Source of the DNA: Natrinema versiforme
GTDB taxonomy: Archaea > Halobacteriota > Halobacteria > Halobacteriales > Natrialbaceae
Direction of reading: 5' to 3'
NCBI RefSeq assembly: GCF_005576615.1
Contig: NZ_CP040330.1
Span: 2,976,001-3,040,000, forward strand
DNA: 64,000 nt
Numbering within the stretch: the first letter of the stretch is position 1; each line of letters opens with the position of its first letter. The notes under the pieces were generated by a model. The model saw only the letters and a program-made list of their open reading frames with translations. It searched no databases and had not been told where the DNA came from. A program made the translations under genes and the position numbers. Shown piece by piece: positions 1 through 64,000 of this stretch.

Positions 1-983
1 TGGGTGCTGACAACGAACTCGGCGCGGAAGTCGCCGAGGAGGACATCGACGAGGTCCAAAACGCCATCGACTCGATCCCGACCCACGAGGTCGACGCCTT
101 CCTGATCGTTTCGGGGATGGGTGGCGGCACCGGCTCGGGCGGCGCGCCCGTCCTCGCGAAACACCTCAAGCGAATCTACACGATCCCCGTCTACGGGCTC
201 GGCGTCCTGCCGGGGACGGACGAAGGCGGGATCTACACGCTCAACGCGGCGCGATCCTTCCAGACGTTCGTCCGCGAGGTCGACAACCTGCTCGTCTTCG
301 ACAACGACTCCTGGCGACAGACCGGCGAGTCCGTCGAAGGCGGCTACGAGCAGATCAACGAGGAGATCGTCCGTCGCTTCGGCATCCTCTTCGGTGCCGG
401 TGAAGTCGGCGACGGACAGGAAGTCGCCGAGAGCGTCGTCGACTCTTCGGAGATCATCAACACGCTTTCCGGTGGTGGTGTCTCGACCGTCGGCTTCGCG
501 AGCGAGGAGGTCGAACTGAACTCCGGCGGCGGCCTCCTCTCGCGGTTCACCGGCGACGACGGTGGCGGCACAGACGACGACCTCGACGCCGCGAACACGA
601 CGAACCGCATCACGAGCCTCGTCCGCAAGGCCGCGCTCGGCCGGCTCACGCTCCCCTGCGAGATCGAAGGCACCGAGCGCGCCCTGCTCGTGCTCTCCGG
701 TCCCTCGGAGTACCTGAACCGGAAAGGCATCGAACGCGGCCGCAAGTGGCTCGAGGAGGAAACGGGAAGCATGGAAGTTCGCGGTGGCGACTTCCCGCGA
801 GAGGAGCCCGAGGTGGCCGCGGCGATCTTGCTCTCCGGCGTGACGAACGTCCCCCGGATCAAGCGCCTGCAGCAGGTGGCCATCGAGGCACAGGACAACA
901 TCGACGACATCCAGCAGGAGAGCGAAGAGAACCTCGAGGAACTCGTCGAAGACGACGAGGACGAACTCGAGCCGCTGTTCTAG
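1..983 (+). CDS. cetZ1: CetZ tubulin-like GTPase, 5'-truncated by window edge
   Basis: Tubulin-superfamily cytoskeletal GTPase; CetZ proteins control cell shape and motility in haloarchaea. The reading frame is open from base 3, so the N-terminus lies outside the window and 326 residues are visible. The GTP-binding T4 loop GGGTGSGG is at bases 120-143, followed by a typical CetZ body (AALGRLTLPCEIEG, then NRKGIERGRKW) and the acidic tail that ends ELEPLF. It has no FtsZ-type C-terminal peptide. The order cetZ, cofC, cofG is, from memory, that around cetZ1 in Haloferax, which is why I use that symbol. The family call is firm; the paralog number is inference. Confidence 0.9.
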   Translation, partial: GADNELGAEVAEEDIDEVQNAIDSIPTHEVDAFLIVSGMGGGTGSGGAPVLAKHLKRIYTIPVYGLGVLPGTDEGGIYTLNAARSFQTFVREVDNLLVFDNDSWRQTGESVEGGYEQINEEIVRRFGILFGAGEVGDGQEVAESVVDSSEIINTLSGGGVSTVGFASEEVELNSGGGLLSRFTGDDGGGTDDDLDAANTTNRITSLVRKAALGRLTLPCEIEGTERALLVLSGPSEYLNRKGIERGRKWLEEETGSMEVRGGDFPREEPEVAAAILLSGVTNVPRIKRLQQVAIEAQDNIDDIQQESEENLEELVEDDEDELEPLF

Positions 984-1127
984 GCCCTCGTTCTTTCGAT
1001 TTTCGACGCCGCGAGCGGTCGCACTCGTGTCGGGGGGCACGAGATCGGAGCACACGTGTCTCCGGGGGGTACCGGTCGCACTCCGACGTGTTTTTGAGCG
1101 CGCCCGGACTACCGCAACTAGATTCAG

Positions 1128-1850
1128 ATGCGCGTCGTCGTCCCGTTCGCCGCCGAGACGCCGAAAACTCGCCTCGAGTCAGTACTCACGCCGGCCGAGC
1201 GGTCGGCCGTCGCCCGCGCCATGCTCGCAGACGTCCTGGGCGCGATCGTCGACGCCGGCCACGAGCCGACAGTCGTCTCGACCGCGTCCCTCGCGCTCGA
1301 GGATCTCGAACTCCCGAGCGAGGTCGCCGCGTCGACGTCGATCACGGTCGACGACCGGTCGCTGACGGACGCGGTCAACGCGCGGCTGCCGGGGACTGAC
1401 GGGAACGAGGATGGCGAGAGCGAGAGCGACGACGCGGCCACTGCTCCCGACCGCGAACCCGTCGCCGTCGTCATGGCCGACCTCGCGCTGGCGACTGCCG
1501 ACGCGCTTGAGGAACTCCTGTCCGCGTCGGCAGACGTCGCGATCGCACCGGGGCGGGGCGGCGGGACGAACGCGCTCGTCGTTCGCCATCCCGAGTTCCG
1601 CGTGGACTACCACGGCACCTCGTATCTCGACCACTGCGAGATCGCCCGCGAGGTCGGCGCGACCCTCGAGACGATCGACTCGTTCCGGCTGGCGACCGAT
1701 ATCGACGAGCCGGCCGATCTCGTCGAGGTGCTCGTCCACGGGTGCGAGGGCGACCGTGCGCCCGCTCGACTCCGCGAGCTGGGGTTCGAACTCGACGATC
1801 GAGCCGGCCGAGTCGACATCGCCCGGAGCGAGGATCGCGCGAGGAAGTGA
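1128..1850 (+). CDS. cofC: 2-phospho-L-lactate guanylyltransferase CofC
   Basis: Nucleotidyltransferase that activates 2-phospholactate (or PEP) with GTP for coenzyme F420 synthesis. The 240-aa length is close to the family norm. It begins MRVVVPFAAETPKTRL, giving the VPF-x-KTRL start typical of CofC, has LTPAERSAVARAML, and carries the nucleotide-binding segment IAPGRGGGTNALVVRHPEF near residues 140-160. An acidic insertion (about residues 95-115) is a haloarchaeal embellishment. It lies 67 bp upstream of cofG on the same strand, so the two are probably co-transcribed. Confidence 0.92.
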   Translation: MRVVVPFAAETPKTRLESVLTPAERSAVARAMLADVLGAIVDAGHEPTVVSTASLALEDLELPSEVAASTSITVDDRSLTDAVNARLPGTDGNEDGESESDDAATAPDREPVAVVMADLALATADALEELLSASADVAIAPGRGGGTNALVVRHPEFRVDYHGTSYLDHCEIAREVGATLETIDSFRLATDIDEPADLVEVLVHGCEGDRAPARLRELGFELDDRAGRVDIARSEDRARK

Positions 1851-1917
1851 TCGGTCGCGCTCGAGGCGATCACGTCGAGGGAAGGCCTTATGTGCCGAGC
1901 GACGACATCCAGAGGTA

Positions 1918-3081
1918 ATGTTTCCCGGGGCGAGCGAGTACGGCGTCGATATCGCGGTCGACGACGGAGCCGTCGACGAGCTGTTACAGATCAGCCCGAG
2001 CGACGTCGAGGCACCGCCGTCACTGACCTTTTCCCGAAACGTGTTCATCCCGCTGACCACGGCCTGTCGCTACACCTGTACCTACTGCACCTACTTCGAC
2101 CCGCCGGGACAGGCCTCCCTGCTCTCGCTCGAGGAGGTCCGCGAGATCTGTCAGCGCGGGGCCGACGCCGGCTGTACGGAGGCGCTGTTTACCTTCGGCG
2201 ACGACCCGGACGAGCGCTACACCGAGATCCACGCGCAACTCGAGGAGTGGGGACACGACTCGATCCACACCTACCTGCGGGAGGCGTGCGAGGTGGCCTT
2301 AGAGGAGGGACTGCTCCCCCACGCGAATCCGGGCGATCAGACCCGCGAGCAGATGGCGGCCGTCGCGGACGTCAACGCCAGCATGGGCGTGATGCTCGAG
2401 ACGACCGCCGAGGTGGGCGCACACGCGGGGCCGCGGCGCAAGGTGCCCGGCCAGCGGCTCCGGACCCTGAAAAACGCGGGCGAACTGGACGTGGCTTTCA
2501 CGACCGGTATTCTGGTGGGGATCGGCGAGGACTGGCGCGACCGCGCGGAGAGCCTGCTGGCGATCCGCGAGTTACACGAGCGCTACGACCACATCCAGGA
2601 GGTGATCGTCCAACCGGTCGTGGACAACGAGCGCTGGTCGGACGGCTCGCCCGATCTCGCGACGATGCGGCAGGTGACGGCGATGGCCCGCGTCGCGCTC
2701 CCCGAGGCGGTCTCCGTGCAGGTCCCGCCGAACCTCGCCCCCGCGAAGGAACTGATCGACTGCGGCGTCGACGATCTGGGCGGCGTCTCGCCGGTCACCG
2801 ACGACCACATCAACCCCGAGTACAAGTGGCCCGCGCTGCGCGAACTCGAGGCGATCGCCGACCACGCGGGCGTGCCGCTCGGCGAACGGCTCCCGGTCTA
2901 CGAGCGGTTCCTGCCCGCAGACCTGCGGACGACAGGGTTCGACGGCACCCTCGCCGACGGCGCGGACGGCGACCGGGAGTGGATTTCGCCGACGATTCGG
3001 GACGCGCTCGGTCGAGACGATTCGGCCGGCCGGCGCTACCGATCCGTGCTCCGGGACGAGACGGCGGCTACAGCTGACTAA
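1918..3081 (+). CDS. cofG: 7,8-didemethyl-8-hydroxy-5-deazariboflavin synthase subunit CofG
   Basis: Radical SAM enzyme that with CofH builds the deazaflavin chromophore (FO) of coenzyme F420. The 387-aa product has the iron-sulfur motif CRYTCTYC (Cys50, Cys54, Cys57). The start MFPGASEYGVDI resembles the usual CofG N-terminus; the frame remains open upstream to 1411 but only as readthrough of cofC in another frame, so I use the ATG at 1918. Later segments such as ANPGDQT, MGVMLETTAE and GVDDLGGVSPVTDDHINPE are typical of the family. Its partner cofH is at 6819-8198 on the other strand. Confidence 0.95.
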   Translation: MFPGASEYGVDIAVDDGAVDELLQISPSDVEAPPSLTFSRNVFIPLTTACRYTCTYCTYFDPPGQASLLSLEEVREICQRGADAGCTEALFTFGDDPDERYTEIHAQLEEWGHDSIHTYLREACEVALEEGLLPHANPGDQTREQMAAVADVNASMGVMLETTAEVGAHAGPRRKVPGQRLRTLKNAGELDVAFTTGILVGIGEDWRDRAESLLAIRELHERYDHIQEVIVQPVVDNERWSDGSPDLATMRQVTAMARVALPEAVSVQVPPNLAPAKELIDCGVDDLGGVSPVTDDHINPEYKWPALRELEAIADHAGVPLGERLPVYERFLPADLRTTGFDGTLADGADGDREWISPTIRDALGRDDSAGRRYRSVLRDETAATAD

Positions 3082-3137
3082 CAGAACCCAGTACACTCTT
3101 TCGGCGGCGCTGAAATCCCTGTTTCCGGACGCCTCGA

Positions 3138-3548
3138 CTAAAAGTAGTCCTCGTGGACCGCGAGACCCTCGTCCTCGAGCACCGGTCCCTCCACATTCGT
3201 CGACCCATTTGCCCGGTCGACTACCTCCTCGCAGGGAATTTCGATCACGCCGTCGTCGCGGGCAGCTGCGAGCGAGTCGACGGAGACGCTGTAAACCACC
3301 CGATCCAGCCCCGCGTAGACGATCGCGCTCGCACACATCGGACACGGCTCGGTACTGGTGTACATCGTACAGGATGCGCGCTCGTCGGGCTCGAGTTCGC
3401 TCGCGGCCCATCGGGCTAGTTCGAACTCCGGATGGGCGGCAATATCGTCGTCGGTGAGGGTGGTGTTCTCCGCAGTCCGGACGACCTCGTCGTCGACGAC
3501 GAGCAGCGATCCGAAGGGCGTGTTGCCGTGGTCGACCGCCGATTCCGA
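3138..3548 (-). pseudogene. Nucleoside/guanine deaminase-like protein lacking its N-terminus
   Basis: CMP/dCMP-type zinc deaminase domain. From base 3548 downward the frame reads SESAVDHGNTPFGSLL, then AAHPEFELARWA (His-x-Glu zinc and proton-relay site) and EPCPMCASAIVYAGLDRVVYS (PCxxC zinc site), and ends HEDYF. The catalytic half is therefore intact. The first helix expected in this family (about 20-25 residues) is missing: the frame has no ATG, GTG or TTG before the ATG at 3365, which lies after the HPE motif, and it runs straight into the end of the SDR gene. It is either a decayed gene or one damaged by the rearrangement that joined it to the SDR. Confidence 0.7.
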
Positions 3549-3582
3549 AACGCTTCCCCTCCAGGGGCACTCGAGCGAGGCG

Positions 3583-4346
3583 TTACATACAGGAGAAGCC
3601 GCCGTCGACGACCAGCGCCTGCCCGGTGATCCAGTCGGCCTCGTCGCTGGCCAGAAATAGCATCGCGTTCGCGATGTCCTCGGGCTCGCCGAGGCGCTTG
3701 AGCGGATAATACCTCGATAGCTCTTCCTTCCTCGCCGCCCACTCCTCCTCGGTGTAGTTCTTCCGGGGCATCGCGGTGTCGGTCACGCCCGGACAGACCG
3801 CGTTCGCCCGGACGCCGGCCGGGCCAACCTCCGCCGCGACGGTCCGCGTGAAGTTGACGACCGCGCCCTTCGACAGCGAGTACGCGCCGAGTTCCGGCGC
3901 GCCGATGACGCCCGCCAGCGACGCCGTGTTGACGATCGCGCCCGACCCCTGCTCCTTGAAGTGGGGGATCACGGCGTGACAGCCGTTCCAGACGCCCGTG
4001 ACGTTCACGTCCATGACTCGGTCGCGCTCGCCCTCGGCGATCTCCTCGATCTTCGCGCGCTCGTGGCTCACGCCCGCGTTGTTCACCATGATATCGAGGC
4101 CGACTCCGAGACCGCCTCGTCGACCGCCGCGTGGACCGCGTCGGCGTCGCGGATGTCTAACTCGAGTGCGGTCCCGTCCTGCCCCATGTTCTCCACGCGG
4201 TCGATCGTCTCCTGGGCCCCCTCGAGATCGACATCGGCCGCGACGATCGTCGCGCCCTCTTCGGCGAACAGTTCGGCGGCCTCCCGGCCGAGACCGGAGC
4301 CCGAACCCGTGATAAATACTGACTTACCTTCGAGTCGCATATTCAC
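3583..4346 (-). pseudogene. SDR family oxidoreductase, single-base frameshift
   Basis: Short-chain dehydrogenase/reductase with all expected motifs but in two frames. The upstream part (4346 to about 4105) has MRLEGKSVFITGSGSGLG (TGxxxGxG nucleotide site) and the DI-R-DADAV segment. The downstream part (about 4103 to 3583) has NNAGVSH, then NTASLAG, Tyr-x-x-x-Lys as YSLSK, and ends VVDGGFSCM. At 4099-4106 the minus strand reads GAGTCGGC where GAGTTCGGC would join SE to FGLDIMVNNAG, so one T seems missing. The start may be GTG 4346 or ATG 4340. It is a recent pseudogene or a sequencing error. Confidence 0.85.
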
Positions 4347-4452
4347 ATGTTATTAAGTATCATCATAAATCATCGCCCCGTAATCGGGCCCGAGCGCGGG
4401 CGGCGACTCGAGAGCACACAGCGTTATCCCCCTCCACCCACGGATACCGCGT
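4347..4452. promoter_or_regulatory. Divergent promoter region, SDR / cyclase-family gene
   Basis: This 106-bp gap separates two divergent starts and is AT-richer than its surroundings, with ATGTTATTAAGTATCATCAT at the SDR end. I cannot assign exact TATA boxes to each direction with confidence. Confidence 0.4.
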
Positions 4453-5094
4453 ATGCACGTCGATCTGAGTCACCCGATCGAGACCGGGATGCAGACGTAC
4501 CCGGACGACCCGGCCGTCGCCGTCCGGCCGCACGCGACCCACGAGGACCACGGCGTCCGCGTCGACGCCCTCGAGTGTGGCAGCCACACCGGAACCCACG
4601 TCGACGCGCCCGCCCACACCGAACCCGACGGAAAAACTCTCGAGGCGTTCCCGCTCGAGCGGTTCGCCGTCGACGCGGTCCGGATCGACTGCCGTGATCT
4701 CGGGGCCCGCGAGCCGATCCCGGCGGACCGGGTTCCGGCCGTCGACGCCGATCTCGCCGCGTTCTGGACGGGGTGGGACGCCCACTGGGGCACCGATCGC
4801 TACCTCGAGCATCCGTACCTCTCGCCGGCAGCGGCCGAGGCGTGCGTCGAGCGTGAGTTCGACGTGGCCGTGGATGCGCTCAACCCCGATCCAACTCCGA
4901 CGGAAAACGCCGGTGAGGACGAGCCAGCGGGGTTTCAGGCACACCACGCGCTGCTCGGCGACGAGCGGTTGATCCTCGAGAACCTGACGAACCTCGAGTC
5001 GGTCGGGGATCGCTTCGAACTCCGTGCGTATCCGCTGGCGCTCTCGAGCGACGGCGCGCCGGTGCGGGCCATTGGGATCGTCGAAACGGTCTAG
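4453..5094 (+). CDS. Cyclase family protein (kynurenine formamidase-like)
   Basis: Metal-dependent hydrolase of the cyclase / kynurenine formamidase fold. The signature HTGTHVDAPAH (residues 45-55) is the zinc-binding HxGTHxDxPxH motif. The N-terminus MHVDLSHPIETGMQTYP is characteristic, and a second metal or active-site segment FQAHHALLGD with ILENLTNL follows near residue 160. Its 213 aa are normal for the family. It is divergent from the damaged SDR. Substrate unknown; kynurenine genes are not seen nearby. Confidence 0.85.
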   Translation: MHVDLSHPIETGMQTYPDDPAVAVRPHATHEDHGVRVDALECGSHTGTHVDAPAHTEPDGKTLEAFPLERFAVDAVRIDCRDLGAREPIPADRVPAVDADLAAFWTGWDAHWGTDRYLEHPYLSPAAAEACVEREFDVAVDALNPDPTPTENAGEDEPAGFQAHHALLGDERLILENLTNLESVGDRFELRAYPLALSSDGAPVRAIGIVETV

Positions 5095-5320
5095 TCCTCC
5101 GTCGACCACGTGGCGGCACTCGCTATCCGTATCGGCCACGGTAGAGGCTTGCCAATCGGCGGGTGTATCAGGAAAATAGACGGCGGACGGAAGTTACCCG
5201 ACACCGCAGTGACAGTAGCGGTCGCGTTGCTCGTTCTCCGGAACCAGTGGATCTCCAGAACGATCTAGGAGAGTACTCTAGGAAAACGGTAGCATGAGAA
5301 CGCTAGGCTGCGGTAACGGG

Positions 5321-5327
5321 TTTTTAG
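5321..5327 (+). promoter_or_regulatory. Candidate TATA box for the 5352 gene
   Basis: TTTTTAG is centred 28 nt upstream of the ATG at 5352, the spacing expected if transcription starts at the start codon (leaderless mRNA). Confidence 0.4.
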
Positions 5328-5351
5328 TGATCGTTCTGTGTAGTCGTCCGT

Positions 5352-5561
5352 ATGGGACCGAAGAAGCCGTCGTTCGAGCACGAAAGCATCATTTCGGATT
5401 CGAAGGAGACCGACGGAAAGTTTTCGTGTCCGATCTGCCACGAGTTCTCGGCCGACTCCGTACGGAGTGTGAAAGGTCATATCTCGGGATCAAGAGACGA
5501 AACGCACGCAGGCCTCGGTTGGAACCACGAGGCCGAAATCAGAGCGACGGCCGATGAGTGA
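5352..5561 (+). CDS. Small C2H2-like zinc finger protein
   Basis: This 69-aa protein carries CPIC (residues 26-29) followed by VKGHISGSRDETH and WNH, giving two cysteines and several possible histidine ligands as in a C2H2-type finger. Such haloarchaeal microproteins are usually of unknown role, and DNA or protein binding is inference. It is followed 6 bp downstream by the 5568 gene, so the two are probably one transcript. It lies at the left edge of a lower-GC patch. Confidence 0.65.
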   Translation: MGPKKPSFEHESIISDSKETDGKFSCPICHEFSADSVRSVKGHISGSRDETHAGLGWNHEAEIRATADE

Positions 5562-5567
5562 CGGGTA

Positions 5568-6149
5568 ATGGTTCGAATCAAGAATCTCGGTCATCCGGCC
5601 GTCGAGATCAAACCACCGCTTGACGGGGAGCGGCATCGGTTCGAGATCCCGCGAGACGAGACGCTGTTTTTCTGGACGGCCCTCACTATCGGGACGGCGG
5701 ACCGACTTCCACGGATTTGCTCTCCACGCGGGAGCCGTCTGTTTACTGCCGGTGTGAACGCTCGAAAACGGATGTCGTTGACAGTGGCGATCGACGGAGA
5801 ACGAGTCCCCCTCATCGCTGATTCGTACTACCGAACGGGTGACTACAAGGGGTTGGCATGGTGGCTCGCCATCGATCCCATGGAGTTACCGGCATCCGTA
5901 TGTGTCCGGTTCGAAACGACGGGGAACCAGCCGATGGACAGGAGCGATCCGATCGTACTGTGGACCCGGCAGGGGGAACGGATCCGCTGGGGGACGACGA
6001 AGGAGAGTACGATCGAACTCGTCCCGAGTGATCGCCCGACGAGCGACTTCCAGACCCGCCGAGAGGACTTGTGGGAGAGCCATACGGTGTACCAGCCCGT
6101 CACGAAGCCTACTAGCCGAGTAGCTGTCTACCGACAGCGATATCGATAG
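5568..6149 (+). CDS. Hypothetical protein, 193 aa
   Basis: I do not recognise this protein. It is predicted soluble, with alternating hydrophobic stretches suggesting a beta-rich fold (VEIKPPLDGERHRFEIP, MSLTVAIDGERVPLIAD, ASVCVRFETTGNQP) and an Arg-rich C-terminus. Tryptophans are frequent in the middle (WWLAIDP, LWTRQGERIRWG). It has no signal peptide or membrane segment. Codon use is less GC-biased than in neighbouring housekeeping genes, and it sits in the patch at 5.3-6.8 kb that separates cofG from cofH, which suggests accessory DNA. Confidence 0.6.
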   Translation: MVRIKNLGHPAVEIKPPLDGERHRFEIPRDETLFFWTALTIGTADRLPRICSPRGSRLFTAGVNARKRMSLTVAIDGERVPLIADSYYRTGDYKGLAWWLAIDPMELPASVCVRFETTGNQPMDRSDPIVLWTRQGERIRWGTTKESTIELVPSDRPTSDFQTRREDLWESHTVYQPVTKPTSRVAVYRQRYR

Positions 6150-6184
6150 CCGGATCGGCAGCGAAGTCTTGCATCGGAGAACCA

Positions 6185-6631
6185 TCAATAGTCGAACAGC
6201 GGCTGAATTCCTCGATATTCCGGAAGGATCTCCCTATTGTTCCCGTGATCGAAATTGAACCGCCACGCGCTATCGTCTCTGCGCTCACTGATATCAAATC
6301 TCGAGACGAAATCAGCAAACGGAATCGTCCATCGATGTTCGTCAGTAGCCCCGAGAAAAACGAGATAGAGTGGATGATCCCGTCGAAGACTGGTCATAGA
6401 GTCCCACGTCGATCCGTAAAATGGTGACTCGTTCGTTGTCGGATCACCGGCGAACCGCGAGTATGTGACCCATATTATTTTCGTTGAATTCCGCAACTCT
6501 ATTTTCCATGCTGATCGACTGTCATACCCAGTCGTCTGTTCGATCGATCGAATCCGTGCATCACGTTCCAGCTCTTGTACTACCCGTTCTTTTAATTCAT
6601 TACCAGTACCCATATTCGTCGATTTACCCAC
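6185..6631 (-). CDS. Hypothetical protein, 148 aa, lower-GC region
   Basis: Unknown soluble alpha/beta protein. The N-terminus is a charged helix (NELKERVVQELERDARI), followed by strands (AWKIELRNSTKIIWVTYSRF, PLYLVFLGATDEHRWTIPF). A restriction-endonuclease-like fold is conceivable from the E-x-K-like strand but unproven. The start may be Met1 (6631) or Met7 (6613). It converges with the 5568 gene. The gene and the 187 bp upstream are markedly AT-richer than the flanks, a sign of horizontal acquisition. Confidence 0.6.
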   Translation of the reverse strand: MGKSTNMGTGNELKERVVQELERDARIRSIEQTTGYDSRSAWKIELRNSTKIIWVTYSRFAGDPTTNESPFYGSTWDSMTSLRRDHPLYLVFLGATDEHRWTIPFADFVSRFDISERRDDSAWRFNFDHGNNREILPEYRGIQPLFDY

Positions 6632-6818
6632 AAGACGTTGTCAAACTATCTCTATAGCAGAGATCCTCGATAAATCGGAAGTCCGCTACGCCTCCAGTGC
6701 CCGTTACTCTATATCAGAGCCGACTTTTCGCAACGAACAGCGCGATCGATTGGTTTCCAAGTGTTATTTCCAACTCTGTCTAAACGAACCAAACCCGTAT
6801 GCCTGTCGATCTGCCCGA

Positions 6819-8198
6819 TCAATCGTCGGCCGGAAGCGCCCGCTCCTCCCGTTCCGCTCGAGTCAGCAGCGGCGTGCCGTCGGCCTTTGGGCCGAGTCGG
6901 GGACCGAAGGGCGGGTCGTCGGGGTCGATGACGCGGCGCTGCTCGTAGTCGGTCGAGCGTTCGACGGGGACGCGGCCGATCGAGGCGATCATCTCGACGT
7001 AGTCCTCGAACGAGCGGAACTCGCCGAAGCCGCCGCCCGCTCGTTTAGTAATCTCCTCGGAGAGGATCGTTCCCATGTAGTCGTCGGCCCCGCAGTTGAG
7101 CATCTTCAACCCTTGCTCGTCGCCGTACTTGACCCACGAGGACTGGATGTGGTCGACGTTGTCGAGGAACAGCCGCGAGACGGCGATCAGCAGTTCGTCC
7201 TCGTCGATGCTCGGGCCGCTCGAGACCACGTCGTGTTCGAACAGCGGCGTGTTCTGGTGGACGAAAGAGAGCGGGACGAACTCGGTGATGTTGCCGGTCC
7301 GGTCCTGCAAGTCCCGAATTCGTTTCAGGTGCAGCGCGCGGTGGGCCTCGTTCTCGACGTGGCCGTACATGATCGTCGCAGTCATCCCGAGTCCGACGTT
7401 CGCGGCGGCCTCCATGGCCTCGAGCCAGTCCTCGGTGCCGATCTTGCCCGGGCAGATCACGTCGCGGACTTCCTCGACGAGGATCTCGGCCGCGGTTCCG
7501 GGAACGGTATCGAGGCCAGCGTCTTTCAGCCGCCGGTAGACCTCCTCGTAGGACCAGTCGGTGCCCCGGCGGGCGTGGTAGGCCTCTTCGGGCGTCATCG
7601 AGTGGACGTGGACGCCGTCGACGCTCATCGCCGAAATCTGGTCCGTGTAGGTGCCGGGGCTGGTGTCGTACCGTTCGGGGGGCTTGTAGTTGACTTCCTT
7701 CGGGTTCGGGTGGTCGTCGAGGAGGTCCCGGTGTTCCTCGTCGAGCGCGAACGCGGGGTGGAGCCCGGAGACCGACGTGACCTCGTAGATCCCCCGCTCG
7801 ACCGCATCGGAGACGATCTCGCGGGACTCCGCGGGCGTCTTCGTGAAGCCGGCCGTCTCGATCTCCGTCTCGCTCTCGAAGGTGTGGGCGGCGTCCTTGA
7901 AGTTACAGAACAGACAGCCCACGTTACAGGCCGTCGTGACGTTGTTGTTCAGGTTCGCGATGAAGGTGACCTCCTCGCCGACCTGCTCGGCCCGGCGGCG
8001 GTCGGCCGCCTCGAGCACGCGCTCCTTGCGTTTCCGGTCGATCCCCTCGCTCTCGGTCCCTGTGGTGAGTAACTCGATCGCGTCGTCGACCGCGAGTCGC
8101 TCGCCGTCGCGCGCCTTTGCCAGTGCGTTCTCGAAGGACTGGTCGGTCTCGGGAACGTGATCGAACGTGAGGTCGGCCTCGGTCACCGGTCGCTCCAT
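6819..8198 (-). CDS. cofH: 5-amino-6-(D-ribitylamino)uracil--L-tyrosine 4-hydroxyphenyl transferase CofH
   Basis: Radical SAM subunit of FO synthase: it joins the tyrosine-derived hydroxybenzyl group to the ribityl-uracil, and CofG then closes the ring. The 459-aa protein has CNVGCLFCNF (Cys91, Cys95, Cys98) and family segments SVSGLHPAF, HVHSMTPEEAYHARR, PGTAAEILVEEVRDVICPGK and MYGHVENEAHRALHLKRIRDLQ. The frame is open 48 codons further upstream, but MERPVTEADL at 8198 is the natural N-terminus; the extension would overlap the divergent 8343 gene's promoter. Confidence 0.95.
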   Translation of the reverse strand: MERPVTEADLTFDHVPETDQSFENALAKARDGERLAVDDAIELLTTGTESEGIDRKRKERVLEAADRRRAEQVGEEVTFIANLNNNVTTACNVGCLFCNFKDAAHTFESETEIETAGFTKTPAESREIVSDAVERGIYEVTSVSGLHPAFALDEEHRDLLDDHPNPKEVNYKPPERYDTSPGTYTDQISAMSVDGVHVHSMTPEEAYHARRGTDWSYEEVYRRLKDAGLDTVPGTAAEILVEEVRDVICPGKIGTEDWLEAMEAAANVGLGMTATIMYGHVENEAHRALHLKRIRDLQDRTGNITEFVPLSFVHQNTPLFEHDVVSSGPSIDEDELLIAVSRLFLDNVDHIQSSWVKYGDEQGLKMLNCGADDYMGTILSEEITKRAGGGFGEFRSFEDYVEMIASIGRVPVERSTDYEQRRVIDPDDPPFGPRLGPKADGTPLLTRAEREERALPADD

Positions 8199-8342
8199 CG
8201 ACGTAACGATACCCGTACAGCGAGAAAAGCATGATGGATCAGGAACCGTCGTCCGCCCCGGCGTCTCCGGCCGCGGCTCGCTCGAGACAACTCGGAGTTC
8301 GCAGGTCCCGAAGCTATCCGCGAGGCGAGCGAAGGCAAGCAT

Positions 8343-8630
8343 ATGAGTTCACGGACGCCGGAGGAGTGTATCGACCTCGCTCTCGACGACGAAGCCGCCG
8401 ACGGGCGGCGAACCGATGCGATTCGCGAACTGAAGACGGCAAACGAGTGCGACGAACTCGCGGCGCTCGTCCGCCGGGAGAACTTGGCCGATCAGTATCG
8501 CCGGCAGGCCCTCGAGGCACTCGCGACGCCCCAGTGCGATTCGACGCTTCGAACCCTCGTCGAAGACGGGCTCGAGGGATCGCTACAGGACGACGCCAAG
8601 GAGTTACTCGCGACCGTCGAGGACGGCTGA
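8343..8630 (+). CDS. Haloarchaeal helical protein, HEAT-like, 95 aa
   Basis: Small acidic all-helical protein. Two consecutive helix pairs can be read (RTDAIRELKTANECDELAALVRRENLADQYRRQALEALA is the first, then CDSTLRTLVEDGL and DDAKELLATVEDG), which suggests HEAT-like repeats, although no motif is decisive. It is divergent from cofH with 144 bp between. No membrane segment or metal site. Function unknown; I infer only a protein-binding scaffold. Confidence 0.6.
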   Translation: MSSRTPEECIDLALDDEAADGRRTDAIRELKTANECDELAALVRRENLADQYRRQALEALATPQCDSTLRTLVEDGLEGSLQDDAKELLATVEDG

Positions 8631-8780
8631 GAGCGTGGCCGAATCCGTCGGTTCGCACACGAGTCATGCGCTCGCGCCGCCGATCAGCGGTCTCCCGCGC
8701 GATACTGAAACCTTCTTACGGTCCGGCCACGGCAACTGGGATATGAACTGCGGGAGCGGACACGGTCTGGGGTGTCTCGA

Positions 8781-9800
8781 ATGACGAGCGTCAAAGAGTT
8801 CCGCATCGAGGAGGCGGCGACCGCCGACGACCTCGGTCGCGGCTCGTTCGTCTTCACCGACGACTACTCGGTGTTCGACTGGGGGAAGATGCCCGACCAG
8901 ATCCCACAGAAGGGCGCGAGCCTCTGTACGATGGGTGCGTTCAACTTCGAACTGCTCGAGGCCGAAGGCGTCCCCACCCACTACCGCGGGGTCGTCGAGA
9001 ACGGCGACATCATCCCGCTCGAGGACGCGTCCCACCCGCCGTGGGAGATGGCCATCGATCTCACGCAGGTGCCCGAGCTTCCCCACGAGGGCCGCGAGTA
9101 CGACTACGACAGCTACCATGACGCGGCCGGCGAGAACTACCTGATCCCCCTCGAGATCGTCTTCCGCAATCGGGTCCCCGTCGGCTCGAGCCTGCGGGAT
9201 CGGACCGACCCCGCCGACCACGGCCTCGCGTTCGAGAGTTGGCCCGACGAGGCCGTCGACCTCGAGGACCCGATCGTCGAGTTCACCACGAAGTACGAGG
9301 AGAGCGACCGCCACCTCGACCGCGACGAGGCCGATTCGATCGCCGGCAAGGCAGCCATCGAGGACCTCGAGTCCCTCGCCCGCGAAGTCAACCGGATCGT
9401 CACCGAACAGGCCGACTCGGCCGGGCTGGTCCACGAGGACGGCAAGATCGAGTGTCTCTACTACGGCGGCGAAATTCGCGTCGGCGATGTCGTCGGCACG
9501 TTCGACGAGAACCGCTTCAGCTACGAGGGCACCCAACTCTCCAAGGAAGTGCTCCGCCAGTACCACAAGCGCACCCAACCAGAGTGGGTCCAAGCCGTCG
9601 ACGCCGCCAAGGCCGAGGCCAAACGAGAGAACGTCGCCGACTGGAAGTCGCTCTGCGACGAAGAACCGGAATCCCTCGAGGACGGTGTCCTCGAGACCGC
9701 TCGCGACCTGTACTGTGCGGGTGCCAACGCCTACACCGGCCAGGAGTTCTTCGACGCACCGCCGCTCTCGAGCGCGATCGGTGCGGTTCGGCGGCTCTGA
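8781..9800 (+). CDS. purC: Phosphoribosylaminoimidazole-succinocarboxamide synthase PurC
   Basis: SAICAR synthetase, step eight of purine biosynthesis: ATP-dependent joining of CAIR and aspartate. The 339-aa product starts MTSVKEFRIEEAATADDLGRG and has the early DDYSVFDWGKMPDQIPQKG segment (substrate/ATP site), then EIVFRNRVPVGSS and the late KIECLYYGGEIRVGDVVGTFDENRFSYEG. A GTG nine bases upstream (8772) is possible but the ATG matches family N-termini. purU, purS and purQ lie within the next 5 kb, all on separate transcripts. Confidence 0.93.
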   Translation: MTSVKEFRIEEAATADDLGRGSFVFTDDYSVFDWGKMPDQIPQKGASLCTMGAFNFELLEAEGVPTHYRGVVENGDIIPLEDASHPPWEMAIDLTQVPELPHEGREYDYDSYHDAAGENYLIPLEIVFRNRVPVGSSLRDRTDPADHGLAFESWPDEAVDLEDPIVEFTTKYEESDRHLDRDEADSIAGKAAIEDLESLAREVNRIVTEQADSAGLVHEDGKIECLYYGGEIRVGDVVGTFDENRFSYEGTQLSKEVLRQYHKRTQPEWVQAVDAAKAEAKRENVADWKSLCDEEPESLEDGVLETARDLYCAGANAYTGQEFFDAPPLSSAIGAVRRL

Positions 9801-9939
9801 GACGGCTCGACCGCCGCTTGCCGACCGCAGTCCCGAACTCGACGGGATCGCACACCGTGAACTGTGCTATCGTTCCACAATCCGTAGCGAAGAAAGTAAC
9901 CCTCATATTGAGGGCCGAACCACGGTCGAACGAACGCAA

Positions 9940-10146
9940 ATGACCCCTGCTATCGCCAGTGGCGCCGCAACGAGTATCGTCCTGTTCAGTCTCACCAGCG
10001 GGATCGCAGCCGTCGCGAGCGCCATGCTCGCCCTGTTCATGCTCGTGATGGTCGGTTTCGCCGTCGCACCGCTGTTCTCCTCGTCGTGGATCGGCCAGCA
10101 GGACGTGTCGTCGGCCGCGGCCAACGCCGAGCCGAACGACGACTGA
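9940..10146 (+). CDS. Small membrane protein, 68 aa
   Basis: It starts MTPAIASGAATSIVLFSL and has two closely spaced hydrophobic segments (about residues 8-25 and 28-50), then a polar tail ending PNDD. Unknown function. The ATG at 9940 is chosen because residues upstream in the same frame (back to 9487) are an out-of-frame reading of purC. Confidence 0.65.
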   Translation: MTPAIASGAATSIVLFSLTSGIAAVASAMLALFMLVMVGFAVAPLFSSSWIGQQDVSSAAANAEPNDD

Positions 10147-10210
10147 GTCCCCCGTTTTCTTTGCTCGTCGTTCGTCTCCGCAACGCGAGTGGCTAGGCGC
10201 TTGTCCGATC

Positions 10211-10381
10211 CTACCGCAGGAGCATCACGAGTAGAAAGAGGACGGGAAACCCGATGCCGACCAATAGGATCCCGATAAAGACGATCTGGGGGGAAAGAAT
10301 CGGGAGAAGCAGTACGAGAAGGACGGCACTCAGAAGGGCGATAATGAGATTCAGGCGGAGTTTGATCCCCGACTCGTCCAT
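10211..10381 (-). CDS. Small membrane protein, 56 aa
   Basis: It starts MDESGIKLRLNLIIALLSA and is almost entirely hydrophobic afterwards, with two membrane helices separated by a short turn (LSPQ). Eight further codons are open upstream (to 10405), but the ATG at 10381 gives the natural cytoplasmic N-terminus. Haloarchaeal double-helix membrane peptides of this type are common and uncharacterised. Confidence 0.65.
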   Translation of the reverse strand: MDESGIKLRLNLIIALLSAVLLVLLLPILSPQIVFIGILLVGIGFPVLFLLVMLLR

Positions 10382-10543
10382 TACGATATCTCTCACGTAG
10401 CACACGATATGTTTTTTGATTTACGTATAGCCGTTGCCCGCGAGATCGTCTTCTCGAGTCGCTGTTCGCCGACGATGGAGATGCGATGACGGCTTGCAAC
10501 TGAGTGCCCAATCCCGATGGCGTTGACCGGCGAAGTGCCGTCC

Positions 10544-10951
10544 ATGCAAGAAAGCGAGTTCTACGGACTGGTACAGGAAGCGGGCCACCTCGACACGACG
10601 GATCGCGCGCAGGCCGCGACCGAGGCCGTCATGGCGACACTCGCCGAGACGCTGACCGGCGGCGAGGCCGAGAACGTCGCCGCACAGCTCCCCGACGAAC
10701 TGGCCGGGATCGTCGAAGACGCCGACCACGACGCCGCCGGCTACGACCGCGAGGACTTCGTCGAACGGGTGAGCGAGCAACTCCGCGGGACGGACGTCGA
10801 GCCCGACGACGCGGAACAGTACGCCGACGCGGTGACCGACGCCCTCGCGGTCGCGCTGACCGACGGCGAACTGCAGGATCTGAAGGCCCAACTCGACGAC
10901 GACCTCGGTCCGCTGTTCGAGGGCGTGACAGTCGACCGCGAGAACGTCTGA
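10544..10951 (+). CDS. DUF2267 family protein
   Basis: A 135-aa acidic helical protein. The pattern FYGLVQEAGHL, then AATEAVMATLAETLTGGEAENVAAQLPDELA, followed by a related second half (FVERVSEQL, YADAVTDALAVALTDGELQDLKAQLDDDLGPLF), is the duplicated helical layout of DUF2267. These proteins are soluble and uncharacterised, often linked with stress. An in-frame ATG at 10517 would add nine residues; I prefer MQESEFYG because it fits family N-termini. Confidence 0.8.
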   Translation: MQESEFYGLVQEAGHLDTTDRAQAATEAVMATLAETLTGGEAENVAAQLPDELAGIVEDADHDAAGYDREDFVERVSEQLRGTDVEPDDAEQYADAVTDALAVALTDGELQDLKAQLDDDLGPLFEGVTVDRENV

Positions 10952-11124
10952 ATGGTCTGAACGGCTCGAGCGGGCCGAAAGCGACGGTCAATACCGAGTC
11001 GTCGTCATCGAGCCGCCAACCGGTGCCGTTTCGGGGTCGCCGGCTGGGCGAACGGATTCGCCGACCGTGGCCGAATACGCCGCAATGGATTCGTTCAAGT
11101 GGGCCTCGGTCCACCTGTCAACCG

Positions 11125-11295
11125 ATGACCGATTCGACGGACGACGACTCACCCGACTGTCGACAGTGTGGCAATCCCATAGGACCGTCCTCCGAACAGC
11201 GCGTCGTGACGACCGTCGAGGACGGAACGACCGTCTACCGGCACTTCTGTACCGACGACTGTCTCGAGCAGTGGGAGTCGTCGACGTCCGCCTGA
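11125..11295 (+). CDS. Small zinc-finger protein, 56 aa
   Basis: It starts MTDSTDDDSPDCRQCGNPIG and ends with FCTDDCLEQWESS, giving the ligand pattern CxxC then CxxxC about 26 residues later, as in TRASH/MYM-type treble clef fingers. It lacks signal and membrane segments. Neighbours are DUF2267 and purU with no obvious link. Function unknown. Confidence 0.65.
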   Translation: MTDSTDDDSPDCRQCGNPIGPSSEQRVVTTVEDGTTVYRHFCTDDCLEQWESSTSA

Positions 11296-11349
11296 GCGCC
11301 GGCCCAGTTCTCGCGGCAGTCACCGAAACGGACCGCAAAAGCCGCGCGT

Positions 11350-12300
11350 TCAGTTGTCTTCGGCGACCGCACTGCCGATGCCGTCGACCGGCCGGTCCGG
11401 TGTGAACTCGTCGAGTTCCTCGGGCAGGCCGAGCTGGTACTGGGTGCCGTTCTCCCGGACCGACGTTCGGCCGCGGTGGACCGACACGTCGCCGTTTAAG
11501 TGCAGTTGGACGGCCTCGAGCAGGGCGTCGGCCTCGAGGGGCTGGCCGCGGCGTTTCATCACGTCCAAGTCGGCGTCGTCGGGGACATCGAACGCGCGCT
11601 GGGTGATGATCGGTCCCTGATCGAGGTCGGTCGTGACGTAGTGGGCAGTGACCCCGGCCACGCGAACGCCCTCTTCGACGGCCTGTCGGTAGGCCTCCGC
11701 GCCGGGGAACGCCGGCAGCAGGGAGGGATGGACGTTGATGATCCGGTCCTCGTAGCGGAAGACGACGTTCGGGCTCAGAATGCGCATGTACCGCGCGAGG
11801 ACGATCAGGTCGACGTCGTACTCCGCGAGGAGTTCGAGCAGTCGATCCTCGTTTTGCTGGCCGCCCTCGTCGCCGATGTCGTGAAACGGCACGTCGTAGT
11901 GCTCGGCCAGCGGCTGGAGGTCGTCGTGGTTGCCGATCACGACGCCGATATCCGCGCCGAGGTCGTCGTTGGCCCACGCCTCGAACAGCGCCTCGAGGCA
12001 GTGACTCTCCTTCGTCACGAGGACGGCGATCTGTTGGGTCTCCCGGTCGGCGGGGAACCGGACCTGGACGTCGAGGTCGAGGTCGTCGCCGAGGTCGCGG
12101 AGGTCCTCCCGGAGCGTCGCTTCCGTACAGACCATCTCGGAGGTATCGACGGCGAGATACATCCGGAAGACGCCGTCGCGGACCGCCTGATCGAGGTCCT
12201 CGATATTGATCCCGCGCTCGAACAGGAGGCTGGTCACGTTGGCGACCAGCCCGGTGTCGTCGTCTCCGATCACCGTGATTTCGGTTACGTCGGTCGTCAA
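11350..12300 (-). CDS. purU: Formyltetrahydrofolate deformylase PurU
   Basis: Hydrolyses 10-formyl-THF to formate and THF; related to PurN. The N-terminal ACT domain (DVTEITVIGDDDTGLVANVTSL) is followed by a formyltransferase domain with the catalytic triad region INVHPSLLPAFPG and DLDQGPII. About 35 residues past the domain form a haloarchaeal tail ending AVAEDN. The frame has no ATG near the domain start. I choose TTG at 12300 because GGAGGTG lies six bases upstream; GTG 12309 falls inside that Shine-Dalgarno. Other purine genes flank it. Confidence 0.9.
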   Translation of the reverse strand: MTTDVTEITVIGDDDTGLVANVTSLLFERGINIEDLDQAVRDGVFRMYLAVDTSEMVCTEATLREDLRDLGDDLDLDVQVRFPADRETQQIAVLVTKESHCLEALFEAWANDDLGADIGVVIGNHDDLQPLAEHYDVPFHDIGDEGGQQNEDRLLELLAEYDVDLIVLARYMRILSPNVVFRYEDRIINVHPSLLPAFPGAEAYRQAVEEGVRVAGVTAHYVTTDLDQGPIITQRAFDVPDDADLDVMKRRGQPLEADALLEAVQLHLNGDVSVHRGRTSVRENGTQYQLGLPEELDEFTPDRPVDGIGSAVAEDN

Positions 12301-12306
12301 CGCTGC

Positions 12307-12313
12307 CACCTCC
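12307..12313 (-). promoter_or_regulatory. Shine-Dalgarno deciding the purU TTG start
   Basis: The minus strand reads GGAGGTG, six bases, then TTG at 12300. This is a near-perfect anti-SD match and supports TTG rather than the GTG at 12309 that it overlaps. Confidence 0.65.
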
Positions 12314-12640
12314 GCTCGAGCGAATCGCGATTCATCACGACGGAGTGCAGTCCGCGGGCGGCTAAAAGTCCTGCTTTCCGTAGAGGGCCGTGCGAACCGC
12401 ACGCATTCCGTTCGAGAGACGGAGCACACCGGGAGATCACACTGAGCGACGACGTGAGTACGAGATACTTGTTGGAAGACGTATGACAGACGCCCCGAAT
12501 CGACCCCGTCCCCGTCACGTGAACGCGTTTATTTTGTCGTACAAGCGGATGAAACATGTCTGACAGGGATTTATACGGTGGTCTGTGGTACGACTGTTTA
12601 GTCACGCGGCGTGACAGTCGCCAATAGGTAGGTGAATACA
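12314..12640. other. Intergenic stretch between divergent purU and HalOD1 gene
   Basis: About 330 bp with no convincing coding frame. It holds a TATA-like TTTATACGG (around 12569-12577) pointing to the HalOD1 gene, with a predicted TSS near 12600, and a CACGTG palindrome near 12517. The HalOD1 start is preceded by TAGGTG. Confidence 0.5.
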
Positions 12641-12955
12641 ATGACAGTAACACCGGACGACCACGGCCGATCACGAATCGATCGCGAACGGAAGACGGCG
12701 TTCGTCTCGCACGACTGGGCGGGGACGGAGTCGTTGACGACCACGATCGTCTCGACGGTTGCGGAACTCTCCGGGAACGACCCGACTGATGTCGAACGAC
12801 TCTACGACCGGATCGATCCCGAGAGCCTCGAGGCGCTCTTCGCGCCGGCGAACAGCGCCGCGAGCCGAAGCACCGGGCAGGTATCATTCCAGTTGGACGC
12901 GTACACGGTCACCGTTCACGCGACGGGCGACATCGTCGTCGCGCGAGCGGCGTAA
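12641..12955 (+). CDS. HalOD1 output-domain protein
   Basis: A 104-aa stand-alone HalOD1 domain, a haloarchaeal family thought to act as a signalling output module. Recognisable segments are SLTTTIVSTVAELSGNDPTDVERLYDRIDPESLEALF and a C-terminal strand pair QVSFQLDAYTVTVHATGDIVV. A second copy of the family is at 22105-22428. An upstream GTG (12632) is possible; ATG 12641 is preferred. Partner unknown. Confidence 0.85.
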   Translation: MTVTPDDHGRSRIDRERKTAFVSHDWAGTESLTTTIVSTVAELSGNDPTDVERLYDRIDPESLEALFAPANSAASRSTGQVSFQLDAYTVTVHATGDIVVARAA

Positions 12956-13086
12956 TCGGCCGTCGGGCGACTGCGCCTCGAGACGGGAACGGGGGTCCGC
13001 CGCCGAGTCACACGTCGGTGTCCACGAACGTGTATTACGAAGCCAAGGCGAAAGCGTTTTTGAGCACGGTTACGGGGTATCAGGTA

Positions 13087-13338
13087 ATGACCGCCTACAC
13101 CGCGACGGTGACGGTTCGACTCAAACGGGGCGTCTTGGACCCCGAGGCCGAGACGACGACGCAGGCCCTCGAGCGGCTGGGCTTCGAACTCGAAGAGCTG
13201 CGATCGGCTGACCGCTTCGAGATCGACCTCGAGGCCGACTCCGCGGACGGTGCGCGCGAGCGCGCAGACGAGATGGCCGAACGGCTGCTGGCGAACCCGA
13301 CCATCCACGACTACGACGTGGAGGTCGCCGAACGGTAG
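13087..13338 (+). CDS. purS: Phosphoribosylformylglycinamidine synthase subunit PurS
   Basis: Small subunit of the FGAM synthase complex (PurSLQ), thought to bridge PurQ and PurL and channel ammonia. The 83-aa product starts MTAYTATVTVRLKRGVLDPEAET and ends YDVEVAER, typical of PurS. Its stop codon is immediately followed by the purQ ATG, so translation is coupled. purL is not in this window. An in-frame upstream GTG at 13018 would add a non-conserved extension. Confidence 0.95.
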   Translation: MTAYTATVTVRLKRGVLDPEAETTTQALERLGFELEELRSADRFEIDLEADSADGARERADEMAERLLANPTIHDYDVEVAER

Positions 13339-14031
13339 ATGACGGTTTCGATCATCCGATTCGGCGGCTCGAACTGTGACCGCGACGCCGAGCGCGCGCT
13401 GGCACACCTCGACATCGACGCCGAGATCGTCTGGCACGAGGACGGACTCCCCGAGGACACGACGGGCGTCGTCCTCCCTGGCGGGTTCTCCTACGGCGAC
13501 TATCTCCGCGCGGGGGCGATGGCGGCTCGTTCGCCGATCATGGCCGAAGTTCGAGAGGCCGCGGCCGACGGCGTGCCGGTGCTGGGCGTCTGTAACGGCG
13601 CACAGATCGGCTGCGAGTCCGGCCTGACCGAGGGCGCGTTCACGACGAACGAGAGCGCCCGCTTCCAGTGTGAACACGTCTACTTGCGCGTCGAGCGCGC
13701 GGACACGCCGTGGACCGCCGCCTACGACGAGGGTGAGGTCATCGAGATCCCCATCGCCCACGGCGAGGGCCGCTACGAGATCGACGACGACCGATTGGCC
13801 GACCTCGAGGACGAGGGTCGAGTCCTCTTTCGCTACTGCGACGAGAACGGCGAGACGGGACCGGACGTGAATCCGAACGGGTCCAAGCACAACGTCGCCG
13901 GCGTCCTCGGCGACCGCGAGTCCGTCGCGGTGTTGATGCCACACCCGGAGCGCGCGACGCTGCCCGATGTCGGACCCACCGACGGACAGGGGGTCCTCCG
14001 CGGATTCGAATCGGAAGCAAGCGGCGTATAG
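13339..14031 (+). CDS. purQ: Phosphoribosylformylglycinamidine synthase I (glutaminase) PurQ
   Basis: Class I glutamine amidotransferase subunit that releases ammonia for FGAM synthesis. 230 aa. Catalytic nucleophile Cys is in GVCNGAQIG, the oxyanion segment is LPGGFSYGDYLRAG, and the His-x-Glu end of the triad is MPHPERAT; IAHGEGRY is also typical. It follows purS with zero spacing. Confidence 0.96.
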   Translation: MTVSIIRFGGSNCDRDAERALAHLDIDAEIVWHEDGLPEDTTGVVLPGGFSYGDYLRAGAMAARSPIMAEVREAAADGVPVLGVCNGAQIGCESGLTEGAFTTNESARFQCEHVYLRVERADTPWTAAYDEGEVIEIPIAHGEGRYEIDDDRLADLEDEGRVLFRYCDENGETGPDVNPNGSKHNVAGVLGDRESVAVLMPHPERATLPDVGPTDGQGVLRGFESEASGV

Positions 14032-14150
14032 GACCGTAACCGGCTGTTTTCCGCGGAATACGCGAGCGGTCGACGACGACAACTCAATTCGTGAGTCGAG
14101 TCAAAGAGTAATAGTGCCGGCGTTCGTTGGAGTCGAACTGAATACAGGGG

Positions 14151-17100
14151 ATGGGCACGAATAGCGGACCGGACACCCGAGCCGTCGTCGTCGGTTCCGA
14201 CACCGGAACCGTCCTCGAACGCCCCCTCGCGGAGCGCGGCGTGACGACCGAGACCGTTCGGACGACCGATGCGTGTCTCGAGTCCCTCTCGGCTGTCGAC
14301 TGCGTCGTGATCGGGGACACGCTCCCCGACGCCGACCCCGTCGACTGCTGCCGGGCGGTTCGAGACCGCCGGTCCGATATTCCGATCATCGCTTTTCCAG
14401 ACGACGGCAGCGAAGCCCTCGCGGGCGCAGTCGTCGCCGCGGGAGCAGACGGTTACGTCCCTCGCTCGCAGGGACACGAAACGCTCGCGACGCGGCTCAA
14501 CGCGCTACTCGAGGAGCGACGGGCCGACGCGGAGACGACCACCGACACGGGAACGGCCGCCGACGCGGCCGAGTCCGGGTCGCCGGAGCCGGCCGACGAC
14601 CCCTCGGACCGCCTCGAGTTGCTGGTCGAGCAGTCGCCGCTCGCGATCATCGAGTGGAACCTCGCGTTCGAGGTACGAAACTGGAACCCGGCGGCGACCG
14701 AACTGTTCGGCTACACCGCCGAGGAGGCCGCGGGCGAATCCGCGGTCGACCTGATCGTTCCGGAGTCGGAGCGAGCGGCCGTCCACGAGTACTGGAACGA
14801 CCTCGTCAGCGGGTCGACCGACGGGCAGCCGTCCCGGCAGGTAAACCGCAACGTCCGCGCGGACGGCACGCCGATGACCTGCGAGTGGTTCAACACGCCG
14901 CTCGTCGAAGACGGCGAGGTCGTCAGCGTCCTCTCGTTCGGACAGGACATCACGGCCGACCGCAAGCGAGCGAACGCCCTCGAGGCGCTCCAAGCGACGA
15001 CCCAAGAGCTACTGCGAGCCGGATCGGCCGACGAGATCGCCGACATCGTGATGGCGGCGACCGAGGACGTGATCGATCGGGCGCTCGGCGCGATCAGGAT
15101 CTACGACGAGGACAGCGAGACGCTCGAGTTGGCCGGCGTCACGTCGGCGCTCGACGAACACACCGACGACATCTCGTCGATTAGTTCGGCGGACGGCGTC
15201 CTCTGGGACGTCTACACCGACGACGAGCCGACTCTCCTCGAGGACGTCTCGCGAATCTCGTACGACATCGATCTCGACGTCGAGAACGCACTCCTCCATC
15301 CGCTCGGCGACCACGGCTTGCTGTCGGTCGGCGCGGCGGGAGCCGACGAACTCGACGACGCCGAGATCCACTTACTCAACGCCCTCGCCGCGACTGCCGA
15401 AGCGGCGCTCGATCGGGCAGCGCGCGAACGCGAACTCGAGCGGACGGAGACCGTCGTCGAGACGGTCGGCGACTGCGTCTACCAGCTCGACCCCGACGGT
15501 CGGTTCGTCACGGTCAACGAGACGATGATGGGAACGACCGGCTACGACCGCGACGATCTCCTCGGCGAACACGTCTCGACGGTCCTCACCGACGAGAGCG
15601 TCGAACGGGGACGCCGACAGGTTCGGGACCTCGTGGCCGACGACGATCGGCGCGTCACGACCTACGAAATCACGCTCACGGGTCCCGACGGGGAGCGGAC
15701 GCCGGCCGAGGTCAACATGTCTCTGTTGTACTCCGACGGCGAGATCGACGGCACGGTCGGCATCGCTCGCGACATCAGCGACCGCAAGCGCATGGAACGG
15801 AAACTGGTCGATCGGAAGTCGAAGATCGAGGGGCTCCACAGCGTCGCCTCCCGGCTCGACGACTGCGAGAGCCGCGCGGCGATCTACGACGTGGCCGTCG
15901 AAGCCGCCGAAGACGTCCTCGACTTCGACGTCTGTCTCGTCAACAGCATCCGCGACGACTCCTTCGTCACGGAAGCCGCGTCCGCCGGCCTCGAGACCGA
16001 CCTCGAGGGACGGCGGCCGATCGGCGAGGGCGTCGCCGGGCAGGCCTACCGCACGCAACGATCGATCCGCGTCGACGGGAGCGCGGCGAGCGACGCGGTC
16101 CCGGAGATCGACGACTGCCGGTCGGTCTTGAGCGTCCCGATCGGGGATCGCGGCGTGTTTCAGGCGATCTCGGCGGAGCCGAACTCGTTTACCGCGTCCG
16201 ACGAGGAGTTAGCGGAGCTGTTGCTGTCCCACGTTACCGACGCCCTCGATCGAATCGCCTACGAGAAGCGGCTGCGAGCCGAACGCGACCGGTTCGCGGC
16301 GCTGTTCGAGCACGTCCCCGACGCCGTCGTCAGCGTCAGCCGGCTCGCGGACGGGCCGATCGTCGAGGACGTCAATCCAGCGTTCGAACGGTGCTTCGGC
16401 TACGACGAGTCGGAACTCGTCGGAACGCCGATCGATCAGGTCATCGTTCCGCCCGACAGAAAGACCGACGCCGAGAGGCTCAACCAACTGGGCAGCCGCG
16501 GCGAGGTGAGCGAGACAGCGGTCAAGCGCCGGACCGTGGACGGACTGCGCGATTTCAGGCTTCGAGTCGTCCCGATGGAGATGGACCGGTCGTCGGATCG
16601 TGCGTTCGCCCTCTACACCGACATCACCGCCCAGAAACAGCGACAGAAGCGACTCGAGATCCTCAATCGCGTCTTGCGCCACGATCTGCGCAACGGCATG
16701 AACATCATCAACGGCTGTGCGGAAATGCTCGCGGACGCCGTCGACGACGCGGATCGGGAGTACGTCGAGACCATCCAGTGCCGGACGAACGAACTCATCG
16801 GCCTCGCGGAGAAGACCCGAACCGTCGAACGAGTCCTCGACCGCGACGAAGTCGCGGCCGGGCCCGTCGATTTCTCCGAAGCCGTCGAACAGGCAGTGAG
16901 CCGCCTCGAGAGCGCCTACGACGTCGATATCTCCTGTTCGCTACCGGATCGAGCCTTCGCCCGGGCCGACGAGTACCTCCGGACGGCCGTCTTTCAGGTG
17001 CTCGAGAACGCCGTCGAACACACCGACCGGTCGCGACCGACCATCGATGTGACGCTGCGTGACCCGCCAGATAGCGAGTTACTGACGCTGTCGATCGCCG

Positions 17101-17342
17101 ATGACGGCCCCGGGATGCCCGAGGAAGAGCGGGAACTGCTCGAGGGCGACCGGGAGATCACGCAACTTCGCCACGCCAGCGGGATCGGGCTCTGGCTGGT
17201 CAACTGGGTCGTCGCGCAGGCCGGCGGCGAACTCTCGTTTACGGACAACGAGCCCCGCGGGACCGTCGTCACACTCGAGGTTCCCCGCGCCGACGCGGAG
17301 TCCATCCAGTCCGCGTCGGACGGCACGGCGACCGGCGACTAG
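14151..17342 (+). CDS. Multi-domain PAS/GAF sensor histidine kinase with degenerate receiver
   Basis: A 1063-aa soluble kinase. Domain order by eye: receiver-like 10-125, PAS 158-275, GAF 280-425, PAS 430-545, GAF 560-715, PAS 720-835, HisKA with VLRHDLRNGMNIINGCAEML near 850, HATPase with ENAVEHT and DDGPGMPEEE ending about 1050. No membrane segments, so it senses cytoplasmic signals. In the receiver the usual phospho-Asp four residues before Pro is Gly55 (GDTLP), with Asp shifted to 56, so phosphorylation is doubtful. It stands alone with no adjacent response regulator. Confidence 0.92.
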   Translation: MGTNSGPDTRAVVVGSDTGTVLERPLAERGVTTETVRTTDACLESLSAVDCVVIGDTLPDADPVDCCRAVRDRRSDIPIIAFPDDGSEALAGAVVAAGADGYVPRSQGHETLATRLNALLEERRADAETTTDTGTAADAAESGSPEPADDPSDRLELLVEQSPLAIIEWNLAFEVRNWNPAATELFGYTAEEAAGESAVDLIVPESERAAVHEYWNDLVSGSTDGQPSRQVNRNVRADGTPMTCEWFNTPLVEDGEVVSVLSFGQDITADRKRANALEALQATTQELLRAGSADEIADIVMAATEDVIDRALGAIRIYDEDSETLELAGVTSALDEHTDDISSISSADGVLWDVYTDDEPTLLEDVSRISYDIDLDVENALLHPLGDHGLLSVGAAGADELDDAEIHLLNALAATAEAALDRAARERELERTETVVETVGDCVYQLDPDGRFVTVNETMMGTTGYDRDDLLGEHVSTVLTDESVERGRRQVRDLVADDDRRVTTYEITLTGPDGERTPAEVNMSLLYSDGEIDGTVGIARDISDRKRMERKLVDRKSKIEGLHSVASRLDDCESRAAIYDVAVEAAEDVLDFDVCLVNSIRDDSFVTEAASAGLETDLEGRRPIGEGVAGQAYRTQRSIRVDGSAASDAVPEIDDCRSVLSVPIGDRGVFQAISAEPNSFTASDEELAELLLSHVTDALDRIAYEKRLRAERDRFAALFEHVPDAVVSVSRLADGPIVEDVNPAFERCFGYDESELVGTPIDQVIVPPDRKTDAERLNQLGSRGEVSETAVKRRTVDGLRDFRLRVVPMEMDRSSDRAFALYTDITAQKQRQKRLEILNRVLRHDLRNGMNIINGCAEMLADAVDDADREYVETIQCRTNELIGLAEKTRTVERVLDRDEVAAGPVDFSEAVEQAVSRLESAYDVDISCSLPDRAFARADEYLRTAVFQVLENAVEHTDRSRPTIDVTLRDPPDSELLTLSIADDGPGMPEEERELLEGDREITQLRHASGIGLWLVNWVVAQAGGELSFTDNEPRGTVVTLEVPRADAESIQSASDGTATGD

Positions 17343-17354
17343 GCCCGTGTCCCC

Positions 17355-17519
17355 CTAACGGCCCCACTCGTAGAACCACCAGCTCCCGCCGAGTAACATG
17401 AGTCCCGCGCCCAGCGCGGAGGTCGCGGGCTCGGGAAAGACGAACAGCAAAAAGCCGACGACGATCAACACTGCGGGCTCGAGTTCGTTCCAGTAGTCCG
17501 AAAACGATGGGAGTGCCAT
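17355..17519 (-). CDS. Small membrane protein, 54 aa
   Basis: Short gene converging on the kinase. The product begins MALPSFSDYWNELEPAVLIV and has two hydrophobic helices (VLIVVGFLLFVF, then ALGAGLMLLGGSWWFYEW) ending WGR. The composition and punctual start/stop make it believable. Function unknown. Confidence 0.65.
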   Translation of the reverse strand: MALPSFSDYWNELEPAVLIVVGFLLFVFPEPATSALGAGLMLLGGSWWFYEWGR

Positions 17520-17574
17520 ACGAGGAGTTGTCGGCCGACGGTAAAGTAAGTAGCCCGACTCCCGCCGCGCGGCG

Positions 17575-18675
17575 TTACCGCATCAGCGGCTGGTTGAAGC
17601 TCCGTTCGCGCTCCATGACGGTCTCCCAGGTTAGTTCACACTCACAGGAGACCTGCTCGAAGACCGAGGGGTCCTGCCGGAGGTCGAAATCCTTGATCGC
17701 CTTCTGGACGTTGTCGTCGCACTCCTGACAGTTGTGCGGGCCGCGATCGGAACCGTGTCCGACCGGGTCCGAGACGACGATGGCGTCGACGTCCGCCGTC
17801 TCCTCGAGCACGTGAGCGACCGACCAGAGCCACGGCGGGCGGTAGCCGTCCTCGAAGTAGAGGTCGTCGACCATGGTGTAGCGCTGGACGTTACAGGGGT
17901 TCATCGAGACGGTGTGACAGCCAGCGACATCGGCACAGCGCTCGATCGAGGAGATCATGTCTTCGACGGCCTCGGACTCGGTGAGGAAGGGCGGCTTCAT
18001 CAGGAGGTAGGCCTTGATGCCGGCCGCGACATCGTCGCCCGCGGCCTCGTCCCCGGCGGCGGCTTCCGCGCAGGCGTCCTCGAAGTCGGCGAAGTCGAAG
18101 TACTTGTTCACGCAGTCGTGGCGCACGCGGTCCGTCGCCGTCTCGAGGCCGATCGCGATGTCGGTGTCGAGCCCGTGCTGAGTGAAATCGCCGATCTTCT
18201 CGCGATTGACGAAGTCCGGCAGCGATTCGACGACGATCCGTTCGCGGTCGGCGAAGGTGTCGGCGATCGCCCGGCGACTCTCCGCGCCGACCTCGCGCTC
18301 GTCGAGGAACGAACCGGAGGTGTAGATCTTGATGAGGTCGGCCGGTTCGTCCGCGTTTTCGGACTCGTGGGCCAGACAGATGTCGATCTGGTCCATCAGG
18401 GCCTCGTGGGAGACCGAGCCGCCGTCGACGCTCTCGGCGACGTAGCCACACATCGTACAGCCGCCGGCGCGGGCCCACCGGCAGCCGCCGGTGTTCAGGA
18501 TGATCGTCAGACTCGACTTGACGCCGTCGGGCGTGTTGTCCTCGTCGAGCCAGACGCGGGTGGGCTCGTGGGGGTCGTAACTGGCCTCCTTTCGGGAGCG
18601 GATCTCCCGCATCGCCTGATTGTGGGCGTCCATGCCCTTGCCCTGCTCGTATACCTCGGGCGTGGGTTTACTCAT
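17575..18675 (-). CDS. Archaeosine biosynthesis radical SAM protein RaSEA
   Basis: Radical SAM partner of ArcS: together they convert the lysine adduct on preQ0-modified tRNA into archaeosine (G+) at position 15. The 366-aa protein has cluster cysteines at 65, 73 and 76 (GGCRWARAGGCTMCGYVAE). Later family segments are KIYTSGSFLDEREV, IAIGLETATDRVRHDCVNKYF, KAYLLMKPPFLTE and MNPCNVQRYTMVDDLYFEDGYRPPWLWS. Met5 of the longest frame (18675) is the natural start. tgtA and arcS lie within 9 kb, so the whole pathway is here. Confidence 0.92.
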   Translation of the reverse strand: MSKPTPEVYEQGKGMDAHNQAMREIRSRKEASYDPHEPTRVWLDEDNTPDGVKSSLTIILNTGGCRWARAGGCTMCGYVAESVDGGSVSHEALMDQIDICLAHESENADEPADLIKIYTSGSFLDEREVGAESRRAIADTFADRERIVVESLPDFVNREKIGDFTQHGLDTDIAIGLETATDRVRHDCVNKYFDFADFEDACAEAAAGDEAAGDDVAAGIKAYLLMKPPFLTESEAVEDMISSIERCADVAGCHTVSMNPCNVQRYTMVDDLYFEDGYRPPWLWSVAHVLEETADVDAIVVSDPVGHGSDRGPHNCQECDDNVQKAIKDFDLRQDPSVFEQVSCECELTWETVMERERSFNQPLMR

Positions 18676-18836
18676 TAGGAAACGCAAGCGGTCCAGCGCC
18701 TAAAGCGCCTTCGTCTGTGACCGGTCGCGGCCGCCGTACAGCGCGGTATCATCGCAGGGCAGCACACAGCAGGCGCAGCCGGGGTTCGCAACGAGGCTCG
18801 CAGAAAAACGGAGTATGCGGTACCGCCGAACGCAGG

Positions 18837-20204
18837 TTAGGCTTCGCTCTCGTTCGCGGAGTCGTCCTCGGTGATTTCGATGTCCGTGTCGTTGTCGTCG
18901 GTTTCGTTATCGTCAGTGTCCGTCTCGTTCATCTCGTCGTCAGACGCCATCGAATCGTCGCTCTCGATGTCCTCGAGTTCGCTCGCGTCGCCGAGCGTGA
19001 GGGTGTCACTGGTCGCGTTCTCGATCGTGATCGAGGACGCGGAGAGGTTCGAGATGGTCTCGCCGGAGCTCTCGTTACTCTCGGTGTCCATCTCGTCGGT
19101 CTCGTTGTCGTCCTCGGAGATCTCGAGATCGTCGCTTTCGTTGTCCGCGGACTCGTTGTCCTCGTCTTCGGAGATCTCGAGGTCGTCGCTCTCGTTCTCC
19201 GTCTCGTTATCGTCCGTACTAGCGCTGTCGTCCGCTTCCTCGACCGAATCGACGGTCATCGATTCGATCGTGATCTCCTCGGCGTCGAACTGCTCGATCG
19301 TAAGTTCCTCGATCTCCTGGGACTCGTTCTCGCTTTCGGTCGACTCGGTGTCGGTCGCGTTGTCGTCCTCGGAGATTTCGAGGTCGTCGCTCTCGCTCTC
19401 CGTCTCGTTGTCGGCCATCGCGGAGTCGTTCGACTCGTTGTCGTCCTCGGAGATCTCGAGGTCGTCGCTCTCGTTGTCCGCGGACTCGTTGTCTGCCATC
19501 GCGGACTCGTTGTCGGCGTCCTCACCGGCGGTCAGCTCCTCGACGGTCAGCGTCTCGACGTCCATCGTCTCGATGGTCAGGTTCTGAACCGTGACCTCGC
19601 TCGCGTTCTCGTCGATCACGGACTCGTTGCTGGAGCTTTCGGTCTCGGACTCGGTGTCGTTCTCGACCGTATCGTCGGCTTCAGCGTCGGCATCCGTGTC
19701 GGTATCCTCGGTCTCGAGGCCGTCCTCGTCGTCGGACGCGTTCATTTCATCGTCGTCGGACGCGTTCATCTCCTCGTCCGTCGACGCGTTGGCCTCACCG
19801 CCCTCTTCGAACTCCTCGAGCGAGACGCCCTCGAGCTCGAGTTGCTCGAACTGGATGTCGGAGAGGGTCACTTCCTCGCTGCTCGCGTTGGACTCGTTGT
19901 CGTCAGCGGTCTCGGTGTCGTTCGATTCGGTGTTGTTGCTCTCGAGTTCGTCCTGGAGTTCCGCGACATCAGCGTCGAACTCCTCGACGTTCAACTCCTC
20001 GATCGTCGCGTTCTCGACCGTGACGTTCTCGAGTTCGAGTGTCTCGACCTGTACGTTCTCGAGCGTCGCGCTCGATTCCGATTCGCCCATGTCTCCGGCG
20101 TCGTCGCCAGCGCCCGCTGTCGCACCGGCGAGGGCAGGACCCCCCGAAAGTGCGACCAGCAGCGCGACGAACACAACGCCAACTTTCTGCGGTCGTGAAA
20201 CCAT
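18837..20204 (-). CDS. Secreted acidic protein with five period-5 blocks (paralog A)
   Basis: A 455-aa exported protein beginning MVSRPQKVGVVFVALLVALS with a Sec signal and cleavage near residue 30. The mature chain is extremely acidic, rich in Asn, Ser, Asp and Glu, with dozens of N-x-S/T sequons. Five blocks of about 25 residues follow a strict pentad, for example LENVQ VETLE LENVT VENAT: aliphatic at positions 1 and 4 and Thr/Glu/Asp at position 5, as in pentapeptide-repeat beta-helices. Linkers repeat ESDDLEISED four times. There is no C-terminal anchor. A paralog is at 50872-52101. Function unknown; cell-surface or extracellular matrix is inference. Confidence 0.85.
   Translation of the reverse strand: MVSRPQKVGVVFVALLVALSGGPALAGATAGAGDDAGDMGESESSATLENVQVETLELENVTVENATIEELNVEEFDADVAELQDELESNNTESNDTETADDNESNASSEEVTLSDIQFEQLELEGVSLEEFEEGGEANASTDEEMNASDDDEMNASDDEDGLETEDTDTDADAEADDTVENDTESETESSSNESVIDENASEVTVQNLTIETMDVETLTVEELTAGEDADNESAMADNESADNESDDLEISEDDNESNDSAMADNETESESDDLEISEDDNATDTESTESENESQEIEELTIEQFDAEEITIESMTVDSVEEADDSASTDDNETENESDDLEISEDEDNESADNESDDLEISEDDNETDEMDTESNESSGETISNLSASSITIENATSDTLTLGDASELEDIESDDSMASDDEMNETDTDDNETDDNDTDIEITEDDSANESEA
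19111..19473 (-). repeat. Four copies of a 30-bp coding repeat (ESDDLEISED)
   Basis: Near-identical 30-mers at 19111-19140, 19165-19194, 19366-19395 and 19444-19473 encode the same acidic decapeptide. Flanking bases coding DNESADNE are also repeated between copies one and four. They lie in the linkers between period-5 blocks and could support slippage or recombination. Confidence 0.8.
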
Positions 20205-20553
20205 GCGCTCTCCCCTACCCCCGGATCCGGGCTAAAACGAGGCGACTGTTACAGGATTATCTCGGAGAAAACCAGTGTTGGAACCGTGCAACGGTCTCTA
20301 ATCTCCGGTTCATCTGTCGCGATCGATGACGATCACAGCCGTCAGGAAGAACGCATTTCCGTGCCGCGATATGGCGCTCATCACGACGGACGAATGCCGT
20401 GCTTGTGGCTGCCGGGATCGCATCGGCGAACGGGACAGAACGGGGCGTTTATCGGTTCTATCAGCCACTGACGCCCGTCCGATCGCCGCGTCTCAGCCGG
20501 ACGGTCGGTCGAAATCCGTCATGACTTACGTCGGACAATCCAACACGCGGTCA
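20205..20553. other. Divergent intergenic region, acidic protein A / tgtA
   Basis: About 350 bp with no supported gene. The end near the acidic protein has the 44-nt element described separately. On the tgtA side there is GTTTATCGG near 20447. tgtA may start at 20521 instead of 20554, which would shorten the gap. Confidence 0.5.
20230..20273 (-). promoter_or_regulatory. Upstream element shared by the two acidic-protein paralogs (copy A)
   Basis: On the minus strand it runs from GGTTTTCTCCG through ATAAT and GTAACAGTC to CGTTTTAGCC and ends 26 nt before the ATG at 20204. The region 50803-50846 matches it at 37 of 44 positions without gaps. CGTTTTAGCC lies at the spacing expected for a TATA box of a leaderless message. 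The conserved upstream half suggests a regulator site. Confidence 0.7.
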
Positions 20554-22029
20554 ATGCGCGAGTGCTTCGAAGTCCGGGATATCGACGCCGGCGGCCGCAT
20601 CGGCGAACTCACCGTTCCCCGAGCCGACGCCACCGTCGAAACCCCGGCCCTGCTGCCGGTGATTAATCCGAATTTGGACACGATCAGCCCTCGCCGGCTC
20701 GCCGACGAGTTCGGCGCGGAGATTCTCATCACGAACTCCTATATTATCCACGGGGACGATACCCTCCGCGAACGCGCGCTCGAGGAGGGCCTGCACGATC
20801 TGCTCGATTTCCCGGGCGCGATCATGACCGACTCGGGTTCGTTCCAGCTCTCGGAGTACGGCGAGATCGATGTCACGACCGAGGAAATCCTCGAATTCCA
20901 GCGCGAGATCGGCTCCGACATCGCCACGCCCGTCGACATTCCGACGCCGCCGGACGTTTCCCGCGATCGCGCCGAAGCCGACCTCGAGACCACACAAGAG
21001 CGACTCGAGATCGCCGAGACCGCCGATACGGGCGAGATGCTCGTCAGCGCACCTGTCCAGGGATCGACCTACCCAGCTCTCCGCGAGCGGGCCGGTAGCC
21101 ACGCCGAGGGGACCGCTCTCGACGTCTTCCCAGTCGGCGCGGTCGTGCCGCTGATGAACGACTACCGGTACGACGACATGATCGACATCGTCGCCGCCGC
21201 AAAACGCGGGCTGGGTGCCGACGCGCCCGTCCACCTCTTCGGTGCCGGCCACCCCATGATGTTCGCGCTCGCCGTCGCGATGGGCTGTGACCTGTTCGAT
21301 TCCGCGGCCTACGCGCTGTACGCCCGCGACGACCGCTATCTCACGGTGCGGGGCACCCGCGCCCTCGACGACCTCGACTACCTCCCCTGTTCGTGTGCCG
21401 TCTGTACCGAGCACTCGCCCGACGAGTTGCGCGCCCTGCCAGACGCCGATCGCGAGACCGAACTCGCCGCCCACAACCTCCACGTCACCTTCGCCGAGAT
21501 CCGCCGGATCAAGCAGGCGATCCGCGCCGGCACCCTCATGGAACTCGTCGAACAGCGCGCCCGTGCCCACCCGACGATGCTCGACGGCTATCGCACGCTG
21601 CTCGATCACGCCGAACAGCTCGAGCGCTCGGACCCCGTCTCGAAGGGCGCGTTCTTCTACACCTCCCACGAGAGCGCCCGCCGACCCGAGGTCGTCCGCC
21701 ATCACCAGCGCCTCGAGCGGCTGTCCGTCCCCGATTCCCTGCTGCTCACCGAAGGCGACGCGCCGCGGGGCGACGAGTTCGACGACTCGTGGCGAGTCGA
21801 ACCGCCCTTCGGCCCCTTCCCGCGGGCGCTCTCGCGGAGCTACCCGCTCACCGCCGAAGTCCCGGACCGGACCGACCGGGCCGCCCTCGAGGCCGCGGCC
21901 GACGGCGTGGCCCGCCTCGTCGAGACGAACCCGGAGACCGCGGTCACCCTCGCCCATCGGGGCTGGCCTGCGGGCGTCCTCGAGCGCGTCCCCGAGGGCG
22001 TCGCGCTCGTCGACCTCGCGTCGGACTGA
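20554..22029 (+). CDS. tgtA: tRNA-guanine(15) transglycosylase TgtA
   Basis: Exchanges guanine 15 of tRNA for preQ0, the first tRNA-level step of archaeosine formation. 491 aa from [19 protein letters not shown]. Catalytic region [13 protein letters not shown] near residue 92, substrate-pocket segment [34 protein letters not shown], and the zinc site CSCAVC with a downstream His. An ATG at 20521 is also in frame; homologs begin at the MRxxFEVRD segment. The PUA domain of other archaeal TgtAs is absent, as in split haloarchaeal enzymes. Confidence 0.95.
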
Positions 22030-22104
22030 GCAGACCTGTCACTCTCCGTCTGCGTGATTTCGAAAACGCCTGCTTCGATACGGCGGGGTCGCGGTGGGGC
22101 GGAA

Positions 22105-22428
22105 TTACGCGTTCGTCAGCGAACCGGGTTCGGAATCGACGACGACCGGTCGGGCGACCGGCGAATCGTCGATCTCGATCGCCACGCCGTCGGTGCAGTC
22201 GACGGTGATCGCGTGGCCGTCGTAGGTGAACTCGAGCCGGCCGCCGCGGGACCCACCGCGTCGAGTGGGCGCGAAGAGGGAATCGAGCGCGTCCGGGTCG
22301 ATCCACTCGTACAGCGGCGGGAGGTCGGTCGGATCCGTCCCCCGGTGGGTCGCAACTGCGCTAACGACGGCAATGCTGACGGACTCGTAGACGCCGTCGC
22401 CGGACGACCCGTTGAATGAAGTACTCAC
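22105..22428 (-). CDS. HalOD1 output-domain protein
   Basis: A 107-aa protein with GTG start (VSTSFNGSSGDGVYESVSI). It has SIAVVSAVATHRGTDPTDLPPLYEWIDPDALDSLFAP and strands LEFTYDGHAITVDCTDGVAIEI, matching the other HalOD1 gene at 12641. The frame is open far upstream, but that part overlaps the divergent 22510 gene and is not coding in style. The 81-bp gap to the TRAM gene suggests a shared divergent promoter. Confidence 0.82.
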   Translation of the reverse strand: MSTSFNGSSGDGVYESVSIAVVSAVATHRGTDPTDLPPLYEWIDPDALDSLFAPTRRGGSRGGRLEFTYDGHAITVDCTDGVAIEIDDSPVARPVVVDSEPGSLTNA

Positions 22429-22509
22429 GATGTCCTCCAACCGACCGGGAGACAAAAGGCTGCCGGCGAGACCGGAACATCGAAGACCGAGGCGACATCC
22501 GGTTCCGGT

Positions 22510-22866
22510 ATGCTCGGCCCGGCAGTACTCGGCGGGAGCGCCATCGTCGCCCTCGTGATCGGATCGTGGCTGTTCAAACGGTTCCGCGGTCGGTCCGCGG
22601 ACGAACGCCGATCGTGGGAACGACACACGGATGCACAGGAGCGCGACCCCCCGGTCGATATCGGAGATGTCGAGGAAACGGCGATCCGCGAGTTCAGCGA
22701 CCACCACTCCGGCGAGCGGCGAGCGGTCTGTAAGATCGAAGGGTTCGTCGTCTTCGTCGAGGACGTGCCCGACGACTGCGACCCGACGGACGTGATCCGG
22801 ATCAAGATCCTCTCGTTCAACCGCGGCCACACGTCGGCGACGGCGACACACCTCGAGACCGTATAA
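22510..22866 (+). CDS. TRAM-domain protein with N-terminal membrane helix
   Basis: A 118-aa protein. Residues 1-22 (MLGPAVLGGSAIVALVIGSW) are a membrane helix followed by Lys/Arg residues. The C-terminal 65 residues match the TRAM beta-barrel pattern: EETAIREFSDHHSGERRAVCKIEGFVVFVEDVP, then DVIRIKILSFNRGHTSATA. TRAM domains bind RNA and occur in tRNA-modifying enzymes and as archaeal RNA chaperones. Membrane tethering is unusual. It lies inside the archaeosine cluster, though a link to it is only inference. Confidence 0.78.
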   Translation: MLGPAVLGGSAIVALVIGSWLFKRFRGRSADERRSWERHTDAQERDPPVDIGDVEETAIREFSDHHSGERRAVCKIEGFVVFVEDVPDDCDPTDVIRIKILSFNRGHTSATATHLETV

Positions 22867-22985
22867 TCGGCTGCGACCGCGGTTTCTCAGCGGTGTTTCG
22901 ATGCCGAGAGCGGACGCTACCGTTGTCGTTCAATCGCTGGCAAAAAGGATGAAATCCGGTTACGCTGCGGATGGTCGGATCGGGA

Positions 22986-24989
22986 CTACGTTCGCTGTCG
23001 GAGGACGAGCGCCGTCAGCAGTCCGGCGATCGCGGCGAGTCCGACGCCGGCACCGAAGCCGGGAATGCTTTCGGACTCTTCCTCTTCAGTCGTTTCGCCG
23101 CTCTCGGCAGAGAGCCCGAGGTAGTTGCGCATTTCGGTGGTGTCAGGTTCGGGGAACTCCTCGTCCCAGTCGCCGGCCTGCCGGACGGTCGTCTCGGAAT
23201 CGACCACGCCGAGGTGCTCGATGTCCGATTTGGTCGCCGACTCGGTGTCGACATCGCCCATATCGTCGACGTGGACGTACATGGACGTGTTCCCATCGGT
23301 CGTTTCGGTTGCGATTCCGCCGATGCCGACGGTACTACTGAGGCTGTCCGCGACCTTGCTCATGTTATCGAACTTCGCGCCACCTTCGACGCGAACCGTG
23401 TCGTCGGTGAGGCTGGCATCGACGCGGGCGACCTCGAGTTCGGAGTCGGCGAGCGTCGAGACGAACTGGTCCGCCTCGGAGGACGACGATGTCGTCGGCC
23501 CGGACTGAGCGGACTGGGCCATCGATTCGAGCGCCTGACTGGCCAGATCCTGTGCCTCGACGTCAAACTGTCCGTCGACCGCGAGCTCGTCGCCGTCGGT
23601 TTCAGCCGTCAGACTGAACGTGACGTCGTTCGGGGTCTCGACGCCTCTGGACTCGAGTTCGTCGATGTAGGCGACCCAGTTTTCGGTGTCGCTCGTGAGT
23701 TCGGCATCGAGCTGGAGTTCGTCGTTCGATGTCTGCTCGACTGTGGCGTCCCACTCGAGTTCCCACGTGAGGTCCGCCGCCTGCTGTGCCTCGAGGGAGG
23801 TTCGGGCGTCCTCGATGTCGGACTGGTTCAGCGCGTCGTTCATCTCGGCCGATTCGGCCAGATCGAGCATGGCGAGGGAGAGTTCGTCGTAGTTCGCGAG
23901 CGCGAACTCCCACTCGATGTCGATCGAGCCGTCGCTCTCGCTCATCGTGAACTCGGCGGTCTCGATCTCGAGGTCGGTGACGCTGGTCGCGATCTCTTCG
24001 GCTTCCGACCGACTCAGGTCCATCGACTGGTCGTTTGCCAGCGTGTCCGTGAGTTGCTCTTCGATTCCGTCATCGATTCCGGTGTACTCGACCGTGAAGT
24101 CGATCTCGAGGCGATCCTCTCCGGTCGATCGCTCCTCGTAGTTGTAGTTCGTGATCTCGATAGTGCTCGTTCCGCCCAGGCGAGTTGCGAGGTCGCCGTA
24201 CTGGCGCTGGAGGGTCTGTTTGGCCTGCTCTCGAGTCTCCCAGTCACCGGATTGGAAGTCGGCGAGATTGCGCTCCCGGGAGACGTCCACGGTGTAGCCG
24301 TCGCTCGTGTCCTGCAGGGAGACGTCCATGTACGTTCCAGTATCGCTGGACGCCATTGGGTCGTCGACGGAAACGCTGCCCGCCGTCTCGAGGCGGTCCG
24401 TCGTAGCGGTCACGTAGCCGCTCGTGCTGACTGCGCCGGTGGACGTGGCGTCGCTCTCGAACGTGCCAGTGGCGGTCGCATCGAACTCGTTCGTCTCGTC
24501 GGAGACCTCACCGGAGACATCGACGGAGAGATCTTTGATGTCCTCCGGTTGCTGCATGACGAGGGACCCGTCACCGGAGAACCCTTGCTGATCGAGGATC
24601 GCCGAGAAGTTCGCCTCCTCGATATCCTCGACGCTGTCGTCATCCTCGATGTCGTCGACGACCAACATGTGGACCAGCCCTTCGCTGGCGTTCATACCCA
24701 GCTTGAACTGGTTGATATCCGAGTCCTCGTCGTCGTATCGGAGGACGGCGCTCCCGTCGTCACGGAGGTACACTTCGTCGGCCGGGTCGAGTTCCGATTC
24801 CGCCTGCGAGATCGTCTCGTACGATTCGACATCGGCAGTGTCCGTCGCTTCGGCGGTCGTCGTCATGCCGCCGTAGACGACCGGCAGCCCCATCGACGCG
24901 ATGCCGACGGCTGCGACCAGCAGGAGGGCGAGGAAGGCTCTGCTGGCGTCGGTCGATTGTCGTCTCGAGTCTGTTGAATCCGATGGCAT
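22986..24989 (-). CDS. Secreted surface protein with PGF-CTERM anchor
   Basis: A 667-aa exported protein. The N-terminus has a positively charged stretch then FLALLLVAAVGIASMGLPVVYG (signal or anchor, residues 18-40). The body is acidic, rich in Thr, Ser and Asp, with beta-strand-like repeats and a helical region (about 350-420). The C-terminus is EEEESES, then PGFGAGVGLAAIAGLLTALV and a basic end LRQRT, the tripartite PGF-CTERM signal cut by archaeosortase A and lipid-linked. No catalytic domain recognised. It lies upstream of and divergent from arcS. Confidence 0.85.
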   Translation of the reverse strand: MPSDSTDSRRQSTDASRAFLALLLVAAVGIASMGLPVVYGGMTTTAEATDTADVESYETISQAESELDPADEVYLRDDGSAVLRYDDEDSDINQFKLGMNASEGLVHMLVVDDIEDDDSVEDIEEANFSAILDQQGFSGDGSLVMQQPEDIKDLSVDVSGEVSDETNEFDATATGTFESDATSTGAVSTSGYVTATTDRLETAGSVSVDDPMASSDTGTYMDVSLQDTSDGYTVDVSRERNLADFQSGDWETREQAKQTLQRQYGDLATRLGGTSTIEITNYNYEERSTGEDRLEIDFTVEYTGIDDGIEEQLTDTLANDQSMDLSRSEAEEIATSVTDLEIETAEFTMSESDGSIDIEWEFALANYDELSLAMLDLAESAEMNDALNQSDIEDARTSLEAQQAADLTWELEWDATVEQTSNDELQLDAELTSDTENWVAYIDELESRGVETPNDVTFSLTAETDGDELAVDGQFDVEAQDLASQALESMAQSAQSGPTTSSSSEADQFVSTLADSELEVARVDASLTDDTVRVEGGAKFDNMSKVADSLSSTVGIGGIATETTDGNTSMYVHVDDMGDVDTESATKSDIEHLGVVDSETTVRQAGDWDEEFPEPDTTEMRNYLGLSAESGETTEEEESESIPGFGAGVGLAAIAGLLTALVLRQRT

Positions 24990-25173
24990 AGTTGTAACTT
25001 CGACTACTAACGCATAAAGGTTAATTTTCCATTATTTCATGAGATGGGTTCAGTCACCGTCTCGAGAAATACATGGGTGAGTGAATACGATAAAGAGGGG
25101 CAAAGGGAGTGGGACCGCTCAGCGGGTCGCTCGCTATCGACAACCTCTTTCGCCCGCCCCGGCCATATCGGGT

Positions 25174-26925
25174 ATGACCGACTACTTCGAAGTACACGAG
25201 CGCGACGGGGCCGCGCGCGTGGGCGAACTTCGCCTCTCCTCGCCGATTTCGACACCCGCACTCGTCGACGACATCCTCGAGGACGCGGGCTCGCTCTGGA
25301 GCGCCGACCGCGACCTCCCCGAGGGCGACGACTCGCAGCTCACCATGCTCCCTCACCGGGCGTTCCCCGGCGGCACCGCCGACGAAGTGCAGGAGTCGTT
25401 CGGCGTCGACTACCCCGACGTCGACTATCCCAGCGTCGCGGTCGTCTCGAGCGAGAGCCCCGCGGACCACGGCACCGACGCGTACGCGGTCTCGAACGTT
25501 CAATCGGTGACGGGCCACGGCGCGGCGCTCGTCGAAGCCGTCGTCGACGCCCGCGAGGCGATTCCGGCGGACACCGCTCTGTTGTTCTCCGGCGTCGCCA
25601 CGCCCCGGAACGTCGCCGTGTTGGCCTACGCCGGCGTCGATCTGTTCGACGAGACCGCGGCCGTCGTGAAGGGAACCGAAGGCCGGTACCTGACGACCGA
25701 CGAGGCCTACTTCCTCGAGGACCTCGAGGAACTCCCCTGTTCGTGTCCGGCCTGTCAGAAACCGCGCGAGGAGTTCACCCGTGAGGACTGTGCCGAGCAC
25801 AACGTCAACGCCCTCGAGTCCGAGCTGGCGATCGTCCGCCGCCGGATCCGAGACGGTCGGCTCCGGGACTACGTCGAAGGACAGGCCCGCCACGATCAGT
25901 GGCTCACCGCCGCCGTGCGCGAACTCGACTCCCAGTGGGGCTACCTCGAGGAGCGGACGCCGATTCTGCGGGACGCCCAGATCAGCGCCGCGACCAGCGA
26001 CACTCTCCGTCGGGTGGAGATCCAGCGCTTCGCCGACCGGGTGACGACGCGCTACCGGAACCGCTTCAGCAACCCGCTCGTGCTCGTTCCCTGTTCGGCC
26101 GCCAAGCCCTACAGCGAGTCCCAGAGCCACCGCCAGTTCCACGACGCCATTCAGTGGCGCGCTCACCTCGTGTCGATGACCAGTCCCATCGGCGTCGTCC
26201 CACAGGAACTCGAGACGACCTATCCGGCCCAGCACTACGACACCGTCGTCACGGGCCGCTGGTCCGAAGACGAGAAGCAGTTCGTCAGCGAGGTCCTGCA
26301 GCGGTACCTCGAGCGCAACGAGTATCCCGAGATTATCGCCCACGTCCCCGACGAGGGCTACCACGACATCGTCGAGCGCGTCGAGAAGCGACTTGACCTC
26401 GATATCACCTACACCGTCGCCGAGCATCCGACCGACGACGAGTCGATCGCGAACCTCTCGAGTGCCCTGTCGGGCGAACTGAAATACTCGAAGCGCGAGC
26501 GCGAGCACAACACCGTCCGCGCCATCGCGGACTACCTGCTCGGCGACGGGGCCGGCGACGACCTCTTCGCGGACATCCAGACGACCAGCCGCTACCCGAA
26601 GATTCAGGTCCGCGACCCCGAGGATACCCAGCTCGCGACGATGGTTCCCCAGTACGGCACCCTCTCCTTTACGCTCGCCGGCGCGCGGCAGTGGCTCGAG
26701 AGCGACGCGCCGACGAAGCGCGTCGAGATCGACGGCTTCGTCCCCCACGGCAGCGTACTCGCGCCGGGGGTCGTCGACGCCGACGAGGACATCCGCGTCG
26801 GCGACGAGGTGGTCGTCGAGGGGCCGCAGGCGTTCGCCGTCGGCCGCGCCGAGATGTTCGGCCGCGAGATGGCCGAAAGTACGCGCGGCGTCGCCTGCGA
26901 GATCCGCCACGTCGAAGAGAAGTAG
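25174..26925 (+). CDS. arcS: Archaeosine synthase subunit alpha ArcS
   Basis: Attaches lysine to preQ0-15 of tRNA; with RaSEA this yields archaeosine. 583 aa from MTDYFEVHERDGAARVGEL. The N-terminal half resembles a transglycosylase without its full active site and retains a zinc-like CSCPAC motif. The ArcS-specific PCSAAKPYSESQSH motif is near residue 305. A C-terminal PUA RNA-binding domain spans about 500-580 (KRVEIDGFVPHGSVLAPGV, DEDIRVGDEVVV). The frame extends 31 codons further up, but MTDYFEV matches the family. Confidence 0.95.
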   Translation: MTDYFEVHERDGAARVGELRLSSPISTPALVDDILEDAGSLWSADRDLPEGDDSQLTMLPHRAFPGGTADEVQESFGVDYPDVDYPSVAVVSSESPADHGTDAYAVSNVQSVTGHGAALVEAVVDAREAIPADTALLFSGVATPRNVAVLAYAGVDLFDETAAVVKGTEGRYLTTDEAYFLEDLEELPCSCPACQKPREEFTREDCAEHNVNALESELAIVRRRIRDGRLRDYVEGQARHDQWLTAAVRELDSQWGYLEERTPILRDAQISAATSDTLRRVEIQRFADRVTTRYRNRFSNPLVLVPCSAAKPYSESQSHRQFHDAIQWRAHLVSMTSPIGVVPQELETTYPAQHYDTVVTGRWSEDEKQFVSEVLQRYLERNEYPEIIAHVPDEGYHDIVERVEKRLDLDITYTVAEHPTDDESIANLSSALSGELKYSKREREHNTVRAIADYLLGDGAGDDLFADIQTTSRYPKIQVRDPEDTQLATMVPQYGTLSFTLAGARQWLESDAPTKRVEIDGFVPHGSVLAPGVVDADEDIRVGDEVVVEGPQAFAVGRAEMFGREMAESTRGVACEIRHVEEK

Positions 26926-26948
26926 CCCGCACCGGGGCGAGCGCGTGA

Positions 26949-27104
26949 CTACGGATCCGGGTCCGCAGCGGACCAGCCGTCGCACTCGCAGCGATCGGAG
27001 ACGGTTTCCCGACAGGACGGACACCGGCAGCCGTTCACGAAGCCGTTGACCGCCCGCCCGCACAGCGGACACTCCCAGAGTCTCGAGGTCGAAGCTCCCG
27101 TCAC
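26949..27104 (-). CDS. Small zinc-ribbon protein, 51 aa
   Basis: From a GTG at 27104 the frame reads VTGASTSRLWECPLCGRAV, then CRCPSC and CECDGW, giving two or three CxxC-like knuckles as in a rubredoxin-like zinc ribbon. The frame is open upstream to 27323, but the added part is Arg/Ser-rich and looks non-coding. It converges with arcS. Start uncertain; function unknown. Confidence 0.55.
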   Translation of the reverse strand: MTGASTSRLWECPLCGRAVNGFVNGCRCPSCRETVSDRCECDGWSAADPDP

Positions 27105-27234
27105 TGTTTCGCTGTGATTTCGCCCACTCGCATAGGGCTTTCTCCGTATTTCAGTACCAGAGAGAACGGCAAGTCGAACGACTCCGCTCGTGGCACGACA
27201 CCGATCACGAGACGCGAGCACGACAGCACGCGTC

Positions 27235-27363
27235 TCAGTCGCCCGAACACTCCTTGAGCAGGTGCTCGCGATAGACCGCCGCGGGAACCGTGTCGCCACA
27301 GAGATCGCATTCGCGGTACTCACTGCTTCGATCGTCCGTCACGGCTCGACCTGACACGGCCAT
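27235..27363 (-). CDS. Very small zinc-finger protein, 42 aa
   Basis: It starts MAVSGRAVTDDRSSEY and contains CDLCGDTVPAAVYREHLLKEC, a CxxC-x10-H-x4-C knuckle near the C-terminus. An alternative start at 27399 adds 12 basic residues. Similar single-knuckle peptides are common in haloarchaea and uncharacterised. It is divergent from the DUF308 gene. Confidence 0.5.
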   Translation of the reverse strand: MAVSGRAVTDDRSSEYRECDLCGDTVPAAVYREHLLKECSGD

Positions 27364-27502
27364 CGAAATAACAGTCGCGCTTCGGCGTCGAACTGCCATC
27401 TCTCGTTTCCCATCTCTCCCTCGAGCGCGCTCGAGACGCCCCATCCGTCCCGGTTTCGGACTGGTCCGCTCCCGCGACAAACTGTCAAACCGTGTATTTG
27501 TA

Positions 27503-27509
27503 TTATATA
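27503..27509 (+). promoter_or_regulatory. Candidate TATA box for the HdeD-like gene
   Basis: TTATATA is centred 27 nt before GTG 27533 within an AT-rich stretch, consistent with a leaderless transcript from that GTG. Confidence 0.5.
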
Positions 27510-27532
27510 CTGAGAAGACATAGATAGTATCG

Positions 27533-28141
27533 GTGACTCCGATGAACAGTATCACAGCATCCACCGGACACGACGGGGGCTACTCCCTCGAGAACGAATG
27601 GCGAACGCTCGCGATCGCGGGTGTGGCAATCGGGCTGCTCGGACTCCTCGCGATGGCCGTCCCGATGGTCACCGGCCTGTCGATGACGATAGCGCTCGGC
27701 GTGCTCCTCGTTGCGGGCGGGATCGTCCACGGCGTTCACGCGTTCGCCGCCCGGGGCTGGCACGGCGCGATCTGGCAGACCGCGCTCGCCGTCGTCTCGG
27801 TGATCGCCGGGATCGCCGTACTCGCGGCACCCGCGGTCGCGCTCGTCACGCTGACGCTGGCGCTCGTGGCGTACTTAGTCGTCGACGGCGTCGCGGAACT
27901 CGCGGCGGCGACGCGAATGACCGGCGCTCCCGGCCGGACCTCGATCGCCGTCAGCGGCGTGGCCTCGGTCGTCCTCGCCGCGCTCCTCTGGGTCGGGTTC
28001 CCGGCCACCGCGGCGTGGGCGATCGGCCTGCTCGTCGGCATCAACCTCCTCGTGACCGGGCTCTCGATGGTGGCCGTCGCGATGGCCGCCCGCCCGCTCG
28101 AGGACGTGACTCCGCCCGCGACCGAACCTCGCGGCGCGTGA
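27533..28141 (+). CDS. HdeD/DUF308 family membrane protein
   Basis: A 202-aa integral membrane protein with six hydrophobic helices (from about residue 24 to 188), starting after the polar head MTPMNSITASTGHDGGYSLENEWR. The pattern of paired helices with small residues (LLVAGGIVHGVHAF, AYLVVDGVAELAAA, GLLVGINLLVTGLSM) is that of the HdeD/DUF308 family, whose founding member helps acid resistance in E. coli. GTG 27533 fits the TATA spacing; ATG 27542 is the alternative. Function in haloarchaea unknown. Confidence 0.8.
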   Translation: MTPMNSITASTGHDGGYSLENEWRTLAIAGVAIGLLGLLAMAVPMVTGLSMTIALGVLLVAGGIVHGVHAFAARGWHGAIWQTALAVVSVIAGIAVLAAPAVALVTLTLALVAYLVVDGVAELAAATRMTGAPGRTSIAVSGVASVVLAALLWVGFPATAAWAIGLLVGINLLVTGLSMVAVAMAARPLEDVTPPATEPRGA

Positions 28142-28303
28142 TCGTTTTTTGAACTGTCGCTCGACACCCCAGTTATCGTATCCGACTAGGTATTTCCGTT
28201 TCACTGTCGTCCCGTCCTCAAGCGGGAAAACCGAACGAGGCGAGTAGAACGAGCGCAACGAACGGAACGAACGGTTATTGGGCGCGGACCCCCGAACGCG
28301 GAT
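28142..28303. promoter_or_regulatory. Promoter region of the LLM oxidoreductase gene
   Basis: A TTATT box at 28275-28279 is centred 27 nt before GTG 28304. Just upstream is a low-complexity run of AACG units (28248-28273). Confidence 0.4.
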
Positions 28304-29323
28304 GTGAACCTCTCGATCGTCGATCTCGCGCCGGCTCGGGACGGAGACAGTGCGACCGATGCGTACGCCAACACGGTCGACCTCGCCCAGACGGCCGAGG
28401 AACTCGGGTACTCGCGGTTCTGGGTGGCCGAGCACCACGGGATGGCCGACTCGATCGCGAGCACGACCCCGGAGACGCTCATCGCGTACCTCGCGGCCGA
28501 AACCGACGAGATCCGGGTCGGCTCCGGAACGGTCCTGCTCAACCACTACCAGCCGTTCAAGGTGGCAGAGACGTTCGGCTCTCTCGACGCGCTGGCACCG
28601 GGCCGCGTCGACCTCGGTCTCGGCCGAGCGACCGGGATTCCGGCCGCTGACCGCGCGCTGGGGACCGAACGGCAGAAACGCAACCCCGACAAAGACCACG
28701 CCGAGAAGATCGAAGCGACGGTCAACCACCTCTACGACGGCTTTGGCGACGACCATCCCTACGCCGAATTAACGCTCCCGCGATCGGCCGACGACACCCC
28801 GGAAACGTGGGTCCTCGGTTCGAGTCCCTCGAGCGCCGAAATCGCCGGCGAACTCGGCCTCCGATACTGCTTCGCCGGGTTCATCCGACCGAACCTCGCC
28901 GAACAAGCGTTCGAGACCTATCGAGCCACCTTCGAACCCTCGCCGCTCGAGGCGGGGCCGGACGACCCGACGGGAATGCTCGCGCTGAACGTGGCCTGTG
29001 CCGAAACGGACGAGGAAGCGGCCAGACTCCGGTCGACCGCCGAGGCGTCCTATCAGCGAATGCAACGCGGCGTCGTCGGGTCGCTGCCGCCGGTCGAGGA
29101 AGCCATCGACGAACTCGGTGGCGTCCCGGAGCCGACGCCGACCCCCCTGCCGGACGGCGACCGGCCGCGTGCGATTTCCGGGGGTCCGGAAACGGTGGCC
29201 GACCTGCTCGGACAACTGACCGATCGGGTCGGCGTCGAGGACGTCATCGTGCAGAATCTGATCGCCGACCACGACGACGTGGTGCGCTCTCACGAACTCC
29301 TCGCCGACGCCGTCGGACTCTGA
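28304..29323 (+). CDS. LLM class flavin-dependent oxidoreductase
   Basis: Luciferase-like monooxygenase fold (TIM barrel) using FMN or F420. 339 aa, GTG start (MNLSIVDLAPARDGDSATDA). Family segments: AEELGYSRFWVAEHHGMADSIAS, VGSGTVLLNHYQPFKVAETF, LAPGRVDLGLGRATG, and FAGFIRPN. The AEHHG and VGSG pattern resembles the YwcH/alkanal-type group, which generally uses FMN; F420 cannot be excluded in an organism making F420. The gene converges with the 29337 regulator. Substrate unknown. Confidence 0.88.
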   Translation: MNLSIVDLAPARDGDSATDAYANTVDLAQTAEELGYSRFWVAEHHGMADSIASTTPETLIAYLAAETDEIRVGSGTVLLNHYQPFKVAETFGSLDALAPGRVDLGLGRATGIPAADRALGTERQKRNPDKDHAEKIEATVNHLYDGFGDDHPYAELTLPRSADDTPETWVLGSSPSSAEIAGELGLRYCFAGFIRPNLAEQAFETYRATFEPSPLEAGPDDPTGMLALNVACAETDEEAARLRSTAEASYQRMQRGVVGSLPPVEEAIDELGGVPEPTPTPLPDGDRPRAISGGPETVADLLGQLTDRVGVEDVIVQNLIADHDDVVRSHELLADAVGL

Positions 29324-29336
29324 CGAATTCGAGTCG

Positions 29337-31028
29337 TTACTCGCCGAAGATGGAGGTGAAGAACTTCCGTTCTGCCGTCCGCAGATGCTGGTTGAACGTC
29401 GCCGGCGCGATTCCGAGGCGGTCGGCGATCTCCTCGCCCGTGCTCCCGCGGGGCCAGTCGAAGTAGCCCGCGAAGAAGGCCGTCTCGAGGGCGGCCCGCT
29501 GTTTGTCGGTCAGTTCCTCCTCGAGGACCGAGGACGAGCCGGAATCGCTGCGCTTGCTGCGTTCGGTGGTGCGCTGGGCGAGGTAGGTCACGTCGTCGCG
29601 CTGGGTCCTGATGAGTTCGATCATCTGGCGGGTGTCCCGGCCGCGCGGGAGTTCGACGACGAACCGGAACTCCCCGTCGGCGATCGTCGCCGACGCGACG
29701 CGGCCGCCGTGGGTCGCGATCGTCTCGAACAGCGAGACGGCCGCGGGCGCGACGAGTTCGAACTCGAGTTCGTCGCGCCTGACCGAGAAGAACCGAACGT
29801 CGCCGATCCCCTCGGTTTCGTCGATGGTGTCGGTGAACGCCTCCTGTGAGATACCGCGTGCCGAGCCGTAGGCGAGCAGCGCCTCGTCGCCGCTGACCAA
29901 CTGTTCGAACTCGATCGTACACGACTCGGTCGCCGAGAGGGCGACCAGTTCCTCCGCCATCTCCTCGACGCGGAACTCGAGTTCGACGACGGCGTCGCTG
30001 ACCAATGCGTCTTTGCGTTCGATCGCCGTGATCGCGTGGGCGATGACGTCGCCGATCCGGGCGAGGACGGCGGTCTCCGGTCCCTCGAACGCCCGCGGCG
30101 ACGACGAATAGACGTTCAACACGCCGTAAACGAGGTCCTCGTGGACGATCGGGATCGCCGCGGAGGACCGGTAGTCGCGGGCGCGTGCCTGCTCTCGCCA
30201 CGGCTCGAACTCGGAGGCGGTCTGGACATCGTTCATGACCTGTACCTGTCCGGTCCGGATCGCCGTTCCCGCGGGACCTTGTCCGCTCTCCTCGTTTTCG
30301 TTGGCGGTGATGTCGATCTCGTCGAGATAGCCGTCCTCGACGCCGGCCGCCGCCTTCGGGACGACGCGGTCGCTGCCCGGATTGACTCCGCCGATCCACG
30401 CGAACCGGTAGGCGTCGGAGTCGGCGAGCCGATCGCAGACCTGCTGTTCGAGTTCCGCCCGCGTCTCGGTCGTGATCACCGCGTGGGTGATGTCGTGGCC
30501 GATCCGGTTGAGCCGGTTGAGCGCCTCGAGTTGTTCACGTTGCTGGCGGCGTTCGCGCTCCTGTCTGGCGCGCTCGATCGCGTGGTGGATCGTCCGCACC
30601 AGCAGTTCGCTGGTCACCTCGTCTTTGACGAGGAAGTCCTGTGCGCCGCGCTGGATCGCCTCGACGCCGACCTGCTGGTCGCGGACGCCGGTCAGGACGA
30701 CGATCGGCGTCTCGCCGGTCTCCTCGTGGACCGTCTCGAGGGTCGAGAGCCCCTCGCTGTCGGGGAGGTTCAGATCGAGCAAGACGATGTCTGTGGGCTC
30801 GGAGTGGGCCGTCTCGAGCCCGTCCTCGAGGCGGTTCTCGCGGGAGATATCGGGCGTCTTCCCGGTCGCCTCGCCGGGGCTTACTCGCTGGGCGAGTTCC
30901 TCGGTGTCCCGGAGCATCTCCTGGATGAGCCGGGCGTCGCCGGGATTGTCCTCGATGAGGAGGATGCGGAGCGTATCGGCCGCCTCCGCGTCCTGCTCGC
31001 TCTCGGCTTGGGTGTCCGTCTCGCTCAT
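29337..31028 (-). CDS. Response regulator with GAF and Bat-type HTH_10 domains
   Basis: A 563-aa transcription regulator. Receiver domain 20-150 with [12 protein letters not shown] and phospho-acceptor Asp85 in VLLDLNLP, plus GVRDQQ and VKDE. A coiled segment (155-175) leads to a GAF domain (about 180-345), a Bat-type sensor-like region, and a C-terminal HTH_10 domain ([35 protein letters not shown]). Its ATG overlaps the stop of the 31025 regulator by four bases, making it the third gene of a kinase/regulator operon and the likely DNA-binding output. Confidence 0.92.
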
Positions 31029-31489
31029 TGGCCATCGACCTCGGGGGGAAGCCGCACGACCGAGAACCAGAACTTCTCGAAGGCGCGGACGGTCTCGATG
31101 AACTCGTCGGGGTCGACCGGTTTCGTGAGGTAGGCGTTAGCGTGTAGTTCGTAGGACTTGACGACGTCTTCCTCCGCTCGCGAACTCGTCAGCACGATCA
31201 CCGGAATCGATCGCAGCGCCGAATCGTCCTTGAGTTCCTCGAGTACTTCCTCGCCGTCCTTGCCGGGCAGATTGAGATCCAGAAGGATGAGGTCCGGCCG
31301 CGGTGCGTCGGCGTACCCGCTGCGCTGGGAGAGGAAATCGAGCGCCTCGGTGCCGTCGGAGACGACGTGCAGGTCGTTCTCGATCCGACCCTGTTTGAAC
31401 GCCTCCTTGGTCAGACGCACGTCGCCGGGGTTGTCCTCGACCAGCAGGATCTGTGCCGGCTCGGCCTGAAAGCCGTCGGTCTCACTCAT
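31025..31489 (-). CDS. Single-domain response regulator (Rcp1-like)
   Basis: A 154-aa stand-alone receiver. [18 protein letters not shown], phospho-acceptor Asp71 in [18 protein letters not shown] and the conserved Lys in [10 protein letters not shown]. The wording is that of Rcp1-type regulators that pair with phytochrome-like kinases. The start overlaps the upstream kinase by eight bases and the end overlaps the next regulator by four, so the three proteins are made from one message and probably form a phosphorelay. Confidence 0.93.
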
Positions 31490-34034
31490 CGGTTGGCCCG
31501 TTCGCGTCCGCATCGGTCTCCGGTTCCGTCGCCGATTCCGCGTCCGTCTCGGGTGCGGTCGGGAGCGCGACCGAGAACGTCGTCCCCTCGCCGGGCTCCG
31601 ACTCGACGGTGATCTCGCCGTCGTGGCGCTCGACGATCCGCTGGCAGAGCGCGAGTCCGATTCCGGTGCCGTCGTACTCCTCGTGGCTGTGGAGGCGATC
31701 GAACACCTGAAAGATACGGTCCGTGTCGCCCGGTTCGATCCCGATCCCCCGATCGCGAACTGAAACCATCCATCTTGTCTCATCTTTCTCCGCGAATACG
31801 GATATACGTGGGGTTCCATCGCCGGAATAGGTAATCGCGTTGTCGAGCAGGTTCTGGAACAACTGACGGAGTTGGCCGGGATCGCCGTCGACCCGAGGCA
31901 GCGACTCGACGGCGATCTCGGCGTCGGTCTCGTCGATCCGTACCTCGAGGTCGGCCAGCACGTCCGCGACGACGGCGTCGACATCGACGGTGCGGAACGG
32001 ATCGCCCTGCGTGTCGACCCGGGAGTACCGGAGGAGCCCGTCGATCATCTCCTGCATCCGTATGGCCCCGTCGACCGCGAACTCGATGAACTCCTCGCCG
32101 TCCGCGTCAAGTTCGTCGCCGTACCGTCGCTCGACCAGCGTGAGGTAGCTCGAGACCATCCGCAGGGGCTCTTGGAGGTCGTGAGAGGCCGCGTAGGCGA
32201 ACTGCTCGAGCCGCCGGTTCGACTCCTCGAGGTCGTCGACCAGCCCCTCGAGCGTGCGCTGGTACTCCCGCTGGTCGGTCACGTCCCGCCCGATCCCGGT
32301 GACGACCGGCTCGCCGTCCGGGTTCTCGAGCGCCGAGGCGACGAACTCGTAGGGGATTTCCGTGCCGTCTTTCGTCCGCACCGTCGCTTCGGCGCGCGTG
32401 CGGCCCGTTTCGAAGGCCTCCTCGATCGCGGCCGCGATGTCGGTCGCGTCCTCGTCCCCGAAGAACTCGAGGGAGTGCATCGACGCGACCTCCGCGTCCG
32501 TATAGCCCGTCACCTCGGTGAGCGTCTCGTTCCACCGCGTGAGGTCCCCCGTCTCGTCGAGGACGTAGAACACGTCGTCGATCGCGTCGATCACGTCGTC
32601 GGTGTACTCCTTGAAGCGCTCGAGGCGGGACTCGCGCTCGCGGAGTTGGCGTTGTTTCGCCTTGGCCTCGGTGACGTCTTGGACCATGACCATCCCGGCG
32701 AACACCTCGCCTCCCTCGTCCTCGATCGGCACCGCGTGGGCCGTCCACTCGCGGCCGTGGAGGCTGAACTCGAACGACCGGTGGTCGCCCTCGAGCGCGG
32801 CCTGAAAGTTCGTTTCGAACGTCTCGCGCGTTTCGCCTTCGTACCGTTCACGAACCGTCTGGCCGACGAACTCCGAGACCGAGAGATCGATCTCCTCGAG
32901 AATCTCGCCCCCGGCGAGCGTGTATTCCAGCTCCCCGTCGAACAGCGCGACCATCCCGTTCGGGAAGTGCTCGACGAGGGTCCGGTACCGGTGTTCGCTC
33001 TCCGCCAAGTCGCGCCGATAGGCCCGGCGCTCGAGTTCGTCGCTGACCCACTGGGTCGCGAGTTCGACGAACGAGCGCTCCGCCGGGGTGAACGGCCTCG
33101 AGCGAGCCGACTCGTCTTCGAAGCAGAGCGTGCCGTAGGTGTCGCCGTCGACGATCACCCGGCCACCGAGATACGACTCGAGCTCCCACTCCTCGTAGGC
33201 GTCCTCGCCGATTCCGTGCTCGAGCGGCGAGTCGGTGAACGCGAGCAGATCCTCCGATTCGATGGTCCGCTCGCAGTAAGCGTTCGACAGCGACGAGACC
33301 GTCCCCGGCCGGAGCCCGTCGGTCCCGCCGCTGGCGTGGGTCACCTCGAAGCGGTCGGCGGCCTCGTCGATCCGCGCCAGAAAGCCGCCCTCGAGCCCGA
33401 GCCGCTCGCGGCCGAGCGCGAGCAGGTCGTCGACCGTCTCGTCGAACGTCCGCTCGTCGTCGGCGGTGATCGCGTAGAGGCGTTGCAGGGTGCGGTTCGA
33501 CTCCGCCAGTTCCCGTTCGTTCTCGACCGCCGACTCGAGGAGGGCCGCGGTATCCGCGAGGAAGTCGATCTCGTGGTCGCCGAACTCGCGGGCCGCCGTC
33601 GCGTGGCCGACCAAGACGCCCCACGGCTCCGCCGGGTCGCCGATCGCGACACCGAGTCGCCGGGGGCATTCGGCGTCCGCGAGCGGGGCGATTTCGGCGC
33701 CCCCATCACGGCCTCCGCCGGCCATGACGATCGGCTCCGGCGACTCGAGGGGCGCGCCGGCCCACGACTCGGGATCGGTCGCGACCGTCGTCGAGCCGAC
33801 GGCCCCCCGCTCCCAGCCGACGCCCGCTCGCAACACCGCCGCATCGCCGTCCGGATACAGTTCGAGGACCGAACAGGCGTCGATCTCGAGCGTCTCCGTG
33901 ACGACCGCGGCCGCGTCGGCAAGCGTCCCGTCGAGATCGGACGACTCGAGGGCTCGCTGGCCGAGGTCCGCGACGGCATCCCGGTGACGGAGCCGCGAGC
34001 GAAGAGCATCTGCTGACGAATCAGCGGCAGCCAT
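31482..34034 (-). CDS. Sensor histidine kinase, GAF-GAF-PAS-PAS-HisKA-HATPase
   Basis: An 850-aa soluble kinase. Two GAF domains (about 20-175 and 185-340), two PAS domains (about 350-465 and 475-595), dimerisation/phosphoacceptor domain with [18 protein letters not shown] (near 617) and ATPase domain ([31 protein letters not shown]). The SHDLQEPLR box is the phytochrome-type kinase subclass, but no chromophore Cys is seen. ATG 34034 gives a clean start; the open frame upstream overlaps the next gene antisense. It heads the operon with 31025 and 29337. Confidence 0.92.
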
Positions 34035-34197
34035 ATTATCCAGTCGAAGGCCGGCAAGCAGTGTAAACCTAGCGCTCAAATCACACGCGAGAGAAACTCT
34101 CGTGACGGAATAACGGTCACAACGACGTGAACGAGTCGCGGGTCGGATCGAGAGACGGACGCCGTGGATTCGTCGGTTCCGAGCGGCGACCGTCTCG

Positions 34198-35058
34198 TTA
34201 CGCGGCGAACCGAACGCGGATCGCGATTCCGTCCGGATCCGCCACCTCGATGCCGCCGTCGGTCTCCGTGATCGAGACGCCGCCGTCCGCGAGTCGCTCT
34301 CGAACCGCCTCGAGCGCGTCGGCGTCCGGAACGAGGAGTTCGAACCACGCCAGTCCCAGTCCGTCCGCCGTCCGCGACCGCTGGTTCCAGGTGTTCGCGC
34401 CGACGTGGTGGTGATAGCCGCCCGCCGAGAAAAAGCGCGCGCCGGGCGCGAACGACATCGAGATGTCGAGCCCCAGCCTCTCGACGTAGAACGTCTCCGT
34501 CGACTCGAGCGATGATACCTCGAGGTGGACGTGGCCGAGGGTCGTCCCGCCGGGCGCCGGTTGCGAGCCGGTCGAGCCCGCGTCGTCCGCCGCCGCTGCG
34601 ACCTCCGAGAGGGCCAGCGGGCCACCGGCCGCCCGGGCGGTCCCGTCCTCGGTCCGCGGCCACGCCTCTCGCGGCCGATCGCGGTAGATTTCGACGCCGT
34701 TTCCCTCCGGGTCGGTGCAATAAAGCGCCTCGCTGACTCCGTGGTCGGAGGCTCCGTCGAGCGTCCAGCGATCTCGAATTCGCCCGAGCGCCGCCCCGAG
34801 GGCCGCACGCGACGGGACACGGAACGCGTTGTGATAGAGCCCCGCGCCCCGCTCGTCGCGTGACTCGGCGCTCGACTCCGCGAGTAGCTCGAGCAGCGGC
34901 GTGTCGTCGACGCCGAGTGTCGCCCTCGACTCGTCGCGGTCCAGCACACGGAGGCCGACGATATCGCGATAGAACTCGATTGTCACAGTGAGATCGGCGA
35001 CGCGAAGCGCGGTCCGGCCGAGGCGGGTGTCGTCCGGAAGCGCGGAAGATCGGCTCAT
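34198..35058 (-). CDS. VOC family two-domain protein (CatE-like ring-cleavage dioxygenase)
   Basis: A 286-aa protein of two glyoxalase/bleomycin-resistance modules. The first (GRTALRVADLTVTIEFYRDIVGLRV) has a lost N-terminal metal His; the second (LGHVHLEVSSLESTETFYVERLGLD) keeps HVH, then YHHHVGANTW. Metal ligands could be His in GLYHNAF, His in LGHVH and Glu in NGVEIYRD. The layout matches catechol-2,3-dioxygenase-like CatE/YfiE proteins. Substrate unknown. It has its own start ATG 35058, divergent from nothing and followed by the kinase operon. Confidence 0.85.
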   Translation of the reverse strand: MSRSSALPDDTRLGRTALRVADLTVTIEFYRDIVGLRVLDRDESRATLGVDDTPLLELLAESSAESRDERGAGLYHNAFRVPSRAALGAALGRIRDRWTLDGASDHGVSEALYCTDPEGNGVEIYRDRPREAWPRTEDGTARAAGGPLALSEVAAAADDAGSTGSQPAPGGTTLGHVHLEVSSLESTETFYVERLGLDISMSFAPGARFFSAGGYHHHVGANTWNQRSRTADGLGLAWFELLVPDADALEAVRERLADGGVSITETDGGIEVADPDGIAIRVRFAA

Positions 35059-35121
35059 ACTCTCGTATCGGACACCCGCGAAGTGGCTCTTACGGCCGGT
35101 CGGTGACTGAACCCGCGGTCG

Positions 35122-36150
35122 TCACGACTCGCCCTCGGCCCCGCCGAGGTCATCGACCAGTCGGTAGGTCCGGCCCCGGCGCTCGCCGACGGCCTCGATC
35201 AGGTCGTAGTGGACCATCTTCGTCAGGTAGTTGCGCAGCGTCCGGTTCGTCTTCGGCTCCTCGACGCGGCGCTCGTACTCCGCGTAGAGGTCGCCGGGTT
35301 CGATCTCGCCCGCCTCGTCGATCACGTCGTACAGCACCCGCTGGTGTTCGATCAGCCCCTCGACGGTCTTCCGGCGGATCGCCGTCCGCGCGTCCGGGAT
35401 CGCCGCCTCGAGCACGTCGTCCGTAATCGACGCCGACCCCTGTCGCTCCGCCCGGCGGGCGGCCGACCGGAGGATGCCGATTCCGACGCGGGCGTCCCCC
35501 GACGCGGCGTCGGCGATCGCTCGCAGTTGCGACTCGCTCACCGACGCTGGCTCGAGGGCCTTCGCGGCCCGTTCGGCGAGGATCGCCGCGAGCTCGTCGG
35601 TGCCGTAGCGGTCGAACCGAACCCGCGTCCCGGCGTGCAGTCTCGAGCGTACCCGGTCGTCGAAGCCCGCGAATAGCTCCACCTCGCGGTTGGCGATCAA
35701 GACGGGCGAGACGTGGGAGAGTCGGTGAATGTCGTACAACGCGGCCGTCTCCTCTAACTGGTCGACCTCGTCTAACACGACGACGATCGGCCCGTCATCC
35801 GTCCGGGAGAGTCGCTCGAACAGTTCGTCTTTCGGCGTCGAGCGGTGGACGTCGGTCGCCCGCCCGACCGCCTCGAGGATGCTGTAGAGCACGCGAAACC
35901 GCGTGTACTTCTGCCAGCAGTTGACGTAGGCGACCCGCACCCGCGGCTCCTGTTCGCACAACTGGGCGAGGACGTAGCGAGCGATACAGGTCTTGCCGAC
36001 GCCCGTCGGCCCGAACAGGAACGCGGGGTCCGGCCGTCCGCCGGACAGCAGCGGCTCGAGGGTCTCCGAGAGGTGGGACACCTCGTCGTGGCGGTGGACC
36101 ACCTCGCTGGGCACGAAATCCTCGCGCAGGACGCGGTCGTCGGCGATCAC
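35122..36150 (-). CDS. Orc1/Cdc6-type AAA+ replication initiator family protein
   Basis: A 342-aa AAA+ ATPase of the Orc1/Cdc6 family. GTG start (VIADDRVLREDFVPSEVVHR). Walker A GPTGVGKT, Walker B VVVLDEVDQL, sensor 1 IANREVELF, initiator-type arginine-rich segment near SGDARVGIGILRSAARRAE, and a C-terminal winged helix (LYAEYERRVEEPKTNRTLRNYLTKM). The GTG start is backed by a TATA box 27 nt upstream. A gene-free 1.2 kb stretch lies on its upstream side. Haloarchaea have many paralogs and only some mark origins. Confidence 0.9.
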   Translation of the reverse strand: MIADDRVLREDFVPSEVVHRHDEVSHLSETLEPLLSGGRPDPAFLFGPTGVGKTCIARYVLAQLCEQEPRVRVAYVNCWQKYTRFRVLYSILEAVGRATDVHRSTPKDELFERLSRTDDGPIVVVLDEVDQLEETAALYDIHRLSHVSPVLIANREVELFAGFDDRVRSRLHAGTRVRFDRYGTDELAAILAERAAKALEPASVSESQLRAIADAASGDARVGIGILRSAARRAERQGSASITDDVLEAAIPDARTAIRRKTVEGLIEHQRVLYDVIDEAGEIEPGDLYAEYERRVEEPKTNRTLRNYLTKMVHYDLIEAVGERRGRTYRLVDDLGGAEGES

Positions 36151-36173
36151 ACCGGACCGATTCGTCCTCGATG

Positions 36174-36181
36174 CTAATAAA
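36174..36181 (-). promoter_or_regulatory. TATA box of the orc1/cdc6 gene
   Basis: The minus strand reads TTTATTAG, centred 28 nt upstream of the GTG at 36150. This matches a leaderless transcript and supports that start. Confidence 0.6.
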
Positions 36182-37387
36182 CGACGCCGGGCCGGTTCCG
36201 ATACTTCCGAAACCGAGCGTATTCGATATCGCAGTATGTGGTTTATTGGGTGTATCCGAGGCCGTTTCGGCGGACAACGGCAGCAATCTCGAACGGGGCG
36301 AACAGCGCTCAACAGTAGCGCGCTATCGGATTTTCGGAAACCGGAACCGAAACGTTCTCTCGAGTGTGTCCAGCCGATTCGGACCACCGCCCTGCAGCCA
36401 ACCGATTCGAAAGCCGCCTGATCCCGCTCGAGCGAACCGGCGATTTCGCGACGGCAGTGATACCGCCATCAGCTTGCGACCGAACCGGCTGTCGTCGGAT
36501 CCGGCTCACGCGAAGTGCAAATCGGCAAGCCGAGTCGGGACAGTATCTCCGACTGGACGCGATTCCGGACTCGACACCCACCGAACCTCGACCGTTCACT
36601 GTCGGTGCCGCGGCAGCCGGCTTCGAACGAGCCCGAATCGTGATCGCTGGTAGCTACGAGATTACCGCTTTCCGTCACTGATCGGACCTCTTCGATCGCT
36701 TCCGTACGCAGGACTCGAGTCGACTCGAGCGGAGCCCGGATCTCGACGTCTCACTCCCGGGGTTGCGGGCGAGAAACAGGGGGTTACCACCTCGAGTAGG
36801 AGACTCGAGCCGGATCGGGATATCGCCAGCCAGCGGACAAACAGCTGCAGAAGAGCGACCGAAACCAGCAGTCGAAATCGCGCGCTCTCGAGGTCCGGTC
36901 GCGATCAGTTCGAATTCCGGCCAGTCGCCCATCTCGATAGACCGATCTCGGCTGCGGTTGAGATTACAAATCACGCCCGTCGATACCGCTCGAGTATCGA
37001 CTCGAGTCACACCCACGCCGACGAGTGGTGATCGGCGGAGAGATGCATCAAAAAGCGGAGCGACCGCCGTCCGGTTGATCAGGATCTGCTATGCTCTAAG
37101 CCAGAGTCTCAGCGTCAGCTCCGAGGGTCTGACTCGAAAATCCGAAGAACTCGACACTCCGTAGCGTCGATAAACCGAAATTCGCTATACCAATTTCCCT
37201 CTCGTGCTGACATCGTTTCGATTAGCCGGACCGCGAGCGCTAATCGCCTATTGGCCGGACGCGACGGCCCTCGGCGCGATTCGAAACGGTTCGGGACCGC
37301 GGGCAATCGGTCGCTTCGGCGCGGCCGGACGGCTGCGGCGACCGATACGGATCGCATACTAATGGCGGCAGTCGGTGGGGTCTCGAT
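36182..37387. other. Gene-free 1.2 kb stretch beside orc1/cdc6
   Basis: None of the open frames here has plausible composition or a recognisable motif. The DNA has short AT-rich islands near 36220-36250 and 37080-37200, scattered CTCGAG-containing inverted repeats (for example 36712-36731) and one GAAACAGGGGG (36773-36783) faintly like the G-rich end of a haloarchaeal origin-recognition box. I found no set of repeated boxes, so an origin is only a possibility. Confidence 0.5.
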
Positions 37388-38278
37388 ATGAGCATGTATC
37401 CGACGGGATCGCTCGAGGACGACGTGCAGCGCCGCGTCTACGAGTACGTCGAGCGTAACGGTGCAGTCACGCCGGCCGAGTTGGCGCGATCGATCGAGAT
37501 CGACGACGGCCGCGCCCACTCGAAACCCGCCCGATCGGGTACCTACACGGAAACGGTCGCGCCGGACCCGGACGAGCTCCGATCCTGTCTCGAGGCGCTG
37601 CAGGCCGAGGGCTACCTGACCGAAGTCGACGGGAAGTTCAGGGTGGCACTCGAGGCGACGACGACGGACCTCGAGTGCGGGGACGGGGTCGTTACCATTC
37701 GACCGGCGCGCGAGGAAGACCGGGAGGGCGTCGTCGAGACGATGCGAACGGTCGCCGCGGACGGCACGTACGTCGTCGCCGAGAGCGTCGCGACGGAACT
37801 CGAGCGCGAACCGGCCATCGTCCGGGCCAACGAGGAGCGCTCGCGGGTCTGCTTCGTCGCGGAGTTCGAGGAGGGGACGGACGAAGAACGGGACGAAAGC
37901 GATGCGGACGAGGCTGGCACCGGAAGCGAGGCGGAGGTCGACTCGAGCGGAACGGGCGGGCACGGGAGAGGTGAAATCATCGGCTGGCTCCATCTCGACG
38001 CGCCCGAACTGTCGTCGCTCCGTCACACCGCCGAGGTAACCGTCGGCGTCGATCCCGCGTTCCGGCGGCAGGGCGTGGGCTCGTCGCTGCTCGAGTACGG
38101 CCTCGAGTGGGCCGCTGGTGCGGGATACCAGAAGGTCTACCAGAACCTTCCGGGGACGAACGAGGCCGCGATCGAGTTCCTCGAGGACAACGGCTGGCAG
38201 CGCGAGGGCGAACACGAGGGCCAGTACTGTCTCGAGGGCGAGTTCGTCGACGAGATCATGCTCGCGACGTGGCCCTGA
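37388..38278 (+). CDS. GNAT acetyltransferase with N-terminal winged-helix segment
   Basis: A 296-aa protein. Residues 8-90 (LEDDVQRRVYEYVERNGAVTPAELARSIEID and a wing ending GKFRVAL) look like a winged helix. Residues 98-290 form a GNAT domain: VVTIRPAREEDREGVVE, then GVDPAFRRQGVGSSLLEYGLEWA (acetyl-CoA pyrophosphate loop RRQGVG) and NLPGTNEAAIEFLEDNGW. An acidic Asp/Glu/Gly/Ser insertion (about 165-197) interrupts the domain. Such fusions could acetylate proteins or small amines; target unknown. Confidence 0.85.
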   Translation: MSMYPTGSLEDDVQRRVYEYVERNGAVTPAELARSIEIDDGRAHSKPARSGTYTETVAPDPDELRSCLEALQAEGYLTEVDGKFRVALEATTTDLECGDGVVTIRPAREEDREGVVETMRTVAADGTYVVAESVATELEREPAIVRANEERSRVCFVAEFEEGTDEERDESDADEAGTGSEAEVDSSGTGGHGRGEIIGWLHLDAPELSSLRHTAEVTVGVDPAFRRQGVGSSLLEYGLEWAAGAGYQKVYQNLPGTNEAAIEFLEDNGWQREGEHEGQYCLEGEFVDEIMLATWP

Positions 38279-38465
38279 GCCCGGATCTCGAGGGCCAAAC
38301 GGTTCACCCACTCCTGAAAGCGAAGAAACCCTCCCTCCCAGCCGATTTCGGTCCGCCCCCACCGGTCGCTCGTCGCTCTCCGGCGCGTGCCACCGTCGGC
38401 AGGTCGTCGGTTGGAGCGACGACCGAACGGGAATTTTCTTGCCACTCTATCGCATACCGGGTCGT

Positions 38466-38852
38466 ATGGAGGAAATTTCCCTCGGCGTTCCGGAACCGAT
38501 TCTCGATCGACTGCCGGCAGACGACGAGACCGTGGCGGCGGACATGCAGAAGGCCGTCGCGGGCTGGGAGACGCAGTTCAATCGGATCCTCGAGGAGGCA
38601 GCGGACGAACGCGAGGCCGCGGGGCAGGTGCTCGAGGCGATCGACCGGTTCGAGGAGCGCTACGAGACCTACGACGCGTTCGTCCCCGAACTGCGGGCGT
38701 GGGGCCAATCACCGATCTACGCGATCGCGTGGCGAACGCTGTACGCCGACGTGATCGCACAGCTCCACGAACACGACGAGTTGGGCGAGCACCTCGACCG
38801 GGAGCGGAACGCGCGGCTGGTCGAGGACGGGATCCGATTGCAGGATCTGTAG
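38466..38852 (+). CDS. Haloarchaeal helical protein, 128 aa
   Basis: Acidic all-helical protein beginning MEEISLGVPEPILDRLPADDE. Long helices (VAADMQKAVAGWETQFNRILEEAADEREAAGQVLEAIDRFEERY) suggest a coiled hairpin. It has no cysteine and no membrane segment. I do not know the family's role. It follows the GNAT gene by 187 bp on the same strand. Confidence 0.6.
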   Translation: MEEISLGVPEPILDRLPADDETVAADMQKAVAGWETQFNRILEEAADEREAAGQVLEAIDRFEERYETYDAFVPELRAWGQSPIYAIAWRTLYADVIAQLHEHDELGEHLDRERNARLVEDGIRLQDL

Positions 38853-39026
38853 CGGCCGTCGACTGGCTTCGCTCGACTTCCGGACTGGTATCAGGTAGCT
38901 ATGTATTTCTAAATACCTCTAACATCCTGTACTGGCGACTCTATTGATTGTTTTTCGAATCGTGGATATCGAGGTGAAATGTATAGTACAGAAACAGTTT
39001 TGTGGTCGCGCTCGAGAGAAAGAGGT
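38853..39026. promoter_or_regulatory. AT-rich promoter region with short palindrome
   Basis: The stretch is clearly AT-richer than its flanks and holds a perfect inverted repeat GTATTTCTAAATAC (38903-38916) and a TATAGTACA box (38982-38990). It probably drives the 39027 gene. Confidence 0.45.
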
Positions 39027-39512
39027 GTGGCAACGACGATCGACGGGAGTAGTTCGGACGAGGCCGGCGCGGTCGATCTGACGACGCGCATCCGCCGTCG
39101 CGTCCTCCCGGCGCTCCATCGGATCAAGGAACCGCTCGGCGGCTACGCGATCTGTCGCCAACACCCGGCGGAGTACGTCGGGACCGTCAAGCGCGAACTC
39201 GACGCGGTCCGCTCGACGCTCGAGACGTTGGCGTTCGAGTCCGAACCCATCGCGTCGCTGAAGGTCCACGACGACGGGCGGCTCTCGGCGGGTAGCTGGG
39301 TCCGACGCGAGTCGCCGCTGGCGAGGTGGCAACTCCACGTCACGCTGTTTCAGACGGGCGAGGGAGCCGTCGAGGTGTTCGCCCACCGGGAGTACTCGTG
39401 GCTTCGCCATCCCTACAAACACTACACGCAGGCGGGGTGGGATATCGCCGGCGGCGTCGAGCGGATGCGATCGCTGCTGTCGGCACACGGGGTCCCGTTC
39501 TGGATCGAGTGA
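39027..39512 (+). CDS. Haloarchaeal hypothetical protein, 161 aa
   Basis: Unrecognised soluble protein. It is Arg-rich near the N-terminus (LTTRIRRRVLPALHRIKEPLGG) and has strands ASLKVHDDGRLSAGSWV and WQLHVTLFQTGEGAVEVFAHREYSW, then a helix AGGVERMRSLLSAHG. GTG 39027 is preferred since the 16 residues from ATG 38979 overlap promoter-like DNA; the latter is possible and has GAGGTGA next to it. Confidence 0.55.
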   Translation: MATTIDGSSSDEAGAVDLTTRIRRRVLPALHRIKEPLGGYAICRQHPAEYVGTVKRELDAVRSTLETLAFESEPIASLKVHDDGRLSAGSWVRRESPLARWQLHVTLFQTGEGAVEVFAHREYSWLRHPYKHYTQAGWDIAGGVERMRSLLSAHGVPFWIE

Positions 39513-39572
39513 GCGATTGCACCCGAGGTACCCATCCCAAGCGTTCAACTGCCGGGACTGAGTAGGGAGCGC

Positions 39573-39923
39573 ATGGAGTTCGCTGTCTCTCGTGCGGGGA
39601 CGACGCTCGTCACCCTCCACGGCGGGTCCGACACGACCGCTTGCGACGAGGCGACGACGGAACTCGCGGCAACCTTCGAGTCCCTCACAGCGGAGGGGCC
39701 GATCACGGACTGGGATATCGCCGATGCGGACGTGTACGAACACCTGACCGGCCCGTTCGATCCGTACACCATCGTACTCGAGTTTTCCGTGACGGTGGTC
39801 GTCGAGGCCGACGACGCCGACGAGGCGACCGACCGCGGCGCGAGTGCGATCGACGAGGCGCTCGAGGACGCGGGCGTCGAGTCAGTGTCGTACGCGTCGC
39901 CGCCGACGGCGTCGGCGGACTGA
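39573..39923 (+). CDS. Haloarchaeal hypothetical protein, 116 aa
   Basis: Acidic alpha/beta protein beginning MEFAVSRAGTTLVTLHGGSD. A central strand YTIVLEFSVTVVVEADDADEA followed by a helix GASAIDEALEDAGVESVSY gives a ferredoxin-like or ACT-like impression. The two cysteine-free halves show no catalytic motif. Function unknown. Confidence 0.6.
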   Translation: MEFAVSRAGTTLVTLHGGSDTTACDEATTELAATFESLTAEGPITDWDIADADVYEHLTGPFDPYTIVLEFSVTVVVEADDADEATDRGASAIDEALEDAGVESVSYASPPTASAD

Positions 39924-40004
39924 GAACCGCCCGCGCTCGGAACCCGGCTACGGAGCCGACGGTTCACCGCCCGGACTTATGTCGTCCGGACACGAGTGTG
40001 ACGT

Positions 40005-40283
40005 ATGGACATCGACCTCCGGTTCTTCGCCACCTTTCGGGAGGCCGTCGGGGAGAAAGAGCGGACGCGAACGGTCGACGACGACGCGACCGTCGGCGAC
40101 GTGCTCACCGCGCTCGAGGGCGAGTACGACGGGCTCGAGGGACAGTTGCTCGAGGACGGGACGATCCGGCCCCAACTGAGCGTGTTGAAGAACGGCCGCA
40201 ACGTGGTGCACATGGAAGGCGTCGACACGACGCTGGCGGAGGGCGACGTGGTGTCGGTGTTCCCACCGGTCGCGGGTGGATAG
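40005..40283 (+). CDS. samp1: Ubiquitin-like small modifier SAMP1 / MoaD family
   Basis: A 92-aa beta-grasp protein (MDIDLRFFATFREAVGEKER) ending in the diglycine VAGG needed for adenylation by the E1-like UbaA. In haloarchaea SAMP1 is both conjugated to proteins and acts as the MoaD sulfur carrier for molybdopterin. Segments LSVLKNGRNVV and AEGDVVSVFPPVAGG are typical. The aldehyde:ferredoxin oxidoreductase at 45737, a molybdopterin/tungstopterin enzyme, is about 5.5 kb away. Confidence 0.88.
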   Translation: MDIDLRFFATFREAVGEKERTRTVDDDATVGDVLTALEGEYDGLEGQLLEDGTIRPQLSVLKNGRNVVHMEGVDTTLAEGDVVSVFPPVAGG

Positions 40284-40355
40284 CGGAGTGGCGGATTCGG
40301 TTTGACGAGAGACGCGACCACTATGTTTTTTACAGACAAGACCGATTGCTGATCT

Positions 40356-40565
40356 ATGCTCGACGATCTCCTTCTCCTCCCGTTCGAAGCCGCGGTCGAA
40401 TGGGCCGTCGGTCGGACGGAAGACCAAACGGTGATCCAGCAGCTGTGTCTGTTCTTCGGCATCGTCTTCGCGTTACTTGCGGTCGTATTGGCGGTTGTTA
40501 GCGGCCCGTTGTACGGACTCGCCGCGGGCATCATCGCGGTCGCACTGCTGTACTACGGCGCATGA
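40356..40565 (+). CDS. Small membrane protein, 69 aa
   Basis: It starts MLDDLLLLPFEAAVEWAVGR and has two membrane helices (about 30-47 and 50-67) ending YYGA. A run TTTTTTA is centred 28 nt before the ATG and fits a leaderless start. Function unknown. Confidence 0.65.
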   Translation: MLDDLLLLPFEAAVEWAVGRTEDQTVIQQLCLFFGIVFALLAVVLAVVSGPLYGLAAGIIAVALLYYGA

Positions 40566-40656
40566 TCGGAGCCGAAATGCGAGTGAATCGGCTTGATCCC
40601 CCTCGTCCGCGGGCGGTTTCGAGAACGATTTACGCGTCCTTGGACTGTAACCGAAC

Positions 40657-41448
40657 GTGACGGGATTCGACGGCAGCGACGCCGATCACGACCCCGGCGA
40701 CCCCGCCGGCCGGGCGACGGACGAACCGGTCGCGGAGAGCCGAGCCCCAGCCGACGAACGCCAGCCGGTCACGTTCAGCCGGGAGGGGATCCGCGCCGGC
40801 CTCCTCACCTGTCTCCCGGTCGCCGTCGGCGTCGGCGGCTACGGCGTCGCCTTCGGCATGCTCGCCCGCCGGGCCGGGCTGAGCGTCGCCGAGGCGGCGC
40901 TGATGAGCGCGACCGTGCTCGCCGGTGCCGCCCAGATCGTCGCCGTCGAGCTCTGGGCGGAGCCGCTCCCGGTCGCGACGATCGTCCTCACGACGCTCGC
41001 GATCAACCTGCGCTACTCGCTGATGGGGGCCGCGCTGGGCCCGTGGCTCGAGCGGCTCTCGCCGGGCCGGAGCTACGGCAGTCTGCTACTGATGGCAGAC
41101 GAGAACTGGGCGCTGACGATGCGCGACCTCAAGTCCGGCAGCGGACGCGGCGCGTTCCTCCTCGGAACCGGTATCGCGATGTGGTGTTTCTGGGTCGCGT
41201 CGACGATCCTCGGCGCGGCCGCCGGCGGCGTGATCGGCGATCCGGCCCGCTACGGCATCGATTTCGTCCTCGCGGCGGTATTCGTCGCGCTCGCAGCCGA
41301 ACTCTGGGAGGGGCGCTCGACGCTGGTGCCGTGGCTCGTCGCGCTCGCGACCGCGGTCGCGGCCGCGGAACTCGTTCCGGGCCGGTGGTACATCCTGCTC
41401 GGCGGCCTCGCGGCCGCTGCCGTCGAGGTGATCCTCCATGATCGCTGA
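40657..41448 (+). CDS. azlC: AzlC family branched-chain amino acid exporter, large subunit
   Basis: A 263-aa membrane protein with a long acidic N-terminal tail (residues 1-45, MTGFDGSDADHDPGD) and about six membrane helices. Family segments are VGVGGYGVAFGMLARRAGLS, LAGAAQIVAVELWAEP and NLRYSLMGAALGPWLERLSPG. It forms a two-component amino-acid exporter with AzlD, whose gene overlaps its 3' end by 11 bp. GTG start; an internal ATG would cut into the first helix. Confidence 0.9.
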   Translation: MTGFDGSDADHDPGDPAGRATDEPVAESRAPADERQPVTFSREGIRAGLLTCLPVAVGVGGYGVAFGMLARRAGLSVAEAALMSATVLAGAAQIVAVELWAEPLPVATIVLTTLAINLRYSLMGAALGPWLERLSPGRSYGSLLLMADENWALTMRDLKSGSGRGAFLLGTGIAMWCFWVASTILGAAAGGVIGDPARYGIDFVLAAVFVALAAELWEGRSTLVPWLVALATAVAAAELVPGRWYILLGGLAAAAVEVILHDR

Positions 41449-41758
41449 GGGGGCCCTCGCGCTCGATCCGCTCGTGGTCGGCGTCATCCTCGCCATGGCG
41501 CTCGTGACCGCGCTCACGAAGGTCGGCGGGCTCTGGGTCCTGCGCCGGATCGAGGTGAGCGAGCGACTCGAGGCCGGGCTCTCGGTCCTGCCGGGGGCGA
41601 TCGTGATCGCGATCCTCGGGCCGGAACTGGCCGCCGGCGGGCCGGCGGAGTGGGGCGCAGCCGGTGTCGTCTTGCTGGTCATGTGGCGAACCGAGAGCAT
41701 CCTGCTGTCGCTCTGTGGCGGCGTCGGGGCCGTGGTCCTGTTCCGGGCGCTCGTCTAG
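41438..41758 (+). CDS. azlD: AzlD family branched-chain amino acid exporter, small subunit
   Basis: A 106-aa protein with four hydrophobic helices. ALVTALTKVGGLWVLRRIEVSERLEAGLSVLPGAIVIAIL is the AzlD signature region. It overlaps azlC by 11 bp, so the two are translationally coupled partners. Confidence 0.88.
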   Translation: MIAEGALALDPLVVGVILAMALVTALTKVGGLWVLRRIEVSERLEAGLSVLPGAIVIAILGPELAAGGPAEWGAAGVVLLVMWRTESILLSLCGGVGAVVLFRALV

Positions 41759-41823
41759 CGAGGGCAGTCGGTCCCCGTTACCGCCGAACGCGAATTTATC
41801 CGTTCGGGCGTCGAATCACGGAT

Positions 41824-42084
41824 ATGGCAACGCGTGTCGAGCGCTCCTTTCGCGGCATCTCCGAGCGGCTCGCGATCCGCTACCTGACGAATCTGGGCGG
41901 CGAGCAGGTCGCGGACGATACCGTCGAGGGCGCGGACTGGACGGCGACGCTCTCCTCGGAGCAGGTCGGCGTCGGCCCCTCGTTGAAACTGACCGAGGTG
42001 ACGATCGCCTTCGAGGGCGACGATGACACCCTCGAGCCGCTGGTCGAGCGGTTCGCACAGAAGGCGATGCGCGCGGGTGGCTGA
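41824..42084 (+). CDS. Haloarchaeal hypothetical protein, 86 aa
   Basis: Small alpha/beta protein beginning MATRVERSFRGISERLAIRYL. Residues 31-67 form strands (WTATLSSEQVGVGPSLKLTEVTIAFEGDDD), then a helix (LEPLVERFAQKAMRAGG) with a GG end. It shares the TGATG overlap with the next gene, so the pair is an operon. Function unknown; the GG end is probably incidental. Confidence 0.65.
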   Translation: MATRVERSFRGISERLAIRYLTNLGGEQVADDTVEGADWTATLSSEQVGVGPSLKLTEVTIAFEGDDDTLEPLVERFAQKAMRAGG

Positions 42085-42518
42085 TGGCGGGCGACCCGAT
42101 CGAGGGGCAGGTGCTCGTGCTCACCGCCGCCAAGGCGAGCGTGCCGCCGACCAGACTACCCGACCTCATCGAGCGCGCACAGGCGGTGCTGGGACCGGCC
42201 CGCGAGCGATACCGCCGCGAGTACGAACGGCTCTACGCGGACGACGACCTCGAGGTGTTCCTCGTCGACTGGGGCCACTGGGAAGAGATCGGCGAGGAGA
42301 TCGACGTGACAGAGCGAGAACTGTCGGCGATCCGCCGCGCACACGAGGAACAACTGGTCAAAATCGGTCGGCGAACGGACCGCGAAGACGAGTTCGAGAC
42401 GGCCCTCGAGATCCGGGAGCCGATCGTCATCGGAACGAGCGATGTGGAGTCCGCCGGTGGCGACGGCGACGAATCCGCCAGTAGCGGCGACGGGGACGAC
42501 CTCGAGTCGCCGGACTGA
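42084..42518 (+). CDS. Haloarchaeal hypothetical protein, 144 aa
   Basis: Charged soluble protein beginning MAGDPIEGQVLVLTAAKASV. A helical, Arg/Glu-rich middle (PARERYRREYERLYADD) precedes a DWGHWEEIGEEIDV segment, and the last 30 residues are a disordered Asp/Ser/Gly tail. Its ATG overlaps the preceding stop by one base, making the two genes functionally linked. I do not recognise a domain. Confidence 0.65.
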   Translation: MAGDPIEGQVLVLTAAKASVPPTRLPDLIERAQAVLGPARERYRREYERLYADDDLEVFLVDWGHWEEIGEEIDVTERELSAIRRAHEEQLVKIGRRTDREDEFETALEIREPIVIGTSDVESAGGDGDESASSGDGDDLESPD

Positions 42519-42663
42519 ACGGCGGGCGATCCCGTCTTCCGCTCCGCTCGCATCGCTGGCCAGCCAGCAGCGCGCCGACGTGCCACCGGCGACGCGCCGC
42601 CGGGTCTCGCGGTCGATGGCAACTATAATGGTCACGTTTCACCTTTGGCAAACCACTGAGACG

Positions 42664-43116
42664 ATGGCCATCGACCAGGAAACCGAGATGACGGACGCGG
42701 AGATCGACGACTTCCTCAGCCGTCACGAGACGGGGGTGTTGTCGCTCGCGCGCACGGACGAACCCTACGCGATCCCGATTTCGTACGGCTACGACGACGA
42801 TGCCCGTGAGTTCTACATGCGGATGGTATCGACGCCCGAGAGCGAGAAGCGCCAGTTCCTCGAGTCGGAGCCCGAAGCACGACTCGTCGTCTACGACGAA
42901 GCCGACTCGACCTACCGGAGCATCATCGCCACGGGAGACCTCGAGAGCATCGAGCCGTCGGCACTGACGCCGGACGAAATCGCCCAGTACGGGGATGCGA
43001 AGCGGCCGCTGTTCGAGATCTGGGCCGAGGGGAAAGACGCGCTGAATATCGAACTCTACCGTCTCGTGCCGTCGACGCTCAACGGGCGGCGGACCGAAGT
43101 CGATCGCGAGGAGTAA
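42664..43116 (+). CDS. Pyridoxamine 5'-phosphate oxidase family flavin-binding protein
   Basis: A 150-aa split beta-barrel protein. MTDAEIDDFLSRHETGVLSLARTDEPYAIPISYGYD is the common start of PPOX-like proteins; YMRMVSTPESEKRQFLE and RLVVYDEADSTYRSIIATG follow. These usually bind FMN, F420 or haem-related cofactors. It lacks clear F420-specific features; the paralogous type at 55269 is the F420 class. It stands alone. Confidence 0.82.
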   Translation: MAIDQETEMTDAEIDDFLSRHETGVLSLARTDEPYAIPISYGYDDDAREFYMRMVSTPESEKRQFLESEPEARLVVYDEADSTYRSIIATGDLESIEPSALTPDEIAQYGDAKRPLFEIWAEGKDALNIELYRLVPSTLNGRRTEVDREE

Positions 43117-43152
43117 GTTCTCGAGGACGGTCGGAATCGACGGCGACCGCCG

Positions 43153-43302
43153 CTAGCTCGTCTGCTGTTCCGTAACGAACGCCGAGGAGGTAACCGACGC
43201 TCCACAGACCGGACAGCCGTGGGTGAGCGTAGCCTCGCGCATCGATTCGTTGACCTCGATCTCCTGCCCGCACTCCGGGCACGTGAACTCGTATCTGCTC
43301 AT
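43153..43302 (-). CDS. Small zinc-ribbon protein, 49 aa
   Basis: A complete short gene: MSRYEFTCPECGQEIEVNES, then HGCPVCGASVTSSAF and the end EQQTS. The paired CPxCG knuckles are a zinc ribbon of a family widespread in haloarchaea. A TATA element is present upstream. Function unknown, probably protein or nucleic-acid binding. Confidence 0.75.
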   Translation of the reverse strand: MSRYEFTCPECGQEIEVNESMREATLTHGCPVCGASVTSSAFVTEQQTS

Positions 43303-43355
43303 GTCAGGGGTCAGTCGTGTGAAACGTCGGTCGTCTACCGTCTAGCTGTACGTCC

Positions 43356-43366
43356 AGTATATATAG
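43356..43366 (-). promoter_or_regulatory. TATA box of the 43302 zinc-ribbon gene
   Basis: AGTATATATAG is the strongest TATA-like run nearby, about 58 nt before the start, so a short 5' leader of about 30 nt is predicted. Confidence 0.5.
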
Positions 43367-43445
43367 GGTTGCGGTTCGGTGCCGTCGGTCTGTAGGTCCC
43401 GATACGTTCATGTGCCTCGAGACCACGCTCGCCTCGAGCGGCCGA

Positions 43446-44105
43446 TCACTCGTGGTCCAAGATGGCGTCCAGCAGCTTCGTCTGGGCCGCCGCGAGGTGT
43501 TCGGTGAACGTCGTCCCGGTGATGTCGAGTTCGTCGGCGACCTCGCCGGCGTTGGCTCGCTTGGGGTGTTCGAAATAGCCCATTCGGTGGGCCGTCTCCA
43601 AGACCTCCGTCTGGCGATCAGTCAGCGTGCTCCGATCGACGAAGACGAGGTTGCGCTCGTTGTGGTCCTGTTGGGACTGGAGCAGCCGCTGGACGTCGAG
43701 GTTCGCGTAGCGGTCGCGTAACTCGCCGATGACCGCCTGCAGCCCGTGCATATCCGGGGCGTGAAAGGTCAGGTACAGCGCCGCGCCCTGCGTACGGACG
43801 TCGACCACCGGACAGTCGTGTTCCTCGATGCACTCGCAGGGACAGCCACATCCGAGTTCGCGCTCGAGCCGATAGACGGAACTCGAGCCGTAGGAGAAGA
43901 TCGGCGAGAGGTCCGCGTCGACGTCGAACTCGTCGGGGTAGCGCTCGGCCTCGAGCATGAACTCCTCGGTCACGCGCTCGGGCGCGGACGGGCTGGTGCT
44001 CTTCGAGACCGAGAGGACCCGGCCGTCGGCCTCCGCCGAGGCCTGCGCGACGACGCAGTCGGGCGGGTCGTCGATCTTCACCTCCGCGCGAATCCCCGAA
44101 GCCAT
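43446..44105 (-). CDS. Bat-type HTH_10 transcription regulator with Cys-rich centre
   Basis: A 219-aa regulator. The N-terminal sensor-like part (MASGIRAEVKIDDPPDCVVAQ) is followed by a cluster ELGCGCPCECIEEHDCPV near residues 95-112 (five Cys and one His), which could bind a metal or respond to redox. The C-terminal HTH_10 domain reads LTDRQTEVLETAHRMGYFEHPKRANAGEVADELDITGTTFTEHLAAA. Met9 of the longest frame (44105) is chosen. The Cys cluster is typical of a haloarchaeal subfamily. Confidence 0.88.
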   Translation of the reverse strand: MASGIRAEVKIDDPPDCVVAQASAEADGRVLSVSKSTSPSAPERVTEEFMLEAERYPDEFDVDADLSPIFSYGSSSVYRLERELGCGCPCECIEEHDCPVVDVRTQGAALYLTFHAPDMHGLQAVIGELRDRYANLDVQRLLQSQQDHNERNLVFVDRSTLTDRQTEVLETAHRMGYFEHPKRANAGEVADELDITGTTFTEHLAAAQTKLLDAILDHE

Positions 44106-44291
44106 ACCCACTTCTGTGGAGCCGTCCACCCTAAATCCTGTGTCTACGGGCCGGAAGCACGTCGGCTACCGACCCGCGAGGCGTGGGGCCGTCCGACGAT
44201 CCATCGCGGCGGGCCCGGGTCCGCGTCCACCTCGAGCGAACCGACTCGAGATCGGTTCGAGATCGATTCGCCTCGGTTATTTCCCCACCCC

Positions 44292-44299
44292 ATATAAAG
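44292..44299 (+). promoter_or_regulatory. TATA box of the 44361 regulator gene
   Basis: ATATAAAG lies about 66 nt before the ATG; transcription near 44322 would leave a leader with AAGGTG six to eleven bases before the start, so this gene seems to be Shine-Dalgarno led. Confidence 0.5.
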
Positions 44300-44360
44300 A
44301 GCCCTGTATTTATTGGGACTCATTTGGAGGGGGATCGGTCGGTACTAGAAGGTGTAACAG

Positions 44361-44747
44361 ATGTCCGCTACGAACCCTGACGCCCGAAACCGAGGCTGGC
44401 AGAACGACGATCAGATCGACCCGCAGGCCGTCCTCGCCGCGCTCGACGACGGCGCCTGCCGTGCGATTCTCGAGGCGACGGCCGAGGAGTCGCTGACGGC
44501 GACGGAGGTTTCCAAGGAGTGCGACATCCCGATGTCGACGGCCTACCGAAAGGTCGAGATGCTGACCGAGGCCGAACTGGTCGACGAGCAGGTCCGGATC
44601 AACACCTCGGGCAAGCACGCGACCGAGTACCGCAAGAGCTTCGACGACGTGCTCGTCTCCGTCGCTGGCGAGGGGGTCGAAATCGAGATGACCAAACCCG
44701 ACGCCGAGACCGATTCCGGAGCCGCCTACGCCGTTGCCGACGACTGA
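44361..44747 (+). CDS. Winged-helix (ArsR-like) transcription regulator
   Basis: A 128-aa regulator. The region DPQAVLAALDDGACRAILEATAEESLTATEVSKECDIPMSTAYRKVEMLTEAELVDEQVRI is an ArsR-like winged helix with recognition helix MSTAYRKVEML. The last 30 residues are acidic and probably disordered. No metal site. Similar proteins regulate stress or metabolic genes in haloarchaea; target unknown. Confidence 0.87.
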   Translation: MSATNPDARNRGWQNDDQIDPQAVLAALDDGACRAILEATAEESLTATEVSKECDIPMSTAYRKVEMLTEAELVDEQVRINTSGKHATEYRKSFDDVLVSVAGEGVEIEMTKPDAETDSGAAYAVADD

Positions 44748-44906
44748 TTTTCTCAGTGTGTCTGCGAGTCGCGCTACCGACACCGTTCGATTGGACCGAT
44801 AGCGGACCGGACGACGAGAGGTCGATCACCGTCTCTCGAGAGCGACGGCTACCATCGGATTCGGTATCGCACGGCGGTTCGAGAGATAGTCGCGTCTCCG
44901 GATCAG

Positions 44907-45500
44907 CTATGCGAGAACATCGAGCAGGAGCATCGCCGGCTGCGTCTCGGGCGGGTTACCGAGGTCGAGGACGAACGCGGCGATGACGGCGGCGATGATG
45001 ATGACAGCCGGGATGTACAGAATGACGGCGATCACCGCGGCCACGACAGCTTTCCCCGTCGAGATGTCGTGAAATGCAGCGAGTCCCTTGATCTGCAGGT
45101 ACCAGCCGTAGAAGCCGGTGGCCCAGCCGATGACTGGGAGCCACCAGAGCCCGCTACGGATGAGGGTGGGAAACGCGTACGCCTCGAGTGTCAGGGACGC
45201 ACCGCGGCCGCCGAACAGGGAGGCGATAACGTGGGCGACCAGCGCCTCGATAACACCGAAAATCCAAGCGACGATGCCGAAAATCAGCGCCACGACGATG
45301 CCGATTGCCGCGTCCGCCGGCGACGCCAGATTGAATAGCATCACGAGCGCCGCGAACGGCAGCATCGTGGCGAGAAACGAGAGCAGCATAAACGCGAGCG
45401 GATACCCCGCGCCGTGGGTCTCGTCATACTCCGAGAAGAACGTTCCCGGATCTCGAATCATGTAGCCGTTGACACCTTTCCATTGTTTCAGTATACTCAT
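44907..45500 (-). CDS. Yip1 domain membrane protein
   Basis: A 197-aa protein with five hydrophobic helices after a polar head (MSILKQWKGVNGYMIRDPGTFFSEYDE). The RDPGTFF segment followed by paired helices (LIFGIVAWIFGVIEALVAHVIASLFGG) and GWATGFYGWYLQIKGLAAFHDIS is the Yip1 family. AT-rich DNA upstream has TTATAAG centred 25 nt from the start. Role in archaea is not known. Confidence 0.85.
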   Translation of the reverse strand: MSILKQWKGVNGYMIRDPGTFFSEYDETHGAGYPLAFMLLSFLATMLPFAALVMLFNLASPADAAIGIVVALIFGIVAWIFGVIEALVAHVIASLFGGRGASLTLEAYAFPTLIRSGLWWLPVIGWATGFYGWYLQIKGLAAFHDISTGKAVVAAVIAVILYIPAVIIIAAVIAAFVLDLGNPPETQPAMLLLDVLA

Positions 45501-45736
45501 ACAACCAGATATGAGTAGGATTATAAGAATATATCGAAATCATAGATAACTCGTTTAACGGTTTCTCTGAGTTACGAGCCGATATATCTGATACTGTTGG
45601 TAGGAAATGGCAATTACCCACACATATCAATATACTATTCTGATCGATTGGCCATCAGGGTCTTCGGTGACGAATCGCGCCCCGAGAGTCGTTGCGCCGC
45701 CGAAAAGAAGCCGGTCGATAGGGTCGGAAGACTGCG
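45501..45736. promoter_or_regulatory. AT-rich gap, Yip1 promoter and AOR gene end
   Basis: Positions 45501-45650 are far AT-richer than the surroundings and hold TTATAAG (45521-45527) for the minus-strand Yip1 gene. The remainder to 45736 has no supported gene. Confidence 0.45.
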
Positions 45737-47662
45737 CTAGTCGTCGCTCGAGACCGCCGCGCCGCCGCTGCTGCTGACGCCGGTGCCGGGGCCGAGGTCG
45801 ATCCCGAGTTCGTCGAGTTTCTCGTCGGGGACGACACCGTCGACCCAGCCGCGGTGGTCGTAGTATTCTGCTTTCATCTCCTCGAGTTCGCAGTACTCGC
45901 CCTCGCTTGCGCCCTGTCCGCGGATGCCGTCCTCGAGGAAGCGCTCGGGCAGCGAGTCGTCGCTGCCGTCGAAGCCGTTGAGGTTGTTGTAGTAGCGCTC
46001 CAAGTTGTAGATCCGCTCGCCGGCCTCGAGGAGTTCGTCTTCGGTGACGTCGCGGCCGGTCATGCCGTTGTACTGCAGGACGTACTCCTCGATGCCTTCG
46101 GCGAAGGCGTTGAACTTGCAGATGTCGAAGGAGTCCGAGATCGCGTGGAGGTCCTGGAACTGGGCGGTGAGTTCGCCTTTCCCTTCGTGCTCGTAGGGAT
46201 CGACCTTCTCGGGGATGCCCAGAATTTCGGCCGCGGGGGTGTATCCCCGCAGGTGGCAGGCCCCGCGGTTCGAGGTGGCGTACCCGATGCCCATCCCCTT
46301 CAGACAGCGCGGGTCGTAGGCCGCGATCGTCTGGCCCTTGACCGCGAGCGAGTTCTCGTGGGCCTCCTTGCGGTCGGCGACTCGGCGCGGCCCCTCGGCC
46401 AGCAGATCCGCGAGGTCGTCCTCGCGGTAGGCCATCCGCTCGATCATGTCGACCATCGTCTCGGCGTCGCCCCACTCCAACTCGCCGACGCCCTCGAGTT
46501 TGCCCTCCTCGGTCATCTCCATGGCCATCGCCATCATGTTGCCCGCGTCGATGGTGTCGACGCCCATGTCGTTACAGCGGTCGATCATGAGGGCGACGGC
46601 GTCGCGGTCGGTGTGGCCGGAGTTCGGGCCGAGCGCGTACGCTGATTCGTACTCGTAGGACTCGGTCCGGACGTTCATCTCCTCGCCCTTGTGCATCTTC
46701 GTCACTTCGACTTCCTTCTTGCAGGCGACCGGACAGGAGTGACAGGTCGGCTCGTCGACGAGGATGTTCTCGCGGACGTTCTCGCCGGAGACGCGCTCGG
46801 CGTCGACGTCGACGCCCTCCGCGTCGCGCATGCTTTCGGTCGAGGTGTATCGGCCGTTCTTGGTCGGGAGGCCGTCCATCTCCTCGCCGATGTTCATCAG
46901 GACGTTGGTGCCGTACATCGAGAGGCCGCCCTCGTTGGGCGCGGTGACCTCCGACTCCTGAATCGCCTGCATCGCCTGCTGGTGGCCCTCCTTGAAGGTC
47001 TCCGGATCCGCCGGCTTGGGCATCTTCGTCGTCGACTTGACGACGACCGCCTTGAGGTTCTTCGAGCCCATCACACAGCCCGTGCCGCCGCGGCCGGAGG
47101 CCCGGTCGTCCTCGTTCATGATGGAGGCGAACTTGACCTCGTTCTCGCCACCGGGGCCGATCCCCATGATGCTGAGGTTCTTGCCGTAGGAGCCCTCGAC
47201 CTCCTCTTCGATCGCGTCGCGCGTGTCGTGGAATCCCTCTCCCCAGAGGTGGGAGGCGTCCCGCAGTTCGACCTCGCCGTCCTCGACGACGGCGTAGACC
47301 GGCTCGTCGGCCTCCCCCTCGAACAGCAGCCCGTCGAAGCCGGACCACTTGAGCCGAGCGCCCGACCAGCCGCCGTGGTGACTGTCCGTGACGGTGCCGG
47401 TCAGCGGCGACTTCGTACAGATGGCGATCCGGCCGCTCATCGTTACCTGCGTGCCTGACAGCGGCCCGTTCATGAACGCAAGCAGGTTATCGGGTCCGAG
47501 CGGATCGACGTCCGGTCCCTGTTCGAAGACGTACTTTACCCCGAGTCCCCGCGCACCGATATACTGCTTCGCGTCCTCGTCGCCGATCGACTCGTACGCG
47601 ACCTCCCCGTCCGAGAGATCGATGCGGGCGACCCTGTCTTGAAATCCGCCGAGTTCAGTCAT
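45737..47662 (-). CDS. Aldehyde:ferredoxin oxidoreductase family protein
   Basis: A 641-aa tungsto/molybdopterin enzyme oxidising aldehydes to acids with ferredoxin. The N-terminal cofactor region has GARGLGVKYVFEQ and MSGRIAICTKSPLTGTVTDSHHGG; SSxxGRGG-type text is DRASGRGGTGCVMGSKNLKAV. The 4Fe-4S ligands are in CHSCPVACKK with a later Cys in SFDICKF. The C-terminus is acidic with a Gly/Ser/Ala tail. Length is typical. It has no MoaD gene directly attached; SAMP1 at 40005 could supply cofactor sulfur. Substrate unknown. Confidence 0.92.
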   Translation of the reverse strand: MTELGGFQDRVARIDLSDGEVAYESIGDEDAKQYIGARGLGVKYVFEQGPDVDPLGPDNLLAFMNGPLSGTQVTMSGRIAICTKSPLTGTVTDSHHGGWSGARLKWSGFDGLLFEGEADEPVYAVVEDGEVELRDASHLWGEGFHDTRDAIEEEVEGSYGKNLSIMGIGPGGENEVKFASIMNEDDRASGRGGTGCVMGSKNLKAVVVKSTTKMPKPADPETFKEGHQQAMQAIQESEVTAPNEGGLSMYGTNVLMNIGEEMDGLPTKNGRYTSTESMRDAEGVDVDAERVSGENVRENILVDEPTCHSCPVACKKEVEVTKMHKGEEMNVRTESYEYESAYALGPNSGHTDRDAVALMIDRCNDMGVDTIDAGNMMAMAMEMTEEGKLEGVGELEWGDAETMVDMIERMAYREDDLADLLAEGPRRVADRKEAHENSLAVKGQTIAAYDPRCLKGMGIGYATSNRGACHLRGYTPAAEILGIPEKVDPYEHEGKGELTAQFQDLHAISDSFDICKFNAFAEGIEEYVLQYNGMTGRDVTEDELLEAGERIYNLERYYNNLNGFDGSDDSLPERFLEDGIRGQGASEGEYCELEEMKAEYYDHRGWVDGVVPDEKLDELGIDLGPGTGVSSSGGAAVSSDD

Positions 47663-47945
47663 GGTAACCGTTCGTTCTTGTATACGACCTCCAGCGTGTT
47701 AGTCGTTCTCTACCGATCGTAACCAGAACCGGTTATGCGGGCGGAAAATCAGTCGCTCTGCGTATCGCTCGAGGGAGGCGACGGTGACTCGAGACGGACA
47801 ATCGGGAGCGCTGGCAAGAACTGCGGAAACGTAACCGTCAGAGATCACGCCGTTCGACGGGGCGGCGAAAACCGAGGCGAACCGGCCGCTGTGCCATCCG
47901 GAGGGTCCGACTCGAACGGCGCGACGCCGGCGGGGACTCGCCGGA

Positions 47946-48131
47946 TTATAACAGCAGTGCGACCACCGCGAGAATGATGAAGATCAGCACGAAGATCCGC
48001 GCGATCTCCATCGAGATGCCGGCGACGCCGCGAGCGCCGACGGCGGCGGCGACGATCGCGAGGACGAAGAAGATGATCGCCCAGTACAGGAACCCACCGC
48101 CGGTCTGAAGCGGAGCTGCGAACGGGAGCAT
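47946..48131 (-). CDS. DUF1328 family small membrane protein
   Basis: A 61-aa protein with two membrane helices: FLYWAIIFFVLAIVAAAVGARGVAG and IARIFVLIFIILAVVALLL. The WAIIFFVLAIVAA...FG/RGVAG pattern is DUF1328 (YtjA-like). Met10 of the longest frame is the usual start MLPFAAPLQTGGG. Function unknown. Confidence 0.85.
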   Translation of the reverse strand: MLPFAAPLQTGGGFLYWAIIFFVLAIVAAAVGARGVAGISMEIARIFVLIFIILAVVALLL

Positions 48132-48233
48132 AGGAACGGCTCCCACGACGACCCACATAAATCTCGGCGACCGTCCGCAGGGCTAAGCTGCGGCTACAGG
48201 TTCCGTCCCGTGACTGTCATCGAAAACCGGCGG

Positions 48234-50129
48234 CTACGCGTCCCCGAAGAAGGCCCGACACAGTTTCGCCTCGGCCGTCCGCAGGTGCTCGTGGAAGGTC
48301 GGCCGCGAGACGCCCATCGACTGGGCGAGTTCCTCGCCGGTCGTCGGTCGGGGCCACTCGAAGTAGCCGCCGAGGTAGGCCCGCTGGAGCGCGCCGAACT
48401 GCCGATCGGTCAGCGACTTCTCGAGTCGGGCGGCGAACTCCTGTCGGGTTTCGCCCTCGCGTTCGCGCTGTTGGAAGGAGACGATGTCGGTTCCGTCGTA
48501 GCGGTCCTCGACGGCCTCGACGACCGAGCGGACGTTCGCCGAGCGGGGGATCTCGAGGGTGACGCGGGCGCGTCCGGCTTCGCTCTCGATCGTCCGCGTG
48601 CGGGCGCCGCGCCCGGAGAGCCAGCCGACGAGGTCGTCCGCGCTCGTCAGTTCGATGAGACAGCCCTCGTCGCGTTCGATGATGACCCGGCAGTCCACGT
48701 CGGGAAGGTCGGCGGCAGCGGCGGCGACATCGTCCGCGCTCGCGCCGCTGACCGTAAACAGCGATGCCGTCTCGTCGTCGGATCGGTGGACCGAGCGGCG
48801 GTACTCGAGCCGGCAGTCCGCCGTGGCGGAGAGCGCTACGGGTGCGAGGTCGCGGTCGGTCAACTCGAGTTCGACGGCGACGACGGCGTCGGTCGCGAGC
48901 ACGCGGCTCGTCTCGCGGGCGTTGATGCCGCTCGCGACCGCGCGGGCGAGCGCGGAGAGGATCACCGTTTCGCGGTCGTCGGCGGCGCGATCCCGATCCG
49001 TCCGAACCGTCACGACGCCGTACTCGATGCCGTTGTACGAGAGCGGCAACGCGGCGCGGGTCGTTCCGCCGACGGTGTCGACGGCGGGCTCGTTCGTCGC
49101 GACCGCCTCGGCAGCGGGATGGTCGGTTCCGGCCTCGAGTCGCTCGCGCTCCGGACCGTCCCCGGCCTGCGAGCGGATTTCGATCGTCCCGGTCGCGGGG
49201 TTTCGGTCGCCGATCCACGCCCCGTCGTCGGCGTCTTCGGCGGCGATCCGCTCGCAGACCTCGCGCTCGAGGTCCGAGCGGTCGGTCGATCCGGCGACGG
49301 CGGCGGTGACGTCCTGAATCAGTCCCTCGACGCGATCGAGGATGTACTCGAGTTCCTCGGTTCGGCGCTCGAGCGCGAGTTCGGCCTCCTTGCGCGAGGT
49401 CACGTCGTTCTGAAAGCCGACGTAGTTGGTCACGCGGCCGTCCTCGTCCCGGACGGGAGCGATCGTCACCTCGTTCCAGAACTCGGTGCCGTCCTCGCGG
49501 TAGTTCTTGAGTTCGACGGTGGTGGGCCTGTTCTCGTCGATCGCCGCCGCCATCTCCGCGATGATGTCCTCGTTCGAGTCGGGTCCCTGGAGGAACCGAC
49601 AGTTCCGACCGACGACGTCGTCGTACGCGTAGCCGGTGATCTCCTCGTAGGCCTCGTTGATGTACACGAGCGGATTGTCCTCGCGGTCGGGATCGGAGAT
49701 AGTGATCCCGACGGGCGCTTCCTCGAGCGCGCGGTCTTTTACCAGCCGGTCGCTCGAGCCCGACGGCGAGCCGGTCGCGCCGTCGGCATGGATCTCGGAG
49801 CCGTCGCGGTCGAACGTGATCGTCGCGCCGTTCGCGCCGCGATGGAGACGAACGCTCCCCCGATCACCGTCGAAGTCGACGCGTCGGGCGGTGCCGACGG
49901 TCGTTTCGTCGATGGCCCCCGCGAGCCGATCCCAGCGCGCACCGAGCGCGGTCGCCGCGTCGCGGTCGGCGTCGCCGAGGTCGAACGCGTCGCGGGCGGC
50001 CTCGTTCGCGTACGTGATCGTCCCCTCGACGACCGCCACGACCGGATCGACGACGTACTCGAGTGCGCGGACGGCCGCCGCGGGGTCGTCGACGGCGTCG
50101 TCGCCGTGCTCCGTGTCGGCATCGTCCAT
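48234..50129 (-). CDS. LOV-GAF-HTH_10 regulator (Bat-like, blue-light sensor candidate)
   Basis: A 631-aa regulator starting MDDADTEHGDDAVDDP. Domain order: PAS (about 18-115); LOV-type PAS (133-245) with the flavin-binding motif GRNCRFLQ in which Cys177 would form the photo-adduct, plus KNYREDGTEFWNE and VTNYVGFQNDV; GAF-like domain (280-410); Bat-type region; HTH_10 (about 575-630, LTDRQFGALQRAYLGGYFEWPRPTTGEELAQSMGV). This predicts a light- or redox-sensing transcription factor. No opsin gene is in the window. Confidence 0.92.
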   Translation of the reverse strand: MDDADTEHGDDAVDDPAAAVRALEYVVDPVVAVVEGTITYANEAARDAFDLGDADRDAATALGARWDRLAGAIDETTVGTARRVDFDGDRGSVRLHRGANGATITFDRDGSEIHADGATGSPSGSSDRLVKDRALEEAPVGITISDPDREDNPLVYINEAYEEITGYAYDDVVGRNCRFLQGPDSNEDIIAEMAAAIDENRPTTVELKNYREDGTEFWNEVTIAPVRDEDGRVTNYVGFQNDVTSRKEAELALERRTEELEYILDRVEGLIQDVTAAVAGSTDRSDLEREVCERIAAEDADDGAWIGDRNPATGTIEIRSQAGDGPERERLEAGTDHPAAEAVATNEPAVDTVGGTTRAALPLSYNGIEYGVVTVRTDRDRAADDRETVILSALARAVASGINARETSRVLATDAVVAVELELTDRDLAPVALSATADCRLEYRRSVHRSDDETASLFTVSGASADDVAAAAADLPDVDCRVIIERDEGCLIELTSADDLVGWLSGRGARTRTIESEAGRARVTLEIPRSANVRSVVEAVEDRYDGTDIVSFQQREREGETRQEFAARLEKSLTDRQFGALQRAYLGGYFEWPRPTTGEELAQSMGVSRPTFHEHLRTAEAKLCRAFFGDA

Positions 50130-50207
50130 AGTTCGTCCTACGGACGGCTCCCTAAGAACCGTTGTGATCGGAAGACCGGGCGACCCTCGGTTCGGCAAGC
50201 TAGGTTG

Positions 50208-50236
50208 TTATATAGTACCACGGTGTATGTGCACAT
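50208..50236 (+). promoter_or_regulatory. TATA box and palindrome before the 50237 gene
   Basis: TTATATAG (50208-50215) is centred 26 nt from ATG 50237, so the message is probably leaderless. A perfect palindrome ATGTGCACAT (50227-50236) abuts the start and could bind a regulator. Confidence 0.5.
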
Positions 50237-50428
50237 ATGTCAGTACATCGATCGCCGTTCGAGCGACTGCGGGAGAAGTTCGACGAGTCGGAACTGCGGT
50301 GTCCGGCGTGCGGCTACGTCGACACCGACGGCGGCTGGCGCGTGACCACGACGGGCGGACGGGTCCGCTACCAGTTCGTCTGTCCGACCTGTGACGCCGT
50401 CGAGACGCGGGAACTCCGACTCGAATAG
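50237..50428 (+). CDS. Small zinc-ribbon protein, 63 aa
   Basis: It starts MSVHRSPFERLREKFDESEL and carries CPACGYVD and VCPTCDAVE, a zinc ribbon of two CPxC knuckles with strands between. It belongs to a widespread haloarchaeal microprotein type. Divergent from the LOV regulator. Function unknown. Confidence 0.75.
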   Translation: MSVHRSPFERLREKFDESELRCPACGYVDTDGGWRVTTTGGRVRYQFVCPTCDAVETRELRLE

Positions 50429-50871
50429 CCCGCGGGGGGTGCTCCGACGCAGTTTCGAGCGACCGACGAGCTATCGCGTTCGACACCGAGAGCCACCGTC
50501 TCTCTTCTTCCAGCCGCCCGTATCGGCGGGCTCGAATCGATCGCCACCCGAACGAGTCCGGGCCTCGAGCCTCGCGTTCTCTTTCGGGGCGGAAATAGAT
50601 GCTTTTCGCCGCTCGAGAGCGGTAACGGGCCGCTGAGACGAGCGCTTCGAGATGACGTGTGACCCAGTTACTCGTGACACGGGGACTACGCGCCGATACC
50701 GGTGTGGGTCGCAGAGCGGGATCGCGGCGGTTGCACACTGATCGCAGCGCAACGTCCAATACTGGATCGGCCGCGAACGGTTTTCCTCGAGTCCACAACG
50801 GCGGTTTTCTCCGCAATAATGTCGTAACAGTCTCCCCGTTTTAGCCGCGCGACGGCCGTACCTCGGCGCGT
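50429..50871. other. Intergenic stretch upstream of acidic protein B
   Basis: About 440 bp. The last 70 bp hold the shared 44-nt upstream element (50803-50846). The rest has no frame with coding character; TTTTCCTCGA and TTTTCTCCGC (50780-50813) form a loose direct repeat. Confidence 0.5.
50803..50846 (+). promoter_or_regulatory. Upstream element shared by the two acidic-protein paralogs (copy B)
   Basis: The sequence runs from GGTTTTCTCCG through ATAAT and GTAACAGTC to CGTTTTAGCC and ends 25 nt before ATG 50872. It matches 20230-20273 (minus strand) at 37 of 44 positions with nearly the same spacing to the start. The CGTTTTAGCC end occupies the TATA position. Confidence 0.7.
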
Positions 50872-52101
50872 ATGGTTTCACGACCGCGAACTATCGGTGT
50901 CGCGTTCGTCGCGGTGCTGGTCGCGCTTTCGGGGGGTCCCGCCCTCGTCGGCGGAGCGACCACGGCCGCGACCGACGACACCGGAGACATGAGCGATGCG
51001 AGCGCAACGCTGGAGAACGTACAGGTCGAGACGCTCGAACTCGAGAACCTCACGATTCAGAACGTCACGATCGAGGAACTCAACGCCGGGCAGTTGGATA
51101 TTCAAGACAGCGAGGAACTCGAGGACGAACTGAACGAGACGGAGGACAACGAGTCCGCGGATACCGAATCCGCTGAGAACGAGTCCACGGACAACGAATC
51201 CGCGGCGGGCGACAACGAGTCCGCGGATACCGAATCCGCTGAGAACGAGTCCACGGACAACGAATCCGCGGACACCGAGGTCACGATTTCGAACGTCGGC
51301 CTCGAGTCGCTCGTCCTCGAGAACGTCTCGATCGACGACCTCGGGACGGACGGCGGCATGGACGGTGCAAACGAGAGCGACGATGGCGATAACGAGAGCG
51401 ACGCCGACGGGAACGAATCGTCGTCCGATATCGAGCAACTGATCGGCGAGGACGCCGACAACGCGACGGTCCAGAACATGACAATCGAGTCCATGAACAC
51501 CGATCAGTTGACGATCGAGGACCTCACCGTCGACGAAGACGAAGGGGGCATCCTCTCGGGTATCTCCGACTTCATCGGCGGACTGTTCGGCGACGGTGAC
51601 GGCGGTGATGGTGACGGCGGCGACGGCGAAACGAACGAGAGCGACTCCGACAACGCCAGCTCCGAAGCGATCGAGTCCCTGACCATCGAGGAGTTCGATC
51701 TCGACGAGCTCACGTTCGAATCGATGACCGTCGGTACCCTCGAGAGCCAAGAGGGTGGTACCGAGACGGGTGACGTGAACGCGGCGGCCGACAACGAAAC
51801 CGCCGATAACGAGACCGGCGAAGACGCCAACGCGACCGACGAGAACGAAACCGACGGCGGCAACGAGACCGCCGCGGACGGTGCGATGAACGAAACTGCT
51901 GCCGACACCGACGGCGAGACGATCTCGTCGCTCTCCGGCGGGACGATGACCGTCGAAAACGGCAACGCGGACACCGTTACTCTCGGCGAAACGGAGGGAC
52001 TCACGGAATCGCTCGAGCAACAGCAGACCGACGGCAACGAGTCGACAAACGAGAGCGCGAACGAGACCGGGAACGAAACCGGAAACGAGAGCGACGGCTG
52101 A
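50872..52101 (+). CDS. Secreted acidic protein with five period-5 blocks (paralog B)
   Basis: A 409-aa exported protein beginning MVSRPRTIGVAFVAVLVALS, nearly identical over the signal peptide to the 18837-20204 protein. Five pentad blocks follow in the same order: LENVQ VETLE LENLT IQNVT IEELN; ISNVG LESLV LENVS; VQNMT IESMN TDQLT IEDLT; IESLT IEEFD LDELT FESMT; and ISSLS GGTMT. Linkers are Asn/Glu/Asp-rich with many NES and NET sequons. A Gly/Asp-rich insert with a hydrophobic patch (ILSGISDFIGGLFG) is unique to B. It ends ETGNETGNESDG without an anchor. Confidence 0.85.
   Translation: MVSRPRTIGVAFVAVLVALSGGPALVGGATTAATDDTGDMSDASATLENVQVETLELENLTIQNVTIEELNAGQLDIQDSEELEDELNETEDNESADTESAENESTDNESAAGDNESADTESAENESTDNESADTEVTISNVGLESLVLENVSIDDLGTDGGMDGANESDDGDNESDADGNESSSDIEQLIGEDADNATVQNMTIESMNTDQLTIEDLTVDEDEGGILSGISDFIGGLFGDGDGGDGDGGDGETNESDSDNASSEAIESLTIEEFDLDELTFESMTVGTLESQEGGTETGDVNAAADNETADNETGEDANATDENETDGGNETAADGAMNETAADTDGETISSLSGGTMTVENGNADTVTLGETEGLTESLEQQQTDGNESTNESANETGNETGNESDG
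51145..51271 (+). repeat. Perfect 61-bp tandem duplication, 66-bp spacing
   Basis: The 61 bases at 51145-51205 recur exactly at 51211-51271. The period is 22 codons, so the frame is kept and the acidic linker is lengthened by one unit. Perfect identity in a coding region suggests a recent duplication. Confidence 0.85.
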
Positions 52102-52276
52102 ATGTCGAGTCGCGCACTCGGTTGATCGAACCGAGACGACCCGCGAGACACGCCGCTTTCGACACCGTCGTCGAATACCGGCTCCGTTTTTTCACGCCGC
52201 TCGAGTTCCCGTCAGCGATCGGTATCGGTGGCGGGAACCGGCACGCGGATCGCGTCGCGGTTGGGGAGAGTCGACC

Positions 52277-52846
52277 TCACTTTCCGTCCGGGCCGCTGCC
52301 CTCGTCGAACAGCCGGTAGTACGAGAGGGCGAGTACCGTCCGGCCGTCGCGGATCTCGCCGTCGGCCACCGCGTCAGTCAACTCCTTGAGCGAGCGCTCG
52401 GTCACGCGAATGCTCTCGTTGTGATCGAGTCGCTGTTCGGCCGTCGGCCGGCAGCCCTCGGCGACGAAGAAGTGTAAGACGGCGTCGGCGATGCCGTTGG
52501 CCGGTTCGACGGTCGTCAGCGGCTCGAGGCGTTCGGCCTCGTGGCCGGTCTCCTCGGCGAGTTCACGGCGCGCCGACGCCTCGAGGTCGTCGTCCTCGGG
52601 TTCGACGCCGCCGACGGGGAGGCCGTGGCTGATCCGCGAGACAGCCTGTCGCCACTCTTCGATGCAGACGACGTCGCCCTCGGGCGTAAACGGCAGGACG
52701 CAGACGCTCGCCGGTTCCGAGAGGTAGTCGAACTCGGTTTCGGTCCCGTCGGGCAGTCGAACGGACTCGTTAATGACATCGAAACCCGGACAGGAGTAGG
52801 CTACCCGGCGCTCGCGCGTCTCCCAAGCGAGTGGATCGGTTGGCAT
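52277..52846 (-). CDS. Nudix hydrolase (ADP-ribose pyrophosphatase type)
   Basis: A 189-aa protein starting MPTDPLAWETRERRVAYSCPG. The Nudix box is GVEPEDDDLEASARRELAEETG: the first conserved Glu is Asp while the core REL-x-EE-x-G is intact. FRDEVRLPDGT-type strands and VVCIEEWRQAVSRISHGLPVGG are as in ADP-sugar pyrophosphatases. It likely hydrolyses nucleoside diphosphate sugars such as ADP-ribose; substrate not proven. Confidence 0.88.
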   Translation of the reverse strand: MPTDPLAWETRERRVAYSCPGFDVINESVRLPDGTETEFDYLSEPASVCVLPFTPEGDVVCIEEWRQAVSRISHGLPVGGVEPEDDDLEASARRELAEETGHEAERLEPLTTVEPANGIADAVLHFFVAEGCRPTAEQRLDHNESIRVTERSLKELTDAVADGEIRDGRTVLALSYYRLFDEGSGPDGK

Positions 52847-53029
52847 AGCGGCCGGTACGGCGGTGCGCGTCAAAAACGCCGCGTCACGCAGTGCCCGCAC
52901 GTCTCGGTGATAAGCCCCCGCGTTCCGCCGAGTGTGTCGCCCGTCAGCGGTCCTACGCGGTGCGTTCTCGGTCTCGCCGGAGACGTACCAGCTCTATAAC
53001 AAAGCCACAACACCGTGAACGTCGTCACT

Positions 53030-53038
53030 CAGAGGGTG
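53030..53038 (+). promoter_or_regulatory. Shine-Dalgarno of the PadR-like gene
   Basis: GAGGGTGAT is a good anti-SD match four bases before ATG 53043. A TATAA run near 52994 lies far enough upstream for a leadered transcript. Confidence 0.45.
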
Positions 53039-53042
53039 ATCC

Positions 53043-53318
53043 ATGGACCAGCTAACTGGCTTCCAGCGAGACCTGTTGTACGTGATCGCAGGGAAAGACC
53101 GGCCGTCAGGGCAGGAGATTCTCGACGACATCAATAGCTACATCGATCAGCCGGTCACGCACGGCCGTCTGTATCCGAATCTCGACACGCTCGTCGAGAA
53201 AGAACTCGTCGAGAAAGGCGAGCTCGACCGACGGACGAACTACTACGCGCTGACGCCGAAGGGCCGACGCGCGCTGCAGCGCCGCCAGGAGTGGGTCGAC
53301 CAGTACGTCGACGTCTGA
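53043..53318 (+). CDS. PadR family transcription regulator
   Basis: A 91-aa winged-helix protein: LTGFQRDLLYVIAGKDRPSGQEILDDINSYIDQPVTHGRLYPNLDTLVEKELVEKGELDRRTNYYALTPKG. This is the PadR N-terminal domain without the usual C-terminal dimer helix bundle, as in the short haloarchaeal form. No ligand site is visible. Its targets are unknown. Confidence 0.9.
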   Translation: MDQLTGFQRDLLYVIAGKDRPSGQEILDDINSYIDQPVTHGRLYPNLDTLVEKELVEKGELDRRTNYYALTPKGRRALQRRQEWVDQYVDV

Positions 53319-53403
53319 CTTCTGGCCGTGTTCTCTCTCGAGGACGACTCGCCGGCGAGCGCCTCGCTTCGCGCCGCTCTTGCCGACGGACCCACGGCCG
53401 CGG

Positions 53404-53631
53404 TCACCGAGCGTCGTCGAGGTCCACGACGGTCTCCATATCGGCGGTCAGCCACGCGTTCAGTTTCTCCTCGGTGGTCCCGTCGCGGGGGACGAGCGTA
53501 CAGCGATCGTTCCCGGACTGGTAGCGGACGACGATCGCGTCGAACAGGACTGCGTCCGCGGGGTCGATCCCGTCGGTTTCGGCCGCGTACTCGTGGGCGA
53601 TGCCCTCGTCCCCGTCAGCAGAGCCATCCAT
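53404..53631 (-). CDS. Haloarchaeal hypothetical protein, 75 aa
   Basis: Acidic small protein beginning MDGSADGDEGIAHEYAAETD. The C-terminal half (DAVLFDAIVVRYQSGNDRCTLVPRDGTTEEKLNAWLTAD) is conserved-looking, with strands and a helix, and belongs to a haloarchaeal family of unknown function. It converges with the PadR gene. Confidence 0.65.
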   Translation of the reverse strand: MDGSADGDEGIAHEYAAETDGIDPADAVLFDAIVVRYQSGNDRCTLVPRDGTTEEKLNAWLTADMETVVDLDDAR

Positions 53632-53935
53632 GGTAAGTCAGGCGACCGTCGTCGCCACCGTCCGGTAGACGCAGACGGTACAAAACGGCTACTAGTTCGG
53701 GTATAGAGCGTTCGGGATCGCTGTATATCGCTCCACAGTCGTCTCGAGGATCGATGCGACGACCGCGACGAACGACCGCGTGACTGCGGGCGCGGTCCGA
53801 GCCAGACCCCGTGATCGGGTGATCCGTGCTCGAGGCGAACCGTCACCCCTGCAGTACGGGTCGATGAACGGCGGAAACGACTGCATACCGCCGCCTCGAG
53901 AGCGAAGACGACTGCCGCCTGCCCTCCGGGTCCGT
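53632..53935. other. Intergenic stretch with an imperfect hairpin
   Basis: About 300 bp without a supported gene. TATAGAGCG (53702-53710) and CGCTGTATA (53719-53727) form an inverted repeat with one mismatch and an 8-nt loop. It lies between minus-strand genes and could be a terminator for the 53936 gene or a promoter-side element. Confidence 0.35.
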
Positions 53936-54664
53936 CTAGACGTCCTCGAACCGGATCGTCTCGAGGTCCGCCTCGAGGTCCTCGACGTGGTCGTTGAACG
54001 CGTCGACGAACGCCGGAACGTCGTCGGCAAGCCGGCGGACTTCGGGGGCCGCCGGCGGGCCGTACTGGGAGAGCAGATAGACCCCGTCGGAGCCGCCGAC
54101 TCGTAGGTAAGAGGCAGTGTCGGCCTCCCACTTCAGCTCCCAGCGGGTGCCGGAAATCGTCGCCGTGTAGCTCCCGTAGTCGCCGTCGTACCGGTGGAGC
54201 TGGCTCGCCATCGCGTTGCACACGTCGCGAATCCGGTCGACGATCCGGTCCCGTTCGGCGACGAGTTCCGCCGTCGACTCCACCTCGGGGAACTCGTCGG
54301 ACACGTCGGAGAGCATGCCGTCGAACGAGTGGACGTACTCGTTGTAGGCGCTGACGAACGCCCCGTAGTCGGCCATCGCCCGCTCGAGGGGCTCCGGTTC
54401 GGGCGGCTGCTTGCTCGAGACGACGTAGGTCTCCGAGCCCGATTGCGGATCGAAGCGCAGGTACTGCACGTCGCCGGCCTCGTACTTGAGCGTCCAGCTC
54501 CCGCCGTCGGTGTTGAACGTCTCTTGGCCGTAGTCCCCGCCCTGCAAGACGGCGAGTTCCCGCGCGATCTCGCCGGCGTGGGTCCGAACGCGAGCCGCCA
54601 GCTCGTTGCGCCGCTCGGCGATCTCGTCCGTCCCCTCGACATCGGTCTCGAGTCCCTCGGTCAT
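53936..54664 (-). CDS. Haloarchaeal protein with internal duplication, 242 aa
   Basis: It consists of two related halves. Residues about 18-116 (RNELAARVRTHAGEIARELAVLQGGDYG, GGSWTLKYEAGDVQYLRF, YVVSSKQPPEPEPLERAMADYGAFVSAYNEYV) align with about 137-232 (DRIVDRIRDVCNAMASQLHRYDGDYG, GTRWELKWEADTASYLRV, YLLSQYGPPAAPEVRRLADDVPAFVDAFNDHV). Each half is a helix, a four-strand sheet and a second helix. No signal or metal site. The family is unknown to me. Confidence 0.7.
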   Translation of the reverse strand: MTEGLETDVEGTDEIAERRNELAARVRTHAGEIARELAVLQGGDYGQETFNTDGGSWTLKYEAGDVQYLRFDPQSGSETYVVSSKQPPEPEPLERAMADYGAFVSAYNEYVHSFDGMLSDVSDEFPEVESTAELVAERDRIVDRIRDVCNAMASQLHRYDGDYGSYTATISGTRWELKWEADTASYLRVGGSDGVYLLSQYGPPAAPEVRRLADDVPAFVDAFNDHVEDLEADLETIRFEDV

Positions 54665-54766
54665 TACTGGAGACAGGAGTCGGGGGCCGGTAACGGTTCC
54701 GCCTTGCGCCTCGCGGGCGGGCGGATCCGACTCGAAAAGAGACGACGGCCGCCGAGAGAGACCGGT

Positions 54767-55102
54767 CTACTCGCTTTCGTTGCCGCTCTCGTTTCCAGTC
54801 TCGTTTCCGGTTTCGTTCGCGTCACCTTCGTCCGTGCTTTCGTTGAGTTCCTCGGTCTCGTTTTCGCTCTCGTTGGTCTCGTCGGTTTCCGTTTCGTTGC
54901 CCGCGGCGGTTTCGTTCCCCGCCTCGGGGTCGTCTTCCAGGTCCTGTCCGTTGCCAGTCCCCTCCTCGGCTTCGGGTTCGTCTTCGGTCTCGTTCTCACC
55001 GCCGCCGCCCGGGCCGCCACAGCCGGCGACGAGGGCGGTCGAGGCCGCTGCTCCTGTGAGTGTCAGTACTCGACGGCGAGTCGGCGGCTGCCGATCGGTC
55101 AT
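54767..55102 (-). CDS. Low-complexity Tat lipoprotein, 111 aa
   Basis: It begins MTDRQPPTRRRVLTLTGAAA and has a lipobox ALVAGC at residue 28, with twin arginines before the hydrophobic stretch, so it is probably Tat-exported and lipid-anchored. The mature part is nearly all Glu, Asn, Thr, Asp and Gly with NET/NES sequons and ends ETGNETGNESGNESE, echoing the end of acidic protein B. No folded domain is evident. It lies 102 bp upstream of the duplicated-domain gene on the same strand. Confidence 0.7.
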   Translation of the reverse strand: MTDRQPPTRRRVLTLTGAAASTALVAGCGGPGGGGENETEDEPEAEEGTGNGQDLEDDPEAGNETAAGNETETDETNESENETEELNESTDEGDANETGNETGNESGNESE

Positions 55103-55268
55103 ACGTGAGCATCGCTGCGGAGGTGCATAAGCCGCCAGCCGACACTTGCGTGCTCTCGCGGCCGCTCGCGTCCGAGCTACGGGGCGGCCGAACCGTCAGC
55201 TTCGGTGACCGTTCGTTCCCGGTGGGTGTAGGCATCACACACAAGAGCGGGGCCGGTGAACGGAGTCC

Positions 55269-55658
55269 ATGGCCTCGATACCCGACGAGTTCGACGACCT
55301 GTTCGAAAAGAAAACGTTCGCCCACGTCGCGACGCTGACCGAGGAGGGGCTCCCACACGTCACGCCCGTGTGGATCGACTACGATGCCGACGACGACCGA
55401 CTGCTGATCAACACCGAACGGGGCCGGCAGAAAGAACGCAACGTCCGGAACAACCCCGCCGTCGGCGTCAGCATGGTCGACCCCGACAACCCGTATCAGC
55501 ACCTCTCGGTGATCGGCGAAATCGAGGAGATCACGACCGAGGGCGCTCGAGAACACATCGACGAACTGGCGCGGCGGTATACGGACGACGACGAGTATCA
55601 GACGCCTATCGAAACCGAGCGCGTGTTTCTGCGGATTCGGGCGGATCAAGTCCTGTAA
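55269..55658 (+). CDS. PPOX class F420-dependent oxidoreductase
   Basis: A 129-aa split beta-barrel protein. FDDLFEKKTFAHVATLTEEGLPHVTPVWIDYDADDDRLLINTERGRQKERNVRNNPAVGVSMVD is the classic F420-dependent PPOX N-terminal region (HVATLxxxGxPHVTPVW, then GRxKxRN). It is likely to reduce a small substrate with F420H2. F420 biosynthesis genes are at the left of this window. It is followed by the ThDP enzyme gene on the same strand. Confidence 0.9.
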   Translation: MASIPDEFDDLFEKKTFAHVATLTEEGLPHVTPVWIDYDADDDRLLINTERGRQKERNVRNNPAVGVSMVDPDNPYQHLSVIGEIEEITTEGAREHIDELARRYTDDDEYQTPIETERVFLRIRADQVL

Positions 55659-55794
55659 CCGGATTCTGATCGGCAATACGTCTCCCCCGGCTCGAGGCGT
55701 TCCGACCGCGGACGACGGCGTACAGCAGTGGTAAACCAATAGCCGCGATATAGAATTCACCAACCAGTCATATTTCTGAAGTGGTGTGCGATTA

Positions 55795-57402
55795 ATGGAC
55801 GGCGACGTGGACGGGACGACCATGCAAACGGCATCCGACCTGCTCGTGACCTGTCTCGAGGCCGAAGGCGTCGACCGCGTCTTCGGGGTTCCGGGCGAGG
55901 AGATCGAGGACCTGTTGTTCTCGCTGCGGGACTCCTCGATTCGATTCGTCCCGACGCGCCACGAACAGGGAGCGGCGTTCATGGCCGACGTACACGGCCG
56001 CCTGACCGGCGAGGCTGGCGTCTGTTGCTCGACCCTCGGCCCCGGCGCGACGAACCTGATGACCGGCGTGGCCGACGCCCAACTCGACAAGAGCCCGGTC
56101 GTCGCGATCACCGGGCAGGGCGGCCGCGAGCGACTGCACAAGGAGAGCCATCAGGCGCTGGACGTGGTCGACATCTTCGAGCCGATCGTCGCGTGGAACT
56201 CCCAGATCGCCGAGCCCGAGATCGTCCCCGAATCGGTGCGCAAGGCGTTCAAACTCGCCGAGTACGAGAAGCCGGGCGCGACTCACCTCGAGTTCCCCGA
56301 GGACGTCGCCGCGGCGGAGATCGACGCCGAGGCGATCCCGACCCGCGACCCGGTTCGCCGGCCGGATCCGGACGACGAATCGGCCGAGCACGCGGCGCAG
56401 TTGATCGCGGACGCCGAGCGGCCGATCGTCCTCGCGGGCAACGGCGCGGTGCGGACCCGCGCATCGGAGCACATCCGCGCCATCGTCGACCGCGTCGGGC
56501 TCCCGGTCGTCGAGACGTACATGGGCAAGGGCGCGATCTCCGACTGCGAACCGACCTCGCTGATGACCCTCGATTCGGGGCCCGCCGGCGAGGCCGCGCG
56601 GGCGATCGAGCGGGCGGACTGCGTCGTCGCGGTCGGCTACGACATCGCCGAGCACGACCCGGCCGGCTGGAACCCCGACCTCGAGAAGACGATCGTCCAC
56701 GTCGATTACGAGCCCGCGGAGGTCTACCGCCACTACAACCCCGACGTGGAGATCGTCGCCGACGTGGGCGCGGCGCTCGAGGCCATCGACGAGCGCCTGC
56801 CCGACGAGGCGTGTTCGCTGTGGTGTGACGACCTGCACGACCGGTTGCTCGAGGCCGCGACGGAGCCGCCGGCCGAGGACGATCCGGTGACGGTGCGAAA
56901 CGCTTTGCCCCTGTTGCGCGAGGCGATGGCCGACTCGGACGTGCTCGTGTCGGACGTGGGCAGCCACAAGATGGCGATCGCCCAGTCGTTCCCGACCTAC
57001 GAGCCGAACACCTGCGTCATCTCGAACGGGCTGGCGAGCATGGGTATCGCGGTGCCGGGCGCGCTCGCGGCGGATCTGGCCGTCGAGTCGAACGTCGTCG
57101 CGGGCACCGGCGACGGAGGGTTCATGATGAACGCAGCGGAACTCGAGACCGCGAGCCGGCTGGACTGCGGGTTCACGACCGTCGTCTTCAACGACGAGGA
57201 CTACGGCCTGATCTCGGAGAAACAGGACGAACACCGCGGCGAGCACACCGGAACCGAACTGACGAACCCGGACCTCGTGACGTTCGCCGAGAGCTTCGGG
57301 ATCGAGGCCTACCGTCCCGAGACGTGGGCCGAGATCGAGGCGGCGTTCGCGGAGGCCGTCCCCGCCGACGAGTTGGCGCTGATCGAGATCCCCCTCGAGT
57401 GA
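55795..57402 (+). CDS. Acetolactate synthase-like ThDP-dependent enzyme
   Basis: A 535-aa member of the acetolactate synthase/pyruvate decarboxylase family. The N-terminal pyrimidine domain holds the catalytic Glu in PTRHEQGAAFMADVHGR; the central domain is AERPIVLAGNGAVR; the C-terminal PP domain has GTGDGGFMMNAAELETASRLDCGFTTVVFNDEDYG (GDG-x26-N, Mg and ThDP binding). It resembles catabolic AlsS-type enzymes rather than biosynthetic IlvB, as no small subunit follows. Start may be ATG 55795 or 55822; GTG 55786 is also open. Product unproven. Confidence 0.88.
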   Translation: MDGDVDGTTMQTASDLLVTCLEAEGVDRVFGVPGEEIEDLLFSLRDSSIRFVPTRHEQGAAFMADVHGRLTGEAGVCCSTLGPGATNLMTGVADAQLDKSPVVAITGQGGRERLHKESHQALDVVDIFEPIVAWNSQIAEPEIVPESVRKAFKLAEYEKPGATHLEFPEDVAAAEIDAEAIPTRDPVRRPDPDDESAEHAAQLIADAERPIVLAGNGAVRTRASEHIRAIVDRVGLPVVETYMGKGAISDCEPTSLMTLDSGPAGEAARAIERADCVVAVGYDIAEHDPAGWNPDLEKTIVHVDYEPAEVYRHYNPDVEIVADVGAALEAIDERLPDEACSLWCDDLHDRLLEAATEPPAEDDPVTVRNALPLLREAMADSDVLVSDVGSHKMAIAQSFPTYEPNTCVISNGLASMGIAVPGALAADLAVESNVVAGTGDGGFMMNAAELETASRLDCGFTTVVFNDEDYGLISEKQDEHRGEHTGTELTNPDLVTFAESFGIEAYRPETWAEIEAAFAEAVPADELALIEIPLE

Positions 57403-57427
57403 CGGTGCGAGCGTCCGCGGCCGTGGC

Positions 57428-57676
57428 TCAGATCGTCCGCCGGTAGGAACACTGTGGACAGTACAGCGACCGCCGGGTGACGATCAACAGACTCTCGCCG
57501 CACTGGCAGGGACCGCCGACGGACACGTCGTCCGTGCGTCGAACGATGTGCCGGAGCGCGTTCTCCAGTCGGACGAGCCGCTGGGACTGCTCCTCGAGGT
57601 CCGCCTCGAGGGCGCGGAGCCGCCTGTGTAGCCGCCGGCGCTCTCTCGCGCCGTTCGGACGAATCCGTCGACCCAT
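57428..57676 (-). CDS. Coiled-coil plus zinc-ribbon small protein, 82 aa
   Basis: From MGRRIRPNGARERRRLHRRL the N-terminal 45 residues are a basic then Glu/Leu-rich coiled coil (LEADLEEQSQRLVRLENALRHIV). The C-terminus has CQCGESLLIVTRRSLYCPQCSYRR, a zinc ribbon. The frame continues upstream to 57994 but that part overlaps the next gene's promoter and is not coding in style. It converges with the ThDP gene. Function unknown. Confidence 0.65.
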   Translation of the reverse strand: MGRRIRPNGARERRRLHRRLRALEADLEEQSQRLVRLENALRHIVRRTDDVSVGGPCQCGESLLIVTRRSLYCPQCSYRRTI

Positions 57677-57947
57677 ACGCACGCCATCACGCGGTACTGG
57701 AAGTGTCTTCGGATCGGAGAGGAATCCGGACTGTCGAGCGAGTTCACGTGTCCGAGTGCCGACTCGTGATCGGCCTCGCCTGGCGGTCGGCCGGATCCGC
57801 AGCCGGACGACTGCGGACCGCCGAGCACGAGCGACTCGGGACCGGACCTGAGTAAAGACTATGCATCCGGACATATAGTTTAGAGCCGTTCCGAGCGATA
57901 GAAAGGAGCGAATCGACCGGCGGTTCACGCCGTTACTTCGGCCACGC

Positions 57948-60900
57948 ATGCAGCGATCACCAGCGTACCGCACTACCCGCGAGTTGTTCGCCACCGCCGC
58001 TCTCGAGGACCGCCTCCCCGAGACGGACGCGTGGAACGCGGTCGATACGGCCGAACTCCGTGAGAGCTACGCCGAAATCGCCGACCACTGGGAACGCGAG
58101 CGAGGGGCGGGTCAGAACCGGAGCGACCCCCGGTCGGACGCCCCGTTCGTCCGATCAGTGGTGGAAACGGTCGGGCTCCCGTTCGATCGGCGGGCTGCGA
58201 ACGGATGTCTGGACGGACACGAAACCCCCGATTCGGACGCCGTCGCGGTCGCCGACGTGAGCAGGTGGGGCCACGGCGACAGTCGCGAGCGCGACGACCG
58301 CGAGCACGGATTCGGCGTTCCCGACTACCGGCTCCACGCGTTCCTGCGGGACGTATCCGCCCCGTGGGCCGTGGTCACGAACGGGCGACGGTGGCGACTC
58401 TATCGCGCGTCGGGGAACTGCCGACTGGACTCGTACTACGAGATCGACCTCCCCGGAGTGCTGGAAACGGGCGATCTCGAGGCGTTCAAATACTTCTACT
58501 GTTTCTTTCGGCGCGAGGCGTTTCCGGACGACGCGGAGGGCGACTGCTTCCTCGAGACGGTGTCGAACGAGAGCAACGCCGTCGAGCGGGAGATGGCCGC
58601 CGCGCTCGAGGCGAACGCTCGCGAGGCGCTGGCGGCGCTCGCCGAGGGGTTCCTGCGACACCCCGACAACGACCTCGACGAGGCTGATTTCGACCTGCTC
58701 TGGGACAGTTCGCTCGTCTTCCTGTATCGGCTGCTGGTCGTGCTCTCCGCCGAGGGGAGGGGGTGGGAACTGCTCGAGACGGCCGACGAACGGGACGATC
58801 GATCTGGTCGCGGGGATGCGCATCCGCTCGAGCGAGCGATTGGTGCGGAAGCCGACCCGACACGGTCGACGGACGGCTGCCGGAATACCCTGCAGTCGCG
58901 CCTGAACGATCTCTTCGCGCGCGTCGACGAGGGCCGCACGGGATGTACGCCCTCCCCCGGTCCCGAAGCGGAGCGCCCGATTCCGGCGGCCCCCGGCTGG
59001 CTGTTCCGCCCCGAACCCGACGGCGACGACCGCCGGGAAGTACGGTTCCTCGCTGCCAATTCGATCGACGATGCGACCCTGTCGAAGGTCATCGACCTGC
59101 TGACCCGGCAGACGGAATCGGCCGGGAGCAGTGACGACCCCTCGTTCATCGACTACGCCTCGCTCGACCTCCGCCACCTCGGGAGTTGCTACGAGCGACT
59201 GCTCGAGTACGACCTCGCGGTCGCCGACGCGCCGCTCGCACTCGAGGACGGCGAGTACGTGCGCGCGACCGACGCCGATGCGGTCGCCGTCGAACCGGGC
59301 GCGGTGTACCTGCGAGCCGACGGCGGCGAGCGGAAGGCTACGGGCTCGTACTACACGCCCGAGTACGTCGTCGAGTACATCGTCGAACACACGCTCGAGC
59401 CACTCGTCGACGAGGTTCGAGAGGCGATGCTGGCACGACACGAGCCGGGAACGCCCGGTTTCGCCGACGCGTTCGCCGATCGGGTGCTCGAACTGACCGT
59501 CCTCGATCCCGCGATGGGCTGTGGACACTTCCTCACACAGGCCGCCGACTCCCTCGCGCGGGAGATCGTCGACGCGCAGGCGACACAGGCAGCGCGAGCG
59601 GGCCCGGAGACCGTTGCTGCCGAGCGCGGTATCCAGTGGGCGCGACGGCGAGTCGCTCGGGAGTGTCTCTACGGCGTCGACTGCGACCCGCTCGCCGTCG
59701 AACTCGCGAGGATGTCGCTGTGGCTGCGAACCCGCGGCGCTGACCGGCCGAGTGACCCCCTCGAGTCCCACCTCCAAGCCGGGAACGCGCTCGTCGGGGA
59801 GGACCTCGAGTCGATCGACGAACTGGCGGGGGCGAGCGGTAGCGGCCCTCGGGTCGACGGGTCACCGCGGAACCGGCTCCGACACCGGGACCGGCTCGAG
59901 GCGGCCGCGAACGTCCGTACCGCGCGGGAATTCGGGCTGGAGACCGTCCCAGACGACGCGTGCGAACGACTGGCGGCCGCGCTGGGCGACGATGACGCGT
60001 GGGAACGGCTCGCTCGAGCGGACTGGTTCGAAACCGCACAGGCGCAGGCCGACGCCGAGGGGTACGTCCACTGGCCGTTGGCGTTCCCCGAAATCTTCCG
60101 CGACGAGGACGGCACCCGGCGGGAGAACCCGGGGTTCGATGCGGTCGTCGGGAACCCGCCGTGGGTCGCCACGGCGGGCCGCGCCGACATCAGCGCGACC
60201 ATCGACGCCGATCTCCGCGCGTATCTCGCGGAGGCGTTCGAGACGACCGAGGGCCAGTTCGACCTCGCCGTCGCGCTCTACGAACTGGCCGTTCGCCAGT
60301 CCCGCGACGGCCGCGTCGGGTTCGTCGTCCCCGATTCGCTCCTCGCTCGCGAGCAGAACGAGCCGATCCGGGCGTTCGTGCTCGACAACGCGCCGCCGTC
60401 CCGGATCGTCCGAGTCGGCACTGCCTTCCCGGGCGTCGAAACGGGGGCCGTGATCTGCATCAGCGGCGACGGCGAAGACGAGGTGCGCTGTGCCGATGCG
60501 GCCGACCGGACGACGCTCGCGTCGCTGTCGTACAACGTGATCCCCCAGTGGGTGTTCGAAGCGCGGGACGCGAAGCGGTTCCTGATCCACCTCGACGATG
60601 ACGCACGGTCGATCCTTGCGACGGTCGACCGCCATCCGCCGCTCGAGGCGGTAGCCACCGTCTCGCGCGGCGAGGAGATCGGCAAACGCGCCGACCGGCT
60701 GGCCTCGAGCGAGGGACCGGATACCCGGCCGATCGCGCCCGGGGGCGCAGTGCGACGCTACGGCCTCGAGGAAGACGAGATACGCCACATCAGTCCGGAG
60801 GACGTGACCAAAGACGAGGCGATCTATCGGGGGCCGAAACTCGTCTTCAGACAGACCAGCGACTCCCTCGTCGGCACGTACGACGACACCGATCTGGCGA

Positions 60901-61742
60901 CGATCAAGTCAGCGTACACCATCCGCGCCGGCTCGAGCGACGAACTCAAACACCTGCTCGGGGTGTTGAATTCGCCGCTGCTGAACTTCTATCACCACTA
61001 CACCCGCGCCGCGTACCGGTCCGTCTTCCCCCAGATCAATCAGTCGACCTTCGAGTCGTTTCCCGTCGCGATGGACGGCGGACCGGACCCGACGCTCGTC
61101 GGCGCGGTCGACGAGCGGCTCGCGCTTACCGCCGAGCGATCGCGGCTTTCGCTGGATGCCCTCGAGACGCTGGGCGGATACGAGGACGGCGCGTCGCTGG
61201 GCGAACTCGGGGACTGCCGTCGCGCCGCGGGAGCCGACGCGACGAAACTCGCGGCGACAACCGAGTCGTGGCCGAACCTGCAACTCGGGAGCGTCGACGT
61301 CGCGGCGAACCGGTCGCCGGTCGTGCTGTCGGCGACCCTTCGGTACAAACCGGACGGCGGGGGACTCGAGACCGATCGGTGGGGATATACGGAGACGGAG
61401 CCGATCCCGGCGCTCGAGTGGCCCGATCTCGGCGCGGGTCGCGCGGCGCTCGTCGAAACCGTCGTCCCCGCCGCCGTCGACCGCGGGCGCGGGGTCGCGG
61501 ATTTCAGAGCGAGCGCGACCAAGACGATCTCGCCGCTCGAGCGGCTGGAAGGGCTGACGCTGCCGCGACTCGAGGACGTCGCGGACGACCTACGGGCGCA
61601 TCTCGGCGACCGCGCCCGCGCCGAGGCGTTGGACGATCGGATCGCGGCCCTCGATCGGCGGATCGCCGATCGGGTGTTCGATCTCTATGGGCTGCCGGAC
61701 GACGAGCGAGCGCGGGTCCGGCACGAATTCGGGGAGAACTGA
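57948..61742 (+). CDS. Eco57I-type restriction/methyltransferase fusion protein
   Basis: A 1264-aa Type IIG-like protein. The N-terminal region (to about 165) has AVAVADVSRWG and VPDYRLHAFL with TNGRRWRLYRAS, where family members carry a nuclease-like domain. The methylase domain has TGSYYTPEYVVEYIVEHTLEPL, SAM motif I VLDPAMGCGHFLTQA (about 518) and catalytic motif IV NPPW (about 736), typical of N6-adenine methylases. The C-terminal third (KLVFRQTSDSLVG, LLNFYHHYTRAAYRSVFPQIN) is a target-recognition region. No separate subunits flank it, so it is a one-protein system. Confidence 0.88.
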   Translation: MQRSPAYRTTRELFATAALEDRLPETDAWNAVDTAELRESYAEIADHWERERGAGQNRSDPRSDAPFVRSVVETVGLPFDRRAANGCLDGHETPDSDAVAVADVSRWGHGDSRERDDREHGFGVPDYRLHAFLRDVSAPWAVVTNGRRWRLYRASGNCRLDSYYEIDLPGVLETGDLEAFKYFYCFFRREAFPDDAEGDCFLETVSNESNAVEREMAAALEANAREALAALAEGFLRHPDNDLDEADFDLLWDSSLVFLYRLLVVLSAEGRGWELLETADERDDRSGRGDAHPLERAIGAEADPTRSTDGCRNTLQSRLNDLFARVDEGRTGCTPSPGPEAERPIPAAPGWLFRPEPDGDDRREVRFLAANSIDDATLSKVIDLLTRQTESAGSSDDPSFIDYASLDLRHLGSCYERLLEYDLAVADAPLALEDGEYVRATDADAVAVEPGAVYLRADGGERKATGSYYTPEYVVEYIVEHTLEPLVDEVREAMLARHEPGTPGFADAFADRVLELTVLDPAMGCGHFLTQAADSLAREIVDAQATQAARAGPETVAAERGIQWARRRVARECLYGVDCDPLAVELARMSLWLRTRGADRPSDPLESHLQAGNALVGEDLESIDELAGASGSGPRVDGSPRNRLRHRDRLEAAANVRTAREFGLETVPDDACERLAAALGDDDAWERLARADWFETAQAQADAEGYVHWPLAFPEIFRDEDGTRRENPGFDAVVGNPPWVATAGRADISATIDADLRAYLAEAFETTEGQFDLAVALYELAVRQSRDGRVGFVVPDSLLAREQNEPIRAFVLDNAPPSRIVRVGTAFPGVETGAVICISGDGEDEVRCADAADRTTLASLSYNVIPQWVFEARDAKRFLIHLDDDARSILATVDRHPPLEAVATVSRGEEIGKRADRLASSEGPDTRPIAPGGAVRRYGLEEDEIRHISPEDVTKDEAIYRGPKLVFRQTSDSLVGTYDDTDLATIKSAYTIRAGSSDELKHLLGVLNSPLLNFYHHYTRAAYRSVFPQINQSTFESFPVAMDGGPDPTLVGAVDERLALTAERSRLSLDALETLGGYEDGASLGELGDCRRAAGADATKLAATTESWPNLQLGSVDVAANRSPVVLSATLRYKPDGGGLETDRWGYTETEPIPALEWPDLGAGRAALVETVVPAAVDRGRGVADFRASATKTISPLERLEGLTLPRLEDVADDLRAHLGDRARAEALDDRIAALDRRIADRVFDLYGLPDDERARVRHEFGEN

Positions 61743-61854
61743 CTCGGACCGGTCAACTGCGCGGCGTCGGCGCGGTGGCCCCGCTCGTCGCTGGTGTTCG
61801 CCGAGATGCCCGCCGCATGGCTATTTTTATACGGTATCGGGCTCGTCAGGAGGT

Positions 61855-61995
61855 ATGACCAGTTCAGGAACGCGGCGGCGGGACGTTCTCATCGCGGTAT
61901 CGGGTTGCGTTTCGCTTGCGGGGTGTGGCGACGACGCGGCGGATGCTCGAACCGGCTACGGTGCGTCGTACGGACGCGGCTACGGCGGCGAGTGA
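61855..61995 (+). CDS. Tiny Tat lipoprotein, 46 aa, likely severed N-terminus of the next gene
   Basis: It starts MTSSGTRRRDVLIAVSGCVS and has a lipobox SLAGC followed by GDDAADARTGYGASYGRGYGGE. AGGAGG lies just before the ATG. The stop overlaps the region immediately before the beta-helix start (gap of two bases, frame shifted by one). A signal plus 20 mature residues is too short to be a normal lipoprotein, so I think it is the export signal of the next gene cut off by a frameshift. Confidence 0.6.
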   Translation: MTSSGTRRRDVLIAVSGCVSLAGCGDDAADARTGYGASYGRGYGGE

Positions 61996-61997
61996 GC

Positions 61998-63497
61998 ATG
62001 GCCGGGGAAACGCCGCGGCTCGGACTGGGAACCTTCGAGCGGGGCGACGATTGGGACCACACCGACACGGTCGAGACGCTCGACGAGCACGCGATCGTCC
62101 GCGGACCTATCGCCGAGCGGCCCGCGGCGGGCGAGTATGACGACGAACTCTACCACGCGACCGATCAGGGGATCACGTGGCGCTGGGACGCCGAGAGCGA
62201 GGACTGGACGTACTTCAGCGGGCAGGGAAGCGCCGACCGGCCGGTGCCGGGAACGAGCCACTTCGAAGCGGCGACGATCGGCTCCCTCCGAACCGCGGAG
62301 TCGCCCGTCTGGAACGTCGAGGCACACGGCATCGAGGGCGACGGGAAAACCGATGTCGGCGGTGCGGTCCACGACCTCCTCGAGACGGTCGCCCGGGCCG
62401 GTGGCGGTATCGTGTACTTCCCGCCCGGGCGATACCGCCTCGAGCGGACGCCGCTGGTGGGCGACGATACGATCCTGCTGGGCGCGGGGCGCTCGACCGT
62501 CTTCGACGGGCCGCGCCCCGAGGGCGAGGAGGGGCGGGCGCTCCTGTCCAATAGGGGCTACGACGAACCGGGGTACGGCGGCGCGTCGAACTGGGGCGTG
62601 TGCAACGTCCGGATCGACGCCCCGGACGCGACCGGGATCATGCCCGCACACGCGGACACCGTTCGATTGGAGAACATCTACGGCGACGCCATCTACTACC
62701 ATCACATCGACGTCGTCTCGTCGAAGAACGTCGTCGTCGACGGCTACTGGGCGACCCGCGGCGGCGACGGGGATTCGGACGCGCCGGTGCAGTTCGACAA
62801 CCAGAACGCGGGAACGGGCGCGAACAGCGTGTGGGACGGGTCGGAGGATACGCTCGTCGCGGCCGACGATACGCCGACACGGAACTGCACCCTTACGAAC
62901 TTCGAAATCGATCCGGCGAACGACCCCGACTACGGCGTCCACCTCCATCGCGACGGAAACGAGTCGATCACGATCGCAGACGGCTACATCACCGGCTGCG
63001 AGCATTCGGCGATCAGGGCCGACACCGGTGGACGACTCGAGGACCTGACCATCGACGGCGTCTCGTGTCGCGAAAACGCGCGGGGGATCTCGCTGGGGCG
63101 CGTCGAGAGCGGCCGGCGGCATCTGACGATCGATAACGTCACCATCAGGACCGATGACGACGATCTGGCCGCCGGATCGGGACTGTACGCGAGCGGGTTC
63201 GACGAGGCCGCGATTTCGAACGTCATCGTCGACGGCGCGTTCACGAACGCGATCCTCTTCGACGACATGGCGGACCTGAAACTGAGCCAGATCACGGCGA
63301 CCGGGCCGAAACATCAGGGGTTCCGGTTCCGCGAAAACGTCGATGCGACGCTCACCACCGCTCGAGCGGCGAACTGCGGCACCGTCGGGATCTACGCGGG
63401 CCCCGGCAGCAGCGTCGCCTACGGGGGCGTCACCTTCGATAACGTCGGGACCGAGGTCGATATCGACGGCGAGACTCGAGAGTGGGTCACATCGTGA
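61998..63497 (+). CDS. Pectate-lyase-3-like parallel beta-helix protein
   Basis: A 499-aa protein beginning MAGETPRLGLGTFERGDDWD. After an N-terminal beta-rich segment (about 15-95, YHATDQGITWRWDAESEDWTYFSGQG), the motif VEAHGIEGDGKTDVGGAVHDLLETV followed by GGGIVYFPPGRYRLE marks the start of a right-handed parallel beta-helix as in polygalacturonase-like enzymes. Helix turns continue (NVRIDAPDATGIM, ITGCEHSAIRADTG) to the end. No signal peptide lies in this frame, which is odd for a family normally exported. Catalytic residues are not clear; polysaccharide binding or cleavage is inference. Confidence 0.82.
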   Translation: MAGETPRLGLGTFERGDDWDHTDTVETLDEHAIVRGPIAERPAAGEYDDELYHATDQGITWRWDAESEDWTYFSGQGSADRPVPGTSHFEAATIGSLRTAESPVWNVEAHGIEGDGKTDVGGAVHDLLETVARAGGGIVYFPPGRYRLERTPLVGDDTILLGAGRSTVFDGPRPEGEEGRALLSNRGYDEPGYGGASNWGVCNVRIDAPDATGIMPAHADTVRLENIYGDAIYYHHIDVVSSKNVVVDGYWATRGGDGDSDAPVQFDNQNAGTGANSVWDGSEDTLVAADDTPTRNCTLTNFEIDPANDPDYGVHLHRDGNESITIADGYITGCEHSAIRADTGGRLEDLTIDGVSCRENARGISLGRVESGRRHLTIDNVTIRTDDDDLAAGSGLYASGFDEAAISNVIVDGAFTNAILFDDMADLKLSQITATGPKHQGFRFRENVDATLTTARAANCGTVGIYAGPGSSVAYGGVTFDNVGTEVDIDGETREWVTS

Positions 63498-63600
63498 GCG
63501 ACGCGATCTCGCTCGATGATACTCCGGTTGAGACTGCCATCGCTGCTGCTAATTGACTTTCACAAATACATTGATAGACCAGCCGTCGAAATCGCGGTGT

Positions 63601-63978
63601 ATGCCCGAAGCAGACACCGACGAGCAGCTCGATCAGTTCTGCCGGCTCGTCGAGGAAGAGACCGGAGAAGAACCGCTCCCTGACCCGTACATCGGCGACA
63701 TCTGTTGGGTTATGATTCACCATCCGATCGAGTTCCACGGCGAGACGTTTACTGCCGAGTTCGATATCAACCTCTCTGAAGATGGCGTCACACCGCAGTG
63801 GGGTGAAATCCGAATCGACCTCCCTGACGAGGAGCGCGAGGCAATTCTAGAAGACGTCGGAAGTCGACTCGAGTACTCCGAGGGCGATGAAGCACTCTAC
63901 GAATTCTCGGCATCGGAAGATCAGATTCCAGAGCTGATGGAAGACCTCCGGAAGGTCCACGCTGAGATCTACGGGTAA
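63601..63978 (+). CDS. Hypothetical protein, 125 aa
   Basis: Acidic soluble protein starting MPEADTDEQLDQFCRLVEEE. Its middle has strands WVMIHHPIEFHGETFTAEFDINL and EIRIDLP, its end helical (DQIPELMEDLRKVHAEIYG). No motif recognised. Lower GC than the neighbouring genes and an AT-rich upstream (AAATACATTGATAG, about 30 nt before the ATG) hint at a recent arrival. An upstream frame start at 63553 is less likely. Confidence 0.6.
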   Translation: MPEADTDEQLDQFCRLVEEETGEEPLPDPYIGDICWVMIHHPIEFHGETFTAEFDINLSEDGVTPQWGEIRIDLPDEEREAILEDVGSRLEYSEGDEALYEFSASEDQIPELMEDLRKVHAEIYG

Positions 63979-64000
63979 CCAACCTCGTTCCGCAGTGAGA

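Follow-up and report, generated by a model that had tools for sequence, protein, structure and literature searches.

The pentapeptide-repeat proteins (PRPs; MfpA, Qnr, HetL, Rfr23, Rfr32, and the Pfam Pentapeptide clan) are the described proteins closest to the family reported here. The two have in common an exact period of five, paired inward hydrophobic positions i-2 and i, beta coils and helical caps (both predicted in our family), and loops between coils. PRPs tolerate such loops, with a 24-residue insertion in Rfr23 and loops in QnrB1, AlbG, and HetL, and the solved PRPs described in the same source are without an insertion at every coil boundary (PMC8145042). The luminal domain of SV2C is a five-coil pentapeptide beta-helix for which N-glycosylation has been reported (PMC8145042). 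It resembles the solenoid that we propose for our family in having about five coils, in being extracytoplasmic, and in that reported glycosylation; however, it is a transporter domain without bristles (the long disordered segments that in our proposal leave the rod between coils), and no sequence relation to it was found. HVO_2160 of Hfx. volcanii is a heavily N-glycosylated secreted protein with 19 confirmed sites (PMC8241124). Our protein is secreted and has many sequons like HVO_2160 and, by description, halomucin, whose functions are unknown or surface protection. Unlike our protein, HVO_2160 has an ArtA (archaeosortase) signal and, by its description, is the largest protein of Hfx. volcanii. 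Haloarchaeal S-layer glycoproteins are also exported and acidic, and our protein is probably glycosylated as they are. In contrast to them, it is small, half or more disordered, and without a PGF-CTERM/archaeosortase signal or an S-layer domain.

The window (the whole 64,000-nucleotide stretch of DNA that was analyzed) comes from a Natrinema-group haloarchaeon, with N. versiforme, N. zhouii, and others as named relatives in the homologue search. It holds two copies of a five-block protein, A and B (Table 1). The copy A open reading frame runs exactly from its ATG to its stop codon and opens with a predicted Sec-type signal peptide that has neither a Cys nor a twin Arg. In the mature chain, 40% of the residues are D or E, while K, R, H, C, W, and Y are absent altogether. 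This absence speaks against most enzyme chemistries and suggests that copy A is non-catalytic. With 33 sequons in addition, copy A is the extremely acidic, exported, sequon-laden chain that the preliminary description had seen. What that description observed held throughout; copy B and the promoter element common to the two genes were not part of it. The surface-layer role offered there found no support. Neither window copy has a PGF-CTERM, a lipobox, or a TM anchor, and the conserved hydrophobic N terminus is the sole TM-like stretch of the family proteins. A test of copy A for an archaeosortase-type anchor was likewise negative: the C terminus is an acidic tail, and the mature chain has no TM-like stretch and no Cys. 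Copy A had no match in the Pfam, NCBIfam, and PDB sequence libraries, and no description of the five-block family was found in the open-access literature searched. The family, which the first reading had not recognized among described ones, is undescribed in these libraries and papers; no curated family covers copy A.

The pattern h-x-x-h-x repeats with period five in five blocks of copy A, where it takes the form aliphatic-E-N/E-aliphatic-T/D. In the usual PRP register, the family has V/L/I/M/A at i-2, T/S/D at i-1, V/I/L at i, E at i+1, and N/E/T at i+2. Pentad runs at residues 48 to 77, 114 to 133, 201 to 225, and 298 to 322 of copy A far exceeded shuffle scores for the mature chain. The total pentad score was 14.5, whereas 2,000 shuffles averaged 0.00 and peaked at 2.40, and aliphatic autocorrelation peaked at lags 5, 10, and 15 (z of 6.4, 5.1, and 4.1). 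The pentads of block 5 (core residues 384 to 410) are weaker in copy A but clear among homologues. Across 45 homologues, V/I/L/M/F make up 90 to 100% of residues at both aliphatic positions of nearly every pentad, with Ala at some aliphatic positions of block 5. The order 1-2-3-4-5 is unchanged in all 50 complete Natrialbaceae proteins, and block length is near-invariant (the modal length in 43 to 45 of 45 homologues). Linkers range from 18 to 125 aa, a roughly sixfold variation. The blocks also evolve more slowly than the linkers, with dN/dS values of 0.15 and 0.23 against 0.37 and 0.32.

Table 1. Features of the five-block gene pair, in window positions (aa, residues of the encoded protein; AF2, AlphaFold2)
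Feature	Position	Strand	Basis and remarks
Copy A, secreted five-block pentad protein, 455 aa	18837..20204	-	ORF, translation, homologues
Promoter element GTAACAGTCGCCTCGTTTTAGCC, 23 bp, BRE/TATA-like, 25 bp before copy A ATG	20230..20252	-	Genome scan
Predicted Sec signal peptide, aa 1 to ~28, MVSRPQKVGVVFVALLVALSGGPALAGA	20121..20204	-	Direct reading; kept in all family members
Pentad block 1, aa 46-77	19974..20069	-	Pentad scan, homologue alignment, AF2 strand 60-79; aa 46-56 conserved, low pLDDT
Linker 1-2, opens with predicted helix 81-94; 24-73 aa in homologues	19878..19973	-	Alignment, AF2
Pentad block 2, aa 110-134	19803..19877	-	Pentad scan, homologue alignment, AF2 strand 111-133
Linker 2-3, predicted disordered, sequon-rich; 18-120 aa in homologues	19611..19802	-	Alignment, AF2, sequon count
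Pentad block 3, aa 199-227	19524..19610	-	Pentad scan, homologue alignment, AF2 strand 203-226
Linker 3-4, repeated ESDDLEISEDDNES units; 34-104 aa in homologues	19317..19523	-	Translation, alignment, AF2
Pentad block 4, aa 297-323	19236..19316	-	Pentad scan, homologue alignment, AF2 strand 295-323
Linker 4-5; 19-125 aa in homologues	19062..19235	-	Alignment, AF2
Pentad block 5, aa 382-411	18972..19061	-	Homologue alignment; AF2 strand 382-404, cap helix 408-420
Acidic C-terminal tail, without anchor	18840..18971	-	Translation, TM scan
Copy B, paralogue, 409 aa, same five blocks	50872..52101	+	Search, translation, block alignment
Same promoter element before copy B, GTAACAGTCTCCCCGTTTTAGCC	50824..50846	+	Genome scan
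Amphipathic segment GGILSGISDFIGGLFG after copy B block 3	51544..51591	+	In all NUDIX-adjacent copies, in no tgtA-adjacent copy

AlphaFold2 was run on copy A (455 aa) and on the 338-aa copy B orthologue of N. mahii, whose linkers are short; both models were built on largely the same alignment. All five blocks were predicted as beta in both models (pLDDT of about 85 to 92), the linkers as disordered, and short helices followed blocks 1 and 5. In copy A, 255 of the 455 residues had a pLDDT below 50. The stretch from residue 46 to 56 is the most conserved, yet it was modeled with low confidence. These models, the exact five-residue period beyond all 2,000 shuffles, and the conservation of the pentads in homologues uphold the initial reading that the blocks have the i-2/i spacing of pentapeptide-repeat beta-helices, and neither of the two refuting outcomes named with that reading was observed.

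The same reading had the coils strung separately on linkers, and here the models point elsewhere. The pTM values were 0.48 and 0.56, while a single block accounts for 6 to 9% of the residues and all confidently modeled ones together for 30 to 39%. Values this far above the share of one block imply that the blocks are placed relative to one another. Combined with the fixed block order and near-invariant block lengths, they favor one composite, interrupted beta-solenoid, predicted as one rigid body, in which the stacking is read from pTM alone. If the blocks were instead beads on a string, each would be an independent one-coil beta unit, or would fold only on a partner, with flexible linkers tethering the five. 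Blocks of five to six pentads (about 1.25 to 1.5 coils), linkers of up to 125 aa, and fold searches without a tower-like match are all consistent with this arrangement. However, single coils would leave hydrophobic edges exposed, block count and order are constant in the 50 proteins, unlike in independent repeats, and the pTM values need mutual block placement, and we consider the arrangement unlikely.

Fold searches with Foldseek against PDB and BFVD gave no significant match for the proposed interrupted solenoid; its long insertions could have defeated the search, or its fold may differ. With no fold match, the quadrilateral PRP fold (right-handed, four pentads per coil) is a candidate only for these models. 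Copy A did not match any Pfam pentapeptide model over the gathering score. In relatives, Pentapeptide_4 was sub-threshold (at best 1.9e-4 and 21.8 bits, against a cut-off of 38), and the concatenated blocks reached an E value of 0.07 with the Pfam pentapeptide models, below the cut-off. The longest contiguous run in copy A is six pentads (residues 48 to 77), with about 26 pentads summed over the five blocks. Family runs end at about six contiguous pentads, whereas PRPs have 8 or more. Side chains differ too: PRPs have small residues, mainly Ala, at i-2 and Leu/Phe at i, while the family has the residues given above and departs from the PRP consensus A(D/N)LXX. Canonical Phe-centred pentads were seen in one distant relative (L110) only. 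An insertion of 18 to 125 aa at each coil boundary, export, and a polyanionic chain further set the family apart. We also considered homology to the PDB entries 4yei, 4yc5, 5dqa, and 4yfo, which we take to be designed solenoids. The copy A matches to them (E values of 0.2 to 1) were absent with copy B, and we rejected this homology except as a lead. Taken together, the five-block family is best classed with the pentapeptide-type solenoids, pending a structure.

Glycosylation of the linkers was the part of the preliminary description that stood in part. In the mature chain of copy A, 33 of 36 Asn residues lie in N-X-S/T, compared to 7.9 sequons expected from composition. We compared neutral-brine species with a soda-lake set (Natronococcus, Natronorubrum, alkaliphilic Natrialba, Natrarchaeobius, Salinadaptatus, and others), with habitats as generally given for these taxa. 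S/T stood at +2 for 84% of all Asn in neutral-brine species against a background of 20%, and for 5% in soda-lake species against a background of 9%, with D/E there reaching about 50%. The exchange is site specific. At block sites 60, 65, 126, 208, and 396, Asn was present in 24, 26, 18, 19, and 14 of 27 in the neutral-brine set and in 4, 7, 5, 1, and 0 of 18 in the soda-lake set. There it is replaced by D, E, or T, with the +2 S/T kept at the first four sites. As a control, the non-sequon Asn residues 50 and 72 are kept in soda-lake species (14/18 and 17/18). A TgtA tree required at least five state changes, but only two independent pairs stood on well-supported branches, both in the expected direction.

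On these sequence comparisons, the sequons are enriched beyond composition and under selection. Site-specific sequon loss with D/E gain suggests that they are used and that glycan and acidic residue can replace each other. Known haloarchaeal N-glycans are often acidic, as in the Hfx. volcanii tetrasaccharide with its uronic acids (PMC8241124). Loss of the transferase was rejected as the cause of sequon loss, since an STT3/AglB match was found in 116 of 125 Natrialbaceae genomes and aglB is known from the alkaliphile N. magadii (PMC3403918). The host genome encodes AglB, and Natrinema copy A is probably N-glycosylated. The linkers are thus predicted to be disordered and are sequon-rich in this species, as first described, but in soda-lake relatives D/E has taken the place of the lost sequons, so glycosylation appears not to be intrinsic to the architecture. 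A separate observation is that one nearly complete Natrinema genome (G018) has no detectable STT3/AglB match, yet its family copies are sequon-rich.

Copy B differs from copy A just after block 3. Every NUDIX-adjacent copy has a segment like GGILSGISDFIGGLFG or DGLLDDIGDWFDGIFG there, and no tgtA-adjacent copy does. Computed helical moments of these amphipathic segments were 0.31 to 0.39, and the AlphaFold2 model has no confident helix at this place. Since a distant relative (L112) also has such a segment, it is probably ancestral; in copy B, it may be a docking site for a membrane or a partner. In other genera the gene order is tgtA-A-B-NUDIX-PadR, and by synteny the adjacent A-B pair in the order tgtA-A-B-NUDIX is ancestral. 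The A/B tree did not resolve a single duplication. A rearrangement in Natrinema, with its breakpoint between A and B, has left the copies 31 kb apart and in opposite orientation (window 18837 to 52101). The neighbors tgtA, RaSEA, and ArcS are archaeosine genes in conserved synteny; this gave no plausible pathway link, and a functional connection through them was rejected. The window also encodes a 667-aa secreted acidic protein without a Pfam family (22986 to 24989, minus strand), with a PGF-CTERM-like tail (ESIPGFGAG...ALVLRQRT), which was seen in only two of the fetched loci.

Both copies are preceded by a 23-bp element, GTAACAGTCNNCNCGTTTTAGCC, also written GTAACAG...CGTTTTAG, that lies 25 to 26 bp upstream of the ATG and is present within 3 mismatches in 44 of 45 homologues. 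Within 3 mismatches, the 4.67-Mb host genome has no sites other than the two in front of A and B. Across 125 Natrialbaceae genomes, each had 0 to 2 matches within 2 mismatches, and a reversed-pattern control gave zero. All 26 sites compared by coordinates sit directly upstream of a family member, and the genomes of groups g2 and g7, which are without the family, are also without the element. Across Natrialbaceae, the element is private to the five-block family. It looks like a BRE plus TATA with a conserved spacer, which makes either a dedicated factor or an unusual type of core promoter likely. As A and B have this element in common, co-production is probable and joint action possible. Beside B lies a PadR-like 92-aa winged-helix protein (53040 to 53315, plus strand), about 90 to 98% identical across many Natrialbaceae genera. 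A role as the dedicated regulator was not supported, because close orthologues persist in several genomes without family and element.

Such co-production would also suit a different assembly, in which edge strands pair between molecules and A with B, or many A, join end to end into beta-solenoid fibers, a functional-amyloid-like extracellular matrix with bristles. The high conservation of block 1 residues 46 to 56 despite their poor placement in the monomer, the private element common to the two genes, and the lack of a monomer fold match agree with this idea. Set against them are the predicted helices after blocks 1 and 5, which resemble end caps, and strong charge repulsion, and we doubt that such fibers form.

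A protein search for the family found matches in 100 of 125 Natrialbaceae genomes, and all 29 genomes of the host genus (the Natrinema group) have it. When 292 genomes of the class were searched with a profile, 76 gave a match, with strong matches in Natrialbaceae and weaker ones in other haloarchaeal families. Viral and plasmid searches returned no homologues, and a viral or plasmid origin was rejected. They also bear on whether A and B could be secreted decoys or shields that keep off viruses or grazers, their glycosylated bristles having become hypervariable in an arms race. Linkers do differ in length and sequence between close species, and the proteins are exported and probably glycosylated, with B possibly membrane bound. 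However, linker dN/dS (0.32 to 0.37) carries no sign of positive selection, viral homologues were not found, the locus is syntenic and core rather than in a variable island, and the promoter element is conserved rather than diversified; we regard this role as very unlikely. Equally improbable is a mostly disordered acidic polymer with pentads as a low-complexity by-product and hallucinated AlphaFold2 beta structure, which would suit the biased composition and the 255 low-pLDDT residues but not aliphatic pentad positions conserved at 90 to 100% across about 15 genera with unrelated linkers, nor the slower evolution of blocks than of linkers.

Returning to the interrupted solenoid, we propose that A and B are a co-expressed, Sec-exported, non-enzymatic haloarchaeal pair in which the five pentad blocks would combine into a single small parallel beta-solenoid of the pentapeptide-repeat kind, about five to six coils long. 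Between successive coils, the chain would leave the rod as a long disordered bristle, and the bristles and some coil faces would form a dense, anionic, hydrated brush. Its charge would come from N-glycans and D/E in neutral-brine species and from D/E alone in soda-lake species. The amphipathic segment after coil 3 probably docks B to the membrane or envelope, while A, without it, would be soluble or partnered. The pair likely serves as a surface or matrix coat in which water and cations are retained. For this secreted, non-enzymatic pair of brush-bearing rods with a coat function, we judge the case evenly balanced, with more confidence in the architecture than in the function. Our fuller version is more tentative. 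It would have a family of interrupted solenoids with a brush at each boundary, sequons and acids interchangeable with alkaline habitat, and a soluble A and a membrane-docked B building one coat under the private element.

New here are the adjacent ancestral pair with its B-specific segment, the private 23-bp element, and the soda-lake exchange of sequons for D/E. If five coils are indeed kept through long insertions at each boundary, the folding would be unusual, with disordered, glycosylated loops lying between the non-contiguous repeats that join. In soda-lake species, sequons have repeatedly given way to acids while the family keeps its oligosaccharyltransferase. This natural experiment could make directly testable why archaea glycosylate surface proteins, whether as a specific signal or for the sake of charge and hydration. 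Through the private element there is a clean entry to the regulation of A and B.

In the most distant haloarchaeal relatives, several or all of the five blocks persist and the linkers are unrelated (DNETD, DGILGDDNES, and TETPTET are examples of linker text), and some of these proteins have extra C-terminal domains. Three of these five-block relatives (L110:1103-3253, L115:994-2751, and L116:1008-2474) have a sub-threshold C-terminal CARDB/Ig-like domain. A 1,001-aa protein (L117:725-3727) has pentad blocks at its N terminus, after which come a TETPTE tract and four DUF7282 domains. In alkaliphilic Natrialba, copy A is enlarged to 687 and 769 aa (L065:5001-7061 and L067:5001-7307).
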